From Akkermansiaceae bacterium (GTDB taxonomy: Bacteria; Verrucomicrobiota; Verrucomicrobiia; Verrucomicrobiales; Akkermansiaceae): DNA of 64,000 bases. The translations under genes were made by a program, and so were the position numbers. The DNA is taken from positions 2,713,226-2,777,225 of the forward strand of contig CP059069.1 in the NCBI GenBank assembly GCA_017798145.1, given 5' to 3'. Of the stretch, positions 1-64,000 are shown piece after piece; position 1 is the stretch's first letter, and every line of letters starts with the position of its first letter. Below the pieces are notes generated by a model. That model saw only the letters and a program-made list of their open reading frames with translations, had not been told where the DNA came from and ran no database searches.

Positions 1-845
1 CCAACGAGCTGTTCTACAACACCGGCATCTTCACCTACGTCTGGTTGCTCCGCAACGACCGCCGGAAACTCAAGCGGGACGGGCGGATCATGATCATCGA
101 CGCCCGCCAGCAATTCGAGAAGGAGCCCAAGTCCTTCGGCAACAAACGCAACCGCATCGTCGAACGCCACCGCCAGTGGATCGAGGACCGCTATCACAAG
201 GGTTGGAAGAAGGACTCCGAGGACGAAAACGTGCGGTTCTTCACCCGCCACGACTTCGCCTTCCACAAGGTCGAGGTCGTCTTCTGGCAGACCGATGAAA
301 ACGACCAGCCGGCCATCATCACCGAGCCCTTCCCGGTGCAGTTCAAGGCGGCCAACGTGAAATCCAAGCAGGAGTTCTACGACAGCGAGATGATCCTGCA
401 CATCCGCGTCACCGCCCCGAAGAGCGGCAAGGTCCACCGCTTCGACCTCACGCTCGGCCCGGACGACAGCTTCCTCGATCTCTACAAGCCGGAAATCGCC
501 GTCCGCTTCGGCAAGGAGATGGGCAAGCTCACCGCCGCCACCCTCGACCGCCTGGAAACCGAGGTCAGCTACACCCACCGCCACTACATCAAGGACGACG
601 AATACATCCCCTTCGATGACAAGGGCGATCCGGACAATTACATCCCCGCCTTCCTCAAACGCGAGATCGAGCGGCAAATCATCCGCTGGCAGGACCGTCC
701 GCAGCTCGGATACGAGATCCTGCCCAACAAGTATTTCTACCGCTACACGCCGCCACCCAAGGCCGATGATCTGCTCAAGCAGTTCTGGAAACTGGAGGAA
801 AAGGCGGAAGGTCTGCTCAAGGCACTGGCGAAGGAGGGGGCATGA
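1..845 (+). CDS. hsdM: Type I restriction-modification system methyltransferase subunit HsdM, C-terminal part (5' partial)
   Basis: This is the 3' part of an N6-adenine DNA methyltransferase subunit; the gene enters from beyond the left edge and is read from base 3 (280 codons visible). The first visible residues, NELFYNTGIFTYVWLLRN, followed by IMIIDARQQF and a KSFGNKRN stretch, match the conserved region after the catalytic domain of HsdM proteins. The catalytic NPPY motif and SAM-binding region would lie upstream and are not seen. In the complex, two HsdM and one HsdS modify the target adenine and also take part in restriction. The TTG at 45 is only an internal codon. The stop overlaps the hsdS start (ATGA at 842-845), so the two are translationally coupled. 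Confidence 0.9.
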   Translation, partial: NELFYNTGIFTYVWLLRNDRRKLKRDGRIMIIDARQQFEKEPKSFGNKRNRIVERHRQWIEDRYHKGWKKDSEDENVRFFTRHDFAFHKVEVVFWQTDENDQPAIITEPFPVQFKAANVKSKQEFYDSEMILHIRVTAPKSGKVHRFDLTLGPDDSFLDLYKPEIAVRFGKEMGKLTAATLDRLETEVSYTHRHYIKDDEYIPFDDKGDPDNYIPAFLKREIERQIIRWQDRPQLGYEILPNKYFYRYTPPPKADDLLKQFWKLEEKAEGLLKALAKEGA

Positions 846-2197
846 GCAAGGATATCACCAGTGATGTCTGGCTTGGCGGCCACCCGAACACTTGGCGGCG
901 GACGAGAATCAAGCGTGTCTGCGAATTCTCGCCCTCCTTCTCATCCGGCAAGCCAGATGCGGACGAAGAGTGCACCGTCTGCCCGATGGAGACCATTTCA
1001 GAGCTCGGAGCCATTGATGCCGGCAAATGCGAACGCTTTGACGACGTCACCCCTGGACTGACACTATTCGAGCCGAAGGATGTCCTTTTCGCAAAAATCA
1101 CGCCGTGCATGGAGAACGGCAAGGGAGCCTACGTTGAAACGCTACCCACACGATACGCATTCGGCAGCACCGAGTTCCACGTCCTTCGTCCATCCCATGA
1201 GGCCGACGGCAAATTCCTCTACTACTACACTTTCAACCCCACGTTTCGGGCTTGGGCGGAAAAGAACATGCACGGTGCAGCTGGTCAGCAGCGGGTTTCT
1301 GCCCGATTCCTGAAATACACTCATCTTCCCCTCCCACCCATCGACGAGCAGAAGCGGATCGCCGCGTATCTGGACGCGAGCTGCGAGGCGATCGACCGTG
1401 CCATAAAAACGAAGCGGCAACAGCTCGACACCCTTGATGCCCTCCGCAAGTCCATCATCACGCCAGCAGTGCTAAAGGGAGTTTCCCCAAATCCCAAAAT
1501 GCGGCAGCTGGATAACGCATGGCTGAAAGAGATTCCGTCGCATTGGAAATGCGTCTCACTCAAGAGGCTCAGTGATAACCATGCAGGTCTCACCCTCGGC
1601 AAAACCTACGAGGGGATATTGGTCAGCATGCCCTATCTGCGGGCAGCCAATGTCCAGGACGGCTTCGTGGATCTTAGGCAAATTACCCACATCGAAGTTC
1701 CGCCGGAGATCGTGGAGAAAAACCTGCTGTTACCCGGTGATGTGCTCATGACCGAAGGTGGTGATCTGGATAAACTCGGACGGGGATGCGTTTGGAGAGG
1801 TGAGATTGATCCCTGCATGCACCAGAACCACGTGCACGCAGTCCGTTGCCATAAACATCGCCTGCTCCCTGATTTCCTCGCCTACGTTACCTCGTCGCAG
1901 CACGGGCGAGACTATTTTGAAGCAACTGGCAAAAAGACAACCAACCTCGCCTCCACAAACTCGACAAAGGTGGGGCTCCTGCCCATACCCTTGCCGCCTA
2001 TCGAAGAGCAAAAAGAGATCGTTCAATACATTGATCAGGCACTTACGGATGCATCACGAATTCGCGATAACGTAGTCGAACAAATCTCCACCCTCACCAC
2101 CTACCGAAAGGTCCTGATCCACGAGTGCGTCACCGGCAAGCGGCAGATCGCGGAGGCTGATATTGCCAAGCTTAAAGCCAAAACTGGGGGCGGCTAG
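842..2197 (+). CDS. hsdS: Type I restriction-modification system specificity subunit HsdS
   Basis: This 451-residue protein should be the DNA-recognition subunit of the type I complex. It has the two-fold layout of HsdS: a target-recognition domain ending near residue 160 with LPLPPIDEQKRIAAYLD, and a second ending near residue 390 with PLPPIEEQKEIVQYID. Each of these conserved segments starts a helical spacer, and the spacer length helps set the gap between the two half-sites. The second domain opens with a WLKEIPSHWK-type motif typical of recognition-domain starts. The ATG overlaps the hsdM stop by four bases. The recognition sequence cannot be read from the protein. hsdR does not follow directly but lies 5.4 kb downstream, after four inserted genes. 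Confidence 0.93.
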   Translation: MSKDITSDVWLGGHPNTWRRTRIKRVCEFSPSFSSGKPDADEECTVCPMETISELGAIDAGKCERFDDVTPGLTLFEPKDVLFAKITPCMENGKGAYVETLPTRYAFGSTEFHVLRPSHEADGKFLYYYTFNPTFRAWAEKNMHGAAGQQRVSARFLKYTHLPLPPIDEQKRIAAYLDASCEAIDRAIKTKRQQLDTLDALRKSIITPAVLKGVSPNPKMRQLDNAWLKEIPSHWKCVSLKRLSDNHAGLTLGKTYEGILVSMPYLRAANVQDGFVDLRQITHIEVPPEIVEKNLLLPGDVLMTEGGDLDKLGRGCVWRGEIDPCMHQNHVHAVRCHKHRLLPDFLAYVTSSQHGRDYFEATGKKTTNLASTNSTKVGLLPIPLPPIEEQKEIVQYIDQALTDASRIRDNVVEQISTLTTYRKVLIHECVTGKRQIAEADIAKLKAKTGGG

Positions 2198-2255
2198 CCC
2201 GAGAAAGCGGACTCGACCCTTGCCAAGAGATCCACTACATTACAATCACCACCCG

Positions 2256-3218
2256 ATGGCCACAGCCGAACAAATCAAATCCTTAATCCGGTCTCACCTG
2301 AGTGACGACCACGAGCGGTTTTATACCTTGGCCCTGCAGGTGGCCGCACATGAGGCCCAGCAGGGCCACGCGGCACTGGCCCACGATATCCGCGAAATCG
2401 TGGATAAGGAACGCAAGGCCCGGGGTGGAAACGCGTTGCTCAAGTTTCCTCAGGATCTGGCCGGAATGGTGATGTCCGAGCGGACCGACACCCCGCTCGC
2501 AGCCCTGGTCATTCCCGCCGCATTCCGAGAGCGGATCCGCCGAATCGTCCACGAGCACCGCCAGCAGGAAAAACTCAAGAAGCACGGCCTTTCCAACCGT
2601 CGGAAAATCCTGCTTTCCGGCCCACCGGGCACGGGAAAGACGCTCACAGCCCGGGTGCTGGCACATGAACTCCGCCTGCCCCTGCACACGATTCAGGTCG
2701 ACAAGCTCGTGACCAAATTCATGGGCGAGACCAGTGCCAAGCTTCGGCAGATCTTCGACCTCATCCGCGACGAACCAGGCGTGTATCTTTTCGATGAATT
2801 CGACGCGATAGGCGGCGAGCGTTCCCGGGACAATGACGTGGGCGAAATGAGGCGAGTGCTCAATGCACTCCTTCAATTCATCGAACAGGATAGCTCCGAC
2901 AGTCTCATCATCGGTGCCACCAACAACCCGGGACTGCTTGATCGGGCTCTGTTCAGGCGTTTCGACGATGTCCTTCATTACCATATGCCGGATGAAGAAT
3001 CCCGACGCCGGCTGATCGAGAACGTGCTCTCCTCGTTCATGGGCCGTCTCGGTTGGAAGGCGATCCTAACGGCAAGTTCAGGCCTCAGCCACGCGGAGAT
3101 CGATCACGCCTGTCGCGATGCGATCAAAGAAGCGATCCTAACCGATAAGCAGAAGGTGGACACCAAGGCACTACTCCGGACACTTGGTGAACGCAGTCAG
3201 ACCCACGCACGCGACTGA
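2256..3218 (+). CDS. ietA: AAA ATPase, IetA-like partner of the subtilisin-like protease
   Basis: A 320-residue AAA-family ATPase. Walker A is GPPGTGKT with Lys128, Walker B is VYLFDEFDAIG with Asp180/Glu181, and an ATNNP sensor-1 motif and an arginine-rich FRRFDD stretch follow, as in FtsH/Cdc48-type AAA domains. A helical N-terminal region of about 90 residues has no motif I know. The frame is open from 2163, but the ATG at 2256 (MATAEQIK) is preferred because the upstream codons overlap hsdS and read as low-complexity basic sequence. The protease gene starts 3 bases after the stop. This gene order is that of ietA-ietS, first described as a toxin-antitoxin pair on Agrobacterium Ti plasmids and later treated as a defence system. 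The assignment rests on architecture, so the symbol is tentative. Confidence 0.8.
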   Translation: MATAEQIKSLIRSHLSDDHERFYTLALQVAAHEAQQGHAALAHDIREIVDKERKARGGNALLKFPQDLAGMVMSERTDTPLAALVIPAAFRERIRRIVHEHRQQEKLKKHGLSNRRKILLSGPPGTGKTLTARVLAHELRLPLHTIQVDKLVTKFMGETSAKLRQIFDLIRDEPGVYLFDEFDAIGGERSRDNDVGEMRRVLNALLQFIEQDSSDSLIIGATNNPGLLDRALFRRFDDVLHYHMPDEESRRRLIENVLSSFMGRLGWKAILTASSGLSHAEIDHACRDAIKEAILTDKQKVDTKALLRTLGERSQTHARD

Positions 3219-3221
3219 TCC

Positions 3222-5714
3222 ATGGCCGACGGACGATTCCCCCACTTGTTCCTCCAAGGCCCGTCGGATCAACGGGAGGACTATAGCAGCCCTCGCCGAG
3301 GAGGTGATGGCCCTCGGCTACGCGTCCAGGATCGTCCAACCCATGCTCAACACGTCAGGACCTCCCTGGAGAATGCTTGGGGCGATGCGGCAAATCGACA
3401 GGCTGTGGCCCACTCCACCCGCCAGGGAGTCTACCTGGAGTTTGCCAGTGAGCCCGGATTCGATCTCGCCTTGGGGAGCTTGGAGTCGAGGCGGGCGGGG
3501 ATCAAACTGCTGAATGTCCGCAAAGAGGGGCCGGAGGGTTCAGAGGTCACGCGAGCGACAGTATTCATCCCCCAAAGCAAGAGCTCATACTTCCTGCAAA
3601 AGGCCATTCAATACGCCACTGAGGACAATCCACCCAGGCAGGACGGGACCACCACACCGAAGAACGCAACGTTGATCGGCAGCATCGGAGATGTGAGGGC
3701 GGCCATCTTGGAGTCATCCTTTTGGCAGGATTCGCGTGATCGAATTCCAAGAGAAACGCCCGAGTGGGTCGAAGCGTGGCTGAGCAGCGAAGACCTCGGA
3801 GTCATCGAGTCGTTTGAGGGGCTCTGTGGGGAACTAGGAATTCAGCGTGGTGAGGGTTCTCTGAGCTTTCCGGAGAGAACCGTCCGGTTGATCTTGGCAA
3901 ATCGGCAACAGTTGGAGTCGCTCATCGAACACTCGGAATTCATCGCCGAGTTTCGCACCGCCAGGGAAGTGGCCTCGTTCTTTGTCGAGCAGGAGAACGC
4001 AGATCAAGCACAGTGGCTGGAACACCTGCTTTCCCGAACCACGATTCATCGCCCCAATGACGTGTGTGTCCTCGTGCTCGACCATGGTGTCAACAATGGA
4101 CACCGTCTCTTGGAGCCCTTACTCCCCGACGAAGACTGTCATGTTGCCGAACCCACATGGGACGTTCAGGATGATCATGGACACGGGACGCTGATGGCTG
4201 GAACGGCAGCGTATGGAGATCTGCTTCATTACATTGCATCCGGGGAAGACATCGTCATCCGGCACGGACTGGAGTCAGCGAAGATTCTCCCACCGCCCCC
4301 GGAAGCTAACCCACGGCGTTTGTGGGGACATTACACAGCCCGGGGCATCAGTCGGGCAGAGATCCAAGGCCCACCGGATCGCAAGCGGGTGATCTGCATG
4401 GCCGTCACCAGTGAAGAAGCCCTGCAACAAGGACGACCGTCCTCATGGTCGGGGCAGATCGATGAACTGGCTTCTGGATATTCGGATGACCGAAGGCGTT
4501 TGATCATCATCAGTGCCGGCAACGTCAAGGATCCCGAGGATTGGAAGAATTTTCCCGCATCGAATATCACTCGGGAGGTGCATGATCCTGCCCAGGCATG
4601 GAACGCCCTCAGCGTTGGTGCCTACACCGAGAAAACCCGGATTGTTGATCCGATGCTTGCCTCCTACACCCCCCTGGCTGAAGCCGGCGATATTTCGCCG
4701 TTCTCCTCCACTTCTTCGACCTGGCCCAATCGGAAATGGCCGATCAAGCCGGACGTTTTGTTTGAGGGTGGAAATGTTGCGGTCGGCCCCAATGATTCAG
4801 TCTTCGATACCGATGACCTCAAGCTGTTGTCGACCTATCGCGATCCCCAGATTGCACAATTCGCATCGTTCGATGCCACCAGTGCGGCTTCAGCACAAGC
4901 GGCTTGGATGGCTGCCCGGCTGCAGGCGGAGTATCCCGAGGCATGGCCGGAAACCATCCGCGGCTTGATTGTGCACTCCGCTGAATGGACGGAAACCCAG
5001 CGAAGAAAGTATCTGCAAAACGAGTCGAAAGGAGCCTACCACCAACTGGCCAGAATCTGCGGCTACGGGGTTCCGAACCTCGAAAGGGCGATTTCATGTG
5101 CAAAGAACTCGCTTTCCCTGATTTCCCAAGCAGCACTCCAACCCTTCGACAAGCATGAGACTCAAAGTCGGTATGTTTCAAAAGACATGCACGTCTATCG
5201 ATTGCCGTGGCCGGTCGATGTTTTGCGAGACTGCGGCGAGTTGCCGGTTCAGATGCGGGTGACACTCTCCTATTTCATCGAACCGAGCCCCGGCGAGGTG
5301 GGCTGGAAGGATCGGTATCGTTATGCATCTCACGCTCTCCGCTTCGAGTTGAATGGTCCCGGTGAGGAGGAGGTGGATTTTGTTCAGCGTGTGAATCGGA
5401 AAGCACGGGAAGATGACTTGCATCCGGGCACCGAAGGAGCTGCGGATCATTGGTCACTTGGTGAAACCAGAAATGTCGGATCAATTCACTCCGATGTGTG
5501 GACGGGTACCGCCGCGGAACTTGCTGGCTCGAACCTGATCGCCGTACATCCCGCCGTGGGCTGGTGGCGTGAGCGACCCCATCTCGGGCGGTTCAACAAG
5601 CAAACGCGGTACTCCCTGATCATGTCGTTTTCGCTGCCCAGAGCGGAGACCGACATCTACACGCCAGTGGCGGTGAGGCTCGGGGTCCCTACTCCTGTCC
5701 CGATCTCAATCTGA
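3222..5714 (+). CDS. ietS: Subtilisin-like serine protease (S8), IetS-like
   Basis: An 830-residue protein with a subtilase domain in its middle. The triad is visible as Asp287 in VLVLDHGVNNG, His321 in DDHGHGTLMAG and Ser554 in FDATSAASAQAA, with oxyanion Asn434 in IIISAGN. The Ser motif is ATS rather than the usual GTS. About 280 residues precede the domain and a beta-rich tail of about 230 residues follows; there is no signal peptide, so the enzyme should act in the cytoplasm. It lies three bases after the ietA-like ATPase gene. In the Agrobacterium IetAS pair the protease is the toxic part and the ATPase restrains it; whether that holds here is inference. The placement inside a type I R-M locus supports a defence role. 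Confidence 0.82.
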   Translation: MADGRFPHLFLQGPSDQREDYSSPRRGGDGPRLRVQDRPTHAQHVRTSLENAWGDAANRQAVAHSTRQGVYLEFASEPGFDLALGSLESRRAGIKLLNVRKEGPEGSEVTRATVFIPQSKSSYFLQKAIQYATEDNPPRQDGTTTPKNATLIGSIGDVRAAILESSFWQDSRDRIPRETPEWVEAWLSSEDLGVIESFEGLCGELGIQRGEGSLSFPERTVRLILANRQQLESLIEHSEFIAEFRTAREVASFFVEQENADQAQWLEHLLSRTTIHRPNDVCVLVLDHGVNNGHRLLEPLLPDEDCHVAEPTWDVQDDHGHGTLMAGTAAYGDLLHYIASGEDIVIRHGLESAKILPPPPEANPRRLWGHYTARGISRAEIQGPPDRKRVICMAVTSEEALQQGRPSSWSGQIDELASGYSDDRRRLIIISAGNVKDPEDWKNFPASNITREVHDPAQAWNALSVGAYTEKTRIVDPMLASYTPLAEAGDISPFSSTSSTWPNRKWPIKPDVLFEGGNVAVGPNDSVFDTDDLKLLSTYRDPQIAQFASFDATSAASAQAAWMAARLQAEYPEAWPETIRGLIVHSAEWTETQRRKYLQNESKGAYHQLARICGYGVPNLERAISCAKNSLSLISQAALQPFDKHETQSRYVSKDMHVYRLPWPVDVLRDCGELPVQMRVTLSYFIEPSPGEVGWKDRYRYASHALRFELNGPGEEEVDFVQRVNRKAREDDLHPGTEGAADHWSLGETRNVGSIHSDVWTGTAAELAGSNLIAVHPAVGWWRERPHLGRFNKQTRYSLIMSFSLPRAETDIYTPVAVRLGVPTPVPISI

Positions 5715-5781
5715 CGTTGTGGAGCAGGCGAAGGCGGCTTCGCAGCCTTTCTGGAGGCCTGAAATCCTAAAATCTGAGCCG

Positions 5782-5803
5782 ATTTGCAGAAATTCTTGCA
5801 AAT
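5782..5803. promoter_or_regulatory. Palindrome upstream of the ATPase/TOPRIM pair
   Basis: Two perfect 7-base arms, ATTTGCA and TGCAAAT, are separated by 8 bases and end 41 bases before the ATG at 5845. This AT-rich site is in the only sizeable gap (130 bases) in the defence operon. It could be an operator or part of a promoter for the downstream genes. No regulator gene is adjacent. Confidence 0.4.
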
Positions 5804-5844
5804 ATGATGGATTTTACCGAACCAGCACGTAGCTTGATGCAGCT

Positions 5845-7077
5845 ATGATACGCCACCTGAGCTTTGAGAACTTCTGTTCGTTCCGGGATTCCGGCGAGCT
5901 CGCCCTGACCACCGGGGCGAAGACTCCCACCGATGATTCCTTCACCAAGTCCTCCTGCGGAGACCAGGTGACGGTGCTTGCCGGCGTGTTCGGACCGAAC
6001 GCAGCCGGAAAGACCAACCTGCTCAAGCTGACGGCTTTCCTGAACTTCTTCATCCGCCATTCTTACCACCACCCAGTCGGGGACGGGGACGAGATCATCC
6101 CGGTGGATCCCTTTGCCACCAAGGCGGATGATCCGACCCGAGTGGAAATGGAGTTCGAAGGCAACGGCAGGGTCTATCGCTATGCGGCGACCTTGACGCG
6201 GAAGACCGTGATCGAGGAGCGGCTGTCACTCCGGAACCCCGAAACCAAGTCCTTCCGCATCGTGCTGAAGCGGCAGGAGGGAGCACGTGGAGCCCTGCTC
6301 ACGCAGGACGATGATTTCACCGACCTCACCGCTATCCGCAATCTGCTCAAGGAGCGGCCGAATGCCTCGATGCTCTCCGCCGGTCTGGTCACAGGCCGTC
6401 AGGAGTTCAAGAAGGTGATGGCCTCGCTCGGCACCTTCGAGACCAACGTGGACCGTATGGGCAAGGCCGAGGTCGTCCATGGCAACCGCACCTCGGAGAT
6501 CATCCGCTGTGGCGAATACCTGAGGGACAATCCTCACTTCGTCGCGGACATCGAGGCCCGGCTCAAGGCGGCGGATCTGGGAATCTCCGGCTTCCACATT
6601 AAGGAGCTCGAAGTTCTCAACGACAAAACCGGGGCGACCCAAAAGATTCCGGTGCCATACGTCGTGCATCGCTCGGGCGAGGCCCAGTTCGAGCTACCGC
6701 TCACCCACGAGTCCGCCGGCACCAAGCGGCTCTTCGTCCTGCTGCGGACCTTCCTGCCCGTGCTCACCGATGGCGGCATGGCTGTCATCGACGAGATGGA
6801 GTCCGACCTGCACCCGCACCTGATCCCGATCCTCCTGGATCTCTTCGTGGATCCGCACACCAATCCGAAGCGTGCCCAACTGCTTTTCACCTGCCACCAC
6901 ATGGAGATCCTGAACCTGCTCGCCAAGGAGCAGATCGTCTTCGTCGAGAAGGACGCGGATAACGTCAGCCAGGTGCGGCGGCTCAGCGAAGTCAAGGGAG
7001 TGCGGCGGGAAGAAAACTTCTTCGCCAACTACAACGCAGGTAGATACGAGGCCGTTCCTGAACCCGAACGATTCTAG
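5845..7077 (+). CDS. ABC-type AAA ATPase, RloA-like
   Basis: A 410-residue ATPase of the OLD/RecF/SMC-like AAA_15/AAA_21 type. It begins with IRHLSFENFCSFRD, the usual first strand of these proteins. Walker A is GPNAAGKTNLL (Lys56), the ABC signature is ESAGTKRL, and Walker B is MAVIDEMESDLHPHL (Asp316/Glu317), followed by a TCHHMEIL switch region. No coiled-coil arm of SMC length is present. The next gene starts two bases after the stop and encodes a small TOPRIM protein, so the pair fits RloA/RloB, genes known to be linked to type I R-M loci, and is also similar in layout to AbiL. The likely role is sensing of phage infection and activation of the partner nuclease. The exact family needs a profile search. 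Confidence 0.75.
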   Translation: MIRHLSFENFCSFRDSGELALTTGAKTPTDDSFTKSSCGDQVTVLAGVFGPNAAGKTNLLKLTAFLNFFIRHSYHHPVGDGDEIIPVDPFATKADDPTRVEMEFEGNGRVYRYAATLTRKTVIEERLSLRNPETKSFRIVLKRQEGARGALLTQDDDFTDLTAIRNLLKERPNASMLSAGLVTGRQEFKKVMASLGTFETNVDRMGKAEVVHGNRTSEIIRCGEYLRDNPHFVADIEARLKAADLGISGFHIKELEVLNDKTGATQKIPVPYVVHRSGEAQFELPLTHESAGTKRLFVLLRTFLPVLTDGGMAVIDEMESDLHPHLIPILLDLFVDPHTNPKRAQLLFTCHHMEILNLLAKEQIVFVEKDADNVSQVRRLSEVKGVRREENFFANYNAGRYEAVPEPERF

Positions 7078-7079
7078 CA

Positions 7080-7604
7080 TTGGCACGGAAAAAGAGCATC
7101 GTCCTGTTTGGCGAGGGAAAGGCCGATGCGGTTTTCCTCAATTACCTGCGTTCATTGTATGCGGATCAGATTCAAGCCAGGGTGCTGATCGATGCCGGCC
7201 AGGGCGGCGGACCGAAACAAGTGGCCACCCGACTGATCAAGAAGCACCTCGATCTCGGTGCCTATGCCCGTAGCCTGCTGCTCATTGATGAGGATCTTCC
7301 GACCGATGAAATCCCTAATGCTTGGCTTCGCAAACACAAGATCACTCTGGTCACCAGCGGCCCCCGATGTCTCGAAGGGATACTTCTGACCCTGCTGGAT
7401 GACCCGCCGCCCAAGAAAGATCGGCACCTCTCAAATGCTTGGAAAAAGCGGTTCTGCCGGAACCACCTGGGGACTGATCGCGACACGGAAATCCTCGACC
7501 GGTTCAAGAAGAAGTGCCCGGAACTCTTTCCACAGGAACTAATCGAAGCCCAAAAGAAGGAGATTCCGTCATTGCGGGAGATCGTGGATTTCCTGATAAC
7601 CTAA
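7080..7604 (+). CDS. Small TOPRIM-domain protein, RloB-like
   Basis: A 174-residue protein predicted to start at TTG 7080, two bases after the ATPase gene. Features of a TOPRIM fold are Glu12 in VLFGEGKADAVFLNYL and the acidic triplet IDED at 70-72, with a GPRCLEG segment near residue 115 that resembles the SP-FE region of RloB proteins. TOPRIM domains bind Mg2+ and cut or join nucleic acids, so this is probably the effector nuclease of the pair. The C-terminal 60 residues are basic. No other ATG-type start lies near, and the two-base spacing supports the TTG. The stop is 5 bases before hsdR. Confidence 0.65.
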   Translation: MARKKSIVLFGEGKADAVFLNYLRSLYADQIQARVLIDAGQGGGPKQVATRLIKKHLDLGAYARSLLLIDEDLPTDEIPNAWLRKHKITLVTSGPRCLEGILLTLLDDPPPKKDRHLSNAWKKRFCRNHLGTDRDTEILDRFKKKCPELFPQELIEAQKKEIPSLREIVDFLIT

Positions 7605-7609
7605 CAAGG

Positions 7610-10600
7610 ATGGCAGAGAATCCTGAGAAGACGTTCCAGAAACATATCGCGGAGTTCCTGCTCCGCGAGCATGGCTATGGCGTCCTGACGATGGGCGAAA
7701 TCACCGACCGGGATTTCTACTTCGCGGAGGATCACCTTTGGGGTTTCCTCAAAAAGACGCAGAACGAAACGGTCGAGCGACTCGAAGAGGACTACGGCCA
7801 CGATGCCCGCGATGAGGTCTTCAAGGCTCTCCGGGAAGAGCTGGAACGCAGACCCCTGTGGTCGATCATCCGCACCGGACTGACCGTGCGGGGGCACGAC
7901 ATCAAACTCTATTTCCCCAAGCCACGGTCCAGCGGAAGCGTCGCCAACGAGCTCTACGCGGAGAATCGGCTGACCTTCATCCCCGAATTGATCATCAGCG
8001 GCGACATGCGGCCTGATTTCGCGATTTTCCTCAACGGCCTGCCCATCGTCACGGTGGAACTCAAGCACACCGCAGGTGGCCAGAACGTGAATCATGCGGT
8101 TACCCAGTATGTGAACCGTGATCACCGTGATCGGATTTTCCAGCTCCCCTTCCTGCACATTGCCGCTGATCAACAACAAGTGAAGGTGGCCACGGATCCG
8201 AGAGCGGAGAAGAACTTCCGCTGGTTCAACACCGGACTGACCAACCACGCCCAGAGCGAGAGCGAGTATCCCGTGGAGTTCCTCTACCGCGAGGTGCTCT
8301 CGAAGGATACACTGCTGGAGGCGGTTTCCTTCTACCTCGTAAACGCTCCGGCTCAGGACGCCTCCGAGGATCGCGGAGCCCGTCCGGCCTTCACGCTCTT
8401 CCCCCGCTACCACCAGAGGCGTTGCGTGGAGAAGGTGGCAACGGAGATCACCGGGCACTTCACCGAACACGGCGACATCGGGCGGAAGTTTCTCGTCAAC
8501 CACTCCGCCGGCTCGGGCAAGACGCTCACGATGTGCTGGATGGCCGACCGCCTGAACAGCCTCTATAAGCCCCGCACACTGGAGAAGGTCGTGGACATGG
8601 TATTTCTGGTCACCGACCGCAAGTCCCTGGACAAGAACATCCGCGAAGACATGGAGAAGTTTTCCCACCTGGCCGACAAGGTGGTCTTCGCCAAGCGATC
8701 CGGTCACCTGCGGCGAGCCATCGAAAACCGAGCTCAGATCATCGTCACCACGCAGCAGAAATTCCACTACGTCCTCGACAAAATTTCCAAGGACGAGGGG
8801 CTGAAGAAGCTGCGGGTCGCTTTCCTGATCGACGAGGCTCATCGTTCACAAGAAGGCCGGATGGCCCGGGAGCGGAGCCAACCGTTTCGTGATACCGAAG
8901 TGCTTCGCGTCGAAGAAAACCTAGCCAAGGTTGCGGAGACTCCGGCCGTTTACCAAGCCGGGAACGACGATGATGACGAGGAGACGACCGCCGTCGAGGC
9001 TGCGGCAACCCACTCGCCGGAAGAACCCGATGCGGAGGACGCCCAGGACAAGGAAGATCCACAGGACAAGATGGCCAAGGTCATCGCCGAACGGGATCTG
9101 AACCAACTCTACGTGGCCTTCACCGCCACACCGTCACCAGCGACGATCCAGCTCTTCGGCAAGGCCTTCGACGAATACACGGAGGCGGAGGCAATCGCGG
9201 AGGGATACATCGAAGACGTCGCCCAGAGCATCATTTCCTACAAGACCCTCTACAACCTGCATTGCCCGATCGTGCCGCTGCCGGCCGAAGAGAAGCTCTA
9301 TCCGCCTGGAATCGTCTCGAAGGCACTCAAGAACGTGGCGTTCCAAGATCCCGAGCTGATCCAATACAAGTCCGAGGTCATGCTGCGGATTTTCGAGCAG
9401 CAGGTGAAGCACCTGGTCGGCGGCAAAGCCAAAGCGATGATCGTGGCGACCTCGCGGATCGCGGGTCTCGAGTATTGGCGGATCATCACCGAAAAGCTGA
9501 AGGAGCGGGCGGGTGCGGACTACAAGGTGCTCTATGCTTTCTCGGATTTCGTGGATCCACGAACCAACAAGCTCGTCACCGAGCATGAGATCAACGGACT
9601 CAACGACGGGGAGCTGATTGAAGATCGGTTCGAGGACGACTCTTATCGAATCATGATCGTCGCCAGCAAATTCCAGACCGGCTTCGACCAACCCTTGTTG
9701 GCAGGCATGTTCCTGGACAAGGCGGTGGCTGACCGCAATGCAGTCCAGACGGTTTCGCGGCTCAATCGCTGTCACCCGGATAAGGAAGGCGTGATCGTGG
9801 TGGACTTCACAAACAACGCCAAAGCCATCCTCAAGGCATTTCACAAATACCGACACGGTTCACCCCACGAACCCGACGAGCCGGAGCCAGGCAAGTGCTT
9901 GGAGATCCTCGAAGAGATCCTCGATAAAGGCATCTTCACCCATGACGACGCGGCGGAGGTCGTCAACCTGTTGAAAAAGGGCGAGGAGGCGACTCTCGCG
10001 ACCAAGGTTCAGGACTGCAAGCTGAGGTTCGAGCAGGCGATCACGGATTTCGAGGAACGGAAGGCATTCGTTTACCTGATGGCCAAGTTCACGAAGAGTT
10101 TCCATTTCCTCAACGCCTTCTTCAGCTACGAAGAGCCGGTCCATACTTTCGCCGCGTTCTCCGACTACGTCGGACCCCAGCTGATCAAAGAAGGTTCGGT
10201 TTCGGAGCTGATGAAGCTGGTGCGGGCGACGGTGGTTCAGAGAGCAGCGGTTCTCGACAACGGCATCGTTGAAATGCCGGGCGGGCAGAAGAAGCCCAAG
10301 CCGATCCGTGGTGGGGGTGGCGGCGGAGCACCGCCCGTGAAGAAAATCTCCGTGCAGGACATGATCACGAAGATCCGTGAGCAGTTCGAGATTTCCGACG
10401 AGGAGGCACTGCACATCCGTGAAGTATCGGAGGAGAAGATTGCCGACGAGTCCGTCCAGCAGACCGTCGCCGCCCACCGTGCAGACCTGACCTTCCTGGA
10501 AAGTGTCTTCCGCGATCAGCTGAACGGCGACATTCAGGACGCCTACGCCATCCGCCAACTCTACGAGCAGCTCGCCGACCCGAAATACACCGACAAGACA

Positions 10601-10666
10601 GGAATCTTCGATATCATGGCGGTGACCGTGATCCAGAAGGGGCTGGAGCTGTCGGAGGCATCATAG
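7610..10666 (+). CDS. hsdR: Type I restriction endonuclease subunit HsdR
   Basis: A 1018-residue motor and nuclease subunit. The N-terminal PD-(D/E)xK nuclease site is RPDFAIF-13-ELK, with Asp136, Glu150 and Lys152. Superfamily 2 helicase motifs follow: HSAGSGKT (Lys304), the VTTQQKFHY segment, and LIDEAHRS (Asp408) with a later FTATPS motif. A low-complexity acidic stretch of about 60 residues sits between DEAH and TATP. A Gly-rich linker (RGGGGGGAPP) precedes the C-terminal HsdM-binding region. The frame is open from 7514 but the ATG at 7610 is preceded by AAGGA and gives the canonical start. The protein pulls DNA through the complex and cuts far from the recognition site. Confidence 0.94.
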   Translation: MAENPEKTFQKHIAEFLLREHGYGVLTMGEITDRDFYFAEDHLWGFLKKTQNETVERLEEDYGHDARDEVFKALREELERRPLWSIIRTGLTVRGHDIKLYFPKPRSSGSVANELYAENRLTFIPELIISGDMRPDFAIFLNGLPIVTVELKHTAGGQNVNHAVTQYVNRDHRDRIFQLPFLHIAADQQQVKVATDPRAEKNFRWFNTGLTNHAQSESEYPVEFLYREVLSKDTLLEAVSFYLVNAPAQDASEDRGARPAFTLFPRYHQRRCVEKVATEITGHFTEHGDIGRKFLVNHSAGSGKTLTMCWMADRLNSLYKPRTLEKVVDMVFLVTDRKSLDKNIREDMEKFSHLADKVVFAKRSGHLRRAIENRAQIIVTTQQKFHYVLDKISKDEGLKKLRVAFLIDEAHRSQEGRMARERSQPFRDTEVLRVEENLAKVAETPAVYQAGNDDDDEETTAVEAAATHSPEEPDAEDAQDKEDPQDKMAKVIAERDLNQLYVAFTATPSPATIQLFGKAFDEYTEAEAIAEGYIEDVAQSIISYKTLYNLHCPIVPLPAEEKLYPPGIVSKALKNVAFQDPELIQYKSEVMLRIFEQQVKHLVGGKAKAMIVATSRIAGLEYWRIITEKLKERAGADYKVLYAFSDFVDPRTNKLVTEHEINGLNDGELIEDRFEDDSYRIMIVASKFQTGFDQPLLAGMFLDKAVADRNAVQTVSRLNRCHPDKEGVIVVDFTNNAKAILKAFHKYRHGSPHEPDEPEPGKCLEILEEILDKGIFTHDDAAEVVNLLKKGEEATLATKVQDCKLRFEQAITDFEERKAFVYLMAKFTKSFHFLNAFFSYEEPVHTFAAFSDYVGPQLIKEGSVSELMKLVRATVVQRAAVLDNGIVEMPGGQKKPKPIRGGGGGGAPPVKKISVQDMITKIREQFEISDEEALHIREVSEEKIADESVQQTVAAHRADLTFLESVFRDQLNGDIQDAYAIRQLYEQLADPKYTDKTGIFDIMAVTVIQKGLELSEAS

Positions 10667-10709
10667 AACGCGTCGGCGGCTGTGAGGTCGCCAAACCCAC
10701 TCACCCGTT

Positions 10710-11531
10710 ATGGCAGCTCTCACAGAATTCAGTCACGCCCAGCTTGAGAGCATTTGCATCGTAATTGCGGATACCGAGAATGGTCTGACGGGTCAGGAGA
10801 TTGGCAGCCTGCTTGATCAGGCCGGAATCGAAGATCCGATGCCAACTGGCACCAAGTGGCGTCGCCTTCTTCTTGCTCTCCAAGAACAACAGCGGGCAGA
10901 CCGCTGCGGGAACAAGGTTTTCGATTTTCTACAACGAACCATGGATCCCGTGCGATACGTCGGCAGGAAGAACCGTTTCGAGTCCCAGCTGTCAGCTTTG
11001 AACGAAGTGCTTTGCTTTACAGGGCTTGAACTTGGTGCCGATGGTAGGTTCCGCAGGGTTACAGCGGTGAAGACTTTGTCCGAAGCGGAGAAGCGAGCAA
11101 AGCGTCTGCGGGAAAACCTGCTTCGACGAGAAATTCACCCCGATGTGTTGCTATCCTGCAGACCCGAGCTCCTTTCCGACGACTACTTCCACGTCGTGCT
11201 GGAGGCATCGAAAAGTGTCGCAGCGAAAATTCGCACGAGAACCGGAATGAGGGGCGATGGGTCTGCCTTGGTTGATCGGTTCCCTGTCCTTGGGAAAGCT
11301 GGCATGCCTATGCTGGCGTTCAACACGCTGCAAACTGAATCGGAGGAAATGGAACAGACTGGCCTCTCAACCCTGATCAAAGGATTATTCGGGACGTTTC
11401 GGAATCCGACCGCTCACTCACCGAAGATCCACTGGCATGTCACCGAACAGGACGCCATAGACCTGTTGACACTGGCATCCTTTCTCCACCGCAGGCTCGA
11501 TGGTGCGGCAAGGACACCTCGCATAGAATAA
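10710..11531 (+). CDS. TIGR02391-like (Ymh) protein with a HEPN RNase motif
   Basis: A 273-residue protein. The C-terminal 130 residues resemble the TIGR02391/Hypoth_Ymh family: PDVLLSCRPELLSDDYFHVVLEA-type start, a GxxLxxKAF-like middle (FNTLQTESEE), and FRNPTAH near the end. The Arg231-x4-His236 arrangement is the RX4-6H signature of HEPN domains, many of which are ribonucleases used in abortive infection or toxin modules. The N-terminal 90 residues look like a helical, winged-helix-like region. The gene lies 43 bases after hsdR on the same strand and ends the defence operon. The family name is recalled from memory; the RX4H motif is seen directly. Confidence 0.65.
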   Translation: MAALTEFSHAQLESICIVIADTENGLTGQEIGSLLDQAGIEDPMPTGTKWRRLLLALQEQQRADRCGNKVFDFLQRTMDPVRYVGRKNRFESQLSALNEVLCFTGLELGADGRFRRVTAVKTLSEAEKRAKRLRENLLRREIHPDVLLSCRPELLSDDYFHVVLEASKSVAAKIRTRTGMRGDGSALVDRFPVLGKAGMPMLAFNTLQTESEEMEQTGLSTLIKGLFGTFRNPTAHSPKIHWHVTEQDAIDLLTLASFLHRRLDGAARTPRIE

Positions 11532-11535
11532 GTAT

Positions 11536-11985
11536 TCAGCCTCCTTGGTGAATGGGCCATCGACCCACCTCTTCCCCCTCATGCTCGACATAAACCTCCG
11601 CCGCTTTCAAATCGGCGACTACGGCGGCCGTTATCCCTGAAGGGCTCCATACTACAAAAGGGTCTCCAAAGCCGCTTTGAGTCAGAAGCTCAATTGCCTT
11701 CGCACGGCACAGGAGAATGTCATCTTCACCGAAATCCTCATCCGGATCGGTTTCCCAGGGCTCGTCCACGTCACCACCGCAAACCACAGGACGGATGGAG
11801 GAATGAAGATGCTCGGGTATCACCCGCTTGGCCTCCTCGATCATTGGCTTGAACAGATCCATTTCGTCCATGATCGGATTCGACGAGTGCAAGATAGCGG
11901 CCCAGCCCTTCCAGGCGATGCAGACGCCGATGCATGGCCCAAGTCCGTCAGTGTAGAAGAGGATTGGGCTATCGCATGCCCCCAT
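11536..11985 (-). CDS. Hypothetical protein with CheD-like sequence features
   Basis: I do not recognise a family with confidence. The 149-residue protein begins MGACDSPILFYTDGLGPCIGVCIAW and continues with GWAAILHSSNP and later PVVCGGD. The GLGPCIGVC segment followed by an ILHS segment resembles the Cys/His active region of CheD-like deamidase folds, but this is only a pattern resemblance. It lies convergent to the HEPN gene with 4 bases between the stops. The start codon lies in a run of five Gs. An overlapping upstream frame begins at 12074 exactly at the neighbour's stop, so the true gene could be longer if that run has an indel. It probably pairs with the gene at 12071-12703. Confidence 0.5.
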   Translation of the reverse strand: MGACDSPILFYTDGLGPCIGVCIAWKGWAAILHSSNPIMDEMDLFKPMIEEAKRVIPEHLHSSIRPVVCGGDVDEPWETDPDEDFGEDDILLCRAKAIELLTQSGFGDPFVVWSPSGITAAVVADLKAAEVYVEHEGEEVGRWPIHQGG

Positions 11986-12070
11986 GTATCTTGATCGATC
12001 GTCTCCGCGTCATAGTGGTCTGTTTCCATGGTTGAAATTTCTTTTTCGGTTCTTCCAAACGGAAAGTAAT

Positions 12071-12703
12071 TCATGCTCCAGAACTCGCGGCCAAAATCAG
12101 GTTCTCAAGTGACTCTGCGACCTCACCCAGAGAATGCCTGGCAAACATTTCCCGACTCGTGCCCCGGATGGAGATCCGCTCGTCACGTAGAAAAATAGTA
12201 TCCACGAGCAGGTGGTGGCGTATCCAGTCCCGCTCTTTCGATTTCACCAACGCCTGAGCAGCCTCCTCGGTAAAAAACGCCCCCTCAAAATAGTCAAACC
12301 TGCCGTCCCCGAACTTGCTTTCATACGTATCTTCTTCGAGCACGATAAATACCTGTAGCTCGCCGCTTCCTGCTGCTTTGAGTGCATCATGGAGGACAGG
12401 GTAATGATCGGCTGGGATCCCGGTCTCGGAGATGGAAGCACTCTCCTCTTCATCGAAGGAGCCGGCCGGCGAGTCTGGAATAGGCGGCAAGTTTGCTGGA
12501 AGCTCCTCCGGACGTATCTCGGTCAGCTTGTAATTGCGGAAAATTGCCTGATGGGAGGAGTCCCAATCAGATGAATTCGGAATCAAGAAATCCCACCGCA
12601 GCTCAGGATTGTAGCGTAGGCGAAACAGTCCACCATGGGCGAATGAACCGATGGCGGCGTATACTGTATCGCCTTCCCCGTAGTAGGTGATTTGATCGGA
12701 CAT
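12071..12703 (-). CDS. Hypothetical protein
   Basis: No family is recognised. From the ATG at 12703 (MSDQITYYGEGDTVYAAIG) it encodes 210 residues; an ATG at 12715 four codons upstream is nearly as good, and the frame is open to 12772. An AAGGAAG stretch just upstream favours 12703. The protein is acidic, has no signal peptide or membrane segment, and is rich in aromatic and charged residues. Its stop forms an ATGA overlap with a downstream ATG at 12074. It is transcribed away from the EEP-fold gene at 12887, so the 180 bases between them should hold both promoters. Confidence 0.5.
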   Translation of the reverse strand: MSDQITYYGEGDTVYAAIGSFAHGGLFRLRYNPELRWDFLIPNSSDWDSSHQAIFRNYKLTEIRPEELPANLPPIPDSPAGSFDEEESASISETGIPADHYPVLHDALKAAGSGELQVFIVLEEDTYESKFGDGRFDYFEGAFFTEEAAQALVKSKERDWIRHHLLVDTIFLRDERISIRGTSREMFARHSLGEVAESLENLILAASSGA

Positions 12704-12886
12704 ATCTTCCTTCATGCAACAGCAGAGGCCTCGTTCTGCCAATACGAAACGGGCAGGCAAGCCGAGAGACAATGGCTATGAGCATGAGGGCTGAGGCTGA
12801 GTCAGCACGACGCAAATGGAGGTTAGTTTCAGGAGGCCTTTTGATACTTGTTAGCACAGGAGGATTTCCACACCCTACGGGAACCG

Positions 12887-13600
12887 ATGCGAATTCTCAC
12901 CTGGAACCTGATGCACGGCGGTGGCCCCCGCATCGACCGGATCAAGGTAGCACTGGAACCTTACAAGGCGGACGTGCTTATCCTCAGCGAATTCCGGAAC
13001 AACCCACAGGGAGCCGATCTGAGGAACTGGCTGAAGAATCAGGGCTACGGACACCAGGCCGCACCGGAAGGCCCACCAGGGCTGAATACCGTGCTTGTAG
13101 CGGCACGCCATCCGTTCGAGTCACAGACCTTCCCCGGCGAGATGTCCGATCCTGAGCTGGGGTCTTACCCGGAGAGCGTGATCCTCGCCCGATTCGAGAA
13201 ACTGAACGTCTTCGGCCTATACCTGCCAGGGGAGGAGAGGAAGCGACCCGTCTTCGATTTCCTCCTAGATCTGCCGGAACGTTATCTGGCGGAGGACACG
13301 ATGCTGATCGGCGACATGAACACCGGAAGACACTACGAGGACGAGGCAGGAAAGACCTTCACCTCGGCACACCAGTTCGACGCCATGCTGGGGCAAGGGT
13401 GGGTCGATGCGTGGAGAACACGGAATCCTGAGGCTAGGGAGTTCACCTGGTATTCAAACAAATGGAAGAACGGCTTTCGGCTGGATCATGCACTGGTGAG
13501 CCCGTCACTCGACGCCAGGATCACTGAGGTGAGGTATTCACACGGTGAGAGGGAGGCGAGGGTGACGGACCACTCGATCATGCTGGTGGAGTGTGGTTGA
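12887..13600 (+). CDS. Endonuclease/exonuclease/phosphatase (EEP) family protein
   Basis: A 237-residue protein of the exonuclease III/DNase I-like metal-dependent hydrolase fold. The family motifs occur in order: MRILTWNLMHGG near the start, LILSEFRN with the metal-binding Glu, MLIGDMNTG in the middle, a DAWRTRNP segment, FRLDHALVSPSL and a final TDHSIMLVE. This is enough for the fold but not for the substrate, which could be DNA, RNA or a phosphoester. The frame is open from a TTG at 12848; the ATG at 12887 is chosen because the protein then begins exactly with the first motif. An AGGAGG lies about 24 bases upstream, which is too far for this ATG, so the start is uncertain. The protein has no signal peptide. 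Confidence 0.75.
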   Translation: MRILTWNLMHGGGPRIDRIKVALEPYKADVLILSEFRNNPQGADLRNWLKNQGYGHQAAPEGPPGLNTVLVAARHPFESQTFPGEMSDPELGSYPESVILARFEKLNVFGLYLPGEERKRPVFDFLLDLPERYLAEDTMLIGDMNTGRHYEDEAGKTFTSAHQFDAMLGQGWVDAWRTRNPEAREFTWYSNKWKNGFRLDHALVSPSLDARITEVRYSHGEREARVTDHSIMLVECG

Positions 13601-14028
13601 GAGCGAGCGTCATTCAAACGATACGCTTGTGATAGCGGGAATGAACGGAAAAATCCGTAGAAGTCGCCAAGTGGTTCTGAAGACCGCCCATTGAAGCGTC
13701 CAGTGTGCATCAGACCTTAGTGCCTGGAAACCAAACCGGTTCCTAGCTGGTGCCCCTTTTACCCTCCCACGGCAGGCACGGCTTCGCCGACCTGCCTGCG
13801 TTCCTCACTCGGCTTCGCCTCGCTCGTCACCGGTCGGGTAAAGGGGACACCCAGCGGAACCTGAAAGCCACTGCCAGCTTACGCCGGCAGTGGCTCGTGT
13901 TTCCGACTCGATGGCAAGACTTCAAGCCGGTGATCCGGTTTTCCTTCCGCTCATTGATTTGAACGAAAGGAAAATTTCTTTCTGCTTCTTACACCTAATA
14001 GTGCACCTGCCCCCACTTCAGGTGCCGA
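13601..14028. other. Non-coding stretch between the defence island and the mobile element
   Basis: I see no convincing gene in these 428 bases. They contain several GC-rich inverted repeats (for example CGGCTTCGCCG near 13790) and a strong hairpin at 13866-13895. The stretch lies directly downstream of the replication initiator gene, so it may hold the left end of the element or an origin. No copy of the tRNA-Val 5' end was found in it by eye. Confidence 0.5.
13866..13895. repeat. Perfect 10-bp inverted repeat (hairpin)
   Basis: AGCCACTGCC pairs with GGCAGTGGCT across a 10-base loop. There is no U-run on either side, so it is not a classical terminator. Its position next to the rep gene makes an origin or an element end possible. 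Confidence 0.5.
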
Positions 14029-15075
14029 TCACTGGGATTCACGATTCTGCCTCCTGGCCGTGCCCCGGAACTGGTGGAGCTGCTCGGCGACCGATCTGGT
14101 GAGGTAAGGTGGCGGCCACTGCTCCGGGAAGAGCTCCGGCCAGTCCACCCCGATCACCGCAAGGTTCCGGCCCGCGATGTCACGCAGGGTATCTTTTTTT
14201 GTCTTTTTGCACGCTCCGCACGAGCGGAGATGGTCGAGCGGGGTGCGGCCGTCCGGCATGAGGAGATTTACCCGGCAGGCGTGGGCGAACACGTCGAGCA
14301 GAACATCTTGCTTTGAACGATCTTTGCCATTCCGCGTCGTTCCGACCTTGCAACTGCTAGGGCGGAATCCGTGCATGATGGCACGGTATGCTTGGTAGCA
14401 TTCATCGAAGTTCAGCTCCCTCGGGCAAACTCCGGGCTCAGGACCAAGGAACCTCTGAAGGGGCGAACCTTCCAACCTGGCCTCAAGCCGAAGCGTTTCT
14501 CCAAGTCCCCGACTCTCGTCCAATTGAAGTTCCTTATCGTAGGCGGTAATTTTCATCTTCCCCGCCAGATGGGTAACGGAGTTAAAACCATTGAAGAACC
14601 AGTCCCCACGCCCTTTGCGGCAGTCAGGATGATTCATGATCGCGATGGACTGGATCATCTCCGTTGCAGGGATGTCCGGAATCTCGAACTGCAGAACCAG
14701 ATCAATCCTGACGAACTCGTATCCACGACCCCAGCCGGTCTCGTTCGGGTTCAAAGCCCACTGCTGGAGCTGTCCTTCGATCAGCGAGAATGCCGATTCG
14801 ATCTGACTTTGCTCAGTAATCAGCGAGCCATTGTAGCCGAAGACCAGACGAGGAAGACTGGTTTCGACATATACCGCAGAATCCCCGGCGATGCCGATGC
14901 GAAGCTTTGAGGGACCATGCTTGAGCATGATCCCGCTTACCCACCGCTCTCCGACCTGCATGCGGTCGTAGCTGTAGCTCCAACGTGAATCCTCCCTGAG
15001 CATGGCCTTGGTTTCGTCGAATGAACGGCGAAGCGGCCGGGGTGGGTTGAAGTTGATGCGTATTGTATCAATCAT
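14029..15075 (-). CDS. Putative phage/plasmid replication initiator (gene II/X-like)
   Basis: A 348-residue protein that starts MIDTIRINF. The layout resembles replication initiators of filamentous phages and small rolling-circle plasmids: a VFGYNGSLI segment near residue 80, a WGRGYEFVRIDLVLQFEIP strand pattern, an HPDCRKGRGD loop, then KMKITAYDKELQ with a possible catalytic Tyr, and an ETLRLEARL segment. Near the C-terminus is a CGACKK cluster. The family call is from pattern memory, not a search. It is the last gene of the five-gene minus-strand element that begins with the integrase, and 20 bases separate it from the gene before it. Such proteins nick one strand at the origin to start rolling-circle replication. 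Confidence 0.5.
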   Translation of the reverse strand: MIDTIRINFNPPRPLRRSFDETKAMLREDSRWSYSYDRMQVGERWVSGIMLKHGPSKLRIGIAGDSAVYVETSLPRLVFGYNGSLITEQSQIESAFSLIEGQLQQWALNPNETGWGRGYEFVRIDLVLQFEIPDIPATEMIQSIAIMNHPDCRKGRGDWFFNGFNSVTHLAGKMKITAYDKELQLDESRGLGETLRLEARLEGSPLQRFLGPEPGVCPRELNFDECYQAYRAIMHGFRPSSCKVGTTRNGKDRSKQDVLLDVFAHACRVNLLMPDGRTPLDHLRSCGACKKTKKDTLRDIAGRNLAVIGVDWPELFPEQWPPPYLTRSVAEQLHQFRGTARRQNRESQ

Positions 15076-15095
15076 AAAATGCAGGGTGAGATTGA

Positions 15096-15575
15096 TTAGA
15101 CGGGTTCAGGCGGGCGAGCTTCCGCAATTTTGGCAAGCATCTCCTGGGGCAGAACTTTCCACTGCCCGTCGAAGAATCCCTCGATGGAAATCCAGTCATC
15201 GGATGGGATGGCGTCGAAGCTAATCCGCCACTGCGAAATGTTGGCTCCCGATTTCTTTGCCGTCTGCTTCAGGACTTTGGCGACCCTGGATTTGCACCCC
15301 GACAAGCGGGTGAATGCCAGCCACCCGAAGCGGTATTTCTCAGGATCGACCTCAATACGGATCGGAGTTTCGACCTCAGCGAATTCCTCGAAGCTCAGCG
15401 GCGAGAAATCGTATAGCATGGGTGTTGCGGTGGGTTCCCAATGTCGGTGGAATGACAGCCAGACTACCGGCTTCTCGCGGGATGTGTTTACGAAGGCGGT
15501 GGCTTGATGGATTTGACCCGAGTTGAGAATGCCGACCAAGTTGGTGGCACGGGTGTAATGATACAGGTGTTTCAT
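15096..15575 (-). CDS. Small protein with ADP-ribosyltransferase-like N-terminus
   Basis: From the ATG at 15575 the protein is 159 residues and begins MKHLYHYTRATNLVGILNSG. This HYT-x(4)-L-x-GIL-x-SG pattern recurs in proteins with ART-like folds (DarT/DUF4433-type and related toxins), where the His/Tyr pair helps bind NAD+. A VVWLSFHRHWEPT segment and the acidic FEEFAEVETP stretch follow. I cannot identify a catalytic Glu with certainty. The frame is open to 15623, but the first 16 codons lack this motif and the inner ATG fits better. It sits between the excisionase-like gene and the replication initiator, a common place for cargo such as an anti-host or anti-phage factor. Confidence 0.45.
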   Translation of the reverse strand: MKHLYHYTRATNLVGILNSGQIHQATAFVNTSREKPVVWLSFHRHWEPTATPMLYDFSPLSFEEFAEVETPIRIEVDPEKYRFGWLAFTRLSGCKSRVAKVLKQTAKKSGANISQWRISFDAIPSDDWISIEGFFDGQWKVLPQEMLAKIAEARPPEPV

Positions 15576-15634
15576 GGTTCTAGTTGGTTTCAGTGTTGGT
15601 GATGGAATAAATGAGGATTTCATTTGGGTTTGGT

Positions 15635-15889
15635 TCAGCGGCGAACGTCGAGAAGACGTTCGACCTCTGAGCGTGGAATCAGCAAATGACGAAGCTGCGG
15701 CAGGGCACGGAGTTCGCCATTTTTGACAAGCCGACGGATGGTCCTCTCGGACACATTCAAGCGTTCGGCAGCTTCTGGAACCCGGTATACATCCGGGACA
15801 ATCTTCTGGGCCGGTGAGGCCTCTTGGGGGTGTTTTTCAGACATAGCGGGCATCATATGCCCGAATGAGGCCGCAAGCGTCATCCCCAA
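15635..15889 (-). CDS. Excisionase-type helix-turn-helix DNA-binding protein
   Basis: An 84-residue protein. The C-terminal 50 residues, VYRVPEAAERLNVSERTIRRL, then VKNGELRALPQLRHLLIPRSEVERLL, are a MerR/excisionase-type winged helix domain (HTH_17). Such proteins bend DNA at attachment sites to direct integrase towards excision, or act as small repressors. The start is uncertain: 15889, 15883 and 15844 are all in-frame ATGs, and the last gives a 69-residue protein that still has the whole domain. An 11-bp inverted repeat (15900-15944) lies just upstream. Its neighbours are the ART-like gene and the unknown protein at 15929. Confidence 0.75.
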   Translation of the reverse strand: MGMTLAASFGHMMPAMSEKHPQEASPAQKIVPDVYRVPEAAERLNVSERTIRRLVKNGELRALPQLRHLLIPRSEVERLLDVRR

Positions 15890-15899
15890 TGAAAATCTA

Positions 15900-15944
15900 A
15901 TACTCTGGGGATGACTCGCCTCGTAATTTTAACCCCCAGAGTAT
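15900..15944. repeat. 11-bp perfect inverted repeat upstream of the excisionase-like gene
   Basis: ATACTCTGGGG at 15900-15910 pairs with CCCCAGAGTAT at 15934-15944 around a 23-base AT-rich spacer. The right arm lies within the 3' end of the upstream gene and the left arm within 11 bases of the first possible excisionase start. It could be an operator bound by the HTH protein or an attenuator between the two genes. Confidence 0.5.
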
Positions 15945-16921
15945 CCAAGAGAATCAGCAAAAAGCCGGAAATTCTGTTCCTCAAGCTTCGCTAGGAATTG
16001 TGTCAAAACTGGGAGCTCCAGATACTCCGAAATCGACACCTTTGGGTTGGCTTGACGCCACGCCTCACCCTCAGGAGAGATCTCCCAGTTGCCGTCATAC
16101 TTGGGATCCACATACGCGAACTCACAGAGTTTTTTTAGCTCTGCGACGGGCGGCTTCTGCAAATCCACCTCAGCTGATGAAGCGGAATGACTAGCTTCCG
16201 TTTCACCGCTATAAACAGATTTGGAGTAATCCGGTAAGAAATCAGCTAGCGAAAAAAAACAAAAACGCCCGGGGTCTAGCTGATGCGTCTTGCGGAGATG
16301 CTCATACACCGCATGGCAGACAAAATCGGGGGTGCGGAGAGGGATCGGGGTGTAGACGTCGGGATACTCCCGAAGAACAGCATTGAGCTGAGTCAGGAAA
16401 TCAGCCTCTTGCGATATCCTCGCAACTCGACGCATAAATGGGTTGAGCCGTTTGCCATTTACTCTCGGGAGTATCAGGGTCTCATCGACGATCCGGGTGA
16501 TTCCTGACTCGCTCTGAGCTGGGCCCTTGTTCGCCCCCGCCTGGATCAATTCTGGGACTGTGGGGAACCGGCCCTGATTACGAAGAGCTTCCTGGTAGAG
16601 AACAAGGATCCGACAGTGAGTCTCGAATTTCACGTCCGTGCCGGGTCCTCCATACCGCTGGAGAGCCAAGCGAACCGATTCGGTTGGCCCGTAGCCTTGC
16701 TCACGCTGCTTGCGTCTCAACGCCCCTAGAACAAACCGCCCCTCGGGATTCGACTCCATCTTTTGAATGCCCTTTTCATCGAGCATCACCTCAAGGCCGT
16801 GCGGATGGAGAATTTCTGGACCATACCACGCCACGAACATTTTGATGGCGAACGGAAGCGGGCCAAAAAATGAGTGCTCAGGCAGACCTGCTGGGCGTTC
16901 TGTTTGATCCGAGGGAGTCAT
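15929..16921 (-). CDS. Hypothetical protein of the mobile element
   Basis: No family is recognised. From the ATG at 16921 (MTPSDQTERPAG) it encodes 330 residues; codons upstream to 17053 overlap the integrase gene and are unlikely to be used. The protein is helical by eye, with a basic segment around ALRRKQREQGYG and a Ser-rich linker near residue 255 (EASHSASSAEVD). It has no signal peptide or membrane segment. It lies 26 bases after the integrase stop and is probably in its transcript. A replication or partition accessory role is possible but nothing in the sequence proves it. Confidence 0.5.
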   Translation of the reverse strand: MTPSDQTERPAGLPEHSFFGPLPFAIKMFVAWYGPEILHPHGLEVMLDEKGIQKMESNPEGRFVLGALRRKQREQGYGPTESVRLALQRYGGPGTDVKFETHCRILVLYQEALRNQGRFPTVPELIQAGANKGPAQSESGITRIVDETLILPRVNGKRLNPFMRRVARISQEADFLTQLNAVLREYPDVYTPIPLRTPDFVCHAVYEHLRKTHQLDPGRFCFFSLADFLPDYSKSVYSGETEASHSASSAEVDLQKPPVAELKKLCEFAYVDPKYDGNWEISPEGEAWRQANPKVSISEYLELPVLTQFLAKLEEQNFRLFADSLGYSGG

Positions 16922-16947
16922 GGTTTTCCAGCTCTGACTTTTTGTGG

Positions 16948-18030
16948 CTAATCCTCTTTTCCGAGGAGCTTCGCCATCTCGTCGTGGTGAGGCCGGCGGA
17001 CGTGGCTGTAGGTGTCGAGGATCAGCTTCCCGCCATCGACGTGACCTTGCCATTCGGCGATCACTTTAACATCGATGTTTTTCTCGATCGCGTTTGTGAT
17101 GAACATCCGGCGAAAAGCCCGGTGCTCGAACTGCGGATAACCGAGCTTGTCACAGGCCGTCTGCAGGGCCTTGCGTGCGGAGTGGAATGGAAAGACAGGA
17201 TCCCGCGGCTTGCGGGGTTCCTTACCTTTCCTCCGCTCCATCAATTCCCGGAGCTGAGGATAGAGCGGCACCTGAAAGCCGCGTCGGGTTTTCTGCCGAA
17301 ACAGCGTGATCCTCTCCGTCGCGAAGTCCACGTCCCCCCACGTGAGATTCTTGACCTCGGCATTCCCGACCCCGGCCAGCCCCAGGAACTCGACCAGATC
17401 GGCACTGTCCTCCCGTCTGGCGTTAAGTTTTTCTCCCCGGATGGATTTCACGATCGCCTGGAACTGTTCGCGGGAAGGCGTTGACCGGATGGGACGCCCC
17501 CTCTTTTGAACCTTGATGTTGGCAGCGGGGTTTTCGTGAAGGAGCCGGTTCTCCACCGCATGCTCGAACACCGCACGGATAAACCAGAGATGGGCGTTGT
17601 AATATGCGGCTCCGCCATTCACCCCAACCAGCCACTTGGCGACTTCGGCAGGTCGAATCTTACCGACGGGGCGGTTACCCCCATCGGGCGTCGGCCAAGT
17701 TTTCTTGATCGTTCGCACCATGGCCTTTTTCTCACGCAACGTCTTCTCGGCGTTCCTCAAGGTCTCCAGATACTCATCACAAAGCGACCCCAGCGTCACC
17801 TTGCCTGCCCGCTTGTCGACCGCTGTGATCTTCCGGCGTTCGTCCGGGAGCTTGCGGTTCGCGATTGCCCTGACGGTCGTCTCCAGGCTCCGCCGATGCA
17901 GTTTGCCCTCATGCCGAATTACGGCGTAGTACATCCCTGTGGTCGAAAGCCGATACAGGCACTTGTCGACCCGGACCAGATCGCCTGAATTGTCCTCACC
18001 TTGCCCCATACGGAAACCTTGAGTATACAT
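16948..18030 (-). CDS. int: Tyrosine-type site-specific integrase
   Basis: A 360-residue phage-type integrase. An SAM-like N-terminal domain (about 75-170, TLGSLCDEYLETLRNAEKTL) precedes the catalytic domain. Visible catalytic elements are HRAFRRMF (His-x-x-x-Arg), GHVDGGK with the second His, and the nucleophile Tyr341 in DTYSHV. At the place where box I normally has Gly-x-Arg-x-x-Glu, the sequence reads AGVGNAEV, so Gly222 stands where the first catalytic arginine is expected. Its start is 67 bases from a tRNA-Val gene, a common integration target. It is the first gene of a five-gene minus-strand operon. Whether it is active is uncertain because of the missing arginine. Confidence 0.85.
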   Translation of the reverse strand: MYTQGFRMGQGEDNSGDLVRVDKCLYRLSTTGMYYAVIRHEGKLHRRSLETTVRAIANRKLPDERRKITAVDKRAGKVTLGSLCDEYLETLRNAEKTLREKKAMVRTIKKTWPTPDGGNRPVGKIRPAEVAKWLVGVNGGAAYYNAHLWFIRAVFEHAVENRLLHENPAANIKVQKRGRPIRSTPSREQFQAIVKSIRGEKLNARREDSADLVEFLGLAGVGNAEVKNLTWGDVDFATERITLFRQKTRRGFQVPLYPQLRELMERRKGKEPRKPRDPVFPFHSARKALQTACDKLGYPQFEHRAFRRMFITNAIEKNIDVKVIAEWQGHVDGGKLILDTYSHVRRPHHDEMAKLLGKED

Positions 18031-18097
18031 AGCCAGTATACAAGCAGATTTTCACCCTCCCACTTTAACGCCTTAAACCCTTGTAGATAAACAAGTT

Positions 18098-18172
18098 GCA
18101 CGATTAGCTCAGCGGTAGAGCAACCCGTTTACACCGGGTCGGTCGGCGGTTCGATCCCGTCCTCGTGTACCA
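18098..18172 (+). tRNA. tRNA-Val (anticodon TAC)
   Basis: D arm GCTC/GAGC, anticodon stem ACCCG/CGGGT with loop TTTACAC, T arm GGCGG-TTCGATC-CCGTC and an encoded CCA end (18170-18172) give a full cloverleaf. The anticodon is TAC at the loop centre. The acceptor stem is imperfect: the first pair is G-U and position 7 (U) faces C66. The integrase gene begins 67 bases from its 5' end, so the 5' strand may have been rewritten by integration. Confidence 0.85.
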
Positions 18173-18195
18173 TCTTTTCCTCTGCCTGATGCGGC

Positions 18196-20328
18196 TCAGT
18201 AGTATTCCTTGCGCCTTTCCTCGATGAGGATGAGCCAGTTCATCATGGTGATAGGCGGCAGCTCGGCGGGGTGACGGATCGGGGAGAGGTTGATCTTGAT
18301 CCTGTTTCCAGACATCGATGTGCCGGAAACTCCGGTGGCATCGAGCGGGCGGATCGGATTGGCGGCGCTCTCGCTGGCGAGTGAACCGATTTGGCCGCTG
18401 TGCTCCACGCCAAAGGGATCCAACTCCACGCCGTACCTTTTTTCCGGGGCGAAGAGCGAGCATGGCGGGTAGAAAGTCCCGCTCGGCGGGGTGAAGCCAG
18501 CGGGCGGAGTGGTGGGCACGATGTTGAAATCTCCGCCGATGTGGAGACGGAGGTTTGTCACCAGTGAGAAGCCCTTCGTGAAAGAAGTGAGGTTCCCGCA
18601 CTCCTGGAGGATGACGCCGTAATCGTTCGCGGTGCAGGGGATGTTGGGCCTGGTGAGGTTCGATCCCGTCACGTAATCGACATTGACCGCGAGCGAATTA
18701 TTGATGTCGAGGCCGTCCGCGCCGAGGTTCAGCAGGAAATCCCTGAAACGCTCCGGATAGACGGCGACGCAGATCCTGCCGTTGGGCAGGTTCTTGATGC
18801 CGAAGGGATAGATCGGCTTGAAATACCCCCGCTTGACCGTCCCGACGATGGGATCCCCGAAAGTCGCGTTGTTGAACGTCACGGGGCCGCTGAGGTTGTT
18901 CTTGTAATAGAAGAAGCCGTTGGCTCCGTAGGCCGTGTCCACGGGGGTGGCGAAGGTCACTGTCTGGTTCTCCGATACGGATGAAATGTAGCCGGCGGGG
19001 AGGTTCGCAACCACGCCCGAATTGAGCGGGACGGTCAGTGTCTGGCGGCTCCCGTTCTTCAGGTATGTGAAGCGCAACTCCGTCGGTGTCCTGTCGCTGG
19101 CGCTCGCACGTTTGGAAATGTCCAGCGTCATCGCGCATTGCAATGCACCGACGGAATACTGGTTCCACGTCGTCGGGGAAATTGTGGTCGATTCCGTGCC
19201 GTGGGCGAAGCGGTCGAAGTAGTCCGCACCGCGATTGATCGGCACGAAGGCGGCTTTGCCGCTTTCCGAGGAGAGGGAGATGGGGAAAAAATCGCCTTCC
19301 GTAAGGCGGTAGGTCTCGCGGACGCCGGGTGTGAAGGGGTTGCCGTTGAAGGTTTTCCCGGCGATCGTCGTCCCCGATGAAAGCTGGGATCCGCGGCGTG
19401 TCGCAAGGCCGGGGAGGGCGGTGTTCCCCTCGACGATGGCGCGGCTCGCGAAGATGTTCCCGGCGATCGTGACGTTCTCCCAGTTGTCTCCGTTCCCGTA
19501 TCTGCCCAGCGACATGAATGAGCCTGCGGAAATCGGCAGCTGCGAGGGGATCTCGTAGATCGACAGGACGAACTGGCGCTTGAAGCGCGCGAGCTTGGTG
19601 ATGTTGTCGTCATGATCCGCCAGATCCATGGTGAAAGCCCACCAGTTGCGCTTCGCCACGAAGGGGTCGCCAGGCTTGGAGTATCCAAAGTTGATCTGCG
19701 GGTAGGTCAGGATATTGAAATCCTTGTATGTCGTCGTAGAGAGGCCGACCCTCCCGGAGGCCAGCCCGCCGTATTGTTTCTGCGTGGAGATGATCGGATA
19801 GATGTCGTCGTTCGTGATGGGGGTGTTCGAATTCAGGGCAGGCGGGAAACCGGTGCCGAGATCGCGGTTCAGTCCGCCGGATACCAGGCCGGGGTTGGAG
19901 ACCATGGACTTGAACATGCGCGCCCTGCTGCCGAGGGCTGAGTCGCCGGGGTTGGCGCCGAAGGTGTTGTTGAGGCTGAGCGCGGCGGCGACGTCATCCG
20001 GGATGGACTTGCGGGCGTTGGACTGGGTCAGCGCCTCGCTGAAAATGTCCTCCCAGCGCAGCGGGTTGCGCCTTGCTGCGGTTGAGTTGGAGCCGTCCTG
20101 CATGGCACGGATGGCCCGGTTCGGGGTGATGGCGACGATGGAGCGGAGTATGGTTTCCTCCTTTTCCCGGTAGTCTCCCTGGGTCTGTATGTCCGACTGT
20201 ATCCCCTGTGCGTTGATGGCGCGGGTGTATGCGAAGAGCATCAGGGCGAGCATGAAGAACGAGACCGTGGAGACGGTCACGAGCGAGACGTAGCCGGATG
20301 GATGTTCCCTTTGGGGGCTGGTTTTCAT
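18196..20328 (-). CDS. Large pilin-like exported protein, Verru_Chthon cassette type
   Basis: From the ATG at 20328 the protein has 710 residues. After a short polar start (MKTSPQREHPSG) comes a hydrophobic stretch, YVSLVTVSTVSFFMLALMLF, placed as in prepilins but without the usual GF-x3-E signature. The rest is a large Gly/Asn/Ser-rich exported domain. It follows two classical pseudopilin genes on the same strand with 8 bases between. In Verrucomicrobia, Verru_Chthon cassettes place a large pilin-like protein beside small ones, and this operon resembles that arrangement; the assignment of this gene to protein A of the cassette is by analogy. It may form or decorate a type II/IV-like pseudopilus. 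The upstream 42 codons of the frame are not used. Confidence 0.6.
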   Translation of the reverse strand: MKTSPQREHPSGYVSLVTVSTVSFFMLALMLFAYTRAINAQGIQSDIQTQGDYREKEETILRSIVAITPNRAIRAMQDGSNSTAARRNPLRWEDIFSEALTQSNARKSIPDDVAAALSLNNTFGANPGDSALGSRARMFKSMVSNPGLVSGGLNRDLGTGFPPALNSNTPITNDDIYPIISTQKQYGGLASGRVGLSTTTYKDFNILTYPQINFGYSKPGDPFVAKRNWWAFTMDLADHDDNITKLARFKRQFVLSIYEIPSQLPISAGSFMSLGRYGNGDNWENVTIAGNIFASRAIVEGNTALPGLATRRGSQLSSGTTIAGKTFNGNPFTPGVRETYRLTEGDFFPISLSSESGKAAFVPINRGADYFDRFAHGTESTTISPTTWNQYSVGALQCAMTLDISKRASASDRTPTELRFTYLKNGSRQTLTVPLNSGVVANLPAGYISSVSENQTVTFATPVDTAYGANGFFYYKNNLSGPVTFNNATFGDPIVGTVKRGYFKPIYPFGIKNLPNGRICVAVYPERFRDFLLNLGADGLDINNSLAVNVDYVTGSNLTRPNIPCTANDYGVILQECGNLTSFTKGFSLVTNLRLHIGGDFNIVPTTPPAGFTPPSGTFYPPCSLFAPEKRYGVELDPFGVEHSGQIGSLASESAANPIRPLDATGVSGTSMSGNRIKINLSPIRHPAELPPITMMNWLILIEERRKEYY

Positions 20329-20336
20329 GGTCGTAT

Positions 20337-20864
20337 TCACTGCATGGCTCCGGAGAAGGTGAGCTCTTCGCCTGCGGGGCCGGTGAGGCGGGTGCGTATG
20401 ATTCCGGATTCCACGAAAAAGCTCACGTTCGAGGGCTTGTTTGTGATAGTCCATTGCGGGGCGGTGAGGACTCCGGAGACGGGAACTACGTAGTAATAGA
20501 GGGCGTTCCCCTGGCCGCGGTTCTCAAAGGAGAGGATGCCGGCGCGAACCGTTCCGTCCGGTTGGCGGAAATTCAGCACGCAGACGGGGGAATCGGTGAG
20601 GCGGGGGTTCGTTCCGGCAAGGGCATCCGCCACTGAGGAGTGGAGACGGAAGCGCTCTGCGTTGAGTAGCAGCTTGGAAACGTGGTTGCTGATGATGGGT
20701 GCCTCCTCGTTGAGGAAGCTCTGCGCGCGGAAAATTTTCAGAAACGCCACCTGCTGGTTGAGCATCGCGAGGATCAGCGCGCCTATGGTCATGCCGACCA
20801 TCATCGTAACGGTCAGCTCAAGGAGCGTGAAACCGTGGCGGGCTTTTTTTGCGGAAGTCCTCAT
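20337..20864 (-). CDS. Pseudopilin with prepilin-type N-terminal cleavage/methylation signal
   Basis: A 175-residue protein beginning MRTSAKKARHGFTLLELTVTMM. The G-FTLLE motif is a complete prepilin peptidase site followed by the hydrophobic helix (VGMTIGALILAML). The remaining residues form a small globular domain. The ATG at 20864 overlaps the stop of the preceding pseudopilin gene (ATGA), so the two are coupled. The likely role is a minor pseudopilin or adhesin subunit processed by the inner-membrane prepilin peptidase, which is not in this window. The frame is open upstream to 21443, but that part lies in the other pilin gene. Confidence 0.8.
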   Translation of the reverse strand: MRTSAKKARHGFTLLELTVTMMVGMTIGALILAMLNQQVAFLKIFRAQSFLNEEAPIISNHVSKLLLNAERFRLHSSVADALAGTNPRLTDSPVCVLNFRQPDGTVRAGILSFENRGQGNALYYYVVPVSGVLTAPQWTITNKPSNVSFFVESGIIRTRLTGPAGEELTFSGAMQ

Positions 20865-21361
20865 TGGGCGCGGACGAGGGTTCGGGATTTCACATAGGTC
20901 CGCCCGGAGATTTCGAAGCGGAGTATGCTCTGGACACGCCACACCTTCATGGCCGCAGGGTTGGAGACCACCGTTCCGCTGCCGCCGTCGATGGGGTAGT
21001 TCTCGGCATCCGCGATGCGGGTTCGGAACACTGTGCCCGAGACGGCGGTGCCGCCGGGCAGCCTGCCGAGTACGACGTTTTCCGTGGCGAAGGCCGGATA
21101 GGCGGGCCATGGGGAATTGCTCGCCAGCAGGCTCTCGAAGGGTATGCGCTCGGCGCGGGCGCGCTCGAAGGTCATGTGGGAGTCGGAAAGCACCTGCTGG
21201 AGGGAGTACTGGCGCGGGGCGATGACGTTGAGGGATAGCTTCAGCAGAAACAGCCCGACCACGGAAAGCAACGACATGGCCATCGTCGCCTCCACCAGGG
21301 CGAAGCCGCGCCGCAGGGATCGCGGCTTGCGGAGGCGCGCCTTCCGGAGGATGATCGCCAT
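20861..21361 (-). CDS. Pseudopilin (prepilin-type leader)
   Basis: A 166-residue protein starting MAIILRKARLRKPRSLRRG, then FALVEATMAMSLLSVVGLFLL. The leader is strongly basic and the cleavage site G-FALVE has the Glu at +5 that prepilin-type proteins need. It resembles the small pilin-like proteins of Verru_Chthon cassettes. It is the first gene of the pilin operon and its ATG is back to back with a GTG on the other strand (21362), so no intergenic promoter space exists if that GTG is used. The 148 upstream codons of the frame to 21805 are covered by the opposite gene and are not expected to be coding. Confidence 0.78.
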   Translation of the reverse strand: MAIILRKARLRKPRSLRRGFALVEATMAMSLLSVVGLFLLKLSLNVIAPRQYSLQQVLSDSHMTFERARAERIPFESLLASNSPWPAYPAFATENVVLGRLPGGTAVSGTVFRTRIADAENYPIDGGSGTVVSNPAAMKVWRVQSILRFEISGRTYVKSRTLVRAQ

Positions 21362-21961
21362 GTGATCCGGACAACCTGCCTCCACACGCTGGCCTGCATG
21401 CTCCTCGCCGTTTCCGGCCTGAGCGCACAGGCCATCCTCGCACCTCCCTTTGGGCTGCGCTGGGGTGATTCTCCCGAAAAATTGATATCTTGGTCTTCCA
21501 AGCATTCCTTGGATCTTAATATCTTTCTCCCCGGAGATCAACCCGGATTGCGCGTCCTCAGCGTCCGGCGGAAAAAAGGTTTCCTCCCGGATTCCGCAGC
21601 CTCGGCGGTCGAGGGGAAATTCCTCAACGGCGGGCTCTATGAAGTCACCGTCCACTACTCCGATCCGGAGGCCGGCGCGGAGGCCATGGAAGGGCGCTTC
21701 GAGAAACTCCGGAAGCAGCTCACCACCGAGCAGGGGCCGCTTGTCGCCAACCAGCAGCGGAAGCTGGTGGAGGATCAGTTCGTGACTAGGACGCAGTCGT
21801 TTCATCGGGAGCCGGTGAGAGGGGTTTTCCTGCTCATCGCCTGGACGGAGGTGGAGGATCTTCTCAGGAAATCGAAGGAAGCCAGGTTTTCGCTGATCTA
21901 TAGGAATGACAATTTCAGGGATGAGCTTGCGAAGAGGGCGGAGAGGGCGGAGAAGGATTGA
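21362..21961 (+). CDS. Secreted protein of unknown function
   Basis: A 199-residue protein with a signal peptide (RTTCLHTLACMLLAVSGLSAQA, cleavage near residue 24). The mature part begins ILAPPFGLRWGDSPEKLISW, a pattern found in several secreted bacterial proteins that bear a short, conserved GLRWG-type start, but I cannot name a family. Two starts are possible: GTG 21362, which gives the full signal peptide but touches the start of the pilin operon, and ATG 21398, which leaves only 12 residues before the signal cleavage. The first is chosen. It converges on the gene at 21965 with 3 bases between the stops. Confidence 0.6.
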   Translation: MIRTTCLHTLACMLLAVSGLSAQAILAPPFGLRWGDSPEKLISWSSKHSLDLNIFLPGDQPGLRVLSVRRKKGFLPDSAASAVEGKFLNGGLYEVTVHYSDPEAGAEAMEGRFEKLRKQLTTEQGPLVANQQRKLVEDQFVTRTQSFHREPVRGVFLLIAWTEVEDLLRKSKEARFSLIYRNDNFRDELAKRAERAEKD

Positions 21962-21964
21962 GGC

Positions 21965-23011
21965 TCATTCGGAAGTCGTCACCGAGGCGTTGACCGTGAT
22001 GGTGCGATCGACACTGAAGCTCACCCACGAAAGGCGGTCTATCCCGAACGGCGTGGAGGTGAGAAGCTCGACAGTCCAGATCCCGTCGTCGGTGATCACA
22101 TAATCCCAGTTGGACACGCTCAGCAGGCGGCTCTGCGGCACGGTTTCCTTGACGATGACAGCGGAGCCCGGCAGGATGGTTCCGACAAAACCATCGTCCC
22201 TCCTGTTGCCCCGATATGCCTGGGCATAGACCTGTGAGTCGGGGTAGATGTCGTTGATCGAGAGCGTCAGCGTGGGGGCGGTGAACTGGATCGTCTGGCC
22301 GCTGCTGATTCCGGAAATCGTGCCGGATGCCACCGGCCAGACCTGCACGAACATGGAGGCGAGCTGGGACTCGGGCGCCTGGTAGTCGGCATGGGTGAAG
22401 ACCGAGAATCGTTCCTCGCCGCGTATCTTGGAGCGATCCGCACCCGGCACCGAGCTGAGCGCGTAGGTCAGGGTCATGAGTCCGTTCTGGTTCACCGTTG
22501 ACTGACTGAGTAGGGTGGCCTGGGAGCGGTTGATCGCGGTTCCGTCGCCCGTGCCATAGGATTGCACGTGCCGCAGGAGCTTGACGCTCTTGGAAGCCAC
22601 CGGATCGCTTGCACCGTTGAGCAGGCCGGATATGTTGATATCCACGTAGAAGGGCCTGTCGGCGCGCGTCCGCGGGATCTGGGTGTAGGGATCCTCAGTA
22701 CGGATCGAAATCTCGGCCATGGGCACGTAGGTCCCCACATATTTCGTGTCGAGCAGGTAGCTTGTCAGGGGCGTGGCCTTCACCGTATGGAGCTCGAAGC
22801 GCGCTCCCCCCGGATTGATCTCAAGCGGTGAGAGCTGCTCGCCGGTGGAGTTCACATAGACGTCCCGCGTGATCCTGTCCGGCTCGTAGGGGAGCTGCAC
22901 CTGGCGGATGAAGTTCGTGTATCCCTCCGCTGTGTTCTGCGCCCCTGCCTGAGGGAACCCGGCCACAAGGATGATCGCGGCTATGGCCGCATGTGTTGTC
23001 TGTTTCATCAT
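21965..23011 (-). CDS. Secreted protein of unknown function
   Basis: A 348-residue exported protein. The signal peptide is MMKQTTHAAIAAIILVAGFP plus QAGAQ, with cleavage after about residue 24. The mature part is rich in beta-strand-forming residues (for example ISIRTEDPYTQIPRTRADRP) and ends VSFSVDRTITVNASVTTSE. No family is recognised. It lies in a run of three minus-strand secreted proteins; its start overlaps the stop of the gene at 23008 by four bases (ATGA), which suggests co-translation. The neighbourhood of pseudopilin genes makes a surface or pilus-associated role plausible, but this is inference. Confidence 0.6.
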   Translation of the reverse strand: MMKQTTHAAIAAIILVAGFPQAGAQNTAEGYTNFIRQVQLPYEPDRITRDVYVNSTGEQLSPLEINPGGARFELHTVKATPLTSYLLDTKYVGTYVPMAEISIRTEDPYTQIPRTRADRPFYVDINISGLLNGASDPVASKSVKLLRHVQSYGTGDGTAINRSQATLLSQSTVNQNGLMTLTYALSSVPGADRSKIRGEERFSVFTHADYQAPESQLASMFVQVWPVASGTISGISSGQTIQFTAPTLTLSINDIYPDSQVYAQAYRGNRRDDGFVGTILPGSAVIVKETVPQSRLLSVSNWDYVITDDGIWTVELLTSTPFGIDRLSWVSFSVDRTITVNASVTTSE

Positions 23012-23556
23012 TTCAGTTCCTCTTTCTTGGTTTCCGCATCGCCCCTGTAGGGCATGTAGGAGATCGGGCCGGAGTCCAGCACGGTCACAATCATGTTCTT
23101 GCTCTTGTCGAGCTGATCGGAAAGGCCCTCTGCGAGCGCCTCGTTGCCCCCCGCCTGGCTGCGCGTGATTTCCACCACGGTGATCCAGCCCCTGTTAAGG
23201 GCGTAGAAATCCAGCCAACCCACCACCCGGTTGCCCGGCGGAGGATTGTTGACCCTGTCCTTGAAAGCCTCCGGCAGCTTGATGATCGCCCGTTTTGGAA
23301 CAAGGGTCGTAAGACCCTGGAATGAAATGAGATCCGAGGATTCCAGCAGGTTCTGCGGCTGGTTGGAAACGGAAGGATCGGCACCCTCGGACGGCAGCAA
23401 CGCCTTCATCGGATCCTCCTGATCGGCCTTCCGCAGCTGGAGCGAGAGCTCCTCGTGCGTGGCGGCGTCACGGAAGGCCGGTTTCTTGGCGCCATCCCCC
23501 GCTTCGCAGGGAGCTGCGGCGGCGAGGATGATTGCGAGGGCGTATCTCTTTCTCAT
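23008..23556 (-). CDS. Secreted protein of unknown function
   Basis: An 182-residue protein with the signal peptide MRKRYALAIILAAAAPCEAG. The mature part has a charged first half (EELSLQLRKADQEDPM) and a second half (VVGWLDFYALNRGWITVVEITRSQA) that could form a compact beta domain. It ends in a charged TKKEELK tail. No family is recognised. It is between, and coupled to, the secreted proteins at 21965 and 23563 (six bases between its start and the upstream stop), so the three probably act together outside the cytoplasm. Confidence 0.6.
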   Translation of the reverse strand: MRKRYALAIILAAAAPCEAGDGAKKPAFRDAATHEELSLQLRKADQEDPMKALLPSEGADPSVSNQPQNLLESSDLISFQGLTTLVPKRAIIKLPEAFKDRVNNPPPGNRVVGWLDFYALNRGWITVVEITRSQAGGNEALAEGLSDQLDKSKNMIVTVLDSGPISYMPYRGDAETKKEELK

Positions 23557-23562
23557 GTGTCG

Positions 23563-24309
23563 TTATTTCCTTTCCTTGAACGTGACCAGCAGAACCATGT
23601 CCTGGAGGTCGTATCCTGAGTCGTTCTCGTTCGTGTGCGTGAGTTCCATGAAAACGATCACATCCATCGGGCCGATCTTCACCTTGCCGTTGGGGCCGAG
23701 GTAGGGGCGGATGAAACTCTCAAGCGACGGTGCCCCGTATTCCGGGACCTTGTTGGGAGGGGTGTCCCCGTTCACGAGAGTCCGCACGTTCTGGTTGTTG
23801 GAGGAAGAGGTGGTGAACAGGGGTCCCCAGCTGTTGTTGTAGTAATAACGGCCACCGAAGCGCAGCGTCTCGTTCTTCCTGATCTTGTTCTTGCTCCAGA
23901 CGACGGTGTTCGGGTTCACGTTGAGGTTGGATCCGTAGAAGATCCGGTCATACGAACCGCCCTTGTAGCTGAGCAGGGCTTCGCCTGGAACGAAGTTGAA
24001 TCCGTTGTTGTTGGTGGTGACCGTCACCCCGTTGCCCAATACGCGGATTTCCACGTCCAGGTCCACTTTCGGGGTGATGGTAGATGGCGGGGTCACATCC
24101 ACGAAATCCTTCACCACTGAAGGATAGGAGATGTCCCACGTAAGGGTTGGTTTTGTTCCGGTTTGGACCACGGTCGGGTAAGCGGTGAGCCAACCGACCG
24201 GCATCGACGGGCTGTTGGCTTGGGCGTTGAGTTGGGCGGATGCTGCGGCGAGGGCGCACGCAGCGACTGCGACTGCCTTTACGGCAGCCAGGTGGCTGGT
24301 TGTTTTCAT
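23563..24309 (-). CDS. Secreted protein of unknown function
   Basis: A 248-residue protein whose N-terminal signal peptide (MKTTSHLAAVKAVAVAACAL, then AAASAQLNAQA) is clear. The mature part carries repeated beta-type segments such as PSTITPKVDLDVEIRVLGNG and an ELTHTNENDSGYDLQDM near the end. It has no recognised domain. It is the first gene of the three-gene run of secreted proteins, and the 285-base gap before it holds a 16-bp inverted repeat. A role in the cell surface is likely only from the signal peptide and neighbours. Confidence 0.6.
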   Translation of the reverse strand: MKTTSHLAAVKAVAVAACALAAASAQLNAQANSPSMPVGWLTAYPTVVQTGTKPTLTWDISYPSVVKDFVDVTPPSTITPKVDLDVEIRVLGNGVTVTTNNNGFNFVPGEALLSYKGGSYDRIFYGSNLNVNPNTVVWSKNKIRKNETLRFGGRYYYNNSWGPLFTTSSSNNQNVRTLVNGDTPPNKVPEYGAPSLESFIRPYLGPNGKVKIGPMDVIVFMELTHTNENDSGYDLQDMVLLVTFKERK

Positions 24310-24379
24310 GGCTGGTTGTAAGGGTTGGCAGCACCTTTCCGCCTTGGTTCCTGACAGATGGGACGTCCATCAGGAGGCG

Positions 24380-24467
24380 GGTGGCCCGGATCGGGCAAGG
24401 GCAGGGACTTCGCGCGGCTAACGCTCCGGCCATGCCGATTCGGGACAGAACCCCGATCCGGGCCACC
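24380..24467. repeat. Perfect 16-bp inverted repeat in the gap between two exported-protein genes
   Basis: GGTGGCCCGGATCGGG at 24380-24395 pairs with CCCGATCCGGGCCACC at 24452-24467 around a 56-base loop that contains the related pieces GGGACAGA. There is no T-run, so this is not a simple terminator. It may be the end of a small repeated element or a structured leader of the gene at 23563. Confidence 0.6.
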
Positions 24468-24594
24468 TGGAAACTTTCTCGGGACAGAGGGTTTCCAGGA
24501 AAAATGCTATGAATTCACTTCGATTTTCTTTTCGTCGTATCTTCTGGGTTGGGTGTTGGTAACAGCAGTTGTCTGCGGGTGTGGGTGAGAGTGT

Positions 24595-25410
24595 TTATCG
24601 CTTTGGGAGCGGCGGCTCGCCGGGTGTGGCCCCGGGGCGGAAAGCGGAGGAATTCCAGGGGCCGCGCGGCACCTCGTGCTCCTCGACGAATTTCCACTCG
24701 ACGACGCCCTTGCCGGACATTCCGAGGAAATCGCGGACGGCGGGGCTGACATCGAGGCCAGCGCCCTGGTTGCGGTTCTGGCGGGCGTCTTCGTTTCCGA
24801 AAACGTATTGGTAATGATCTGTCTCGAAGGGGCCGACATCCTCCCACTGGGCGTAGCAGATCCTGCCTTCGTGGTGGATGGCGAGCCAACGGCCTTTGCA
24901 TACCGAGATGCCCTCGCCCTGGTAGCGCTCCCAGAACCATGGGATCACCTGCGCGGCCTCAGGGCGGTGGCGGTAATCCTTGCCGATGTCGTTGTAGGGC
25001 AGGGCGACATAAAAGGGGTTGAGGAGCGGGGTGAAGCCCTTCGGCAGGTAGCCGTCGCGGCTGTTGGGGTCATCGTACCCGCCGAAGTTTTCCTGCCAGT
25101 TCTGATCCCAGGCGCTCTTGTTGTTCGGTGTCGGGTTGTTTTCCGTGGGCTGTTCGCCCACCCAGAACACCGTGGCGACGACATTCCTCTTCCATGCAGC
25201 CTCACTGCGGAAGCGGGCGGAAGGATCCTCCAACACCACACGGGCTGCGGCGGGCACCCCGAAGGGATCAGAGAGGCTGGAAAGGATCTCCCTGCGGTCG
25301 TTGAGCAGATCCTCATGCGCCGTTGCCAGGCGATCCGTGAGCCGCGTGGCCGAGCCAACACCCATAAGGGCGAGGCTGAAGCTGATTGCGGCTGGAACTG
25401 GATGTCTCAT
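24595..25410 (-). CDS. Secreted protein, possible double-psi beta-barrel fold
   Basis: From the ATG at 25410 (MRHPVPAAISFSLALMGVGS) it is a 271-residue exported protein. The C-terminal half reads CYAQWEDVGPFETDHYQYVFG, then GAGLDVSPAVRDFLGM and VEWKFVEE. A cluster of this kind (DVGPF with DVSPA) occurs in RlpA/3D-type double-psi beta-barrel proteins; the match is by pattern only. The N-terminal half is not recognised. The 15 upstream codons of the frame are not used. It might bind or cleave peptidoglycan or polysaccharide. It is separated from both neighbours by gaps of about 280 bases. Confidence 0.5.
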   Translation of the reverse strand: MRHPVPAAISFSLALMGVGSATRLTDRLATAHEDLLNDRREILSSLSDPFGVPAAARVVLEDPSARFRSEAAWKRNVVATVFWVGEQPTENNPTPNNKSAWDQNWQENFGGYDDPNSRDGYLPKGFTPLLNPFYVALPYNDIGKDYRHRPEAAQVIPWFWERYQGEGISVCKGRWLAIHHEGRICYAQWEDVGPFETDHYQYVFGNEDARQNRNQGAGLDVSPAVRDFLGMSGKGVVEWKFVEEHEVPRGPWNSSAFRPGATPGEPPLPKR

Positions 25411-25687
25411 TGTTTCGGTTAAAAAATGGCGCGATTGCCCTGAACTTGAAGGCATCTTAAATATTTACCTCTGCGTTTCAAGATTTTTTTGAACTATTTT
25501 TGAACGAATCCGGAGCAACCTTTTGTTTTTCCTTATCCTCTCATTTTCAATGACTTGAAAAGCATTGACGCGCTCTTTCAGGGAGGTGAAATCAAGCGAG
25601 CCAACTCATTTTCCAGAAAACTTGATACGCGAAACCGAAATTTTTTGGAAAAAATTTGAACGGATCCGGAAACCGCATTCCAAGTGC

Positions 25688-27379
25688 TCAGGCCCTGCCG
25701 ACACCGAACCTGCGGTCTATGTCCTTGCGGTTGTATTCCGTGAGCGTCGGCCGGCCGTCCGCCGCGCAGTAGGGCAGATCGCACTGGAACAGCTCATCTA
25801 ACAGGGCGGATGTCTCGCCAAGGCGCGGGATCACGCGCTGCGCGGCCCTGTTGGCCATGATGCGCGCGATCCGCTCGAAGGCGAACTTTCCCGCTGCGAT
25901 GGTTCCGTGCAGCATTTCCTCCATCATTCCGTCCAACAGCACCGCCGGATCCTCGTCCCCGAGGCAGGCGGGGAGGCTGCGGATCTGGAGGGTGTTCCCC
26001 CCGAAGGCCTCGATCTCGATCCCGGCCTCCATCAGCGCCATTTTCTCCCGCAGGAGCAAATCCAGGTCGCGGGGATCCAGCTCGATGAGAAGGGGGACGA
26101 GCAGATTCTGCGTCTCCATCCCCGCGCTGCGGCCTTTCGCAAGCCGCTCGAAGATGATGCGCTCGCGGGCCGCCTTGGGATCGAAAAGCACCAGCCCGTC
26201 GGTGCTTTCCAGGATCACGTAGCGCTCCTGCAGCATCCCGATGCTCCGGAAATCCGGGCTGTGCCGTTTTCTTGGCGCGGCTTCCACGGGTGCCATCTCC
26301 ATCTCCGGCTGGATGGGGTGGAAAACGGGACGGCTGCCCATTTCGGACGGGGTGATTTCCGCAGGCCTGGCCACGGGAGCTTTCACCGGAGCCGGGCGCA
26401 GGCACTCGGCCACCGTCGCCGCGATGAGATCCCGCACCTCGAAGGGGCGATGGAAGCGCACCTCGCGCTTGGCCGGATGCACGTTCACATCCACGAGCTG
26501 CGGCTCGATCTCAATCCAAAGCCAGGCCGCCGGATGCAACCCTTCCTGGAGATTCCCCCGGAAACCATCCGCCAATCCCTTCGTCACCGCCGCATCCTCG
26601 ATGGGCCTGCCGTTGAGGAAAACGAACTGGTGCCGTCGCCCCTTGCGGGCGTGTTTCGCAGGCAAAACGAAGCCCATCACGCTCATCCCAGCCGCCGTCC
26701 CCTTCGGCATCGCGACGAGCTCCGCGCCCATCTCATTTCCGACAAGCTGCCGCACCCGGTCCACAGTCCTCGCCACTCCGGGGAAATCGAAGACCACCCT
26801 GTCATCCTTCCGGAAGCGGAAGCGCACCCCCGGAGCCGCCAGCGCATGCAGCCGGAGCTGCTGCTCCACGTGCGCAGCTTCCGTCGTCTCCGCCCGCATG
26901 AACTTCCGCCGTGCGGGCATGTTGAAGAACAGGTTCCGCGCCTCGATCACCGTCCCCGGCGCGCCGCCCGCATCCCGCACGTCGCGCAGCTTCCCGCCAT
27001 CCACCGTGATTTCCGTGCCGGTCAGATCCTCCGGCCTCCTTGTCAGCATCCGGAACTTTGCCACGCTTGCAATGCTCGGCACCGCCTCACCGCGGAACCC
27101 CAGGGTCATCACCGTGGCGAGATCTGCGGATGTCCGCAGCTTGCTCGTCGCATGCCGTTCCAAGGAAAGCAGCGCATCCTCGCGTGCCATCCCGCAGCCA
27201 TCGTCGGAAACGCGGATCAGGTTCACGCCCCCCTTCTCTATGTCCACGGTCACCGCCTTCGCGCCGGCGTCGATGCTGTTTTCCACCAGCTCCTTGACCA
27301 CGCTCGCCGCCCGCTCCACCACCTCCCCCGCCGCCACCTGGCTGGCGAGGATGTCGGGGAGGATCTTGACAAGCGGCAT
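25688..27379 (-). CDS. mutL: DNA mismatch repair protein MutL
   Basis: From the ATG at 27379 (MPLVKILPDILASQVAAGEV) it is a 563-residue MutL. The GHKL ATPase domain is complete: VVERAASVVKELVENSIDAGA, DDGCGM and GFRGEAVPSIAS. The C-terminal dimerisation domain is present but shorter than usual. The endonuclease motif DQHA-x2-E-x4-E reads DPKA-AR-E-RIIF-E from Asp400; the ACR motif reads ANRA; and the CPHGRP motif reads CAADGRP. These changes suggest loss of the latent nicking activity. The 123 codons upstream of 27379 have no conserved content. The gene is single and followed by an AT-rich gap. Confidence 0.9.
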   Translation of the reverse strand: MPLVKILPDILASQVAAGEVVERAASVVKELVENSIDAGAKAVTVDIEKGGVNLIRVSDDGCGMAREDALLSLERHATSKLRTSADLATVMTLGFRGEAVPSIASVAKFRMLTRRPEDLTGTEITVDGGKLRDVRDAGGAPGTVIEARNLFFNMPARRKFMRAETTEAAHVEQQLRLHALAAPGVRFRFRKDDRVVFDFPGVARTVDRVRQLVGNEMGAELVAMPKGTAAGMSVMGFVLPAKHARKGRRHQFVFLNGRPIEDAAVTKGLADGFRGNLQEGLHPAAWLWIEIEPQLVDVNVHPAKREVRFHRPFEVRDLIAATVAECLRPAPVKAPVARPAEITPSEMGSRPVFHPIQPEMEMAPVEAAPRKRHSPDFRSIGMLQERYVILESTDGLVLFDPKAARERIIFERLAKGRSAGMETQNLLVPLLIELDPRDLDLLLREKMALMEAGIEIEAFGGNTLQIRSLPACLGDEDPAVLLDGMMEEMLHGTIAAGKFAFERIARIMANRAAQRVIPRLGETSALLDELFQCDLPYCAADGRPTLTEYNRKDIDRRFGVGRA

Positions 27380-28026
27380 GCATGCGATTTTGCGGAGCCA
27401 CCGGGATCGCGCAACTGTTGTTTGTGTCCGATTCCCGGTATCCGCCGTGCGCTGCCAGTGGCGCCATGGCCGCAGGGCGGCGGAATCTGCTGCTTGATCC
27501 GTAGCAATTACATCCCCCTGGGCATCCGTATCCACCCATGGAAAATTAAATATGGAAAACGTTGACATGATATCCATGATTCTGTTTCCTCCCGCCCGCA
27601 ACCAGCCGATCCGATGAAACTCCAATCCATAACAACGACATCCGCCGCCCGCCGCCCATGGCTGGATCGCGGGTTGTTTGGCAGAAACGGGCTTCACGCG
27701 TCCTGTCACGGGCTTCTCCCGATGATTTCGAAAAGCGAAACCCCGCAAAGCCGCGGAAGCAGGTTATGGCACTTGTGTGTCTAGGAACTCCATAGAACAA
27801 AGGATCCTCCGCCCTGCTTCCCCACCGGAACAGGGCTTTTTTATTGCCCGAATTTTCAGAACCACCAAACCGATCTCCCAGAATGCCCATCAAGCCGCCG
27901 GCCATGCACCGGCTCACGCGAATCCCTGACTGAAGATCCCGCCCTTCCCGGCGGGAAGCGCCTTCCATAACATATCATGCCCGGAAAAACTTATCTTCGG
28001 GTCATGGCACCACTGTATCCATAAAT
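27380..28026. other. Non-coding stretch between mutL and the HNH gene
   Basis: These 650 bases contain no convincing protein gene. A plus-strand terminator at 27811-27842 has no coding sequence upstream, so a small RNA may end there. A TTGACA at 27563 is possible as a -35 box but no good -10 box follows. The promoter of the HNH gene should be in the last 150 bases. Confidence 0.4.
27811..27842 (+). terminator. Rho-independent terminator
   Basis: GCCCTG and CAGGGC form a six-pair stem, then a run of T (TTTTTT). It is upstream of the HNH gene and no coding sequence precedes it, so the transcript it ends is unexplained. Confidence 0.65.
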
Positions 28027-28608
28027 ATGACTTCCCAAGCTCTCCATCAGAAAACCGTCCTTGTCCTGAACCGGCACTGGCTGCCCGTTTCCGCGGTATC
28101 ACCTGCGGACGCGTTCTGCCACATGGTTGCGGGAACGGCCGACGGCCTTTTCATCTCCGCGGATTCCATGCTCACCCTTGCGTGGGACGCCTGGAGGAAA
28201 CTGGCGGTCGGCGATTCCGGCTCCATCGGCACCAAGGAAGGCCGCGTCCGGATCCCCACGGTGATCGTTCTGTCCCGCTTCGGCGGTCTGCCGGTCTGCA
28301 GGCCATCCTTCGGTTTCCGCGCTCTCTGGGAACGGGACGGCGGGCGCTGCCAATACAGCGGCCGCAAGCTCGCGGTGCACGAGGCGGACATCGACCACAT
28401 CCTGCCGCGCTCGCGGGGCGGGCGGGACGCATGGGATAACTGCGTGATTTCCGACAGGAACATCAACCGCCGGAAAGGGGCGCGGACGCCCGAGGAAGCG
28501 CGGCTCACCCTGATACGCAAGCCGAGCGTCCCCCGTGCGGTGCCGGTGACCCACACCATCGAAAACACCTGCAACATCAACGACTGGAACCACTTCATCA
28601 TGAAATAG
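28027..28608 (+). CDS. HNH endonuclease family protein
   Basis: A 193-residue protein. The C-terminal half holds an HNH motif: CQYSGRKL, then ADIDHILPRSRGGRDAWDN and CVISDRNINRRKG, with the metal-binding His and Asn. Only one CxxC-like pair is incomplete (C-Q-Y-S), so the zinc knuckle may be lacking. The N-terminal half resembles the DUF-type domain found before HNH in similar chromosomal genes (LVLNRHWLPVSAVSPADAF). The gene starts about 190 bases after a terminator and ends 79 bases before a tRNA-Ile-like RNA. Its neighbours downstream are an SPFH protein and RtcB. It probably cuts DNA or RNA but the substrate is unknown. Confidence 0.78.
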   Translation: MTSQALHQKTVLVLNRHWLPVSAVSPADAFCHMVAGTADGLFISADSMLTLAWDAWRKLAVGDSGSIGTKEGRVRIPTVIVLSRFGGLPVCRPSFGFRALWERDGGRCQYSGRKLAVHEADIDHILPRSRGGRDAWDNCVISDRNINRRKGARTPEEARLTLIRKPSVPRAVPVTHTIENTCNINDWNHFIMK

Positions 28609-28687
28609 ATCACGATCCACCATGCCGGTAAACGGCCCGAAGGGGAGATTCCCCGGAGGGTTCCGTGCAGTTCCCGGCGGATCGTAA

Positions 28688-28759
28688 CAATGGATAGCTC
28701 ATTGGTAGAGCCCTTGCCTGATAAGCAAGTTGTAGCGGGTTCGAATCCCGCTCCACGAA
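28688..28759 (+). tRNA. tRNA-Ile-like RNA (anticodon GAT) with a failed acceptor stem
   Basis: The D arm (GCTC-ATTGGTA-GAGC), anticodon arm (CTTGC-CTGATAA-GCAAG) and T arm (GCGGG-TTCGAAT-CCCGC) are all perfect and the anticodon would be GAT. The acceptor stem, however, has only four pairs (TGGA/TCCA next to the body); positions 1-3 do not pair with 70-72 and no CCA follows. A further GCGG/CCGC pairing is possible outside, so the element may be a tRNA-like domain of a larger RNA, or a decayed tRNA. It lies 180 bases upstream of an SPFH gene that precedes rtcB. Confidence 0.55.
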
Positions 28760-28940
28760 AAACCGCTCCCGCCCCGGCCCTTCGATGGGAAGGGGACGAA
28801 AGGCCATGCGGCGCCCGCAAAAACCGTTTCCCGCCACCGTGCGGGATCCGAAAAGCGGAACGCCCCGCCCGGAGTCCCCGGGGCGGGAGTCGGTTCATCC
28901 CGATTTCCGGGAAAACAACAAACAAAAGAAGAAAACGAAA

Positions 28941-29636
28941 ATGAAATACATGCACACCATCACCGTCCGCGAAACCCAGGCCGCCTTGCTTTACCGCAAC
29001 GGCGTCTTCGAGCGCACCCTCGCGCCCGGCAAGCAGCGGCTCTTCGGCTTCGGATACGAGGTGCGGATCCACGACAAGCGTTGGAAGGAAATGCAGATCC
29101 AGGGACAGGAGTTCATGACCGCCGACAAGGCGCAGCTCCGCGCCTCCGCCTTCGTGAAATACCGGATCGCAGATGCGCTACTCTTCGAAAGCGTTTCCGA
29201 CAACCCCGCCTACGCGATCTACACCGCCGCGCAGCTCGCGCTGCGGGATGCGATCGGTGCGCTCGGCGTCGAGGACGCGCTTGACCGTGGCAAGGATCTC
29301 TCGCCCGACCTCACCGCGAAAGTCGTCGCCGAAGCCGCCGCGCTCGGTGTCGAAGTCGGCAAGGTCGCGGTGAAAGACATGGGTGTCGGCGGTGATCTGA
29401 AGAAGGTCTTCGCCGATGTCCTCTCCGCGCGGAGCCAATCGCTCGTGACCCTTGAAAAGGCACGGGCCGAGGCCGCCGCGATCCGCACCTTGTCGAACGC
29501 CGCCCGGGTCTTCGAGACCAACCCCGCCCTGCTCAAGCTCAAGTTCCTCCAGGCGCTTGAGAAAAGCGAAGGCGGCTTCGCCCAACCTTACATGCTCGGC
29601 AACGCCGGCAACTGGTTGGATTTCCTGAAAACCTAA
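28941..29636 (+). CDS. SPFH/band-7 (slipin-like) protein
   Basis: A 231-residue protein starting MKYMHTITVRETQAALLYRNG at ATG 28941; the frame is open from 28785 but the upstream codons lack family features. The SPFH domain is visible as the strand pattern LYRNGVFERTLAPGKQRLFGFGYEVRIHDKRWKEM and the later YRIADALLFESVSDNPA and DLKKVFADVLSARSQSLVTLEKARAEAAAIR helix, typical of slipins and prohibitins. The usual N-terminal membrane hairpin is absent, so it may be cytoplasmic or peripheral. rtcB follows, after an inverted repeat. The pairing of an SPFH protein with RtcB and a tRNA-like RNA suggests a role in RNA repair or stress response. Confidence 0.82.
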   Translation: MKYMHTITVRETQAALLYRNGVFERTLAPGKQRLFGFGYEVRIHDKRWKEMQIQGQEFMTADKAQLRASAFVKYRIADALLFESVSDNPAYAIYTAAQLALRDAIGALGVEDALDRGKDLSPDLTAKVVAEAAALGVEVGKVAVKDMGVGGDLKKVFADVLSARSQSLVTLEKARAEAAAIRTLSNAARVFETNPALLKLKFLQALEKSEGGFAQPYMLGNAGNWLDFLKT

Positions 29637-29646
29637 CAACAAATCC

Positions 29647-29728
29647 GAACCACGGATGGACGCAAATGCACACGGATTGAAGAATCCATAGCACTAGATC
29701 CGTGTTTATCCGTGTCCATCCGTGGTTC
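29647..29728. repeat. Long inverted repeat between the SPFH gene and rtcB
   Basis: GAACCACGGATGGAC at 29647-29661 pairs with GTCCATCCGTGGTTC at 29714-29728, with a second inner pair of 8 bases (ACACGGAT at 29670, ATCCGTGT at 29698). The arms carry tandem ATCCGTG units. Similar GGATGGACACGGAT-type palindromes occur as dispersed repeats in other bacterial genomes, so it may be a REP-like element. No second copy was found in this window. Confidence 0.7.
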
Positions 29729-29745
29729 CTCCATTTTCCCGCTTT

Positions 29746-31275
29746 ATGAAACTTCTCACCAACCAAGACCTGATCGACGCCGGATACGAGCCGGGGCCGA
29801 TCTTCAAACAGCTCCACGCCTGCATAGCCGGCTACGAGGCGAAGGGCATCACCGATCCGAAATACGCGATGAAACTGCTCAAGCGCGATTGCGGGAAGCC
29901 GGTTGCGAAACTGAAGAGGCTTGCGGAACCCATCCCGTTTTCCGAAGCGATCTCTCCCGCCAACGCGGAGGAGGAACGCAACGTGGAGAGCGTGCGCAAA
30001 CAGATGCGCGGCCTGCTGCGCACACCCGTCATCCATGCCGGGGTGATCCTGCCCGACGCGTGCCCCGTGGCTCCTCAGGAGGCGGTGATCCCGGTCGGCG
30101 CGGCGGTGGTCGCGGAGAACGCGATCATCCCCTCCGCCCACTCGGCGGACATCTGCTGCTCCATGTGGGCGACGTTCTACGAGAAACGTAGTAGCCTTGC
30201 CTCCGAGCTCGACGACCTGGTTTCCGTGACGAACTTCGGCCCCATTCCCCGCGCCCATGCGGATGCGGTGGAGGACTCGGTGACAGCCGAGGATGTTTGG
30301 GAAAACCCTTTCCTGAAAGGGCTGGAAAACCGCGCGCGGATGCACATGGCGGACCAAGGCGATGGCAACCACTTCGCCTACATCGGCGAGATGGCGGTCA
30401 GCCCCGAGTTTCTGGCCGTGCTGCGCCTGACTGGGCACGCGGATCTCGCGGAAAGCCTCGCGGCCAGCGCCGGGAAAACCCTGCGCGTGCTGGTCACGCA
30501 CCACGGTTCGCGTAGCATCGGCGCACACCTTTACAAGCGCGGCCAGATTGCGGCGGAAAAGCACACGGCGAAGGTGGCGGAAGGGATTCCGAAAGCCTCG
30601 GCGTGGCTGGATGCGAACTCGGATACCGGCAAGGACTACTGGCACGCCCTGCAATACATCTCGCGATGGACGAAAGCGAACCACCGGGCGATCCACCGCC
30701 GTTTCCTCGAAAAGATAGCCGGAAGTGGAATCGCGGAGCTGGGCAACGAGCACAACTTCGTCTGGAAACGCGGCGACCATTTCCTCCACGGAAAAGGTGC
30801 GACCCCCGCGTGGAAGGACGATGCGGGCCGCCCGAAGCTTGGATTGATCCCGCTCAACATGGCCGAACCGATCCTGCTGGTGCTCGGTGCCGACAAGGAA
30901 GAATTCCTGTCCTTCGCTCCCCACGGGGCAGGGAGGAACCTTTCGAGGACGGCACTGATGCGGAAATTCCCGGAGGAAAGAGACCGCGAGCGCCAGCTTG
31001 TGGAATCGATCGAAGGGATCGACGTCCGTTGGTTCTCCGGAGTGGCGGATCTGAGTGAAACCCCCGTCGCCTACAAAAACGCGGCGGAGGTGAAGCGGCA
31101 GATCGCGGATTTCGGGCTGGCGGAAGTCATCGCGGAAATCCGGCCTCTCGGTTGCATCATGGCGGGCCACATCGACCAGCCGTGGCGCTCCCGGAAGGAC
31201 GTGCTTTCGCCGAAACAACTCCGCCAGATCGAGCACCGCGCTGAGCGGCGGAAGGTGAGGCAGGAACTGGACTGA
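29746..31275 (+). CDS. rtcB: RNA ligase RtcB
   Basis: A 509-residue RtcB, the GTP/Mn2+-dependent ligase that joins RNA ends bearing 2',3'-cyclic phosphate or 3'-phosphate to 5'-OH. From ATG 29746 (MKLLTNQDLIDAGYEPGPIF) the protein shows the metal site SADICCSM (Asp135, Cys137/138), GDGNHFAYIGE, VTHHGSRS, the HGKGAT segment and APHGAGRNLSR, which holds the His that is guanylylated in characterised RtcB. The length is close to the bacterial norm of about 400-490 with an added N-terminal 60 residues. No archease or RtcA gene lies nearby. It is preceded by an SPFH gene and, further up, by a tRNA-like RNA. Confidence 0.94.
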   Translation: MKLLTNQDLIDAGYEPGPIFKQLHACIAGYEAKGITDPKYAMKLLKRDCGKPVAKLKRLAEPIPFSEAISPANAEEERNVESVRKQMRGLLRTPVIHAGVILPDACPVAPQEAVIPVGAAVVAENAIIPSAHSADICCSMWATFYEKRSSLASELDDLVSVTNFGPIPRAHADAVEDSVTAEDVWENPFLKGLENRARMHMADQGDGNHFAYIGEMAVSPEFLAVLRLTGHADLAESLAASAGKTLRVLVTHHGSRSIGAHLYKRGQIAAEKHTAKVAEGIPKASAWLDANSDTGKDYWHALQYISRWTKANHRAIHRRFLEKIAGSGIAELGNEHNFVWKRGDHFLHGKGATPAWKDDAGRPKLGLIPLNMAEPILLVLGADKEEFLSFAPHGAGRNLSRTALMRKFPEERDRERQLVESIEGIDVRWFSGVADLSETPVAYKNAAEVKRQIADFGLAEVIAEIRPLGCIMAGHIDQPWRSRKDVLSPKQLRQIEHRAERRKVRQELD

Positions 31276-31281
31276 AAACAG

Positions 31282-31310
31282 GGGGCGCGGAATGAAGTCC
31301 GCGCTCCTTT
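31282..31310 (+). terminator. Rho-independent terminator after rtcB
   Basis: A 10-pair stem (GGGGCGCGGA with TCCGCGCTCC, one G-U) closes a loop of ATGAAG and is followed by TTTG. It starts six bases after the rtcB stop and ends the SPFH-RtcB transcript. Confidence 0.65.
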
Positions 31311-31311
31311 G

Positions 31312-31438
31312 CTATTTCGTCCGCTTGGAGAAGCGCTGGTTGTAGTCGTAGTCCCCGCCCTTCATGTTTTGCCCTTCACCCAGTTTTCCGGGAGTTGGTC
31401 GAGGAGATCGAGGCGGCGGAGGGTGTTGAGGAGGTTCA
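31312..31438 (-). pseudogene. Fragment of a sulfatase 3' end
   Basis: The minus strand encodes LLNTLRRLDLLDQLPENW then VKGK, and after a one-base deletion MKGGDYDYNQRFSKRTK and a TAG at 31312-31314. This is almost the same as the C-terminus of the sulfatase at 57064-58866 (LLNTLRRLDLLDQLPENWAKGKN plus MKGGDYDYIQRFSKRTKGD). The reading frame is broken at GGCAAAACATG, where the intact gene has GGCAAGAACATG. The fragment begins at the end of the secreted-protein gene at 31436. It is the remnant of a second sulfatase copy. Confidence 0.8.
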
Positions 31439-32134
31439 GCGGGTGGCGTCGGGCTTTGAATCGACCTCTGAGCGAAAATCGGGAAAACCAAAGATGCGGG
31501 GGATCGGGGAGCCGTCGGGGCTGATGACGAAAAACACGCTCCGGCTGCGGGGGTCGTGGGTCCAGCTGGTTTCGCAGAGCGATTCGAGGCGCGTTTTGTC
31601 GGGGGGCTGGAAGTGGATGTTGACCCGGTAGTCTTCCATACCGGTGGCGGGCGCGTCGAGGATCAGGCGGGATTGCGGATCGAGGAGGAGTTTCCGCGAC
31701 CCGAGGAGGCCGCCGATCCTGTTGTCGGTGAGGTTGTACCAAAGCATCTGCCCGCGCTTGAAATTTGCCGCATCGGCGTTGATGACCTGCATCGCGACGG
31801 GCGCGATTTTGTTTGCGGGATCGCTGGAAACGATGAGGTAGAAATCCGTGACGGACTCCGCGAGGGTGGCCTTGGGCGCATCCGCCGGGATGGCGCCGTC
31901 CGGGGCGGGCGGAGAAGGCAGCAGGGCGAGGGCGAGGGCACCGGGGCGGAGCGGATAGACCTGGGAGAAATTCATGCGCGGCAGCTCGACCTCCTGCGAC
32001 TTCAAGCCATCGAACAGATGGAGGCTCTGCGGGGCGTCACCCGATGCGTTGAGGAAAAGGATCCGGCAGGTGCGGGAGGATTTTTCCGCAGCGTGGGCGG
32101 CGAGGGAGAGAATAAGGAAGATGAGGACACGCAT
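31436..32134 (-). CDS. Secreted protein of unknown function
   Basis: A 232-residue protein with a signal peptide (MRVLIFLILSLAAHAAE, cleavage near residue 16). The mature part has alternating strands (LLFLNASGDAPQSLHLFDG) and no recognised domain. It lies 20 bases after the Verru_Chthon protein A gene and may be in its transcript. The last codons (SKPDATR, then stop) run directly into the sulfatase fragment, and the C-terminus could be altered by that junction. It may be a small partner of the surface apparatus, but this is inference. Confidence 0.55.
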   Translation of the reverse strand: MRVLIFLILSLAAHAAEKSSRTCRILFLNASGDAPQSLHLFDGLKSQEVELPRMNFSQVYPLRPGALALALLPSPPAPDGAIPADAPKATLAESVTDFYLIVSSDPANKIAPVAMQVINADAANFKRGQMLWYNLTDNRIGGLLGSRKLLLDPQSRLILDAPATGMEDYRVNIHFQPPDKTRLESLCETSWTHDPRSRSVFFVISPDGSPIPRIFGFPDFRSEVDSKPDATR

Positions 32135-32154
32135 GGATGTTGGGTTTTGGGGAT

Positions 32155-35100
32155 TCAGATTTCGGATTCGTTCAGCCAGCGGAAGGAGATGATTTGGTAG
32201 CGGCGGCCGAAGGTTCGGTTGGCGGCGGCGACGGGAAGGCTGGTGGTTTCCGGAGCGTCCGAGGGATCGACGTAAGCGCGGCTGCGGCGGACGACGGCCT
32301 CGCAGGTGGCGCGGGCGGTGATTCTGCCCGAGGCATCGCGGGCATCGCCGTAGGCGCGGATGGTGAAGGTGTCGTCGCGGGCGGAGAGGATGGGCGCGAT
32401 GGGGCGCAGGACATCGGCTTGGCGCGTCCAGCCGGGCAGGCCGTAGTTGCTTTTGCCGATCGCGGCCTCGGGAAACACGTAACCCGCTCCCGCGAGTTTC
32501 GGATCGTTGGGATCCCCCGCATTCTGGGACATCGCCGCGCTTTTCAGTGCTTTGTATGGGTCGTTGGCGCCCGCCTCATCGGACATTTCGTTGAGCGCCG
32601 TCTGGATGGCTCCCGCAAGGGCGAGGTCTTTGTCGCCGGAGAGCTGGCGGTTCACGAATTCGGCAAGCGAGAGGAAAGGGCCGCGGAGACGGATCTGTTC
32701 AACGATTTTCTCTGCGAGGATATCGAGCAAGGCGTCGTCAAATACGCGGTATCCGGTGATTTCCGAGCTTCTGACGGGTCCGCCGGAAATCCCCTGTTCG
32801 CCGGCTTTCACATCGCCCGCGACGATGAAGCGGGAGTGGGCGTAATCGGTGGTAGCGGAAAGGCTCATGCCGCCCTCGGTGTGGTGCGGGATTTTCTGAT
32901 TCCGAGCGTGGCCGAGGAGAGCGCGCCATGCTTTCACGGAAGTGGAGTTCACGTTGAACATGCCCTCGACCTCGATGCGGGAGGCGATGGTTTGCCAGGA
33001 ATCCGGGTTGTCGATGTTTTGGCTGAAAAGATTGGCGGCTTGCGCGGCGGCGGAATCCTCACGGATCGGGTGATAGGCGCGGTTGGGCAGCGGCTCGGCG
33101 CCGGTGATCCAGTCGGTGTAGGTTTTTCGGAGGTCGGCTGATTGCGGCGCGATGGAGGAGAAGAACCAGTCGTCGAAGAGCAGGTGGTTGGCGCAGTAGG
33201 AATCGTCGTGCTGGAGGTTTCCTGCGGGGTCGGAGATGCCGGCGTTCACCACATTTTCCTGCGGGATGAGGGGAGAGGCGTCACTATTGGCGATAACGTT
33301 CAATTGGAAAGGTGGGACGCCGTTTTGGGATCGCATGTCCCAGTTCTGGAGTTCCGCGATGGAGGCAAGTGGCTGGAGCGGGATTTCTCCCAGGATGAGG
33401 CGGGAAAGACCGTCTGCGGCGGTGAAACCCGAAACGATGAAGCCGCGGTTGTTGGCGTTGTTGAAATTGGGCAGCTTGTCGTCCAAGCCGGTGTGCCTGA
33501 AGAAGCTGAAATCGCTGGCTGCATTGGCCGGGTGCGCGGCACCCGCGGCGGAGCCTCCTTTCTGGTCCGCGTAATTCCCCTCCAGCCTCGCATAACTGAC
33601 CAGCGGGCTGGTCTGGAGGAGTCCCTTGCCAGGCAGGCCGGTGCTGCTGGGTCCGGAAATCCGCGTGCCGTAAACCGCGGACAGGAAGGGCTGCCAGATG
33701 CCGTTGATTTCCTCTGCGGTCGGGCTGGCCAGTTCGGCGGCGGGGATGGGAGGCCAATACTTGTTTGCGACGTCTCGCAGGTATTGCATGCGGTTCACCT
33801 GAAGGTAATGCCCCACATTTTGGTTGGCTCCGAGGAACATATCGAGCCAGACACCCACGAACGCCGGTTTGCCCTCCTCCTCCTTGAACCGGCTGTCAAA
33901 CACCACGTCAACCTTGACCGGGTCTGTCGCGTCCAAGGGGCCGATATACGACGAGATGTTCACCGAATGACCGGTGCCCGGACGGTATCCCGGACTGAGA
34001 TTGAGGTTCCCGGTCCCGATTCCGGCAACTCCGCCCGGGCTGAAAACCCGGGTTTCTCCGGGGGCGAGGGTGAAGGCGGTTGGGATGAGATAGTTGAGGG
34101 CATTCGCGCCGGGCGGCATCACGGGATGATTTCCCGGGATTTCGGGTGTTCCGGCGTAGCTGTATCCCAATGTCAGCCTCCGGTATTCCGGTTGCGGGAT
34201 TCCGTCCTTGTTGTAATGCCGGAAGGCGCAAGGCATGGGCTTGCCCATCAGGATCCGGAGGTTCGCAGGGCTGGTAAGCGCCACGTTGTAGGGATTCCAC
34301 ATCGTGATGACCGGAGTGACGAGAAACTCCAGGTTGTATGTGTTGCGCATCGCGGGATCCGGGTGGCTCACCTGGCGCACGGTGCGATGGGAAAACACCC
34401 AGTGGACGCGGGCGATGGCCATCGTCGTCCGTGTTTTGTGGAGGTAGTCGAAGGTGTGGTTGGAGTCCACGATGTTGAACTGATCGTAAGCCCGGTTGCC
34501 GCCGGATTTGTAGGCCGTGGCATAGTCCTTGAGATTGTGCCATGAACCCACCGCGCCGGGCTGATAGATCGGCGCGGGGTCGAGATTGAAGTAGTTGCTC
34601 CACGGATAGAGGATGGACCGGCTCGCGCGGCTGTTGGATGCGGTCGGCCTGGTGACGCTGGTGGTGGTGTCGGCATTGATCCGGAAAAAGGGAAGTCCGG
34701 TGGCGGGGAGCTTGTCCCAGTTTTCGGTGGCGAGGGAGAGATCCTTGCGCCAGCCGCCGGTGGCGGTGTTGGTCAGCAGGCCGACGGAGGTGGCGGAGAG
34801 GTCGTGGAAAAATTCGGCGGACGCGGCGAGGCCGGCTTGCTCCGGGGCGATGAAGTCGGCTTGGCGGAGGCTGACCGACTTGCCGGCGGGCGTGGCATCG
34901 GCCAGCAAGGGTTCCATGCGGAAAACCTCCGGATCGGCGACGGCATGGGACTTGGTGTGGGCGACCCATCCGGCGACCGTGTCGCTGGCGGGCTTGTTGG
35001 GTTTCGGCAGGCGTGCTTTCTGGTTCTCACCTCCGATCCACCAGGCGATGGAGCCCCTGCCACTGCCTGTGGCGACTGCAGAGGGAAGCAGGTGGATCTG

Positions 35101-35649
35101 GAGCTTGTCGCGACCGGCTCCTGTGCCGACGGAACCCGAGCCGACGAGGGTGATTTTCCCTGCGCCCGCCGCCACATCCGGCACGACGGTCGGGCTGGTC
35201 AGGGACGAGGGGACTCCGGACACCAGCCAGGAAATGAAACGCGCGTTCTTCACCGTCCTGTAATCGCTTCCGGGGGAAACCGGGCGGCCTGCCAAGGCAC
35301 CGGTGGTGGTGTGGTTCGTGCCTTCCCAGCTTTTCCACACGCCTAGGATGGGCGGATTTGTTTCGTCCAGCACATCGGCGCGGGCTGTCACGCGGGTATC
35401 GGTGCCGGTTTGCTTCTGGAGCTCACCCAGCGCCATGGTCAGTGCCATGCGGGCGTTGGCGCGGGCGCTTGCCACTTCAAGCCCACTGGATGAGGCACGC
35501 AGGCTGATGCTGCTCAGCGTGAGCAGTCCCACGGAGAGTAGCGCCAGCAGAACCATCAGCGAGAGGGTCACCACGAGCGCGAAGCCCTTGCCCCGCCGAT
35601 TGCCGGAGGATGCCTGCGGAATGCGGCGGGATGCTGTGGGTTTCATCAT
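32155..35649 (-). CDS. Verru_Chthon cassette protein A (large pilin-like protein)
   Basis: A 1164-residue protein beginning MMKPTASRRIPQASSGNRRG, then FALVVTLSLMVLLALLSVGLLTL. This leader (a short basic region, G-FALV and a long hydrophobic helix without the +5 Glu) and the length fit Verru_Chthon cassette protein A (TIGR02600 family), a very large protein with a pilin-like N-terminus known from Verrucomicrobia and Chthoniobacter-type bacteria. The rest has repeated LASV/LPGK-type segments and no other domain that I can name. The function of the family is unknown; export and surface location are inferred. A palindrome (35781-35798) shared with two other exported-protein genes lies 132 bases upstream. 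Confidence 0.75.
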   Translation of the reverse strand: MMKPTASRRIPQASSGNRRGKGFALVVTLSLMVLLALLSVGLLTLSSISLRASSSGLEVASARANARMALTMALGELQKQTGTDTRVTARADVLDETNPPILGVWKSWEGTNHTTTGALAGRPVSPGSDYRTVKNARFISWLVSGVPSSLTSPTVVPDVAAGAGKITLVGSGSVGTGAGRDKLQIHLLPSAVATGSGRGSIAWWIGGENQKARLPKPNKPASDTVAGWVAHTKSHAVADPEVFRMEPLLADATPAGKSVSLRQADFIAPEQAGLAASAEFFHDLSATSVGLLTNTATGGWRKDLSLATENWDKLPATGLPFFRINADTTTSVTRPTASNSRASRSILYPWSNYFNLDPAPIYQPGAVGSWHNLKDYATAYKSGGNRAYDQFNIVDSNHTFDYLHKTRTTMAIARVHWVFSHRTVRQVSHPDPAMRNTYNLEFLVTPVITMWNPYNVALTSPANLRILMGKPMPCAFRHYNKDGIPQPEYRRLTLGYSYAGTPEIPGNHPVMPPGANALNYLIPTAFTLAPGETRVFSPGGVAGIGTGNLNLSPGYRPGTGHSVNISSYIGPLDATDPVKVDVVFDSRFKEEEGKPAFVGVWLDMFLGANQNVGHYLQVNRMQYLRDVANKYWPPIPAAELASPTAEEINGIWQPFLSAVYGTRISGPSSTGLPGKGLLQTSPLVSYARLEGNYADQKGGSAAGAAHPANAASDFSFFRHTGLDDKLPNFNNANNRGFIVSGFTAADGLSRLILGEIPLQPLASIAELQNWDMRSQNGVPPFQLNVIANSDASPLIPQENVVNAGISDPAGNLQHDDSYCANHLLFDDWFFSSIAPQSADLRKTYTDWITGAEPLPNRAYHPIREDSAAAQAANLFSQNIDNPDSWQTIASRIEVEGMFNVNSTSVKAWRALLGHARNQKIPHHTEGGMSLSATTDYAHSRFIVAGDVKAGEQGISGGPVRSSEITGYRVFDDALLDILAEKIVEQIRLRGPFLSLAEFVNRQLSGDKDLALAGAIQTALNEMSDEAGANDPYKALKSAAMSQNAGDPNDPKLAGAGYVFPEAAIGKSNYGLPGWTRQADVLRPIAPILSARDDTFTIRAYGDARDASGRITARATCEAVVRRSRAYVDPSDAPETTSLPVAAANRTFGRRYQIISFRWLNESEI

Positions 35650-35780
35650 GGTCGGGAGTGGGAGCTCCGGATGGACTGGGCTTAAGGGCAGATGGGACGG
35701 CTGCCGTTGCTAGGCTCAGAAAAATCCGGCCTAGCGAGGGTTTGTATTTACAATGTTAATTTAGGTCGGGGATTTTGGCT

Positions 35781-35798
35781 ATGACTCCAAAGAGTCAT
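35781..35798. promoter_or_regulatory. Shared palindrome, copy 1 (ATGACTC-CAAA-GAGTCAT)
   Basis: A perfect 7-base palindrome with a 4-base spacer. It lies 132 bases before the start of the Verru_Chthon A gene (35649) and follows the stop of the rhamnosidase gene. It is the same as copies at 42759 and 56677 with the same orientation and flanking T-run, so an operator for a common regulator is likely. Confidence 0.6.
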
Positions 35799-35827
35799 TT
35801 TTCCCGGTGGGCGGGTAAGGTTGTTGA

Positions 35828-38773
35828 TTATGGGAGCTTGTGACGAAGCACGTGTCTGCCCGGTGGCAGAACGGTGGCTTCTTTGCCGGGCAGCATGAGG
35901 GTGGCGGTGGTGTTCGGCGGGACGACGGCTTCGATGCTGAGGATGCCGTTTTTGAGGATCCATGCGCTGGAGGCTTTGCCGTAGGGGGTTTCGAGTTCGG
36001 CGCGGGCGGTGGTTAGCGGGCCGCCGGGAGCAGGCTGGATGAAGAAATGCTTGTAGCCGGGCTGCGCGGGATCCGGGGCGAGGCCGGCGATGCGTTCCTG
36101 CATCCACTGGCCGATGGCTCCGTAGGCGTAGTGGTTGAAGGAGTTCATTCCCGCATCGCCGAAGCCGTTTTCATGGCTGTAGCTGTTCCAGCGTTCCCAC
36201 ATGGTGGTGGCGCCTTGGTGGATGGAGTAGAACCAGGAAGGATAGGTTTCCTTGAAGAGAACCTGATAAGCGAGGTCGGTGTGGCCGAAGCGGTCGAGCA
36301 CCGGGGCGAGGAGCGGGGTGCCGAGGAAACCTGTGCGGAGATGGCCGTCCGCGGCACCGACGAGGCGGACGAGGTTTTGTGCGGCGGCGGGGCGCATCGG
36401 CTCGGGCATGAGATCGAAGCCGAGGGCGAGGAGGTATCCGGTCTGGGATTCGTGCGCGGTGGTGAGCTTGCCGTTGGCATCGAAGAACTTGGCGGTGAAG
36501 GCGGCTTTGATGGAGGCGAAGAGGGCTTCCAGCCGTTCCGCGTCTGCGGTTTTCCCGAGGCGGCGGGCGGCTTGTGCGGTGAGGTCGGCGGAGCGGGCGA
36601 AGTAGGCGGTGCCAAGGAGATCGCGCGGGGTGTCGCCTTGGGGGTTGCCGGAGGCGGGATGGGGTTGGAGCCAGTCGCCCCAGGCATCGACGTCGATGAT
36701 CAGGTTGTTGGCTTTGCTTTCGTACCAGCCGACCCAGCGGTTCATCATGTCGAAGTTTTCCTCAAGCACCGAGATGTCACCGGTGCGGATGTAGATTTCC
36801 CATGGCATGACGGTGGCGGCGTCCGACCAACCCGGGCCGCCGCAGCGGTTTCCGAGGAGATTCTTGATGTCGGGGATGATGCTGGGGATGGCACCGTCGG
36901 GTTGTTGGTCGAGGCGCATGCTTTCGAGCCAGCTTGCGAGGAAGGAATGGACATCCGAGATGAAGATCGCGGCGGGAGTGAAGACCTGGGCGTCGCCCGT
37001 CCAGCCGAGGCGTTCGTCGCGCTGCGGGCAGTCGGTGGGGATGTCGAGGAAGTTGCCGCGCAGGCCCCAGACGATGTTGCTCTGGAGTTGGTTGAGCATT
37101 TCGTGGGAGGAGGTGAAAGTCCCGGTGGATGGGAAGTCGGAGTGAAGCACGGCGCCGGTGACCCAGGATGGATCGGGGCGTGTGCCTGGGGGGAAGCCGC
37201 TGAGCTCCACGTAGCGGAAGCCGTGGAAGGTAAAGGTCGGGTGCCATGTGATGGTGCCGTCGGTGGCAGCGGTGTAGGTGTTGGTGGATTTGGCGCTGCG
37301 GTAGCTTGCGGTGTAGAGCGTGCCGTTTTTCTCCAACATCTCCGCGAAGCGTGTGGTGACGATCTGATCCTTGCGGACGGGGATTTTCAAAACGGGCCAG
37401 CCGACGATGTTTTGGCCGAGATCGAAGACGAAGCGCCCGGGTTCCGGCTCCGTGACGGCGATGGCGGGGATCTGTTTGGTGATGCGCACCGGGTGATGGC
37501 GCTTGGGCGCGAGCGTCACCTCGGGTGAGGGATTTTCGGTGGCGACCGCTTGCCAGCCCGAGTCATCGAAGCCCGCGGTGTCCCATTGGCCGAGTTCCTT
37601 GCGGGCGTCGTAATTTTCCCCGTCGTAAATGCCCGAGAAGCGGATGGGGCCGCTGTCTGTGGCCTTCCAACCGGCATCGGTGGCGATGGTGCTGGTGGTG
37701 CCATCGGCATGGGTGAGTTCGAGTTGGAGGAGGAGGTGGGGCTTGCGTCCGGTGGGTGGCAGGGGTTCCCAGCCGAGGCGTCCGGCATACCAACCCTCGC
37801 CGAGGATGGCGCCGATGGCGTTGCAGCCTTCGCGGAGCTGAGGGGTGACGTCGTAGGTGAGCGTTTCGATTTTCCGGTCGTAGGGAGTCCAGCCGGGAGC
37901 CATGAAATCGTTGCCGACCTTGCTGCCGTTGAGACGGATTTCGAATACGCCGCGGGCGGTGACGTGGAGGCGGGCGGAGCGCAGGGGTTTGGCGAGTTGG
38001 AATTCGCGGCGGAGATGCTGGGGGACGAAGTCGTTTGATTCGCCGGAAAGGGCACCGGTGATGAGATTGTATTTCCGGTCTTCGGGAATGACGGTTTCCT
38101 CGCGCTTGCCGTTGCGGACGATGACGAGCGCGAGCGTCTTGGGGACGCCGTAGATCGGATCCCGTCCGGCGAGGTCGTTGTTGGCGACAATCTCGGGTTT
38201 GCCGTCGGCCAGAAGCTGTTTGAGCGTTGCGCTGACATCGGCGAGGTGGGCGGGGTTCCCTTGTTCACCGTAGAGGGCTTTTTCGATGACGATATCCGCA
38301 TCCGTGGGCGTGCCTGCTTCGGGATCCAGGCGGATCCACTGCGCCTGCCAATCGGAGCGGTCCAAGAGTCCGAGTTCAAAACGCGCGGGTTGGCTCCAGG
38401 GAGAGGGTTTCCCGTCCTGATCCCAGAACATGACCTGCCAATGCACGGACAGGCGGGAGGCGAGCGGTTTGCCCGCGTAAGGGATCCATGCGGATTGGTT
38501 GGATGCCACCTTGCCGCTGTCCCAAAGGTCCGCCTCGTCCGGCAGCAATCCGGGATGGGACGCGGCGATGATGCGATAGGCGGATTGTGATTTCACGCCT
38601 TCGGCTGGCGGGAGTTTCCACGATAGGGTGGGTTTCGGATCGTGGAAGCCGATGGGGTCGATGAAACCCTCGCCGACGCGCAAGTCGGCGGGCGCGGGAG
38701 TGGCTGCCAGATGGCTTGTTAGGAAAACGCCCGCCAAGGCGGAGAGGAGCGGGGTGGGATGGAATGGTTTCAT
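35828..38773 (-). CDS. Alpha-L-rhamnosidase, GH78 family, secreted
   Basis: A 981-residue exported enzyme with a signal peptide (MKPFHPTPLLSALAGVFLTS, cleavage after about residue 24). It has the GH78 plan: an N-terminal Fn3/Big-like domain, two beta domains (RREFQLAKPLRSARLHVTARG and SYRSAKSTNTYT regions) and the (alpha/alpha)6-barrel with the TDCPQRDERLGWTGDAQVF signature that contains catalytic acidic residues. A C-terminal beta domain ends the protein. An insertion of about 90 residues follows QWIRLDPE. It releases terminal L-rhamnose from polysaccharides or glycosides in the periplasm or outside. The second GH78 gene is 19 bases upstream, so the two form an operon. Confidence 0.88.
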   Translation of the reverse strand: MKPFHPTPLLSALAGVFLTSHLAATPAPADLRVGEGFIDPIGFHDPKPTLSWKLPPAEGVKSQSAYRIIAASHPGLLPDEADLWDSGKVASNQSAWIPYAGKPLASRLSVHWQVMFWDQDGKPSPWSQPARFELGLLDRSDWQAQWIRLDPEAGTPTDADIVIEKALYGEQGNPAHLADVSATLKQLLADGKPEIVANNDLAGRDPIYGVPKTLALVIVRNGKREETVIPEDRKYNLITGALSGESNDFVPQHLRREFQLAKPLRSARLHVTARGVFEIRLNGSKVGNDFMAPGWTPYDRKIETLTYDVTPQLREGCNAIGAILGEGWYAGRLGWEPLPPTGRKPHLLLQLELTHADGTTSTIATDAGWKATDSGPIRFSGIYDGENYDARKELGQWDTAGFDDSGWQAVATENPSPEVTLAPKRHHPVRITKQIPAIAVTEPEPGRFVFDLGQNIVGWPVLKIPVRKDQIVTTRFAEMLEKNGTLYTASYRSAKSTNTYTAATDGTITWHPTFTFHGFRYVELSGFPPGTRPDPSWVTGAVLHSDFPSTGTFTSSHEMLNQLQSNIVWGLRGNFLDIPTDCPQRDERLGWTGDAQVFTPAAIFISDVHSFLASWLESMRLDQQPDGAIPSIIPDIKNLLGNRCGGPGWSDAATVMPWEIYIRTGDISVLEENFDMMNRWVGWYESKANNLIIDVDAWGDWLQPHPASGNPQGDTPRDLLGTAYFARSADLTAQAARRLGKTADAERLEALFASIKAAFTAKFFDANGKLTTAHESQTGYLLALGFDLMPEPMRPAAAQNLVRLVGAADGHLRTGFLGTPLLAPVLDRFGHTDLAYQVLFKETYPSWFYSIHQGATTMWERWNSYSHENGFGDAGMNSFNHYAYGAIGQWMQERIAGLAPDPAQPGYKHFFIQPAPGGPLTTARAELETPYGKASSAWILKNGILSIEAVVPPNTTATLMLPGKEATVLPPGRHVLRHKLP

Positions 38774-38792
38774 TTCGGGAAGGTGGATGGGT

Positions 38793-41612
38793 TCAGCGGG
38801 ATTCGAATTCCCAGGTGCCGGGGGCTACGGTGAAGCTGGTCCAGCCGTCGGCCTCCCCGTCCGGGGTGATGCCGGGGACATCGCCGTTGGATTTTCCGTT
38901 CAGCCAGAGCGGCAGGCCGTTCACGCGGACGGCGCGAAGGCCGTATTCCTTGAGCGGGAGATGCACGGTGGCGGCGGTTTGTTGCGGGGACGCCAGCCTG
39001 AGGAGGAAACGTCCGCGTTCACGCTGGATTTCGACATTCACGAGTCCCTTGGGCGTGTGGGAGGCGGCTTTTATCTTTGTGAGAGAGCCGGGCTGGGGTT
39101 TTACCGAATAGGTGGCGAAGGCGGGCGAGGTCGGGCGGATGCCGGCCATGTATTCGTGCATGAGGGTGAGCGGGCCGCCGGCCCAGCCGTGGTTGTAGGA
39201 GCCGCCGCCGAAGCCTTCCGCGCCGACGCCCCAGCCTTCCCAGAGGGTGGACCATTCGCTATCGACCATTTTGCCGTAGCGCTTTTTCATGCGGGTGATG
39301 GCGGCGTCCGGTTCTCCCATCTGATAGAGCGCTTCCAGGACAAATTTTTCCATGTAGGGGCTGGCGTGGAAGCTGTTTTGGAAGACCTTGAGGATGGCGG
39401 GGTATTGATCGGGTTTTGCGAGGCCGAAGAGGACGGCGACGCCGTGGCCGCGCTCGTCGGTTTGGCCGGTGTAGCCCGGGGAGCGGTATTCCGTGCCCTG
39501 CCAGAGGACGCGGTTGTAGTTTTCCGCGATGCGGCGGCGGGCGGCTTGGTAGGCCGGGATATCGCTATCGTTGCCGGTGAGTTCGGCCATGTTGATGGCG
39601 GCTTCGAGGGCTTGGTAGAACCAGGCGTTTTCGATGACGGGCGAGTCGATGTTTTCGCCCCAGTCCGCCCAGTCCCAACCGCCGGGGCGGTGGACGACGA
39701 GGCCGTCGGAGCCGAAGGTCCAGAGGGCGAGGTAGCGTTTGACGGCGGGATAGGCCTTTTCGATGGCCTGGCGGTCGCCGGTCTGGATGTAGTAGTTCCA
39801 GAATCCCTGCATTCCGACGCTTGTGAGCATCTGCATGGGCAGTTCGTAGTCGTAGCTGCCGGTGGGGACGGGGGAGTAGAGGACACCATCGGGTTTTTGC
39901 CAGTCCACGAGGTTGTCCACTGCCTTGCGGACGAGCATGGTGCCGCGGTGGTCGCAGGTGTAGAGGATCTGGTTCATGAGGATGACGGCATCGCCCCACC
40001 ACTGGGCGCGCTCGCGGTCGGGGTCCTGGATGCAGTCGCGCATGTTCAGGTTCATCGTGTTGCGGGCCTTGGTGGCGAGGGTGTTGATGAAGGCGTCATT
40101 GGATTTGAAGCTGCCGACGTAATCGGTGTCGTAGCGGGTTTCGCGGTAGCGTAGGTCGAGGATTTCGACGCCGGGAGGGATCGAGTAGATCATCCAGTGG
40201 CCGTTGAGGTAGGCGAGGCTTTCGAATTCCTGGATCCCCTCGCGGGTGATGTATTCCGAGCGGAAGTTGTATTCGCTGCCGCCCTTGTAGTTGTCGGTGC
40301 GCATGTCGATGGTGAGGCCGGCGGGAGCCTTGATCCTGAGGTAGGGCGAGATCGAGAGATTGAGAGGCAGGCGGGCGATGATGGGTTTGCCGTTGCTGAT
40401 TTTGGGGAGTTCCGCGGCGTTCACATATTTCGTCAGATCGCCGGTGCGCCATTGGGGGATGGGGCGTTCGATGAGTTGGTTCCAAGGGGCGGCGGGTGGT
40501 TTGCCGAAGGTTGCGGCGGGTTTCCAGGAGGAGTCGTCGAAACCGGGGGCGGTCCAGCCGCCGATGTCGAGGCGGGCGTCGAAACGGATGTTTTCCTCCT
40601 GCATGCGGTAGTTCGGATGCGGTGCGCCGGTGCGGCCGTAGGCGGGATGGCGGAGGGTTTTCCAGGACGAGTCTGAGAGGAGGGTCTCGCCCGACCCGGT
40701 TTCGAGTTCGAAGACGAAGCCGTTTTTTCCGCTGTTCTTGTGGGAGAATCCGTCCTTGCCCCAGAACCAGACGAGTGCGGCGATGGTGTTCTCGCCTTGT
40801 TGGAGGAAGGGAGCGAGATCCACGCGGTCGAAGTAGGTGTCGTTTGGGTTGGGGCCGCGTTTCAGGCCGCCTTCGTAAACGGCGAGTTTGCCGTTGATCC
40901 AGAGCCAGTATTTCGAGTCCACGGCGATACGTGCGAAGGCGGTGGCGGGCTTGTCCCTGAGGGTGAGTTTTTTCCGGTAGCAGGTCCAGAGGTTCGCATG
41001 GGCGGAGGCGGCGTCCGATGGGATGGCACCCCATGGGGCGATGCCGAGGTTTCCGATGACTTTCACGGGCTTCCATGTGGTGGCGCTGGCGGTTTCCGCG
41101 CTTTGCCATGATGCATCGGTGACGATTTCCTGGGCGGCGCGCCCTCCCTGTTGGATGAGGATCTTGCCGATGATGCCGACGGCGTTGAGAGGCCCTTCTT
41201 CGGGTTCGTTCGCGCCTTGGACGATGATCGTGTTCGCTCCGCTTGTCAGGGATGCGGCGATGTCGATGGTTCGGGGGTTCTGCCAGTCGTTGCCGCCACC
41301 GAGGTGCTTGCCGTTGACAGTGAGTTTGAAATGGTTGTCCGCCGTGAAGACGGCGATGGCGGACGTGAGTTTCGCGCCGGGATCAAGATGGATTTCGCGG
41401 CGGAAAAAACGGCTGCCGGGTTTCGCGTTGCGGGTGGGATCGATGCCGGGTTCATCGCTCCAGATCCATGCTGCGCCGGTCAGTTCCGCGCTTGGAGGCT
41501 GGGCGGGGCCGATCCATTGCGCCCGCCATGGTGGCGCTGCTGCGGAGATCGAAGGGAGAGGAATTAGAAAAAATCCGAGAGTGAGGAAGCAGGGTGCGAA
41601 GCGGGATGTCAT
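38793..41612 (-). CDS. Alpha-L-rhamnosidase-like glycosidase (GH78 type), secreted
   Basis: A 939-residue protein with the signal peptide MTSRFAPCFLTLGFFLIPLP. It opens with two carbohydrate-binding beta-sandwich domains (FTADNHFKLTVNGKHLGG and AVDSKYWLWINGKLAVYEGG), as in rhamnosidases of the Bacteroidetes/Verrucomicrobia type. The catalytic (alpha/alpha)6 domain starts near residue 410 and has the GH78-like signature DPDRERAQWWGDAVILMN, followed by GGWDWADWGENID. The signature differs in several positions from the neighbour, so the substrate may differ. The C-terminal domain (PGTWEFESR) ends the chain. It is probably transcribed with the rhamnosidase downstream. Confidence 0.82.
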   Translation of the reverse strand: MTSRFAPCFLTLGFFLIPLPSISAAAPPWRAQWIGPAQPPSAELTGAAWIWSDEPGIDPTRNAKPGSRFFRREIHLDPGAKLTSAIAVFTADNHFKLTVNGKHLGGGNDWQNPRTIDIAASLTSGANTIIVQGANEPEEGPLNAVGIIGKILIQQGGRAAQEIVTDASWQSAETASATTWKPVKVIGNLGIAPWGAIPSDAASAHANLWTCYRKKLTLRDKPATAFARIAVDSKYWLWINGKLAVYEGGLKRGPNPNDTYFDRVDLAPFLQQGENTIAALVWFWGKDGFSHKNSGKNGFVFELETGSGETLLSDSSWKTLRHPAYGRTGAPHPNYRMQEENIRFDARLDIGGWTAPGFDDSSWKPAATFGKPPAAPWNQLIERPIPQWRTGDLTKYVNAAELPKISNGKPIIARLPLNLSISPYLRIKAPAGLTIDMRTDNYKGGSEYNFRSEYITREGIQEFESLAYLNGHWMIYSIPPGVEILDLRYRETRYDTDYVGSFKSNDAFINTLATKARNTMNLNMRDCIQDPDRERAQWWGDAVILMNQILYTCDHRGTMLVRKAVDNLVDWQKPDGVLYSPVPTGSYDYELPMQMLTSVGMQGFWNYYIQTGDRQAIEKAYPAVKRYLALWTFGSDGLVVHRPGGWDWADWGENIDSPVIENAWFYQALEAAINMAELTGNDSDIPAYQAARRRIAENYNRVLWQGTEYRSPGYTGQTDERGHGVAVLFGLAKPDQYPAILKVFQNSFHASPYMEKFVLEALYQMGEPDAAITRMKKRYGKMVDSEWSTLWEGWGVGAEGFGGGSYNHGWAGGPLTLMHEYMAGIRPTSPAFATYSVKPQPGSLTKIKAASHTPKGLVNVEIQRERGRFLLRLASPQQTAATVHLPLKEYGLRAVRVNGLPLWLNGKSNGDVPGITPDGEADGWTSFTVAPGTWEFESR

Positions 41613-41764
41613 TATTTTGCAAGGTCATCGCCAGTGGGAACCATTCACCTCCCTACGGTTGGCGGAACTCCGTAACCGATGGGGATGGGGGAGCACTGGA
41701 ATCCCGAGGCCTTGCGGAAACCCGGTATTTTCGTGTTCCCCACCGGCTGGGGGGATCAATGAAA

Positions 41765-41803
41765 GAGGGAAAAACCCCGGCTGAAAGCAGCGGTTTTTCC
41801 CTC
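41765..41803. terminator. Rho-independent terminator after the PEP-CTERM gene
   Basis: GAGGGAAAAACC and GGTTTTTCCCTC form a long stem with an inner CGGCTGAAAGCAGC loop. T-runs are present on both strands, so it can end transcription both ways. It follows the PEP-CTERM gene (stop at 41837) on the minus strand. Confidence 0.7.
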
Positions 41804-41836
41804 CGTAAAAGAGCGGATCAAGGATCAGCGGGCCTC

Positions 41837-42658
41837 TTACCTTCTGCGGCGCAGAAGGGCGAGGAGACCAAGGCCGCCGAGGAGCGCGGCGGAGGGCTCG
41901 GGGATGGCGGTGATGCTGAGGTTGTCGATGTTGGCGACGGTGCTGTTCGCATGGAAGCTGATGAACTGGTCGGTCGCATCGAGGTTCAAACCGGTGAAGG
42001 TGTTGGTCAGCGAGCCGTTGACATACATTTTGACGATGTCGTTCGCGCCGTTGCTATCACTGAATGCGGATCCGCTTCCGGAGGCATCCGAAAATATGAA
42101 AGAGATCAGCTGGCCGTCAGTGAAGGTGGCGGAGCTGCCAACCTCACCACCATTGGAGAACTGCTGGGTTGCGCCGTTATCCCGGAAGAGGGCTCCGAAA
42201 CCAACCGTACCCGCGTTGACGAACGGATTTGGGTTGCCGACGGTGAAGGATGTCCAATCGGGGGCGGTTACTCCAAGACTGACACTCATATTGAATGAGA
42301 TCTCCAACGCAGAGCTGAGGCCGTTCGCGGCGGCCGCGATGTCATAGTTCAAGCTACCGCGTGAGTTTGTGTTTGAAGCGTCGAAGAAGTCACCTCTGGC
42401 GTGCATCAGCCAGGTGCCACCGTTGCCGCGCTGGTATGCGCCGCCCCAGCCAACGTGGCTGGTGGTGTAGGTCTGTGTCGCCGCAGAGCCGGACTGGTCA
42501 GCGGCAAGGCTAGCGGGAGCATTGAACGTATCTCCGCCATCTAAATTGCCAACCGTGTCGAAATTATCCGAGAAAAGCAAGGTGGCTGCATTCGCTCCGG
42601 CGATGCCGGATAGCCCCAGGGCGCACAAGGTGGCTAGGTATGGATTTTTGGTTTTCAT
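41837..42658 (-). CDS. PEP-CTERM sorting domain protein
   Basis: From ATG 42658 the protein is 273 residues: a signal peptide (MKTKNPYLATLCALGLSGIA, then GANA), a beta-sandwich middle (LLFSDNFDTVGNLDG to VNGSLTNTFTGLNLDA, like a concanavalin-type lectin fold) and a C-terminal PEP-CTERM tail (IPEPSAALLGGLGLLALL plus RRRR). The tail is a recognition signal for an exosortase that moves proteins across the outer envelope. No exosortase gene is in the window. Sixteen codons upstream in frame are not used. The gene is divergent from a response regulator, and a perfect palindrome (42759-42776) lies in the shared upstream region. Confidence 0.85.
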   Translation of the reverse strand: MKTKNPYLATLCALGLSGIAGANAATLLFSDNFDTVGNLDGGDTFNAPASLAADQSGSAATQTYTTSHVGWGGAYQRGNGGTWLMHARGDFFDASNTNSRGSLNYDIAAAANGLSSALEISFNMSVSLGVTAPDWTSFTVGNPNPFVNAGTVGFGALFRDNGATQQFSNGGEVGSSATFTDGQLISFIFSDASGSGSAFSDSNGANDIVKMYVNGSLTNTFTGLNLDATDQFISFHANSTVANIDNLSITAIPEPSAALLGGLGLLALLRRRR

Positions 42659-42758
42659 TTTTGGTTTCTGGTATGTCTTTCGTCTCGTTTTTAAACCGGG
42701 AATCATTGGTTTTGGAGATTCCGCCCATGAAAATAGGTAATGGCCGGGGTGATTGGCA

Positions 42759-42776
42759 ATGACTCTAAAGAGTCAT
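42759..42776. promoter_or_regulatory. Shared palindrome, copy 2 (ATGACTCT-AA-AGAGTCAT)
   Basis: A perfect palindrome with 8-base arms and a two-base centre. It lies 101 bases before the PEP-CTERM gene start (42658) and 115 bases before the response regulator start (42891), between two divergent genes. The flanks match those of copies at 35781 and 56677. Confidence 0.65.
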
Positions 42777-42890
42777 TTTCATGAACACCGGGGAGGGAGG
42801 CGGATCACCGCTGTGGCTCCCAGCAGCCGTTCCCGAGCCACCCGACTTCTATGCTTGAACTCGCTGGAATCGGGTCACAGGTTGCCGCTT

Positions 42891-43538
42891 ATGAAACAGC
42901 CTGCGTCGGTCTCAACGAAAATCTCCCTCATGGTGGTGGACGATCATGCGATCGTGCGGATGGGACTGAAGGCGATGCTGGGGCTGGAGCCGGATTTCGA
43001 GGTCGTCGCGGAGGCGGAGGATGCGGAGGAGGCGGTGGCGCGTTACCGCGAGTGCCTGCCGGACGTGATGCTGCTGGATCTGCGCATGCCGGGTGACAGC
43101 GGCGTGGTGGTGGTGCGGCGCATTCTCGGCGAGTTTCCGGCGGCGCGCATCATCATGCTCACCAGCTTCGATCTGGAGGAGGAGGTTTTCCAATCGCTGG
43201 ATGCCGGGGCGCAAGGCTATGTGCTGAAATCCGTGGAGCGCGGCGAGCTGAACCGCACGATACGCCGGGTGCATGGCGGGGAGCGCTGCGTGCCGCCCGC
43301 GATCGAGAAACGCTTGGCCGAGCGCGCCCAGAACGATCCGCTCTCCGCTAGGGAAATCGAGGTTCTCGACCACATGCGGCGCGGGCATTCAAGCCGTGAC
43401 ATCGCCAGGGCGCTGGGCATCAGCGAGCATACGGCGAAAAACCACACGCGGGCGATCCTGCGGAAGCTCAGGGTGGCGGATCGCGCGGAAGCGGTGGCGG
43501 CCGGGTTCGAGCGCGGACTGCTGCACGCCAGTTCCTGA
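42891..43538 (+). CDS. LuxR/NarL-type response regulator
   Basis: A 215-residue two-component response regulator. The receiver domain has KISLMVVDDHAIVRMGLKAML, the phosphoacceptor Asp63 in VMLLDLRMPG, a Thr/Ser switch (IIMLTSF) and Lys (GYVLKS). The C-terminal domain is a LuxR-type HTH (LSAREIEVLDHMRRGHSSRD, then IARALGISEHTAKNH). The frame is open from 42753 but ATG 42891 (MKQPASVSTK) matches the receiver start. No kinase gene is adjacent; the histidine kinase at 49018 is of the type that partners NarL-type regulators. The palindrome upstream could be its own operator. Confidence 0.88.
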   Translation: MKQPASVSTKISLMVVDDHAIVRMGLKAMLGLEPDFEVVAEAEDAEEAVARYRECLPDVMLLDLRMPGDSGVVVVRRILGEFPAARIIMLTSFDLEEEVFQSLDAGAQGYVLKSVERGELNRTIRRVHGGERCVPPAIEKRLAERAQNDPLSAREIEVLDHMRRGHSSRDIARALGISEHTAKNHTRAILRKLRVADRAEAVAAGFERGLLHASS

Positions 43539-43541
43539 AAA

Positions 43542-43575
43542 CCCACCGCGGGTGGCTGGCCGTGGTGGGCTTTTG
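43542..43575 (+). terminator. Possible terminator after the response regulator
   Basis: CCCACCGCG pairs with CGTGGTGGG (one G-U) and is followed by CTTTT. It lies right after the regulator stop and 20 bases before the stop of the convergent GH10-like gene. Confidence 0.5.
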
Positions 43576-43596
43576 CCATGGAAAACACCACCTATT

Positions 43597-45357
43597 TCAT
43601 GGGGATGGAAGGGTTGCGTTGCCTTCGGGCTTGGACATTCCAACAGAAAAGCGGGCGGAAGCCCTTGTATCGGCGGTGAGCTTGATTTCGTATGTTCCGG
43701 GAAACCCGCGCCATTGGACGCGGCCTGCGGCATCGGTGGTCAGGGTCACTTCGGTGCGCCAGCGCTTGCCGAGCCATTCCTCGAGAACCTCGCCGCGTTT
43801 GAGAATGCTCCAGTCCTTTTTCCACGAGGCGGCGGTGGGTTCCCAGTGGCTGCCTTCCCAAAATCCCCATAGGAGGAAGCTGGTGTAGGCGGGGTGGCTG
43901 AAGCAGGCGATGAGCAGATCGCGTGTGTAGTCGGCGGCGAGCTCCTCGTCATCGACCGTTTTGATGTCGAACTCGGTGATGGATTGCGCCTGAACGACTT
44001 CCGCGAAGCGATCCGTTACAGCGAGCACGTGCTCGGGGGAAGGAAGGTAGCTCTCGTGGAGGTGCGCTTGGTTGCCGAGGCCGTCGATGCGAATTCCGGC
44101 GTCCTTGAGTTCCTTCAGGTATGCCCATGTGCCGTCGGATTGTGGGCCGGGGCGGAAGAGTTGATCCTCGTTCACGAACATCGGCACGAGGGTGAGGCTG
44201 CGTGCCAGGGCGAGGACTTCCAGGTCGATTTTTTCCAGGCCGGGGCGGGTGCTGAGCAGTTCCGCGCCCGTCCACGCGATGGGGTGATTGATCGCGTCCC
44301 ATTCGCAGACACGATCCCCGGCGAACCCGATGCGCCGGCGTGTGGTTTCCAGGAAATGGCTGCGGATGGCGGGGCTTTCCATCCCGGAGAGGTTGTGCGG
44401 CACGGCGGTCTGCATCAGGTAGTGGCCGCGGACGGCGATGCGGCGCTCTCCGAGCCAATCGAAGGCTTTGTCCAGTTCCGCATTGCGCGCGGCTCTCTCG
44501 TGCGCAGGCGTCGAGCCCCCCCACCACATGTCCTTGAGGTCGTTTTCGAAAACCACGATGCTGAACAGGCGGTCCACGACCTCGCGGAAGCGCTCGCCGT
44601 CCCGGGTATTCGCGACAAGGAGTGACGCGGGGATCGCCGAGCCGAAGCCGAACTCGTGGCGCCGGAGCGTGAGGTCAACCGAAGTGTTGGCGAGCGGCTT
44701 GCCGGTGGGATCCGTCAGGACGAGGGAGCAATCCGCTTTCCTGATTTTTTCGATGCGTTCGAGGGCGGCCTTTCGCCAGGGGGCATCCGCCTCGCGGCCT
44801 GCGTAGCTGCGGCGGACGCGGGGAAAACGGGATACGTCGGTTTCAGGCGCGTAGCGCAAGACACGGATCGCGGAAACCTCGATGACCTGCGCGGCATTCG
44901 CGCAAAACAGGTTCATGCTGGACTTGCCTTCCGGGATCGGGTTTTCCACCACAAAGAGGAGCGGGTAATCTGCCCATGCCGGGGAGAGGGAAATGTTGGT
45001 GGGGTTGGAGGCTTGGGTGTAGGGCGCGCCCGCGAGCTGGAGCTTCGCTTCGAGAGAGCCGGTTTCTCCCCCGGCTACCCGGGCGGTGACCACGGCGAGC
45101 ACCTTGTCGCCCTTGGCGAGCGCCCCTTGCGGGCAGGCGATGCTGACCTGTGCGCGGAAGCTGTTCGCGGGATCGGGATGGGTGATGGAGACCCGGAATC
45201 CTGCCGGCGTGAGTTTCCCGACTGTTCCCACTTTGCCATCGGCGTAAGCGGTAAGTTTGGCCGAGGCGCTCATATCAAATCCCCCTGCGGGAAGCTCCAA
45301 GGCTCCCAAGCGCGTGGCGACGAGGAGGAGAGCGGTGACTGTCGGGATGAGTTTCAT
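43597..45357 (-). CDS. GH10-like (endo-xylanase family) secreted protein with altered active site
   Basis: A 586-residue protein with the signal peptide MKLIPTVTALLLVATRLGAL. Residues 20-180 form a carbohydrate-binding beta domain, then a linker and a TIM barrel of GH10 type with the repeated signatures FGSAIPASLL, RGHYLMQTAVPHN, VCEWDAIN and TEFDIK. The nucleophile is Glu462 in ITEFDIK. The acid/base Glu that normally follows Asn in DVVNE is His358 in WDAINHPIA. The substrate may therefore differ from xylan, or the mechanism may be altered. It is the last gene of a five-gene minus-strand operon and lies 7 bases after the ThuA/cytochrome gene. Confidence 0.78.
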   Translation of the reverse strand: MKLIPTVTALLLVATRLGALELPAGGFDMSASAKLTAYADGKVGTVGKLTPAGFRVSITHPDPANSFRAQVSIACPQGALAKGDKVLAVVTARVAGGETGSLEAKLQLAGAPYTQASNPTNISLSPAWADYPLLFVVENPIPEGKSSMNLFCANAAQVIEVSAIRVLRYAPETDVSRFPRVRRSYAGREADAPWRKAALERIEKIRKADCSLVLTDPTGKPLANTSVDLTLRRHEFGFGSAIPASLLVANTRDGERFREVVDRLFSIVVFENDLKDMWWGGSTPAHERAARNAELDKAFDWLGERRIAVRGHYLMQTAVPHNLSGMESPAIRSHFLETTRRRIGFAGDRVCEWDAINHPIAWTGAELLSTRPGLEKIDLEVLALARSLTLVPMFVNEDQLFRPGPQSDGTWAYLKELKDAGIRIDGLGNQAHLHESYLPSPEHVLAVTDRFAEVVQAQSITEFDIKTVDDEELAADYTRDLLIACFSHPAYTSFLLWGFWEGSHWEPTAASWKKDWSILKRGEVLEEWLGKRWRTEVTLTTDAAGRVQWRGFPGTYEIKLTADTRASARFSVGMSKPEGNATLPSP

Positions 45358-45364
45358 GGTTGTC

Positions 45365-48300
45365 TCAGCGCAGTTCCGCGGCGGTCCAAGGGGTGGTGCG
45401 GGTTTGGTGGGTTTCGCGGGTGGATTTCACTTGGGCTGGGTTGACGGGGGCGGCGTCGTTTTTCCATGATTGGCGGACGTAGGTGAGGACGTCGGCGATT
45501 TCCTGATCCTTCAGGTCGGTGTGGGGAGGCATGATGTTTTCGTACTTCCGGCCCAGAACTTGGATGGGGCCATGGAGGCCGTGGAGGACGATACGGATGG
45601 GGACGGTGGGGTCGCCAGTGGCCCAATCGACGCCATCGAGCGGAGGGAAAGCGCCGGCCACGCCCTTTCCATCCGGGCCGTGGCAGGCGACGCAGGTGCG
45701 CTGATAGACCTCGCGGCCGCGGGCGTGCACGGCGGGGTCAGGGGCGTGGGTGCGGACGATGGTTTTTTCCACGCCCGGTGGGGTGCCGAGTGTGGCGAGG
45801 AGCGGTTTGGCTCCGGGGGAGGTGCTGGCGGTGAGTTTTTGGATGACCGCGGTGCGCGCGGCGGGCTCGCCTTTTGCCGCGAAGTGCGAGGCGACGGCCT
45901 GGATGGGGGCGGTGATGTCACCGCCGCCGATTTCGTGGAGGTAGAGGTCGTCGAAAAGGGCGGTGCCGTTGGAACCGCCGTATCCGCCGAAGAGGCAGTG
46001 GACGAGGATGCTATCGCGGTTTCCGGAGGAGAACTCGGTGGAGAGTTCCGTCCATTCCGTGTCGCCGGAGATGGCCTTGGTGTTGCCTTCCGTGGTATGG
46101 ACGTTGAGCATGGCGCCGCGGCCGCCGTGGTTTTTGAGGCCTTCGGTGCGGACCCATCCGCCGAGGCGGTAGCGGGTGTTGGGTTTCACTTTCACGTCCG
46201 CTCCCGCGCCGACGTCCGCGCGGATGTCGGATTTGATGCGGAGGGAGGGGCCGTTGCGTCCGTCCGGGGTGGTGGTGATTTCCACGGCGTCCGGTCGCGC
46301 GACGTTGTAGGCTCGCAGGGTCCAGCCAGTGGCTCCGTCCGAGAAGCCGGGGTTCACGAGGAGGTTCACGGGTGCCTGGACGGCTTGCGCGGTGGGGTCT
46401 TCCGCGGCGGCGAGGAGGACGCCGGCGGCGTGGTGACGGGCGGCGATCTGCCAGGCGTCCGCGAGGGTGGGGTCTCCGAGGATGTCGTCCTTGCGGGTTT
46501 GGAGGGTTTTGTAGAGGACGTTTCCGATGGGTTCCGAGGGGGCGAGGCGGGTGAGGGCGACGAAAATTTCCGCGAGTTCGCGGTCATCCGCGGCTTGGAA
46601 AATACCGTCCTTGGCGGCCATTTCCGGAAGCGTGGCATCAAGCGGCGCGTTGGCGATGGCGGCGCGGCGGAGGCCGCGGTTTTCCGAGGATAGGCCGGCG
46701 GTGATGGTGGGGAGGTCGAGCGCGCCCATGCCCTGGAGGGCATGGAAGGCGTGGAGCGCGGAGGATTTTCCGGCGGGTGCGCCAGAGGCGACTTCCCGGC
46801 GGAGGGCGGGAATGATGGCCGCGGGGCGGGTTTCCACGAGGAGGCGCTGGGCGTGGAGGCGCCAGAACTGGTTGCTGTGGCCGAGCGCGGCGATGAGCGT
46901 GCCGGGATTCGCGGGATCCAGCGCGGGGTTGGGATCGTCCGTTGTGCCTTTGGGGAAAACGCGGTAGATGCGGCCGTGGCGGACATCGCGGTGGGGTGTT
47001 TCGTAGGCGTTGCCGCGGCCGTTCGTGGCATCGAAGCCGGCGGAGGCTTTGTTGGGCGTGGGGTTGTGCTGGATGATGATGTTGTACCAATCCGCGATCC
47101 AGACCGCGCCGTCCGGGCCGGTCTCCGCCTGGACGGGGCCTGACCAACCGTCGGCGCTGCTGTAGAGGTTGTTCGGGAGTTGCCGGGCGACAAAGCCCGC
47201 GCCTTTGCGGGTGAAACCGAAGGATGCGACGAGTTTCCCGGTGGGCTCGCAGACGAAGGCGACGCGGTCGCGGTATTTTTCCGGGAAGCGTTCCGAGGTG
47301 TAGAACGAGTGGCCTGCGGCGGCGCTGAAGCCGTCGTGGACATCCACCTGGCGGATGTCCATGGAGCTTGGGAAGAATTTGGGGTTGTTGTCTGCGGCGG
47401 GGGTGCGGGGTTGTTGCAAGCCGGCGGCGGTGTAATGGGCCTGCGGGAAGGTGAGATACCAAGAGGGGTTCCCGTTCGCGGTGGAGCCGGTGATATCGAA
47501 GTCGTTGGTGAAACCGAGACCCCATGTGTTGTTGGTGGTGGCCTGGAGGTATTCGAGGGCGCTGCCGTCCGGCCTGAAGCGGAAGGTTCCGGAGGAGAAT
47601 TTGTGGGCGGTGCCGCCGACCGTGCCATCGAACCCGGAGTATCCGACGGTGGCGTAGATCCAGTTGTCAAACCCGTAGCGGAGGTTTGAGGGGCCGGCGT
47701 GGGTGTCGCCCATGCCGAAGCCTTCGAAGAGGACTTCGCGGACGTCGGCTTTGTCATCGCCGTCGGCGTCCTTCAGGAAGAGCATCTGGCTGCCGTTGGT
47801 GGTGATGAGGCCGCCGTTTGCGAAGACGATGGATGTGGGGATGGAGAGTTTGTCCGCGAAGACGGTGAATTTGTCGGCCTTGCCATCGCCGTTGGTGTCT
47901 TCGCAGATTTTGATGCGGTCGTTTCCGAGGTTTCCGGCATGGAGGTTGTTGGGGTAATCGACGGTTTCGACGACGAACGCGCGGCCTCTGTGATCCCATG
48001 CGATGTGGATGGGGTTCACGATTTCGGGATCCGAGGCGAAGAGCGAGAGTTCGAAGCCGACGGGGACTTGGGCGAATTTGAGGGATTCCGCGGCGGGCAG
48101 GGGTGATTGGCCGCGGGTGATGGTCCGGCGTTGTTTGTAGCCGGGGAGAACCATGTCTTCCATTTGTAGTTCGGGAAGCTTGAGGTTTGTGAGTTGGGCG
48201 CGGACTTCCCCGCCGACGCTCCAGAGGATGGCGCGGCGCAGCAATTCGTGGAAACCTGCCTGATCCCAGCAGCGCATGTCATGGCCGTAAGCGGTGTAGA

Positions 48301-48922
48301 ACACGCGGCCTTTGCCTTGCTCGCGGACCCATGTCCATGGTTCCTCCTCGCGGAGCTGGAGGATGGTGCGGTCATCGCCGTGGCGGTCGTGGACGTAGGT
48401 TTCATCCCACGTCTCGAAGCCTTCATAGCCGCGCATGATGGGATGTTCCGGAGCGACGATTTTGGTGCGGAAAACCTCCGCGCCGTGGGATTGGAAGCGG
48501 GCGCCGACGAGTTTGATGAAATTGTCCGAGGCTCCGAAGCAAGCGGATGCGCAGTGGATGGGTAGGAATGCGCCGCCGTCTTCGACGTAGCTGATGAGCG
48601 CTTTTTCGCGATCCGGGTGGAGGGTTCCGCCCTGGTCCCAGTTGGCATACATGAGAACGGCGTCGTATTGGTCGAGGACGCTGCGGTTGATGTCTGCTAG
48701 GTCTTCGGTGTATGAGAAGTTGATGCCGTCTGCGCCGAGTTCTTTTTTGATGAGGCGGTAGCGTTCGATGGGGTCATGGGCGGGGCTGTTTTCGAGCGGG
48801 GCACCGAGGAAAAGGACTTCGATACGGCGTGCTGCCGGTTCCGGTCTTTTGCCGGATTGTGAGAACCCGACGGCGGCGGTGAGTGCGGCCAGCGGTAGGA
48901 GTAGGAGTAGGTTTTTCCTCAT
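45365..48922 (-). CDS. ThuA-like and PVC-type dehydrogenase protein with C-terminal c-type cytochrome
   Basis: From ATG 48922 (MRKNLLLLLPLAALTAAVGF) this 1185-residue exported protein joins several domains. Residues 35-240 are a ThuA-like trehalose-utilisation/class I glutamine amidotransferase fold (DGGAFLPIHCASACFG, GKGRVFYTAYGHDMRCW). Then come a PVC-type beta-propeller dehydrogenase (GFELSLFASDPEIVNPIHIA, ETGPDGAVWIADWYN), HEAT-like repeats, a carbohydrate-binding-like domain and, near residue 1077, a haem site RTCVACHG. The likely role is periplasmic sugar oxidation coupled to electron transfer. Such fusions are common in Planctomycetes and Verrucomicrobia. It lies 95 bases after the histidine kinase. 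Confidence 0.85.
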   Translation of the reverse strand: MRKNLLLLLPLAALTAAVGFSQSGKRPEPAARRIEVLFLGAPLENSPAHDPIERYRLIKKELGADGINFSYTEDLADINRSVLDQYDAVLMYANWDQGGTLHPDREKALISYVEDGGAFLPIHCASACFGASDNFIKLVGARFQSHGAEVFRTKIVAPEHPIMRGYEGFETWDETYVHDRHGDDRTILQLREEEPWTWVREQGKGRVFYTAYGHDMRCWDQAGFHELLRRAILWSVGGEVRAQLTNLKLPELQMEDMVLPGYKQRRTITRGQSPLPAAESLKFAQVPVGFELSLFASDPEIVNPIHIAWDHRGRAFVVETVDYPNNLHAGNLGNDRIKICEDTNGDGKADKFTVFADKLSIPTSIVFANGGLITTNGSQMLFLKDADGDDKADVREVLFEGFGMGDTHAGPSNLRYGFDNWIYATVGYSGFDGTVGGTAHKFSSGTFRFRPDGSALEYLQATTNNTWGLGFTNDFDITGSTANGNPSWYLTFPQAHYTAAGLQQPRTPAADNNPKFFPSSMDIRQVDVHDGFSAAAGHSFYTSERFPEKYRDRVAFVCEPTGKLVASFGFTRKGAGFVARQLPNNLYSSADGWSGPVQAETGPDGAVWIADWYNIIIQHNPTPNKASAGFDATNGRGNAYETPHRDVRHGRIYRVFPKGTTDDPNPALDPANPGTLIAALGHSNQFWRLHAQRLLVETRPAAIIPALRREVASGAPAGKSSALHAFHALQGMGALDLPTITAGLSSENRGLRRAAIANAPLDATLPEMAAKDGIFQAADDRELAEIFVALTRLAPSEPIGNVLYKTLQTRKDDILGDPTLADAWQIAARHHAAGVLLAAAEDPTAQAVQAPVNLLVNPGFSDGATGWTLRAYNVARPDAVEITTTPDGRNGPSLRIKSDIRADVGAGADVKVKPNTRYRLGGWVRTEGLKNHGGRGAMLNVHTTEGNTKAISGDTEWTELSTEFSSGNRDSILVHCLFGGYGGSNGTALFDDLYLHEIGGGDITAPIQAVASHFAAKGEPAARTAVIQKLTASTSPGAKPLLATLGTPPGVEKTIVRTHAPDPAVHARGREVYQRTCVACHGPDGKGVAGAFPPLDGVDWATGDPTVPIRIVLHGLHGPIQVLGRKYENIMPPHTDLKDQEIADVLTYVRQSWKNDAAPVNPAQVKSTRETHQTRTTPWTAAELR

Positions 48923-49017
48923 GGCGGAACGGTGTGCGGGGATTTGTGTTTGAGAGGATCGTGCGGACGATTTCAGCTGCTGGGAGTTTGCTTTCTGTGG
49001 GAGGCTGAAGAAAAGGG

Positions 49018-51225
49018 TCACGCGGGAAGGGGCACCCTGGCGCGGATGGTGGTTCCCTGGCCGGGAGCGCTTTCCACTTTCACCGTGCCGCCGAGGCGTT
49101 TCATGCGCTCGCGCATGCCTTGCAGGCCGAGGTGGCCCTCGGAAAGTCCCGGCGCGTTGACGGGATCGAAGCCGATGCCGTCATCATGCACGCGCAGTTC
49201 CACGGAGCCTTCGCCGAACTCCAGAGTGATACGGATGTTTTCCGGTTTCGCGTGTTTGATGGCGTTGGTCATGGATTCCTGGGCGAGGAGCAACAGATGC
49301 CCGGCGATGAAATCCGGAAGGTCGCGTTCCTCGCCGATCACCGAGACGTGGGTGCGCGCCGGATTGCGGGTGGAAAGGCCGGCCGCGACATCGCGCAGAA
49401 CCTCCGCAAGGTTTCGCCCGTTGAGAGCCTGGGCGCGCAGGTTCCACACCGAGCGGCGCACCTCCTCGCGGCTCTGCGCGAGCAGTTGCTTCGCCAGGTC
49501 CAGATGCTGCAGGCTGCGCTGGGGCTGGCCGGCATGGAGCGCTTCGGAAACCTGCAACTGGTAGGAAACGCCGGTCAAGGCCTGCTCGACGGTGTCATGG
49601 AGATCCACCGCCATCCGTTCGCGTTCGCGCGAGGTGGCGTTGAACTCGACTTCCGCGTCGCGCCGCGCCCGCGTCTCGCTGACCAACGCCGCCGTGCGCT
49701 TCACGACCTCCCGCCGCAGCGACCTTGCCCATGCAAGGGAAGCCAAGAGGACAGCGAGGATCACACCCAGGGAAAGGCGCAGGCGTGTCGGCGTCCACCA
49801 GGATGCCGCGCGCAGCACCCGGATATCGGAACTGTGCCGGAGCAGCAGGGACATTCCCGTCGGATCGGCGTATCGCGTAGCCGGCCACACATCGGAATAT
49901 TGGACTACGCAGATGCCCGTGGCGGAAATGGAGCTGCCGGGACGCAGCGAGGCGATGAACCCCGTCTGATCCCGCCAGCCCAGGATCGCCTGCGTGATCT
50001 GCCCTCCGCTTTCGATGTAAAGCTGGCACTGGCCGTCCTTGAGGATCTCCACCCGATCCAGCCGGCCTGTAAGTGTGATGAGGCGCCCGTCCCAGTCGTT
50101 TTGCGCACGCTCTGCGACCGACAGGCCGGTCCGCAGGATCCGTTCCGGTGTGCTGGCGACCGGCGGGGGCACGGGTGCCGTGCCGGTCTTGCGGATCACC
50201 GACCGATGCCACTCGACAAAACGGGTGCGCACGCTGGGAAAGCCGACCGCTTCGATCCGGTCGCCCACCTGCACCGTGGAGTCCCCGGCCAGGTTCACCC
50301 GCACCGCATGATCGCCGTCCTGCAGATAGAGGTAGCTCCCGGGCTTGATCAGGGTGACGGTCCCCCGGATGCGCTTGCGGTGGAAATTGTTGCCGATCGG
50401 CGAGAACGGCTGCAACCGGTCCAAGGCCACCAGGGGGGTGGAAAACACCTTTTCGAACGGCGGGCGGTTGATCTCGATCTCTTCCGCGCTGCCCATTTCC
50501 AGGCGGACGCCGGCCACCTGCGCCCGCTCGTTGAAAAACGGGAAGCATACGGCGCGCACCGTGACCTCCGCATCAATGAGATCGGCGGGAGTGAAAGCAC
50601 CCGGATCGAGGGCGAGCACAGTGACCCGGCCGAATTCGCCATCCAGCTCAAGCCCGAATTTCTCAACCTGATTCCGGGCTTCGGCGTGCTGCACCACCCC
50701 GCGTACCTCCACCCTGCGGCTGTCAAACCTGCCGGTCAGCAACTGGTTCACCGTCGCGGGCCGCGCGACCGGTAGGGGCGCGGTGCCGAGAGCTTTGATC
50801 GCTTTCGCCGTCACCACCGGCGCGTAGCCGCCCTCGCCGGTCATCCCGGTCACCTCCACCAGGGTTCCCGGAACCGGGCGGGATGATTTTCCACGCGGTT
50901 CCGCTGCTTGGATGTAAAGCCCGCCGGACTCATCCTCGATCACGAAATCCCCGATCTGCTCCGGGTATGCGTAGGTGACCACCCCGCGGACTTTGACGGG
51001 GCGTGCGAGCGCCGCCTCATCGCGCGGCATGGAGTGAATCTCGCCCGGTGTCATGGGGCGGGGCTCCTCACCGCGCACGGCCGGTGATAGCGCCATGAGG
51101 AACAGCGCCGCGAAAATCGCCGTACGGAATACGCGGCGATGCGACGATCCACCCGCGCAATCTTCCATCCCGTAGCCTTCGCGCATCCGCGCGCCGCCGT
51201 CAACCTTGCCGTGGCAGCGGTTCAT
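49018..51225 (-). CDS. Sensor histidine kinase (NarX/DegS type) with a periplasmic sensor region
   Basis: A 735-residue kinase. A signal or membrane segment (FRTAIFAALFLMALSPAVRG) is followed by two or three OB-fold-like sensor domains (PVKVRGVVTYAYPEQIGDFV, RVEVRGVVQHAEA) and a membrane helix (LRLSLGVILAVLLASLAWA). Then come HisKA_3 (ERERMAVDLHDTVEQALTGV, with His in LHDTVEQ) and a HATPase domain (ESMTNAIKHAKPENIR, DDGIGFDP, GLQGMRERMKRLGG). The start is uncertain: 51225 overlaps the stop of the upstream gene (ATGA), while 51168 gives a normal signal peptide. No response regulator is adjacent; the one at 42891 is a candidate. The gene is in an operon of secreted beta-helix proteins. Confidence 0.82.
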   Translation of the reverse strand: MNRCHGKVDGGARMREGYGMEDCAGGSSHRRVFRTAIFAALFLMALSPAVRGEEPRPMTPGEIHSMPRDEAALARPVKVRGVVTYAYPEQIGDFVIEDESGGLYIQAAEPRGKSSRPVPGTLVEVTGMTGEGGYAPVVTAKAIKALGTAPLPVARPATVNQLLTGRFDSRRVEVRGVVQHAEARNQVEKFGLELDGEFGRVTVLALDPGAFTPADLIDAEVTVRAVCFPFFNERAQVAGVRLEMGSAEEIEINRPPFEKVFSTPLVALDRLQPFSPIGNNFHRKRIRGTVTLIKPGSYLYLQDGDHAVRVNLAGDSTVQVGDRIEAVGFPSVRTRFVEWHRSVIRKTGTAPVPPPVASTPERILRTGLSVAERAQNDWDGRLITLTGRLDRVEILKDGQCQLYIESGGQITQAILGWRDQTGFIASLRPGSSISATGICVVQYSDVWPATRYADPTGMSLLLRHSSDIRVLRAASWWTPTRLRLSLGVILAVLLASLAWARSLRREVVKRTAALVSETRARRDAEVEFNATSRERERMAVDLHDTVEQALTGVSYQLQVSEALHAGQPQRSLQHLDLAKQLLAQSREEVRRSVWNLRAQALNGRNLAEVLRDVAAGLSTRNPARTHVSVIGEERDLPDFIAGHLLLLAQESMTNAIKHAKPENIRITLEFGEGSVELRVHDDGIGFDPVNAPGLSEGHLGLQGMRERMKRLGGTVKVESAPGQGTTIRARVPLPA

Positions 51226-52778
51226 TTCCCGCCGGGGATGTTGAGCGGGATCCCGTTCTCGATCGCTCCGATATCGGGTGCCGCTCCGGTGAAGCCGTCG
51301 GTCAGGGGGGCGATGGTTTCGCCTTTGTCCAGGAGAGGGGAATCCGCCGCGAAGGTGTAGTGGGGCGGCCGCAAGGGGGCGGCTTCCGAAAGGGTGATCC
51401 GCGGGTCGCCGGTCATCGCCTTTTCCCCGCGCGGGGTGACGTTTGAGAAGAAATTATGGGAAACCTTGCCGGGGATTTCCGTGCCCCAGATGTCCTCGGG
51501 TTCGAGAGTGCGGAGGATCAGGTTGTTGCGCGCCTCGTAGCTGCTGGATTCGTGCAGGGCGAAGATGCGGCCGATGCCGCCGCTGTCGATGATGGTGTTG
51601 TTGGTGAAGCGCAGGTCGGTCACCGGAGCCTTGTATTGCAGCAGCTCGCGGCCTGTGAATTTGCCGCCGCACGCCGCTTCGAAAATGTTGTGATGGATGT
51701 TGTGGTTCCGTGGGTGCTTCTGCCAAACCGCGATCGGATAGAGTCCGCCGAAGAAGTGATTACGGTCGATCTCGACGTTGTCCATCATCGCCTCCACCGC
51801 GTAGGCGTAGCGCCCCGGGCCGAGGTTGAAGAAGTTGTGATGGATGCGGATGCCGGTGCCGAGCGACGCGGTGCCCGCCAGCGAGATGTGGTTGTTGATG
51901 GTGTTGTGGTGGATCTCACAATCCTTTAGCGCCATGCCGAGAAACTCCGCGGAAATGGCCGGAGCTTTCCCGTTTTCCCAAGCTCCAGTGGTGGGAACGA
52001 TCAGCGTGTTGTGATGGATCCTGAGGCCTTCCAGCACGTTCGATTCCGATACGGAATATTTCCGGTCCTGCGCCTTCAGGGCATAGCCGCCGAAGTCCGG
52101 GCGCAGGTTGCCTGTTTCCTCGATGTGGTTGTCGTGGATGCTGAGGTTCTTGCCGCGGTGATATTGCACGGCTCCGCTGTCGCCGCCACCCTCTCCGGCG
52201 GCTTTGGGGTTTCCATAGGTGTTGTTCTTGAAACGGCTGAAGCGGAGGGTGGTGTCATGCGCCTCGATGATCCACAGCCCGCTGTAGCGGAAATTCCTCA
52301 CATGAAGATCATCGAAGACCACGCCCCGCGCCGATGCCGCGAAGATTCCGCCGTGGCAGCGCTTTTCCTGGCCGTCCAGCGAGAAACCTTTCACCACCTG
52401 GTTGCTGCCGTTCATCTGGAGGACGAAATGCTCGGGAAAGGTATGCACATGCGGGTTCGCATTCGGAATTGCGTCGGTGAGGTTGAAGTGGTGGTTCACC
52501 CGGATGGTGGTCTTGTCCGAACCCGCGCCGATGAGGCTGACTCCGCTCTTGAGCGTGAGGATTCCGCTCTCGATGAAGGTGCCCTCGCCGATATGTATGG
52601 TATGGCCCTCATCCGCTGGAACCGCATCGCAGGCCTTGGCGAGCGTGCGCCACGGGCTGCTTTCGAGGCCGGAATTGGCGTCGTTTCCGTCCAAAGCCAC
52701 GTAATGCGAAGCGGCGGAGCCTCCGCCGACACCCAAGGCCGCGCAAACGACCCAAATGATGGATGATGCGATGCTCAT
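51222..52778 (-). CDS. Secreted right-handed beta-helix protein
   Basis: From ATG 52778 (MSIASSIIWVVCAALGVGGG) it encodes 518 residues. The signal peptide ends near residue 23. Then come YVALDGNDANSGLESSPWRT, the DUF1565-like start of parallel beta-helix proteins, and repeated rungs such as IHHNTI, IHHNFF and LRFTNNTII, which are typical of pectate-lyase and other polysaccharide-acting folds. No catalytic residues are identified. The ATG overlaps the stop of the upstream gene and the stop overlaps the kinase start, so it is in the middle of a coupled operon. A polysaccharide lyase or hydrolase is plausible. Confidence 0.75.
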   Translation of the reverse strand: MSIASSIIWVVCAALGVGGGSAASHYVALDGNDANSGLESSPWRTLAKACDAVPADEGHTIHIGEGTFIESGILTLKSGVSLIGAGSDKTTIRVNHHFNLTDAIPNANPHVHTFPEHFVLQMNGSNQVVKGFSLDGQEKRCHGGIFAASARGVVFDDLHVRNFRYSGLWIIEAHDTTLRFSRFKNNTYGNPKAAGEGGGDSGAVQYHRGKNLSIHDNHIEETGNLRPDFGGYALKAQDRKYSVSESNVLEGLRIHHNTLIVPTTGAWENGKAPAISAEFLGMALKDCEIHHNTINNHISLAGTASLGTGIRIHHNFFNLGPGRYAYAVEAMMDNVEIDRNHFFGGLYPIAVWQKHPRNHNIHHNIFEAACGGKFTGRELLQYKAPVTDLRFTNNTIIDSGGIGRIFALHESSSYEARNNLILRTLEPEDIWGTEIPGKVSHNFFSNVTPRGEKAMTGDPRITLSEAAPLRPPHYTFAADSPLLDKGETIAPLTDGFTGAAPDIGAIENGIPLNIPGGK

Positions 52779-55700
52779 GGGTCGGATGGACCTGAGGTGA
52801 CAGCCAGTGAGCCGCCGCCGGTGAAATGAACCGGGTCTTTGGCCGCGTTCCAAACACCTTGCGGCTGTTGGATGCCATCGATCACGAGGGTGCCGACGGT
52901 TTCCGATACGCCGGGGGCGAGATGGAGTTTCCCGGTTCCGTTGAGCGTCACGGTGGCGTTGTCGGCCACGGCGCCGGCGGCATTTCGGAGCACGCAGGTC
53001 GCGCCGTTTTCGACTGTGAGGTTGCCGTTGCCGGTTTTTCCGGTGGTCTCGATGACGAGCGTCCCGGCGTTGACCGACGTCGCGCCGCTGTAGCTGTTAG
53101 AACCGGAAAGGGTCATGATGCCGTCGCCCTGCTTGGTGAGGTTGCCGTCGCCGCTGAGCGGGATGGAAACCAGCAGATCGCAGGTTTTATCGGAACCGCG
53201 CGCGATGTCGCAGAGCAGGTTTTTCCCGTTCAAGGACAGGCCGTAATTCGGCGCGGCGGAGAACAGGTTCTGCTCCCCGCCCGTGGAGCGGATCGTCATT
53301 TCGCCTTCCACCATCCAGGTCAGCCAATCCGATGAACCCCTGTTGACAAGCGTCCCGCCGCCGCCGGAGAGGAACTCGATGGTGACGTTGTTGAAGGTCA
53401 GCGGGGAAACCTGTCCGGAAACCGCAAACGTCGCGCCCTTGCCGATCCGGAACGTGCCGGACGCGTGATTGCCCTGCCAGAACGAGGAAGTCAGTTCCAG
53501 CGAGCCTTCTTCGATCGTGGTTCCGCCGGTCCATGTGATGGAGCGGTTGAGCCAGAGCCCGCCGCCGCCGGTTTTCCTAACAGCGAAGTTGTTTTCGTCC
53601 TGGCCGTGACCGCCCAAGGTGCCGTCAAACTGGTTTTGCCGGCTTTCCTCGATGTGCAAGGTGAGCGTGCAGGGCGTCGCGCTGCCGTTGATCACCCGGT
53701 TGCCGGCAGTTGCGCCATTGTCATAATCGGCGGTCCACAATCCATCCAGTTCCTGGCTGCAGCCATTGAGCTTGAGCGTGCCGAAAGAGGCCGGGCCGCC
53801 ACCGCCGAGCGTGACGACGGTGCCCGGCGGCAGGCGGTTGTCCCCGCCACTCAGGGCCAGCGTGCCGCTTTCGACCGTCGTCGTGCCGTTGTAATTGTTG
53901 CTGCCGGACAAGGTGAGCGTGCCCGGACCGGCCACACGGATGCCGCCCAAACCGGTCATCGGCGCGCTGATGGTCGCGCCGAAAGTTTTAACGTCGATGG
54001 TGGTCATCGGCGCGTTGACGATGATCGGTGATGTGCCCTCGAGTGCGTAACCGGGTGCGGTGAAAATCAGGTCATCGGCAACGAGTGGAGCCGACAGGGT
54101 GATCGTGCCGCCCGGCTCCGCGAAGACCGCGGACTTGTCGCCCGAAGCAGCACTTGTCGGATCATCGTATAGCCCGATTTCCTCTACGGGAATCGCCCGC
54201 ATGCCGAGGTTCCAGAAAAGGGTCGGGGCTATGGTTTTCCTCAACTCGACGCCGTCCACAAACCCGGGATCGGTGCCGGTGCTGGTGTTGGCGATGTACT
54301 GCCAACCGCCCCATTCGCTGTCCGCATAGTTGCTGTTTTTCGCGTTCGTTCCCGCTGCACTGACGCGCACGAGGGTGGAGCGCCAGATGGAATTCCGGCC
54401 CTTGCCATCGGAGAGATTCGCCAGCTCGGGAAACGCGGCGAGATGCGCGGGCGACACGCCGTTGGGCAGCCCTTGTGCGTACATGTGATTGCCGCCGTCG
54501 AAGTAGCCGTAGTTCAATCCCCGGCTGTCGGTGACGAGGTTGTTGTCATAGATATTGTCCCGGCCGCTGTTGTTTCCCATGACTCCGGCCGAGGTTCCCC
54601 ACAGGTTGAAATGGGTGAAAAGATTGCCATACACCGTCTGTCCGCTGATCGCGTCATCGAAGCGGAAGGCGCTGGTCCCGAAGTGGCGGTTCTGCACCCA
54701 TCCCTGGGTGTAGCCGCCGCCGCAATGGCTGAATTTGTTGAAGCGCCAGATGTTGCCGCGCCAGGTCGGGTTGCCCCACGCGTAGATCACGCCGTAGTCT
54801 TCGTTTTCGTTGCAGCAGTTGCGGAACTCATTGTATTCGACGAGAAAATTGAACCCTCCGAACCCGATCGCGCTGGACGGACAATCCTCAAAAACACAAT
54901 GGGTGATCCGATGGCCCACGCCATTAAGGCTGATCCCCGGCGAGCGGCTGGTTCGCCCGAAATTGCGGAACCGGCAGTTGGCCAGCACATGGCCGCCCGG
55001 CGTGAGCGTATCGATGTCGCCGCCATTGATGTGCATAGCCGCGTCCTCCAGATCATGGAGGTTGCAGCCGATCATGGAATTCCGCTGGCCGCCGTTGATG
55101 CTGACGCCAATCCCGCTCACATTGCGCACGGTGCATCCGGCGATGAGGCAGTCGCTCGAATTCTCCAGCACCAATCCGCCGCCGCGGGAGCTTTCAAACA
55201 CCAGGCCTTCGATGCGCACATGGCTGGCGTTGTTCACCGTGAGCATTGTGCCCGGCAGCATCGAGAGATCGACGACCGCCGTGCCGGGATCGACGCCCGG
55301 ATAGAGGTAAAGCAAGCCGTTGGAGCGGTCCAGATACCACTCGCCCGGCTGGTCGATTTCTTCCAACAGATTGAAGATGGCGTAGGGGTGTCCAGACTTG
55401 ATGTCCGGCCAGCCGCTCAAGCGATTGTAGCACCAGGCGGTGGTGATGGTCCTGGCTTGCGGATCGATGGAGCCGATGGCGACCGAGCCATACATCCAGT
55501 TGGTGGCGAGGTATCCCTGGAGCCAGGCGTCGGGCGCGGTCGTCCAACGCGATATGCGGTCGCTGGTGGTGAATATCTGCGGCCGGTTCTTCGTCGGGTC
55601 CTCGTGGTCGATGTTGCCGTTGTCCACCATGGTTCCGACCCTGACAAAACCCGAGTTCGGCCAGCGGGCGAGGTTCTGCGGCACGCCGTTGACCGCGAGG

Positions 55701-56590
55701 TTCACCATCGGTTGCTCTTGGATCGAGCCGAAATCGGTGATGCCTAGTTCCGTTAGATTGCATTGGAGAACTTTCCCCCGCGCTTCCTCCGGCAGGCGGG
55801 CCAGCACCGATTTTTCCGTCACCGCCGTGAACCCCGTCAGCCGCTTGCTGCCGGAGATCACCGCCGTGCCCGGCGTAGCCACACGGATGCTCAGTGGCGC
55901 ATCGGGCTTGCCACTGTCGGCATCTGTTAGGGCGATCGTTTCCCCAAGCGGATAGCGTCCGGCGGCCAACTCGATGGCAGTCCCGCCCGCCACCGCCCCG
56001 GCCGCGCGGTTGGCGGCGAGGGCTTGATTCACGGTCGCAAACGGCAGTTCGCGCGTGCCCGGATTTGTGTCCTTGCCATCGGGTGCCACATGCAAGGTGC
56101 GCCCGGGTTTCGGCGCGGGCGTCACACGCACCCGGCTCACTTCGGGATCGCGCCCCGGCTTGCCCTGCGCGAGGCGGTCGCACTCCGCCTTGCATTCGGC
56201 GCCCTCGATCTGATGGATCTTCGGATACTCCTTGTTGTTCGCGATGACCCCGAAAATGGCGCCTGCTTCCTGGAAATCACCCGCCGCCTGATAGCTCCGT
56301 GCGTAGCGCAAATGAGCGATGCTCCGCCACGGCGCGGACAGTTCCGGGTCGTTGAAAACCTCCGGCAACGCGCTGCGCACTTGCTCCCAATCGCCAGCCG
56401 TCCACGCCGCGTCCGCCGCCGTCATCCGGCCCGTCGCAAGGGCGAAATGATCCATGGTCGCGCCGGAGGCATTCGACTCCGTGGCCGCGGCGAATTTGAC
56501 ATCATCCGCTGCGGTGGATCCGAGGAGAGATGCGCAAGTGAGGATGGCGAGAGATGTGAAATTGAGGTTTATGGCGGGCGGGGTGCTCAT
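52775..56590 (-). CDS. Secreted beta-helix glycosidase-like protein with autotransporter-associated repeats
   Basis: A 1271-residue exported protein. A signal region (INLNFTSLAILTCASLLGST) and a short helical domain (AAWTAGDWEQVRSALPEVF) precede a DUF1565-like start (LHVAPDGKDTNPGTRELPFA) and a long parallel beta-helix that resembles GH141-type proteins (VRIEGLVFESSRGGGLVLEN). From about residue 870 to the end come PATR repeats (GTLTLSGSNNYNGTTTVESG, IMTLSGSNSYSGATSVNAGT), the autotransporter-associated beta-strand repeat. No C-terminal autotransporter barrel or PEP-CTERM tail is seen. It is the first gene of the operon and a palindrome (56677-56694) lies 87 bases upstream. Confidence 0.8.
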   Translation of the reverse strand: MSTPPAINLNFTSLAILTCASLLGSTAADDVKFAAATESNASGATMDHFALATGRMTAADAAWTAGDWEQVRSALPEVFNDPELSAPWRSIAHLRYARSYQAAGDFQEAGAIFGVIANNKEYPKIHQIEGAECKAECDRLAQGKPGRDPEVSRVRVTPAPKPGRTLHVAPDGKDTNPGTRELPFATVNQALAANRAAGAVAGGTAIELAAGRYPLGETIALTDADSGKPDAPLSIRVATPGTAVISGSKRLTGFTAVTEKSVLARLPEEARGKVLQCNLTELGITDFGSIQEQPMVNLAVNGVPQNLARWPNSGFVRVGTMVDNGNIDHEDPTKNRPQIFTTSDRISRWTTAPDAWLQGYLATNWMYGSVAIGSIDPQARTITTAWCYNRLSGWPDIKSGHPYAIFNLLEEIDQPGEWYLDRSNGLLYLYPGVDPGTAVVDLSMLPGTMLTVNNASHVRIEGLVFESSRGGGLVLENSSDCLIAGCTVRNVSGIGVSINGGQRNSMIGCNLHDLEDAAMHINGGDIDTLTPGGHVLANCRFRNFGRTSRSPGISLNGVGHRITHCVFEDCPSSAIGFGGFNFLVEYNEFRNCCNENEDYGVIYAWGNPTWRGNIWRFNKFSHCGGGYTQGWVQNRHFGTSAFRFDDAISGQTVYGNLFTHFNLWGTSAGVMGNNSGRDNIYDNNLVTDSRGLNYGYFDGGNHMYAQGLPNGVSPAHLAAFPELANLSDGKGRNSIWRSTLVRVSAAGTNAKNSNYADSEWGGWQYIANTSTGTDPGFVDGVELRKTIAPTLFWNLGMRAIPVEEIGLYDDPTSAASGDKSAVFAEPGGTITLSAPLVADDLIFTAPGYALEGTSPIIVNAPMTTIDVKTFGATISAPMTGLGGIRVAGPGTLTLSGSNNYNGTTTVESGTLALSGGDNRLPPGTVVTLGGGGPASFGTLKLNGCSQELDGLWTADYDNGATAGNRVINGSATPCTLTLHIEESRQNQFDGTLGGHGQDENNFAVRKTGGGGLWLNRSITWTGGTTIEEGSLELTSSFWQGNHASGTFRIGKGATFAVSGQVSPLTFNNVTIEFLSGGGGTLVNRGSSDWLTWMVEGEMTIRSTGGEQNLFSAAPNYGLSLNGKNLLCDIARGSDKTCDLLVSIPLSGDGNLTKQGDGIMTLSGSNSYSGATSVNAGTLVIETTGKTGNGNLTVENGATCVLRNAAGAVADNATVTLNGTGKLHLAPGVSETVGTLVIDGIQQPQGVWNAAKDPVHFTGGGSLAVTSGPSDP

Positions 56591-57063
56591 TGATTGCAGG
56601 GTCTCCTCCCCGTTTTCGTTTCCAGCGGACGATGACCGGTTTTCAATGAGAATGAGGCCGATGAAGATTCGGGTCTATGACGCCAAAGAGTCATTTGCGG
56701 GCGGGAGAACGAAAAAAGCATTGGTAGCGGCGCGGCAGCCCTGCCCTTGCCGGATCGTGGTCATCCCGTGGCCTGGCAACGGATACCGAGGAGGAATGAG
56801 CCATGCCTTTTGTTTCGAACGATCTCTCTCGTCGCCGGCGGTGTCGTCCGCTTCAACCTCAATGCGGAGAAGGCGGGGTCTTTCGCGAGGATCCGGAGCG
56901 CGCTCCCTGCGGCATGGCGATTTCCCGCCAGGAGGAAGCGGACAAATCGCTTCGCAAGGGTTCGGTCCCCCACGCTCACGCCGAGGCCGCCGTGCCCGAG
57001 GCAGCCCTGCGCACCGCCACCTCCCGCATCCTCGGCTGGTGAAATGCGCGGACGGATTTTCGT
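56591..57063. other. Gap upstream of the beta-helix operon
   Basis: This stretch holds the third copy of the palindrome (56677-56694) and should carry the promoter of the operon that begins at 56590. A plus-strand frame of 79 codons (56803-57042) has no recognisable features; two other frames are open through the same segment, so it may be a decayed gene. I see nothing else. Confidence 0.45.
56677..56694. promoter_or_regulatory. Shared palindrome, copy 3 (ATGACGC-CAAA-GAGTCAT)
   Basis: The same 18-base site as at 35781 and 42759, with one mismatch in the left arm (GC for TC). It lies 87 bases before the start of the beta-helix operon (56590), which codes for exported proteins. The flanks GTCT and TTTGCG follow the same pattern. 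Confidence 0.55.
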
Positions 57064-58866
57064 TCAGTCGCCTTTTGTCCTTTTTGAAAAGCGCTGGATG
57101 TAATCGTAGTCGCCGCCCTTCATGTTCTTGCCCTTCGCCCAGTTTTCCGGGAGTTGGTCGAGCAGGTCGAGGCGGCGGAGGGTGTTGAGGAGGTTGAGAA
57201 GGGAGGAGGCATCCATGTCCGATTTCACGTCCGCGACGAGGGCTTTCGAGCCGGCTTCCTTCTTCCCGAGGTCAACCAGCGTTTCCCCGGCGCTTGTCCG
57301 GATCAGGGGATGGCTGTCCTTGAGAAGCGGGAGCAGAGCATCCGTCTCCGCGGCGGCCTTGGCTCCGAGCAGGCGGATCCCGACGATCCCCCAGTAGCGC
57401 TCGACGACATCTTCCGACGCGAGCGCCTGCTTCAGGCGGGGAAGGTTTTCGGGGTTGATCTCGGTGGCCGTGAAGGCGAGGTCGGTGATCTTGCCGACGT
57501 CGAATTTGTCGCTTTGTGCATAGTCGGCGATGGTCGAGCCCTTGGAAAGCGCATCGAACAGCGGCTCGGGGATCAGACCGGTATCGACGATTCCTATCAT
57601 GGTGCTTTTCAGGCGTTCGCGCAGGGATGCGAGTTTCTCCGCGTGGGCCGGATCGGCGGCGAGGTTGTGCATTTCCCATGGATCCGCGGAAAGGTCGTAG
57701 AGCTGTTCCGAGGTGCCGGGAGCTTCCCAAATTGTCTTGGGATAACCGCTGAGCTTGCCCTCCTCGAAGGCTTTCTGGTAGGCGACCCAGCCGGGCTGGC
57801 CGAACTGATAGAAGGAGTAAGGAGCGGTTGGGCGGTCGGGATTGAAGTTGCGGATGTATTTCCATTTGCCGTCGGTGAGGCCGCGGCGCATGCCGTAGAG
57901 TTCGTCGAAGCGGTCGGCGTAGAGGAACTCCATTTCATCGGCTGCTGGCTCGACGCGTTTGCTGCCGAGGAAGGGGCGGCCTTGCATTTGTTCGGGTTCG
58001 TCGAGGCCGAGGATGGAAAGGAGGGTGGGGGCGAAATCGACGAAGGAGACCGGCTCGGTCACGCGCTCGCCCGGCTTGAAGGGGGCGAGGTGCCGGAATT
58101 TTTCCGGAATTCGGATGATGAGCGGGACTTTCACGCCGGTTTGTTCGAGGTAGCGTTTGCCACGTGGCAGGATGCCGCCGTGATCAGCGTAGTAGAAAAC
58201 AATCGTGTCGTCCGCTAGGCCGGATGCCTCAAGTTTTTTGAGGACTTCGCCCACCCGCGTGTCCATGTCGGTGATGCGGTCGTGGTAACGTGCCATGTCT
58301 TTGCGGATCTCCGGGAGATCGGGGAGGTATGGCGGGAGATCGATTTCTTCGGGTTTCAGGCGCTTCGGTTCCTTGGGCTTGTTTTCGAAGAGGGAGCTTT
58401 CGTGGGATTCGGTGAAATTGAAGACGGAGAAGAAGGGTTTGCCGTCGGGGCTTTTTTGGAAGTCGCCCTTGTCCCAGTAGGATTTGTCGTTGCCCTTGAA
58501 ATTATAGTCGGTTTTCCCCGGGTTCGTGCAGTGGTAACCGGCGGCGCGGAGGTATTCCGGATACGGGCGGAATTTTTCCGGGATGGGATGGCGTGAGCGC
58601 ATGTGCTGGGTGCCCATGCTCGGGGAGTAGGCGCCCATGAGGAGGGTGGCGCGGGCGACGGCACAGACGGGTGCGTTCGAGTAGGCGTTTTCGAAAAGGA
58701 TGCTTTCTTTGGCGAGGGCGTCGATGTTCGGGGTCTGCGACTGCTTGTTGCCGTAGCAGCCGAGCCAGTGAGAGGAATTGTCCTCGCTGACGATCCAGAC
58801 GATGTTGGGTTTGTCAGCGGCGGGCAGCAGGGAGCAGAGGGCGAGGAGGATGAGGAGGGGTTTCAT
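57064..58866 (-). CDS. Sulfatase with C-terminal HEAT-like region, secreted
   Basis: A 600-residue sulfatase with a short signal peptide (MKPLLILLALCSLLPAAD). The metal-binding EDN motif is at 28-30. The active-site sequence is CAVAR (Cys68, Arg72), a C-x-A-x-R form of the sulfatase motif in which the Cys becomes formylglycine; VFYYADHGG contains the later metal ligands. Residues from about 460 (TEINPENLPRLKQALASEDV) form a HEAT-type repeat region. The C-terminus is duplicated as a fragment at 31312. Together with rhamnosidases and a GH10-like protein it fits the degradation of a sulfated, rhamnose-containing polysaccharide. The formylglycine-generating enzyme is not in the window. Confidence 0.88.
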   Translation of the reverse strand: MKPLLILLALCSLLPAADKPNIVWIVSEDNSSHWLGCYGNKQSQTPNIDALAKESILFENAYSNAPVCAVARATLLMGAYSPSMGTQHMRSRHPIPEKFRPYPEYLRAAGYHCTNPGKTDYNFKGNDKSYWDKGDFQKSPDGKPFFSVFNFTESHESSLFENKPKEPKRLKPEEIDLPPYLPDLPEIRKDMARYHDRITDMDTRVGEVLKKLEASGLADDTIVFYYADHGGILPRGKRYLEQTGVKVPLIIRIPEKFRHLAPFKPGERVTEPVSFVDFAPTLLSILGLDEPEQMQGRPFLGSKRVEPAADEMEFLYADRFDELYGMRRGLTDGKWKYIRNFNPDRPTAPYSFYQFGQPGWVAYQKAFEEGKLSGYPKTIWEAPGTSEQLYDLSADPWEMHNLAADPAHAEKLASLRERLKSTMIGIVDTGLIPEPLFDALSKGSTIADYAQSDKFDVGKITDLAFTATEINPENLPRLKQALASEDVVERYWGIVGIRLLGAKAAAETDALLPLLKDSHPLIRTSAGETLVDLGKKEAGSKALVADVKSDMDASSLLNLLNTLRRLDLLDQLPENWAKGKNMKGGDYDYIQRFSKRTKGD

Positions 58867-59043
58867 TTGCTGCGCAGGGTGAAATCATTTCCCCAAGCGG
58901 TCTAGGCGGAAGTTTCCCCGAAGGAATGGAAGCCCAGCGAAAATGCCTATTGCCCACCCTTGCCGCAATGCCACGCCGCCATGGAAAACCGCTAGCCTCC
59001 GCTGATTATCAGAGACTTCCCGCCCGATGCGGGGTAGATATCC

Positions 59044-62000
59044 ATGAGTTTGATGAGAAATCGCAGCTCCATCTCCCTTCTTTGCATGGCATGCCTCCTG
59101 TCGGACGCCCAGGCGATCGACACGAACGGCGACGGCATGTGCGATGTCTGGGAGGCGAGTTACCATGCGGGCGCGCTGCTCCCCGGCGACGACACGGATG
59201 GGGACGGCTTCACGAACCTCATGGAGTCAACGTCCGGAACCGACCCTTTCGACGCGATGTCGCACCCGAGGGCTTCGGTCGGAAACCTGCTTCCGGGAAA
59301 CGCCGAGATCGTGGTGCCTTCCCTTCCCGGGAAACGCTACAGGCTGTTCACCGCAACCAGCCTTGGCGGTGAATGGATGCCTTCCGGCGAGGCCAGGACG
59401 GGCGACGGCGGCAACATGGTCTTCACCGAGCCACGCGGCGAAGACAGTCTTTTCTTCCGCGTCTCCGTCTCGGATGCCGATTCGGATGCCGATGGCGTTT
59501 CGGACTGGGCCGAGTAAACTTGCCGGTTTCGACAAGGATGACGATGACAGCTTCTCCTCCGGCAACGCGAACAACGACCTGGCCGCCGCAACCTCGCTCA
59601 TGCAGGCGCTCCTCAACGGGGAAATCTCCGCCGAAGTGACCCAGAGGGATGCCTACGAAAAGGGAGCCCTGCCCGCGACGGTCGGCCTCACCCGCAGCGG
59701 GGCGACCACCTACCCGATGACGGTTTTCCTGAAAACCCATGGCGCCATCGATCCCACGAAATCCTCCGCATCCGCCACGGATTTCTCGCTCGCCGATGTT
59801 GTGGTGATCCCTGCGGGGAGCGCGTCCGCAAACCTTTCCGTGGTGCCGGTGGCGGACACCCTCAACGAGGTGCCCGAGGAGCTGCGTATCGACATATCCT
59901 TCGTCGCCGACGGACTGCTCACGCGGATCTGCGACGCACCGAATGTCCAGGCCAACGAGCGCTTTTTCTACGCCGCATTCACCTCCGAAGAGATCACACC
60001 CGCCTCGGGCTACAGCCTCATCCGGCTCCAGGGCGACAACGAGGTCGGCCTGCTTTCCTCCGTCTTCTCCGGCCTGACCAGTGCCCAGAGCGCTGCCGAA
60101 ATCCACGTCCGGAACCCTGTCACCGGACCCTCGATCAAGTCGCTCGCCAGGGGGCAGCTCACCGATTACACATGGAATATCCGAGCCTCGCAGATCCTCC
60201 CCACGGATCAGGCCGTGCTCAACGCCCTCTTCTCGGGCCGCATCTACTCGGATGTCCAGACGGAGAACCATCCTTCCGGGGAAATCAGGGCGGACTACCT
60301 GCTCACAACGGCCTCGACGGAATTCGTCGCCCCGGCGGATGCACCGCCCATCGGATCCTTGGCGGACTCGGAACTCGACCGTGACATTTCCCGTTTCCTG
60401 ACACAATCCACCTTCGGCCCCACTCCGGGCTTGATCGCGGAACTGCGGGATCTGGTGAATTCCCCGACCCATGGCGGCGACCGCATCTCCGCCTATTCCG
60501 CATGGCTTGATGAAAAATTTTCCGTGCCCCAGGCATCGCTGGAAGCCCTCGCCCGCGCAGAGGACGCGCAGCTCATCGACATCTACACGGGCGATCCATC
60601 GGCGCCATGGCACAATCCGTCATACTTCCTCCCTTCCTCTTCCCGTCGGCACTCCTGGTGGAGCGTCGCGCTTTTCTCGGACGACCAGGTGAGGCAGCGT
60701 GTCGCCACGGCGCTCATGGAAATCCTGGTGACCTCCTCGGTGGACGATGTCATCGATCAGCGCCATCTCGGCCACTCGCAGTACTATGACATGCTCGCCG
60801 CCGGGGTGGCGGGCAGTTACCGGAATCTGCTGGAAGGCGTCTCCACCCATCCCATCATGGGGCAATACCTTTCCAGCCTCAGGAACCAGAAGGAAATCAC
60901 CGACAGCTCGGGCACGGTGATCGTCTCGCCAGATGAGAACTTCGCCCGCGAGATCATGCAGCTTTTCTCCATCGGCCTCGTGCAACTGCATCCGGACGGC
61001 TCGTTGAAACTCTCCGCCGCCGGCCAGCCCATCCCCACCTATGGCCAGGCGGACATCGTCGATCTCGCCCGCGTATTCACCGGTTGGTCGTTCTCAAAAC
61101 GGAACAGCCCTTCGGCCTCGGACACCGTTATAGACAACACCAGCTTCACCTACGGGAACGGCAACTACCGCTATCAGGCGCAGTGGCTCCACCCGATGAA
61201 GCAGTTTCCCGCCTACCACGACACGGAGGCAAAAACCGTACTCGGCCTCGAATTCCCGCAAGGCCGCACCGGGGAAGAGGAGCTCACCGCCATCCTCGAC
61301 CACCTTGCCGCACATCCGAACATCGCGCCCTTCATTTCTAAAAAGCTCATCCAGAGGCTCGTCACATCGAACCCCTCCGCAGGCTACGTGCACCGCGTCG
61401 CCACCGCATGGGCGGCTGGCGGCGGAAACCTGCAGGCCGTCACGAAGGCCATCCTGCTGGACTACGAAGCCCGCTCCCTTGATGCCGCCTCACTCATCGG
61501 CACCGGGAAGAAAAAGGAGCCGCTGCTCCAATACACCGGCTTGGCGCGGGCGCTGCAGGCGGACACCGAGCTGCGCATCGCGGATCTGGCTGCCTACGGC
61601 CCCGGCACGCTGCTTGCCGGATTGCCCGCAAATGCCGGGCGCTTCCGTGAGGGCAACACCGACTCCTCCCTCGGCCAGACCCCGCTTGAGCCACCCACGG
61701 TTTTCAACTGGTTCTACCCGGATTACTCCACCGGCAACGCCATCGCCGATGCCGGTCTCGTCACCCCCGAGTTCCAGATCGCAACCGAAATCAACACCAT
61801 CTCCCACATCAACCGCAACCATACCCTCGCCACTTCCTCCAGCGGCGAATCCGCATCGAGCCTGCCGAACTTCTCCATCACCGGATACGGGAACAACGCC
61901 GACCACCTCATCCCAGACGTAACCCTCGGGCCTGCTGCGACCCAGGAAAGGGAAAAGGCCTACATGTCGGTCATGGATCAGGACGGCGATGGTTTCGTCA

Positions 62001-62293
62001 CCGCCGCAGGCGACCCGCTCACCTTCAACAAGCCCGCGAAAATCCGCGAGGCCTGCGCAGCCCTCGTTGACCACCTCGACCTACTGCTCTGCGCCGGCAC
62101 ATTGAAAGCCGATCACGGGGCTGCTGCGGATCAGAACAATCCGCGCGACATCATCATCAACACGCTGGCTGCCGTCTCCACCAACCTCGACGACAACGAC
62201 AACACCACCGATCAGGAAAAAGTCCGCCACGAACGCTACGAGCAGGCGGCCTACCTGATCTCCAATTCGCCCCAATCCATGATCCAGCGCTAG
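59044..62293 (+). CDS. DUF1800 family protein, interrupted by a +1 frameshift
   Basis: The N-terminal frame from 59044 has a signal peptide (RNRSSISLLCMACLLSDAQA), calcium-binding-type repeats (DTNGDGMCDVWEA, DTDGDGFTNLMEST) and ends at a TAA at 59515-59517 after GVSDWAE. The next frame carries on at once with KLAGFDKDDDDSF and runs to 62293, so one extra base (T at 59515) breaks an otherwise continuous protein of about 1082 residues. The long part is the DUF1800 domain (DRDISRFLTQSTFGPT, WWSVALFSDDQVRQRVAT, FARTEIMQLFSIGL-like FAREIMQLFSIGL). DUF1800 genes are commonly paired with DUF1501, as here; their function is not established, and they are exported. A sequencing error, a real mutation or a programmed shift are all possible. 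Confidence 0.8.
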
Positions 62294-62301
62294 GGCTCCC
62301 C

Positions 62302-63864
62302 ATGAAAAACCACGAAAAAGAAGAGCTCCGGACCCGCAGGGATTTCCTCCGGCAATCCGCCTGCGCCTCGCTCGGTGTCACCGGCATGGTCAATGTGCTC
62401 GCGAACCTCCGCCTCATCACCGCAGCCTCCGCGCAGGTGACGGGCGGCGGCTACAGGGCTCTCGTCTGCCTTTTCCAATCCGGTGGAAACGACTCCAGCA
62501 ACTTCCTCGTCCCCCTCGCGGATGTCGGCGACCTGACGCTGCGGTCAGATTACCAGGCGGCGCGCGGAACCCTTGCCCTGCCGGTCTCGGACCCTGTTAC
62601 CGGGGCGCCCGTCCTGCATCCGCTCACACCCGCCAGCAACGCCGCCTTCGCCCGCCATTTCGGCGGCACCGCCATGCCGATGGGCCTGCACCCTTCGTGC
62701 GCCGGCATCGCGGAGATGTTCGGCGCGGGTGAACTCGCACTGCTCGCGAATGTCGGAACGCTCAGCTACCCCGTGCCGACGCGCGAGGACTACATCAACA
62801 GGACCGTGCCGCTGCCGCAGCAGCTTTTCAGCCACTCGGACCAGCAGACCCAATGGCAGTCCTCGGTCTCCGACAAACCCTTCACCAGCGGCTGGGGCGG
62901 GCGCGCCGCAGACCTGATGAACGCATCCTACAACGCCGGGTCGAAAGCCTCCATGTCCATCTCGCTGGCAGGGGTGAACTCCTTCCAGGTCGGCACGGCG
63001 GGCGGGGTCGCACAATATACGGTGGGCACCGGCGGGGCGATCAGCCTCAGCGGATACGGCACCAACTACGCATCCGCCTACAACGATCCGGAAAACCCCT
63101 CCCTCGGATACAAAAACTCGGACACCGGCAGGAGGCTGCAGGCCTTCGAGCAAATCATGAACCTGACCCACGAGAACCTGCTCGAGGACCAATACAACCA
63201 GATCATCCGCGGCGCGCGCGCCACCGAGGGCGTGATCGGCGCGGCGCTCACCGCCGCAGCCGCCGGCGGAGTCGATTTCGATGCCCACTTCGCCGGGGCG
63301 CAGACAAAGCTCGGGGATCAGCTCAAGATGATCGCCAAGCTCATCGCCGGGCGCAACGCCCTTGGCAACAGCCGCCAGATCTTCTTCTGCCAGATCGGTG
63401 GGCACGATACCCACGCCTCGATGCTCACCGCCCACTCGAACCTGATGGCGGAGCTTTCCGGCGCCCTGCTCGCCTTCCGCAACGCCCTGAAAGATCCCGG
63501 CCTAGATGCATTCGGCGACGTGACCACCTTCACCATGTCGGACTTCAACCGCACCCTGCAGGCGAACGGCAACGATGCCACCGCCGGCTCCGATCACGCT
63601 TGGGGCGGCCACCATCTTGTGATGGGCGGATCGGTCAACGGCGGCGATATCTACGGACATTTCCCTCCCCTCAAGACCGGTGCCGGGCTGGACTCCCACA
63701 GCAGCCGCGGCCGCTTCATCCCCGAGACCTCCGTAGACCAGTATGCCGCCGTGCTCACGAAATGGATGGGCGCAGGCTCGAACGAGATCGAGGCGATCTT
63801 CCCGAACCTTCCGCGCTTCGACGACCCGTTTTCGGTGGCCAGCGCCAACCTCGGATTCCTGTGA
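62302..63864 (+). CDS. DUF1501 family protein with a Tat-like signal
   Basis: A 520-residue protein that starts MKNHEKEELRTRRDFLRQSA. The TRRDFL motif with a hydrophobic stretch (CASLGVTGMVNVLANL) is a twin-arginine signal, so it is exported in folded form. The domain begins ALVCLFQSGGNDSSNFLVPL and includes IFFCQIGGHDTHASM and later TMSDFNRTLQANGND, which match DUF1501, a sulfatase/alkaline-phosphatase-like fold. The start is 8 bases after the DUF1800 stop, a typical pair. The two proteins may form a complex in the envelope; the activity is unknown. Confidence 0.88.
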   Translation: MKNHEKEELRTRRDFLRQSACASLGVTGMVNVLANLRLITAASAQVTGGGYRALVCLFQSGGNDSSNFLVPLADVGDLTLRSDYQAARGTLALPVSDPVTGAPVLHPLTPASNAAFARHFGGTAMPMGLHPSCAGIAEMFGAGELALLANVGTLSYPVPTREDYINRTVPLPQQLFSHSDQQTQWQSSVSDKPFTSGWGGRAADLMNASYNAGSKASMSISLAGVNSFQVGTAGGVAQYTVGTGGAISLSGYGTNYASAYNDPENPSLGYKNSDTGRRLQAFEQIMNLTHENLLEDQYNQIIRGARATEGVIGAALTAAAAGGVDFDAHFAGAQTKLGDQLKMIAKLIAGRNALGNSRQIFFCQIGGHDTHASMLTAHSNLMAELSGALLAFRNALKDPGLDAFGDVTTFTMSDFNRTLQANGNDATAGSDHAWGGHHLVMGGSVNGGDIYGHFPPLKTGAGLDSHSSRGRFIPETSVDQYAAVLTKWMGAGSNEIEAIFPNLPRFDDPFSVASANLGFL

Positions 63865-64000
63865 AACGGAAGGCATGGCAAGCCGGCGCCTTGCTGATCG
63901 CGGCCATCGCGATGTTTTTTCTCTCCCGGCCGGATGACGCCGCTCCAGAGACGCCAACTGCGGCAGCCTCCCGGCCAAGCACCCCTTCCGGCGATCTCCC
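63861..64000 (+). CDS. Start of a third exported protein (3' partial)
   Basis: A GTG at 63861 overlaps the DUF1501 stop by four bases (GTGA) and starts a frame open to the window end (46 codons). It reads KRKAWQAGALLIAAIAMFFL then SRPDDAAPETPTAAASRP, a signal anchor followed by a Pro/Ala-rich linker. The full domain is beyond the right edge, so no function can be given. It is coupled to the DUF1800/DUF1501 pair. Confidence 0.6.
   Translation, partial: MKRKAWQAGALLIAAIAMFFLSRPDDAAPETPTAAASRPSTPSGDL

Follow-up and report, generated by a model that had tools for sequence, protein, structure and literature searches.

The RNA encoded at positions 28688-28759 of the window, the 64,000-nucleotide stretch of an Akkermansiaceae bacterium analysed here, mimics a tRNA but has a defective acceptor stem, and its setting is one of RNA repair. 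It lies on the + strand in the order HNH nuclease, tRNA-like RNA, SPFH protein and RtcB ligase, and among its relatives the steady partner of such an RNA is the SPFH protein, not RtcB. The favoured explanation, to which a probability of about 0.6 is given, is that the RNA acts in trans as a non-decoding tRNA mimic with the SPFH protein and that, together with RtcB and the HNH nuclease, they form a repair module for tRNA damage or translation stress. This module probably serves to let cells survive or offset the cutting of their tRNAs.

Pfam and ARAGORN placed all four parts in one locus as the earlier note had claimed, with the RNA directly upstream of the SPFH-RtcB pair. The HNH nuclease gene (28027-28608, + strand, 193 aa; Pfam HNH_4, 44.5 bits, E 1.5e-11) is separated by 332 nt from the SPFH gene, and this gap holds the RNA. 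The SPFH/Band-7 protein (28941-29636, + strand, 231 aa; Pfam Band_7, E 7.3e-21) is devoid of the N-terminal membrane segment of membrane slipins and stomatins, its hydropathy maximum being 0.03 over the first 80 residues. This maximum stays below 1.7 in 21 of 23 members of the SPFH family, the profile of which matches stomatin structures. Carriage of this type of SPFH by phages was rejected, as 50,697 phage records gave no match at E 1e-3. The RtcB-type RNA ligase (29746-31275, + strand, 509 aa; Pfam RtcB, E 1.4e-32) has a long N-terminal part. Its HGAGR motif aligns with a solved RtcB, and D135, C138, N208, H209, H252, H336 and H393 are invariant in an alignment with three other RtcBs. These active-site residues presumably include the catalytic Cys, Asp and His and the guanylylated His.

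ARAGORN labels the RNA tRNA-Ile(GAT), and in the cloverleaf parse all arms are perfect except the acceptor, as had been noticed before. The D arm (28697-28711, + strand) has four pairs, 28697-28700 with 28708-28711. The anticodon arm (28713-28729, + strand) consists of the stem 28713-28717/28725-28729 and the loop CTGATAA (28718-28724) with the anticodon GAT at 28720-28722, and the T arm (28735-28751, + strand) of the stem 28735-28739/28747-28751 and the loop TTCGAAT. The D and T arms are almost identical to those of a Photobacterium RNA. Of the acceptor only four contiguous pairs are left, between TGGA (28691-28694) and TCCA (28752-28755), and no CCA is encoded. The RNA scores 54.2 bits against the Rfam tRNA model over model positions 4-67 of 71, and it is the sole one of 43 tRNA matches above the Rfam cut-off in the genome that does not cover positions 1-71. 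Seven acceptor pairs were found in 29 and six in one of 30 ordinary tRNAs, the best-scoring of the 43 matches (12 other ordinary ones were left unparsed), with nearly the same parse except that a wider variable loop was permitted. Two ways of lengthening the acceptor, a bulged seven-pair form (TCG/CGA) and the outer GCGG/CCGC stem suggested by the earlier note, were dropped, as both fail in the closest relative (locus L159). The unconstrained minimum-energy fold of 28670-28775 contains no cloverleaf and has an unremarkable z of -1.6.

A functional tRNA-Ile(GAU) would combine a seven-pair acceptor for CCA with a conserved anticodon. In addition to the four-pair acceptor, the anticodon differs among relatives, being GAA in L159, L330, L332, L131 and L132 and AGA in L073, as read by eye assuming a 7-nt loop (the cloverleaf script gave 5-nt loops for L131 and L132). 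A single full-length copy of the RNA was found in the genome, which encodes a normal tRNA-Ile elsewhere. Because of this normal gene, and because most relatives carry GAA, the RNA is no spare tRNA-Ile.

The linkage to the SPFH gene extends across phyla and is specific to one SPFH subfamily. Among the best 80 of 546 confirmed SPFH loci, a T-arm was found on the same strand at -1000 to +200 of the SPFH frame in 75, and in 59 of 64 when 16 Mesorhizobium-type loci are left out; three of the five loci devoid of a T-arm have less than 500 nt of upstream sequence. T-arm density in these 80 loci is 1.57 per kb near SPFH vs 0.127 per kb in the rest of the loci, a 12-fold difference. Five weaker SPFH loci (L146-L150), outside the 80 scored, contain no tRNA or T-loop motif. 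As a control, ordinary cyanobacterial slipins had an upstream T-arm in 0/21 cases (22 loci, one of which gave no alignment), and cyanobacterial slipins of the close type in 5/8, or in 7/7 with 5.5-kb stretches. In the window, the SPFH gene next downstream of the RNA belongs to this RNA-repair subfamily and shares its strand, and an RNA ligase, RtcB, is part of the locus. Relatives in which rtcB and the RNA are unlinked, a case that the earlier note took to speak against its reading, do exist: only 21 of the best 80 loci have RtcB within 5 kb, and the other 59, some of them on short contigs, have none near, whereas the link to SPFH is strong. On these counts, RtcB was dropped as the RNA's partner.

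Two stress controls that are unrelated to each other occur in the wider family. Sigma54-like sites were observed upstream of the first T-arm at 13/103 loci vs 3/103 on the opposite strand, and four of the 13 loci belong to the phylum of the window. In Citrobacter, rtcR adjoins the RNA-slipin pair; the E. coli stretch carries no rtcR annotation. An RtcR-controlled operon responds to damaged tRNAs (PMC7790460). A sigma54 promoter was rejected for the window locus, since the window has two matches vs 4.5 expected, neither of them near the locus, and a stress link would therefore apply to it by homology. In parallel, TrcR sites were found between the RNA and SPFH at 4/7 cyanobacterial loci and before both the HNH gene and the tRNA array on 2/2 Nostoc plasmids inspected. 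Four of the eight TrcR sites fall in one duplicated stretch of L372, and the TrcR 8-mer also occurs in 2/22 ordinary slipin loci. In Anabaena, the TrcR regulon includes rtcB, a slipin gene, HNH genes and the trn tRNA array, which are induced together, and the array is turned on by translation inhibitors (PMC10272220). The Anabaena protein alr0740 appears to be of the RNA-linked SPFH type.

The regularity of this arrangement could also mean that the tRNA-like structure is a leader within the SPFH-RtcB mRNA, controlling expression in cis through processing or cleavage. Its position on the same strand upstream of SPFH in 75 of the best 80 loci, and in the window within the HNH-SPFH gap, would fit such a leader. 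However, in those four of seven cyanobacterial loci the RNA is followed by a TrcR-type promoter element ahead of SPFH, so that an mRNA starting there would be without the RNA, and a separate RNA better suits the tandem copies and the gaps of several hundred nucleotides at many loci. A leader is thus considered improbable.

Most SPFH-linked RNAs share the acceptor defect. At most four contiguous acceptor pairs were found in 46/70 (30/54 without Mesorhizobium) and five to seven in 24/70, the 70 being those of 103 loci that yielded a cloverleaf with four D pairs, some of them poorly parsed. In Mesorhizobium, one such RNA carries 24 different anticodon loops on identical stems across 83 loci, the anticodon stem being the same in 83/83 (87 genomes, of which three with a partial or split SPFH were excluded; one of the 84 loci could not be parsed). 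Positions 34 and 35 change fastest, with 30-31 and 25 parsimony changes. Columns of the D-loop, T-loop and flanks reach 22-28 changes, so that positive selection on the anticodon was dropped and the claim is limited to a lack of conservation. With the acceptor-poor majority, the 24 Mesorhizobium loops and the normal tRNA-Ile elsewhere in the window's genome, SPFH-linked RNAs are best read as non-decoding.

Counting the window, 12 of 40 loci of this RtcB have an HNH homolog next to it, and these 12 all fall in the same family; a tRNA or tRNA-like cloverleaf lies just upstream of HNH, SPFH or RtcB in 6/33 (window included), the T-arm scan having covered 33 of the 40 fetched loci. The order HNH-SPFH-RtcB is kept in 7/7 unbroken loci of the family with an SPFH more than 40% identical, and the RNA lies between HNH and SPFH in 6/7; L331 has all three genes but no T-arm. 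The locus of the closest relative (L159/L333) is broken: HNH and the RNA are present, the SPFH match ends at residue 114, and no RtcB was found within about 5 kb or in the genome, which is 90% complete (G021). Such decay would fit a spare or replacement tRNA, in which extra tRNA genes refill a toxin-depleted pool, the window copy being such a gene and perhaps in decay. Full-length tRNA-His genes ahead of HNH or RtcB in relatives, at least three ARAGORN tRNA calls at 16 of the best 80 SPFH loci and the response of the Anabaena trn array to translation inhibitors (PMC10272220) point the same way. Nevertheless, three acceptor pairs and CCA are missing from the window RNA, the genome encodes its normal counterpart, SPFH-adjacent RNAs are acceptor-poor more often than not, and in Mesorhizobium the anticodon varies while the stems stay fixed, which makes a replacement tRNA quite improbable.

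tRNA genes are common integration sites, and given its tRNA-Ile label the RNA might be no more than the relic of an ordinary tRNA, or an integration site, next to unrelated genes. This is very improbable, being contradicted by the distribution (75 of the best 80 vs 0/21, and the 12-fold density) and by the intact arms, the D and T arms differing little from those in Photobacterium. Finally, a guide pairing with the HNH nuclease, proposed by analogy with IscB and Cas9-like proteins, whose HNH domains are the closest in the PDB, is the least probable of all, with HNH the sole domain recognised by Pfam in a 193-aa protein, HNH within 5 kb at just 5 of the best 80 RNA-SPFH loci, and Nostoc HNH homologs (27.5-30.5% identical) adjoining tRNA arrays instead, which they precede on 2/2 plasmids inspected.

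The non-decoding mimic proposed here resembles several known systems. Like the Salmonella Ro60/Rsr, Y RNA and RtcBA system, which is under RtcR control (PMC7790460), the locus combines a tRNA-mimicking RNA and a scaffold protein with an RNA-repair enzyme. Unlike it, the locus has SPFH in place of Ro60; Pfam shows no TROVE domain in six ORFs of 24595-32134. By the Rfam test the RNA is no Y RNA: eight families matched up to E 10, none of them of the Y RNA kind, and tRNA alone is above the cut-off. Elsewhere in the family, RtcA and RtcB (L187) or RtcB (L153) lie near the RNA-SPFH pair, and in E. coli the homologs are accompanied by RlaP, an 'RNA repair pathway' NTase of a family described with RNA-repair systems (PMC7824862, PMC6514570). 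A related module of T-arm RNA, slipin and RlaP matches in 1624/5426 complete E. coli genomes, which makes it accessible in harmless laboratory strains; in E. coli and Citrobacter the T stem of the RNA has four pairs, and the parse gives no convincing cloverleaf. In the Anabaena trn operon and TrcR regulon, tRNA genes, HNH, slipin and RtcB answer jointly to translation stress (PMC10272220); there these parts are scattered over the genome, whereas the window has them at a single locus, with just one acceptor-poor RNA. In Pseudomonas aeruginosa, the gene of the SPFH protein PaFlo8 likewise lies inside an rtcA-rtcB-rtcR locus; the word 'tRNA' is absent from the main text searched (PMC13086221).

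Modules of SPFH/Band-7 with a cognate novel tRNA-like molecule were reportedly placed among RNA-repair systems by Burroughs and Aravind 2016 (NAR 44:8525), and the window shares the SPFH and the tRNA-like RNA with them and adds RtcB. This general kind thus reportedly dates from 2016. What looks new is the variant with an HNH partner and a poor acceptor, together with the link to stress regulons; no account of these RNAs was recognised in the literature searched, which covers few subscription journals.

Mechanistically, the RNA would bind the adjacent SPFH protein, and this protein, having no membrane anchor, might form a soluble scaffold. The RNA would display a tRNA body and an anticodon hairpin recognised by tRNA-cutting enzymes or by receptors of cut tRNAs, and the complex may hold broken RNAs or hand them to RtcB, or elsewhere to RtcA-RtcB or RlaP. 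The RNA may be a sensor, guide or substrate of the repair module, as the earlier note suggested. For its specific role, a decoy or sensor for anticodon nucleases is tentatively ranked first, closely followed by an RNA scaffold docking cut tRNAs, and both come ahead of other roles. More speculative, and on the whole unlikely, is a combined picture: a fixed tRNA body with an exchangeable anticodon loop would act as a bait for the anticodon nucleases that a lineage encounters, its cleavage would be sensed on the soluble SPFH scaffold or mended by RtcB or RlaP, and the window would hold one such bait within a compact HNH-SPFH-RtcB module. This module would unite at one locus the translation-stress regulon that is scattered in cyanobacteria.

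These findings bear on which RNAs bacterial RtcB mends and on the question why SPFH proteins and tRNA mimics are found in RNA-repair loci. The comparison yields a testable rule, namely that the RNA accompanies a single subfamily of SPFH proteins, most of which lack a membrane anchor. Moreover, the two stress controls point to tRNA damage or blocked translation, and the fixed stems with a changing anticodon loop are a clue to the purpose of the RNA.

Four genes lie together on one strand of the window, as the earlier note had claimed: an HNH nuclease (28027-28608), a tRNA-like RNA (28688-28759, called tRNA-Ile(GAT) by ARAGORN), an SPFH/Band-7 protein (28941-29636) and the RNA ligase RtcB (29746-31275). 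The RNA scored 54.2 bits as a tRNA with Rfam over model positions 4-67 of 71, and it is the only one of the 43 above-cut-off tRNA matches in the genome without the full 1-71 span. Its arms are perfect (D 4, anticodon 5 and T 5 pairs) except for the acceptor stem, which has four pairs, again as described before, followed by three positions unable to pair. Ordinary tRNAs of this genome have seven acceptor pairs in 29/30 cases and six in the other, by a near-identical parse of the window RNA and the 30 best-scoring tRNAs (12 others were left unparsed). The outer GCGG/CCGC stem proposed around the RNA was not conserved in the closest relative. Elsewhere in the genome, a tRNA-Ala is adjoined by a normal tRNA-Ile(GAT) that carries CCA and a complete acceptor stem, whereas a search for the window RNA itself gave no other complete copy. 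The window also holds a low-scoring tRNA-Val(TAC) (18098-18172, 55.4 bits), 20 kb from a better-scoring one (67.8 bits, G000:C1:2710847).

In the window RtcB, the Asp, Cys, His and Asn residues common to three other RtcBs are all retained, together with HGAGR. No membrane segment was found in the window SPFH protein, and a strong one is absent from 21 of 23 members of its family. The HNH domain is closest to those of IscB and Cas9-like proteins and sits here in a protein of 193 residues.

The RNA had been linked to RtcB; it goes with SPFH instead. RtcB was matched in 63/145 related genomes, and a tRNA or tRNA-like cloverleaf was observed just upstream of HNH, SPFH or RtcB in 6 of the 33 RtcB loci scanned, among them both SPFH-bearing ones (the window and L073). 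When the search started from SPFH, the tRNA-type T stem-loop (T-arm) was present upstream in 20/23 scored loci; five weaker SPFH loci outside this set had none. A scan of species genomes with an SPFH alignment gave 546 confirmed loci, the best 80 of which were analysed and came from Proteobacteria, Bacteroidota, Planctomycetota, Acidobacteriota, Clostridia, one cyanobacterium and others. Among these 80, a T-arm was found at -1000 to +200 of the SPFH frame in 75 (59/64 after removal of 16 Mesorhizobium-type loci, 15 of them named Mesorhizobium), while RtcB lay within 5 kb in 21 and HNH in 5. T-arm density near SPFH was 12 times that elsewhere in the same loci, a control that took in tRNA arrays. 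At least three ARAGORN tRNAs were seen near SPFH in 16/80, the largest array being 34 calls within 10.6 kb in a Planctomycetota MAG (L198). The linkage is specific to the SPFH subfamily: of 29 cyanobacterial SPFH loci scored, an upstream T-arm was found in 5/8 of the close type versus 0/21 ordinary slipins, and re-examination of close-type loci in 5.5-kb stretches revealed the RNA in 7/7. At L133, three similar T-arm motifs (2775, 2944 and 3188, minus strand) lie downstream of SPFH, with no obvious D arm.

As a kind, SPFH with a tRNA-like RNA is already known, since Burroughs and Aravind reportedly announced in 2016 a new tRNA-like molecule that accompanies SPFH/Band-7 modules. A literature search of partial coverage gave no account of acceptor-poor tandem RNAs, of an anticodon that varies, of HNH, SPFH and RtcB united in a single locus, or of a TrcR/RtcR convergence.

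Across 103 loci, 175 T-arms were collected, 137 of them with a plausible cloverleaf. The RNA nearest SPFH had at most four contiguous acceptor pairs in 46/70 cases (30/54 without Mesorhizobium) and five to seven in 24/70, some of these parses being poor. Tandem pairs are common at SPFH loci, for instance in Mesorhizobium (L239-L268, L276-L329). There, the first RNA has an acceptor stem, usually followed by an encoded CCA, and its anticodon loop is mostly 5-6 nt long; the second directly abuts it, starts with GGATAGCTC and has three acceptor pairs. Photobacterium shows the same arrangement, with a second RNA much like that of the window. The second RNA was compared across 83 Mesorhizobium loci: its D, T and anticodon stems never vary, but 24 different anticodon loops occur, and the SPFH tree requires at least 38 changes among them. 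This excludes a fixed decoding role and shows that the tRNA-shaped body is maintained. Change is fastest at anticodon positions 34 and 35, with other loops and flanks close behind; taken alone, such variation does not demonstrate selection for new anticodons.

SPFH matches above 40% identity were obtained at eight family loci (window, L073, L131, L132 and L330-L333), and the order HNH, SPFH, RtcB was found in seven. A tRNA-like RNA occupies the HNH-SPFH gap in 7/8, or 6/7 of the unbroken ones. L331 has HNH, SPFH and RtcB; no T-arm was found there, although its gap (4250-4560) still contains a GAA-loop hairpin resembling an anticodon arm. Anticodons were read by eye in 7-nt loops (a script gave 5-nt loops for L131 and L132); in place of the window's GAT, five loci have GAA and L073 has AGA, so the "Ile" label carries no weight. 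The RNA of L159, an Akkermansiaceae MAG locus on the same contig as L333, has the same stems as the window RNA, GAA for GAT and one T-loop change. L333 is the nearest relative by SPFH identity (72%), and its match ends at residue 114, followed by unrelated sequence; no RtcB was found within about 5 kb or in its 90% complete genome (G021). This broken locus weighs against our best explanation, a non-decoding tRNA mimic of an SPFH/RtcB RNA-repair module. HNH and RNA are intact beside the broken SPFH (L333:4667-5100). A full-length tRNA-His(GTG) lies directly 5' of HNH in three close loci (L131, L330, L332) and in three HNH-RtcB loci where no SPFH was found (L063, L065, L068), and of RtcB in L066. 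BLAST with one of these tRNA-His genes gave no second close copy in 4/5 genomes, a search insensitive enough to miss the known copy in the fifth (G027). L064 carries a broken RtcB copy next to HNH (5927-6881) beside an intact one (8519-10036).

Stress-linked control was observed in relatives. Sigma54-like sites occur in 13/103 loci, each upstream of the first T-arm, versus 3/103 on the opposite strand. None was found near the window locus; the window's phylum supplies four (L134, L136, L138, L142), which count in favour of the tRNA-mimic explanation. A T-arm RNA, slipin and RlaP operon with a sigma54-like promoter was seen in E. coli (L152:5240-7493) and Citrobacter (L151), both RNAs having a T stem of only four pairs. 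A divergent rtcR adjoins the Citrobacter RNA-slipin pair; the annotation of the E. coli stretch shows none. The gene after the Citrobacter slipin is annotated as a nucleotidyltransferase, its E. coli counterpart being RlaP, annotated "RNA repair pathway". A relative of the module was matched in 1624/5426 complete E. coli genomes (~30%). In Salmonella, an RtcR operon responds to damaged tRNAs (PMC7790460).

For cyanobacteria, PMC10272220 prints TGTAGTAT as the TrcR site of the trn operon. It was found between RNA and SPFH in 4/7 cyanobacterial loci; the eight sites in 38.5 kb (1.65 expected, maximum of 40 simulations 5) include four in one duplicated stretch. Of ordinary slipin loci, 2/22 contain it. 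In two Nostoc plasmids inspected, TrcR-type sites lie upstream of an HNH homolog, which is followed by another such site and an array of 20-21 ARAGORN calls. That study reports that TrcR loss in Anabaena turns on the trn array, with increases of 77-fold for rtcB, 42-fold for a slipin, and 17- and 7-fold for two HNH genes; chloramphenicol stress also lifts trn, rtcB, the slipin and one HNH gene. All four parts of the window locus thus have counterparts that respond together in a known translation-stress regulon, the Anabaena slipin being presumed to be of the RNA-linked type. Since the TrcR element separates RNA from SPFH in cyanobacteria, an RNA acting in trans is favoured. It would bind the SPFH protein and may serve as a bait or sensor of anticodon nucleases, or else provide a dock where cut tRNAs would be sealed by RtcB.
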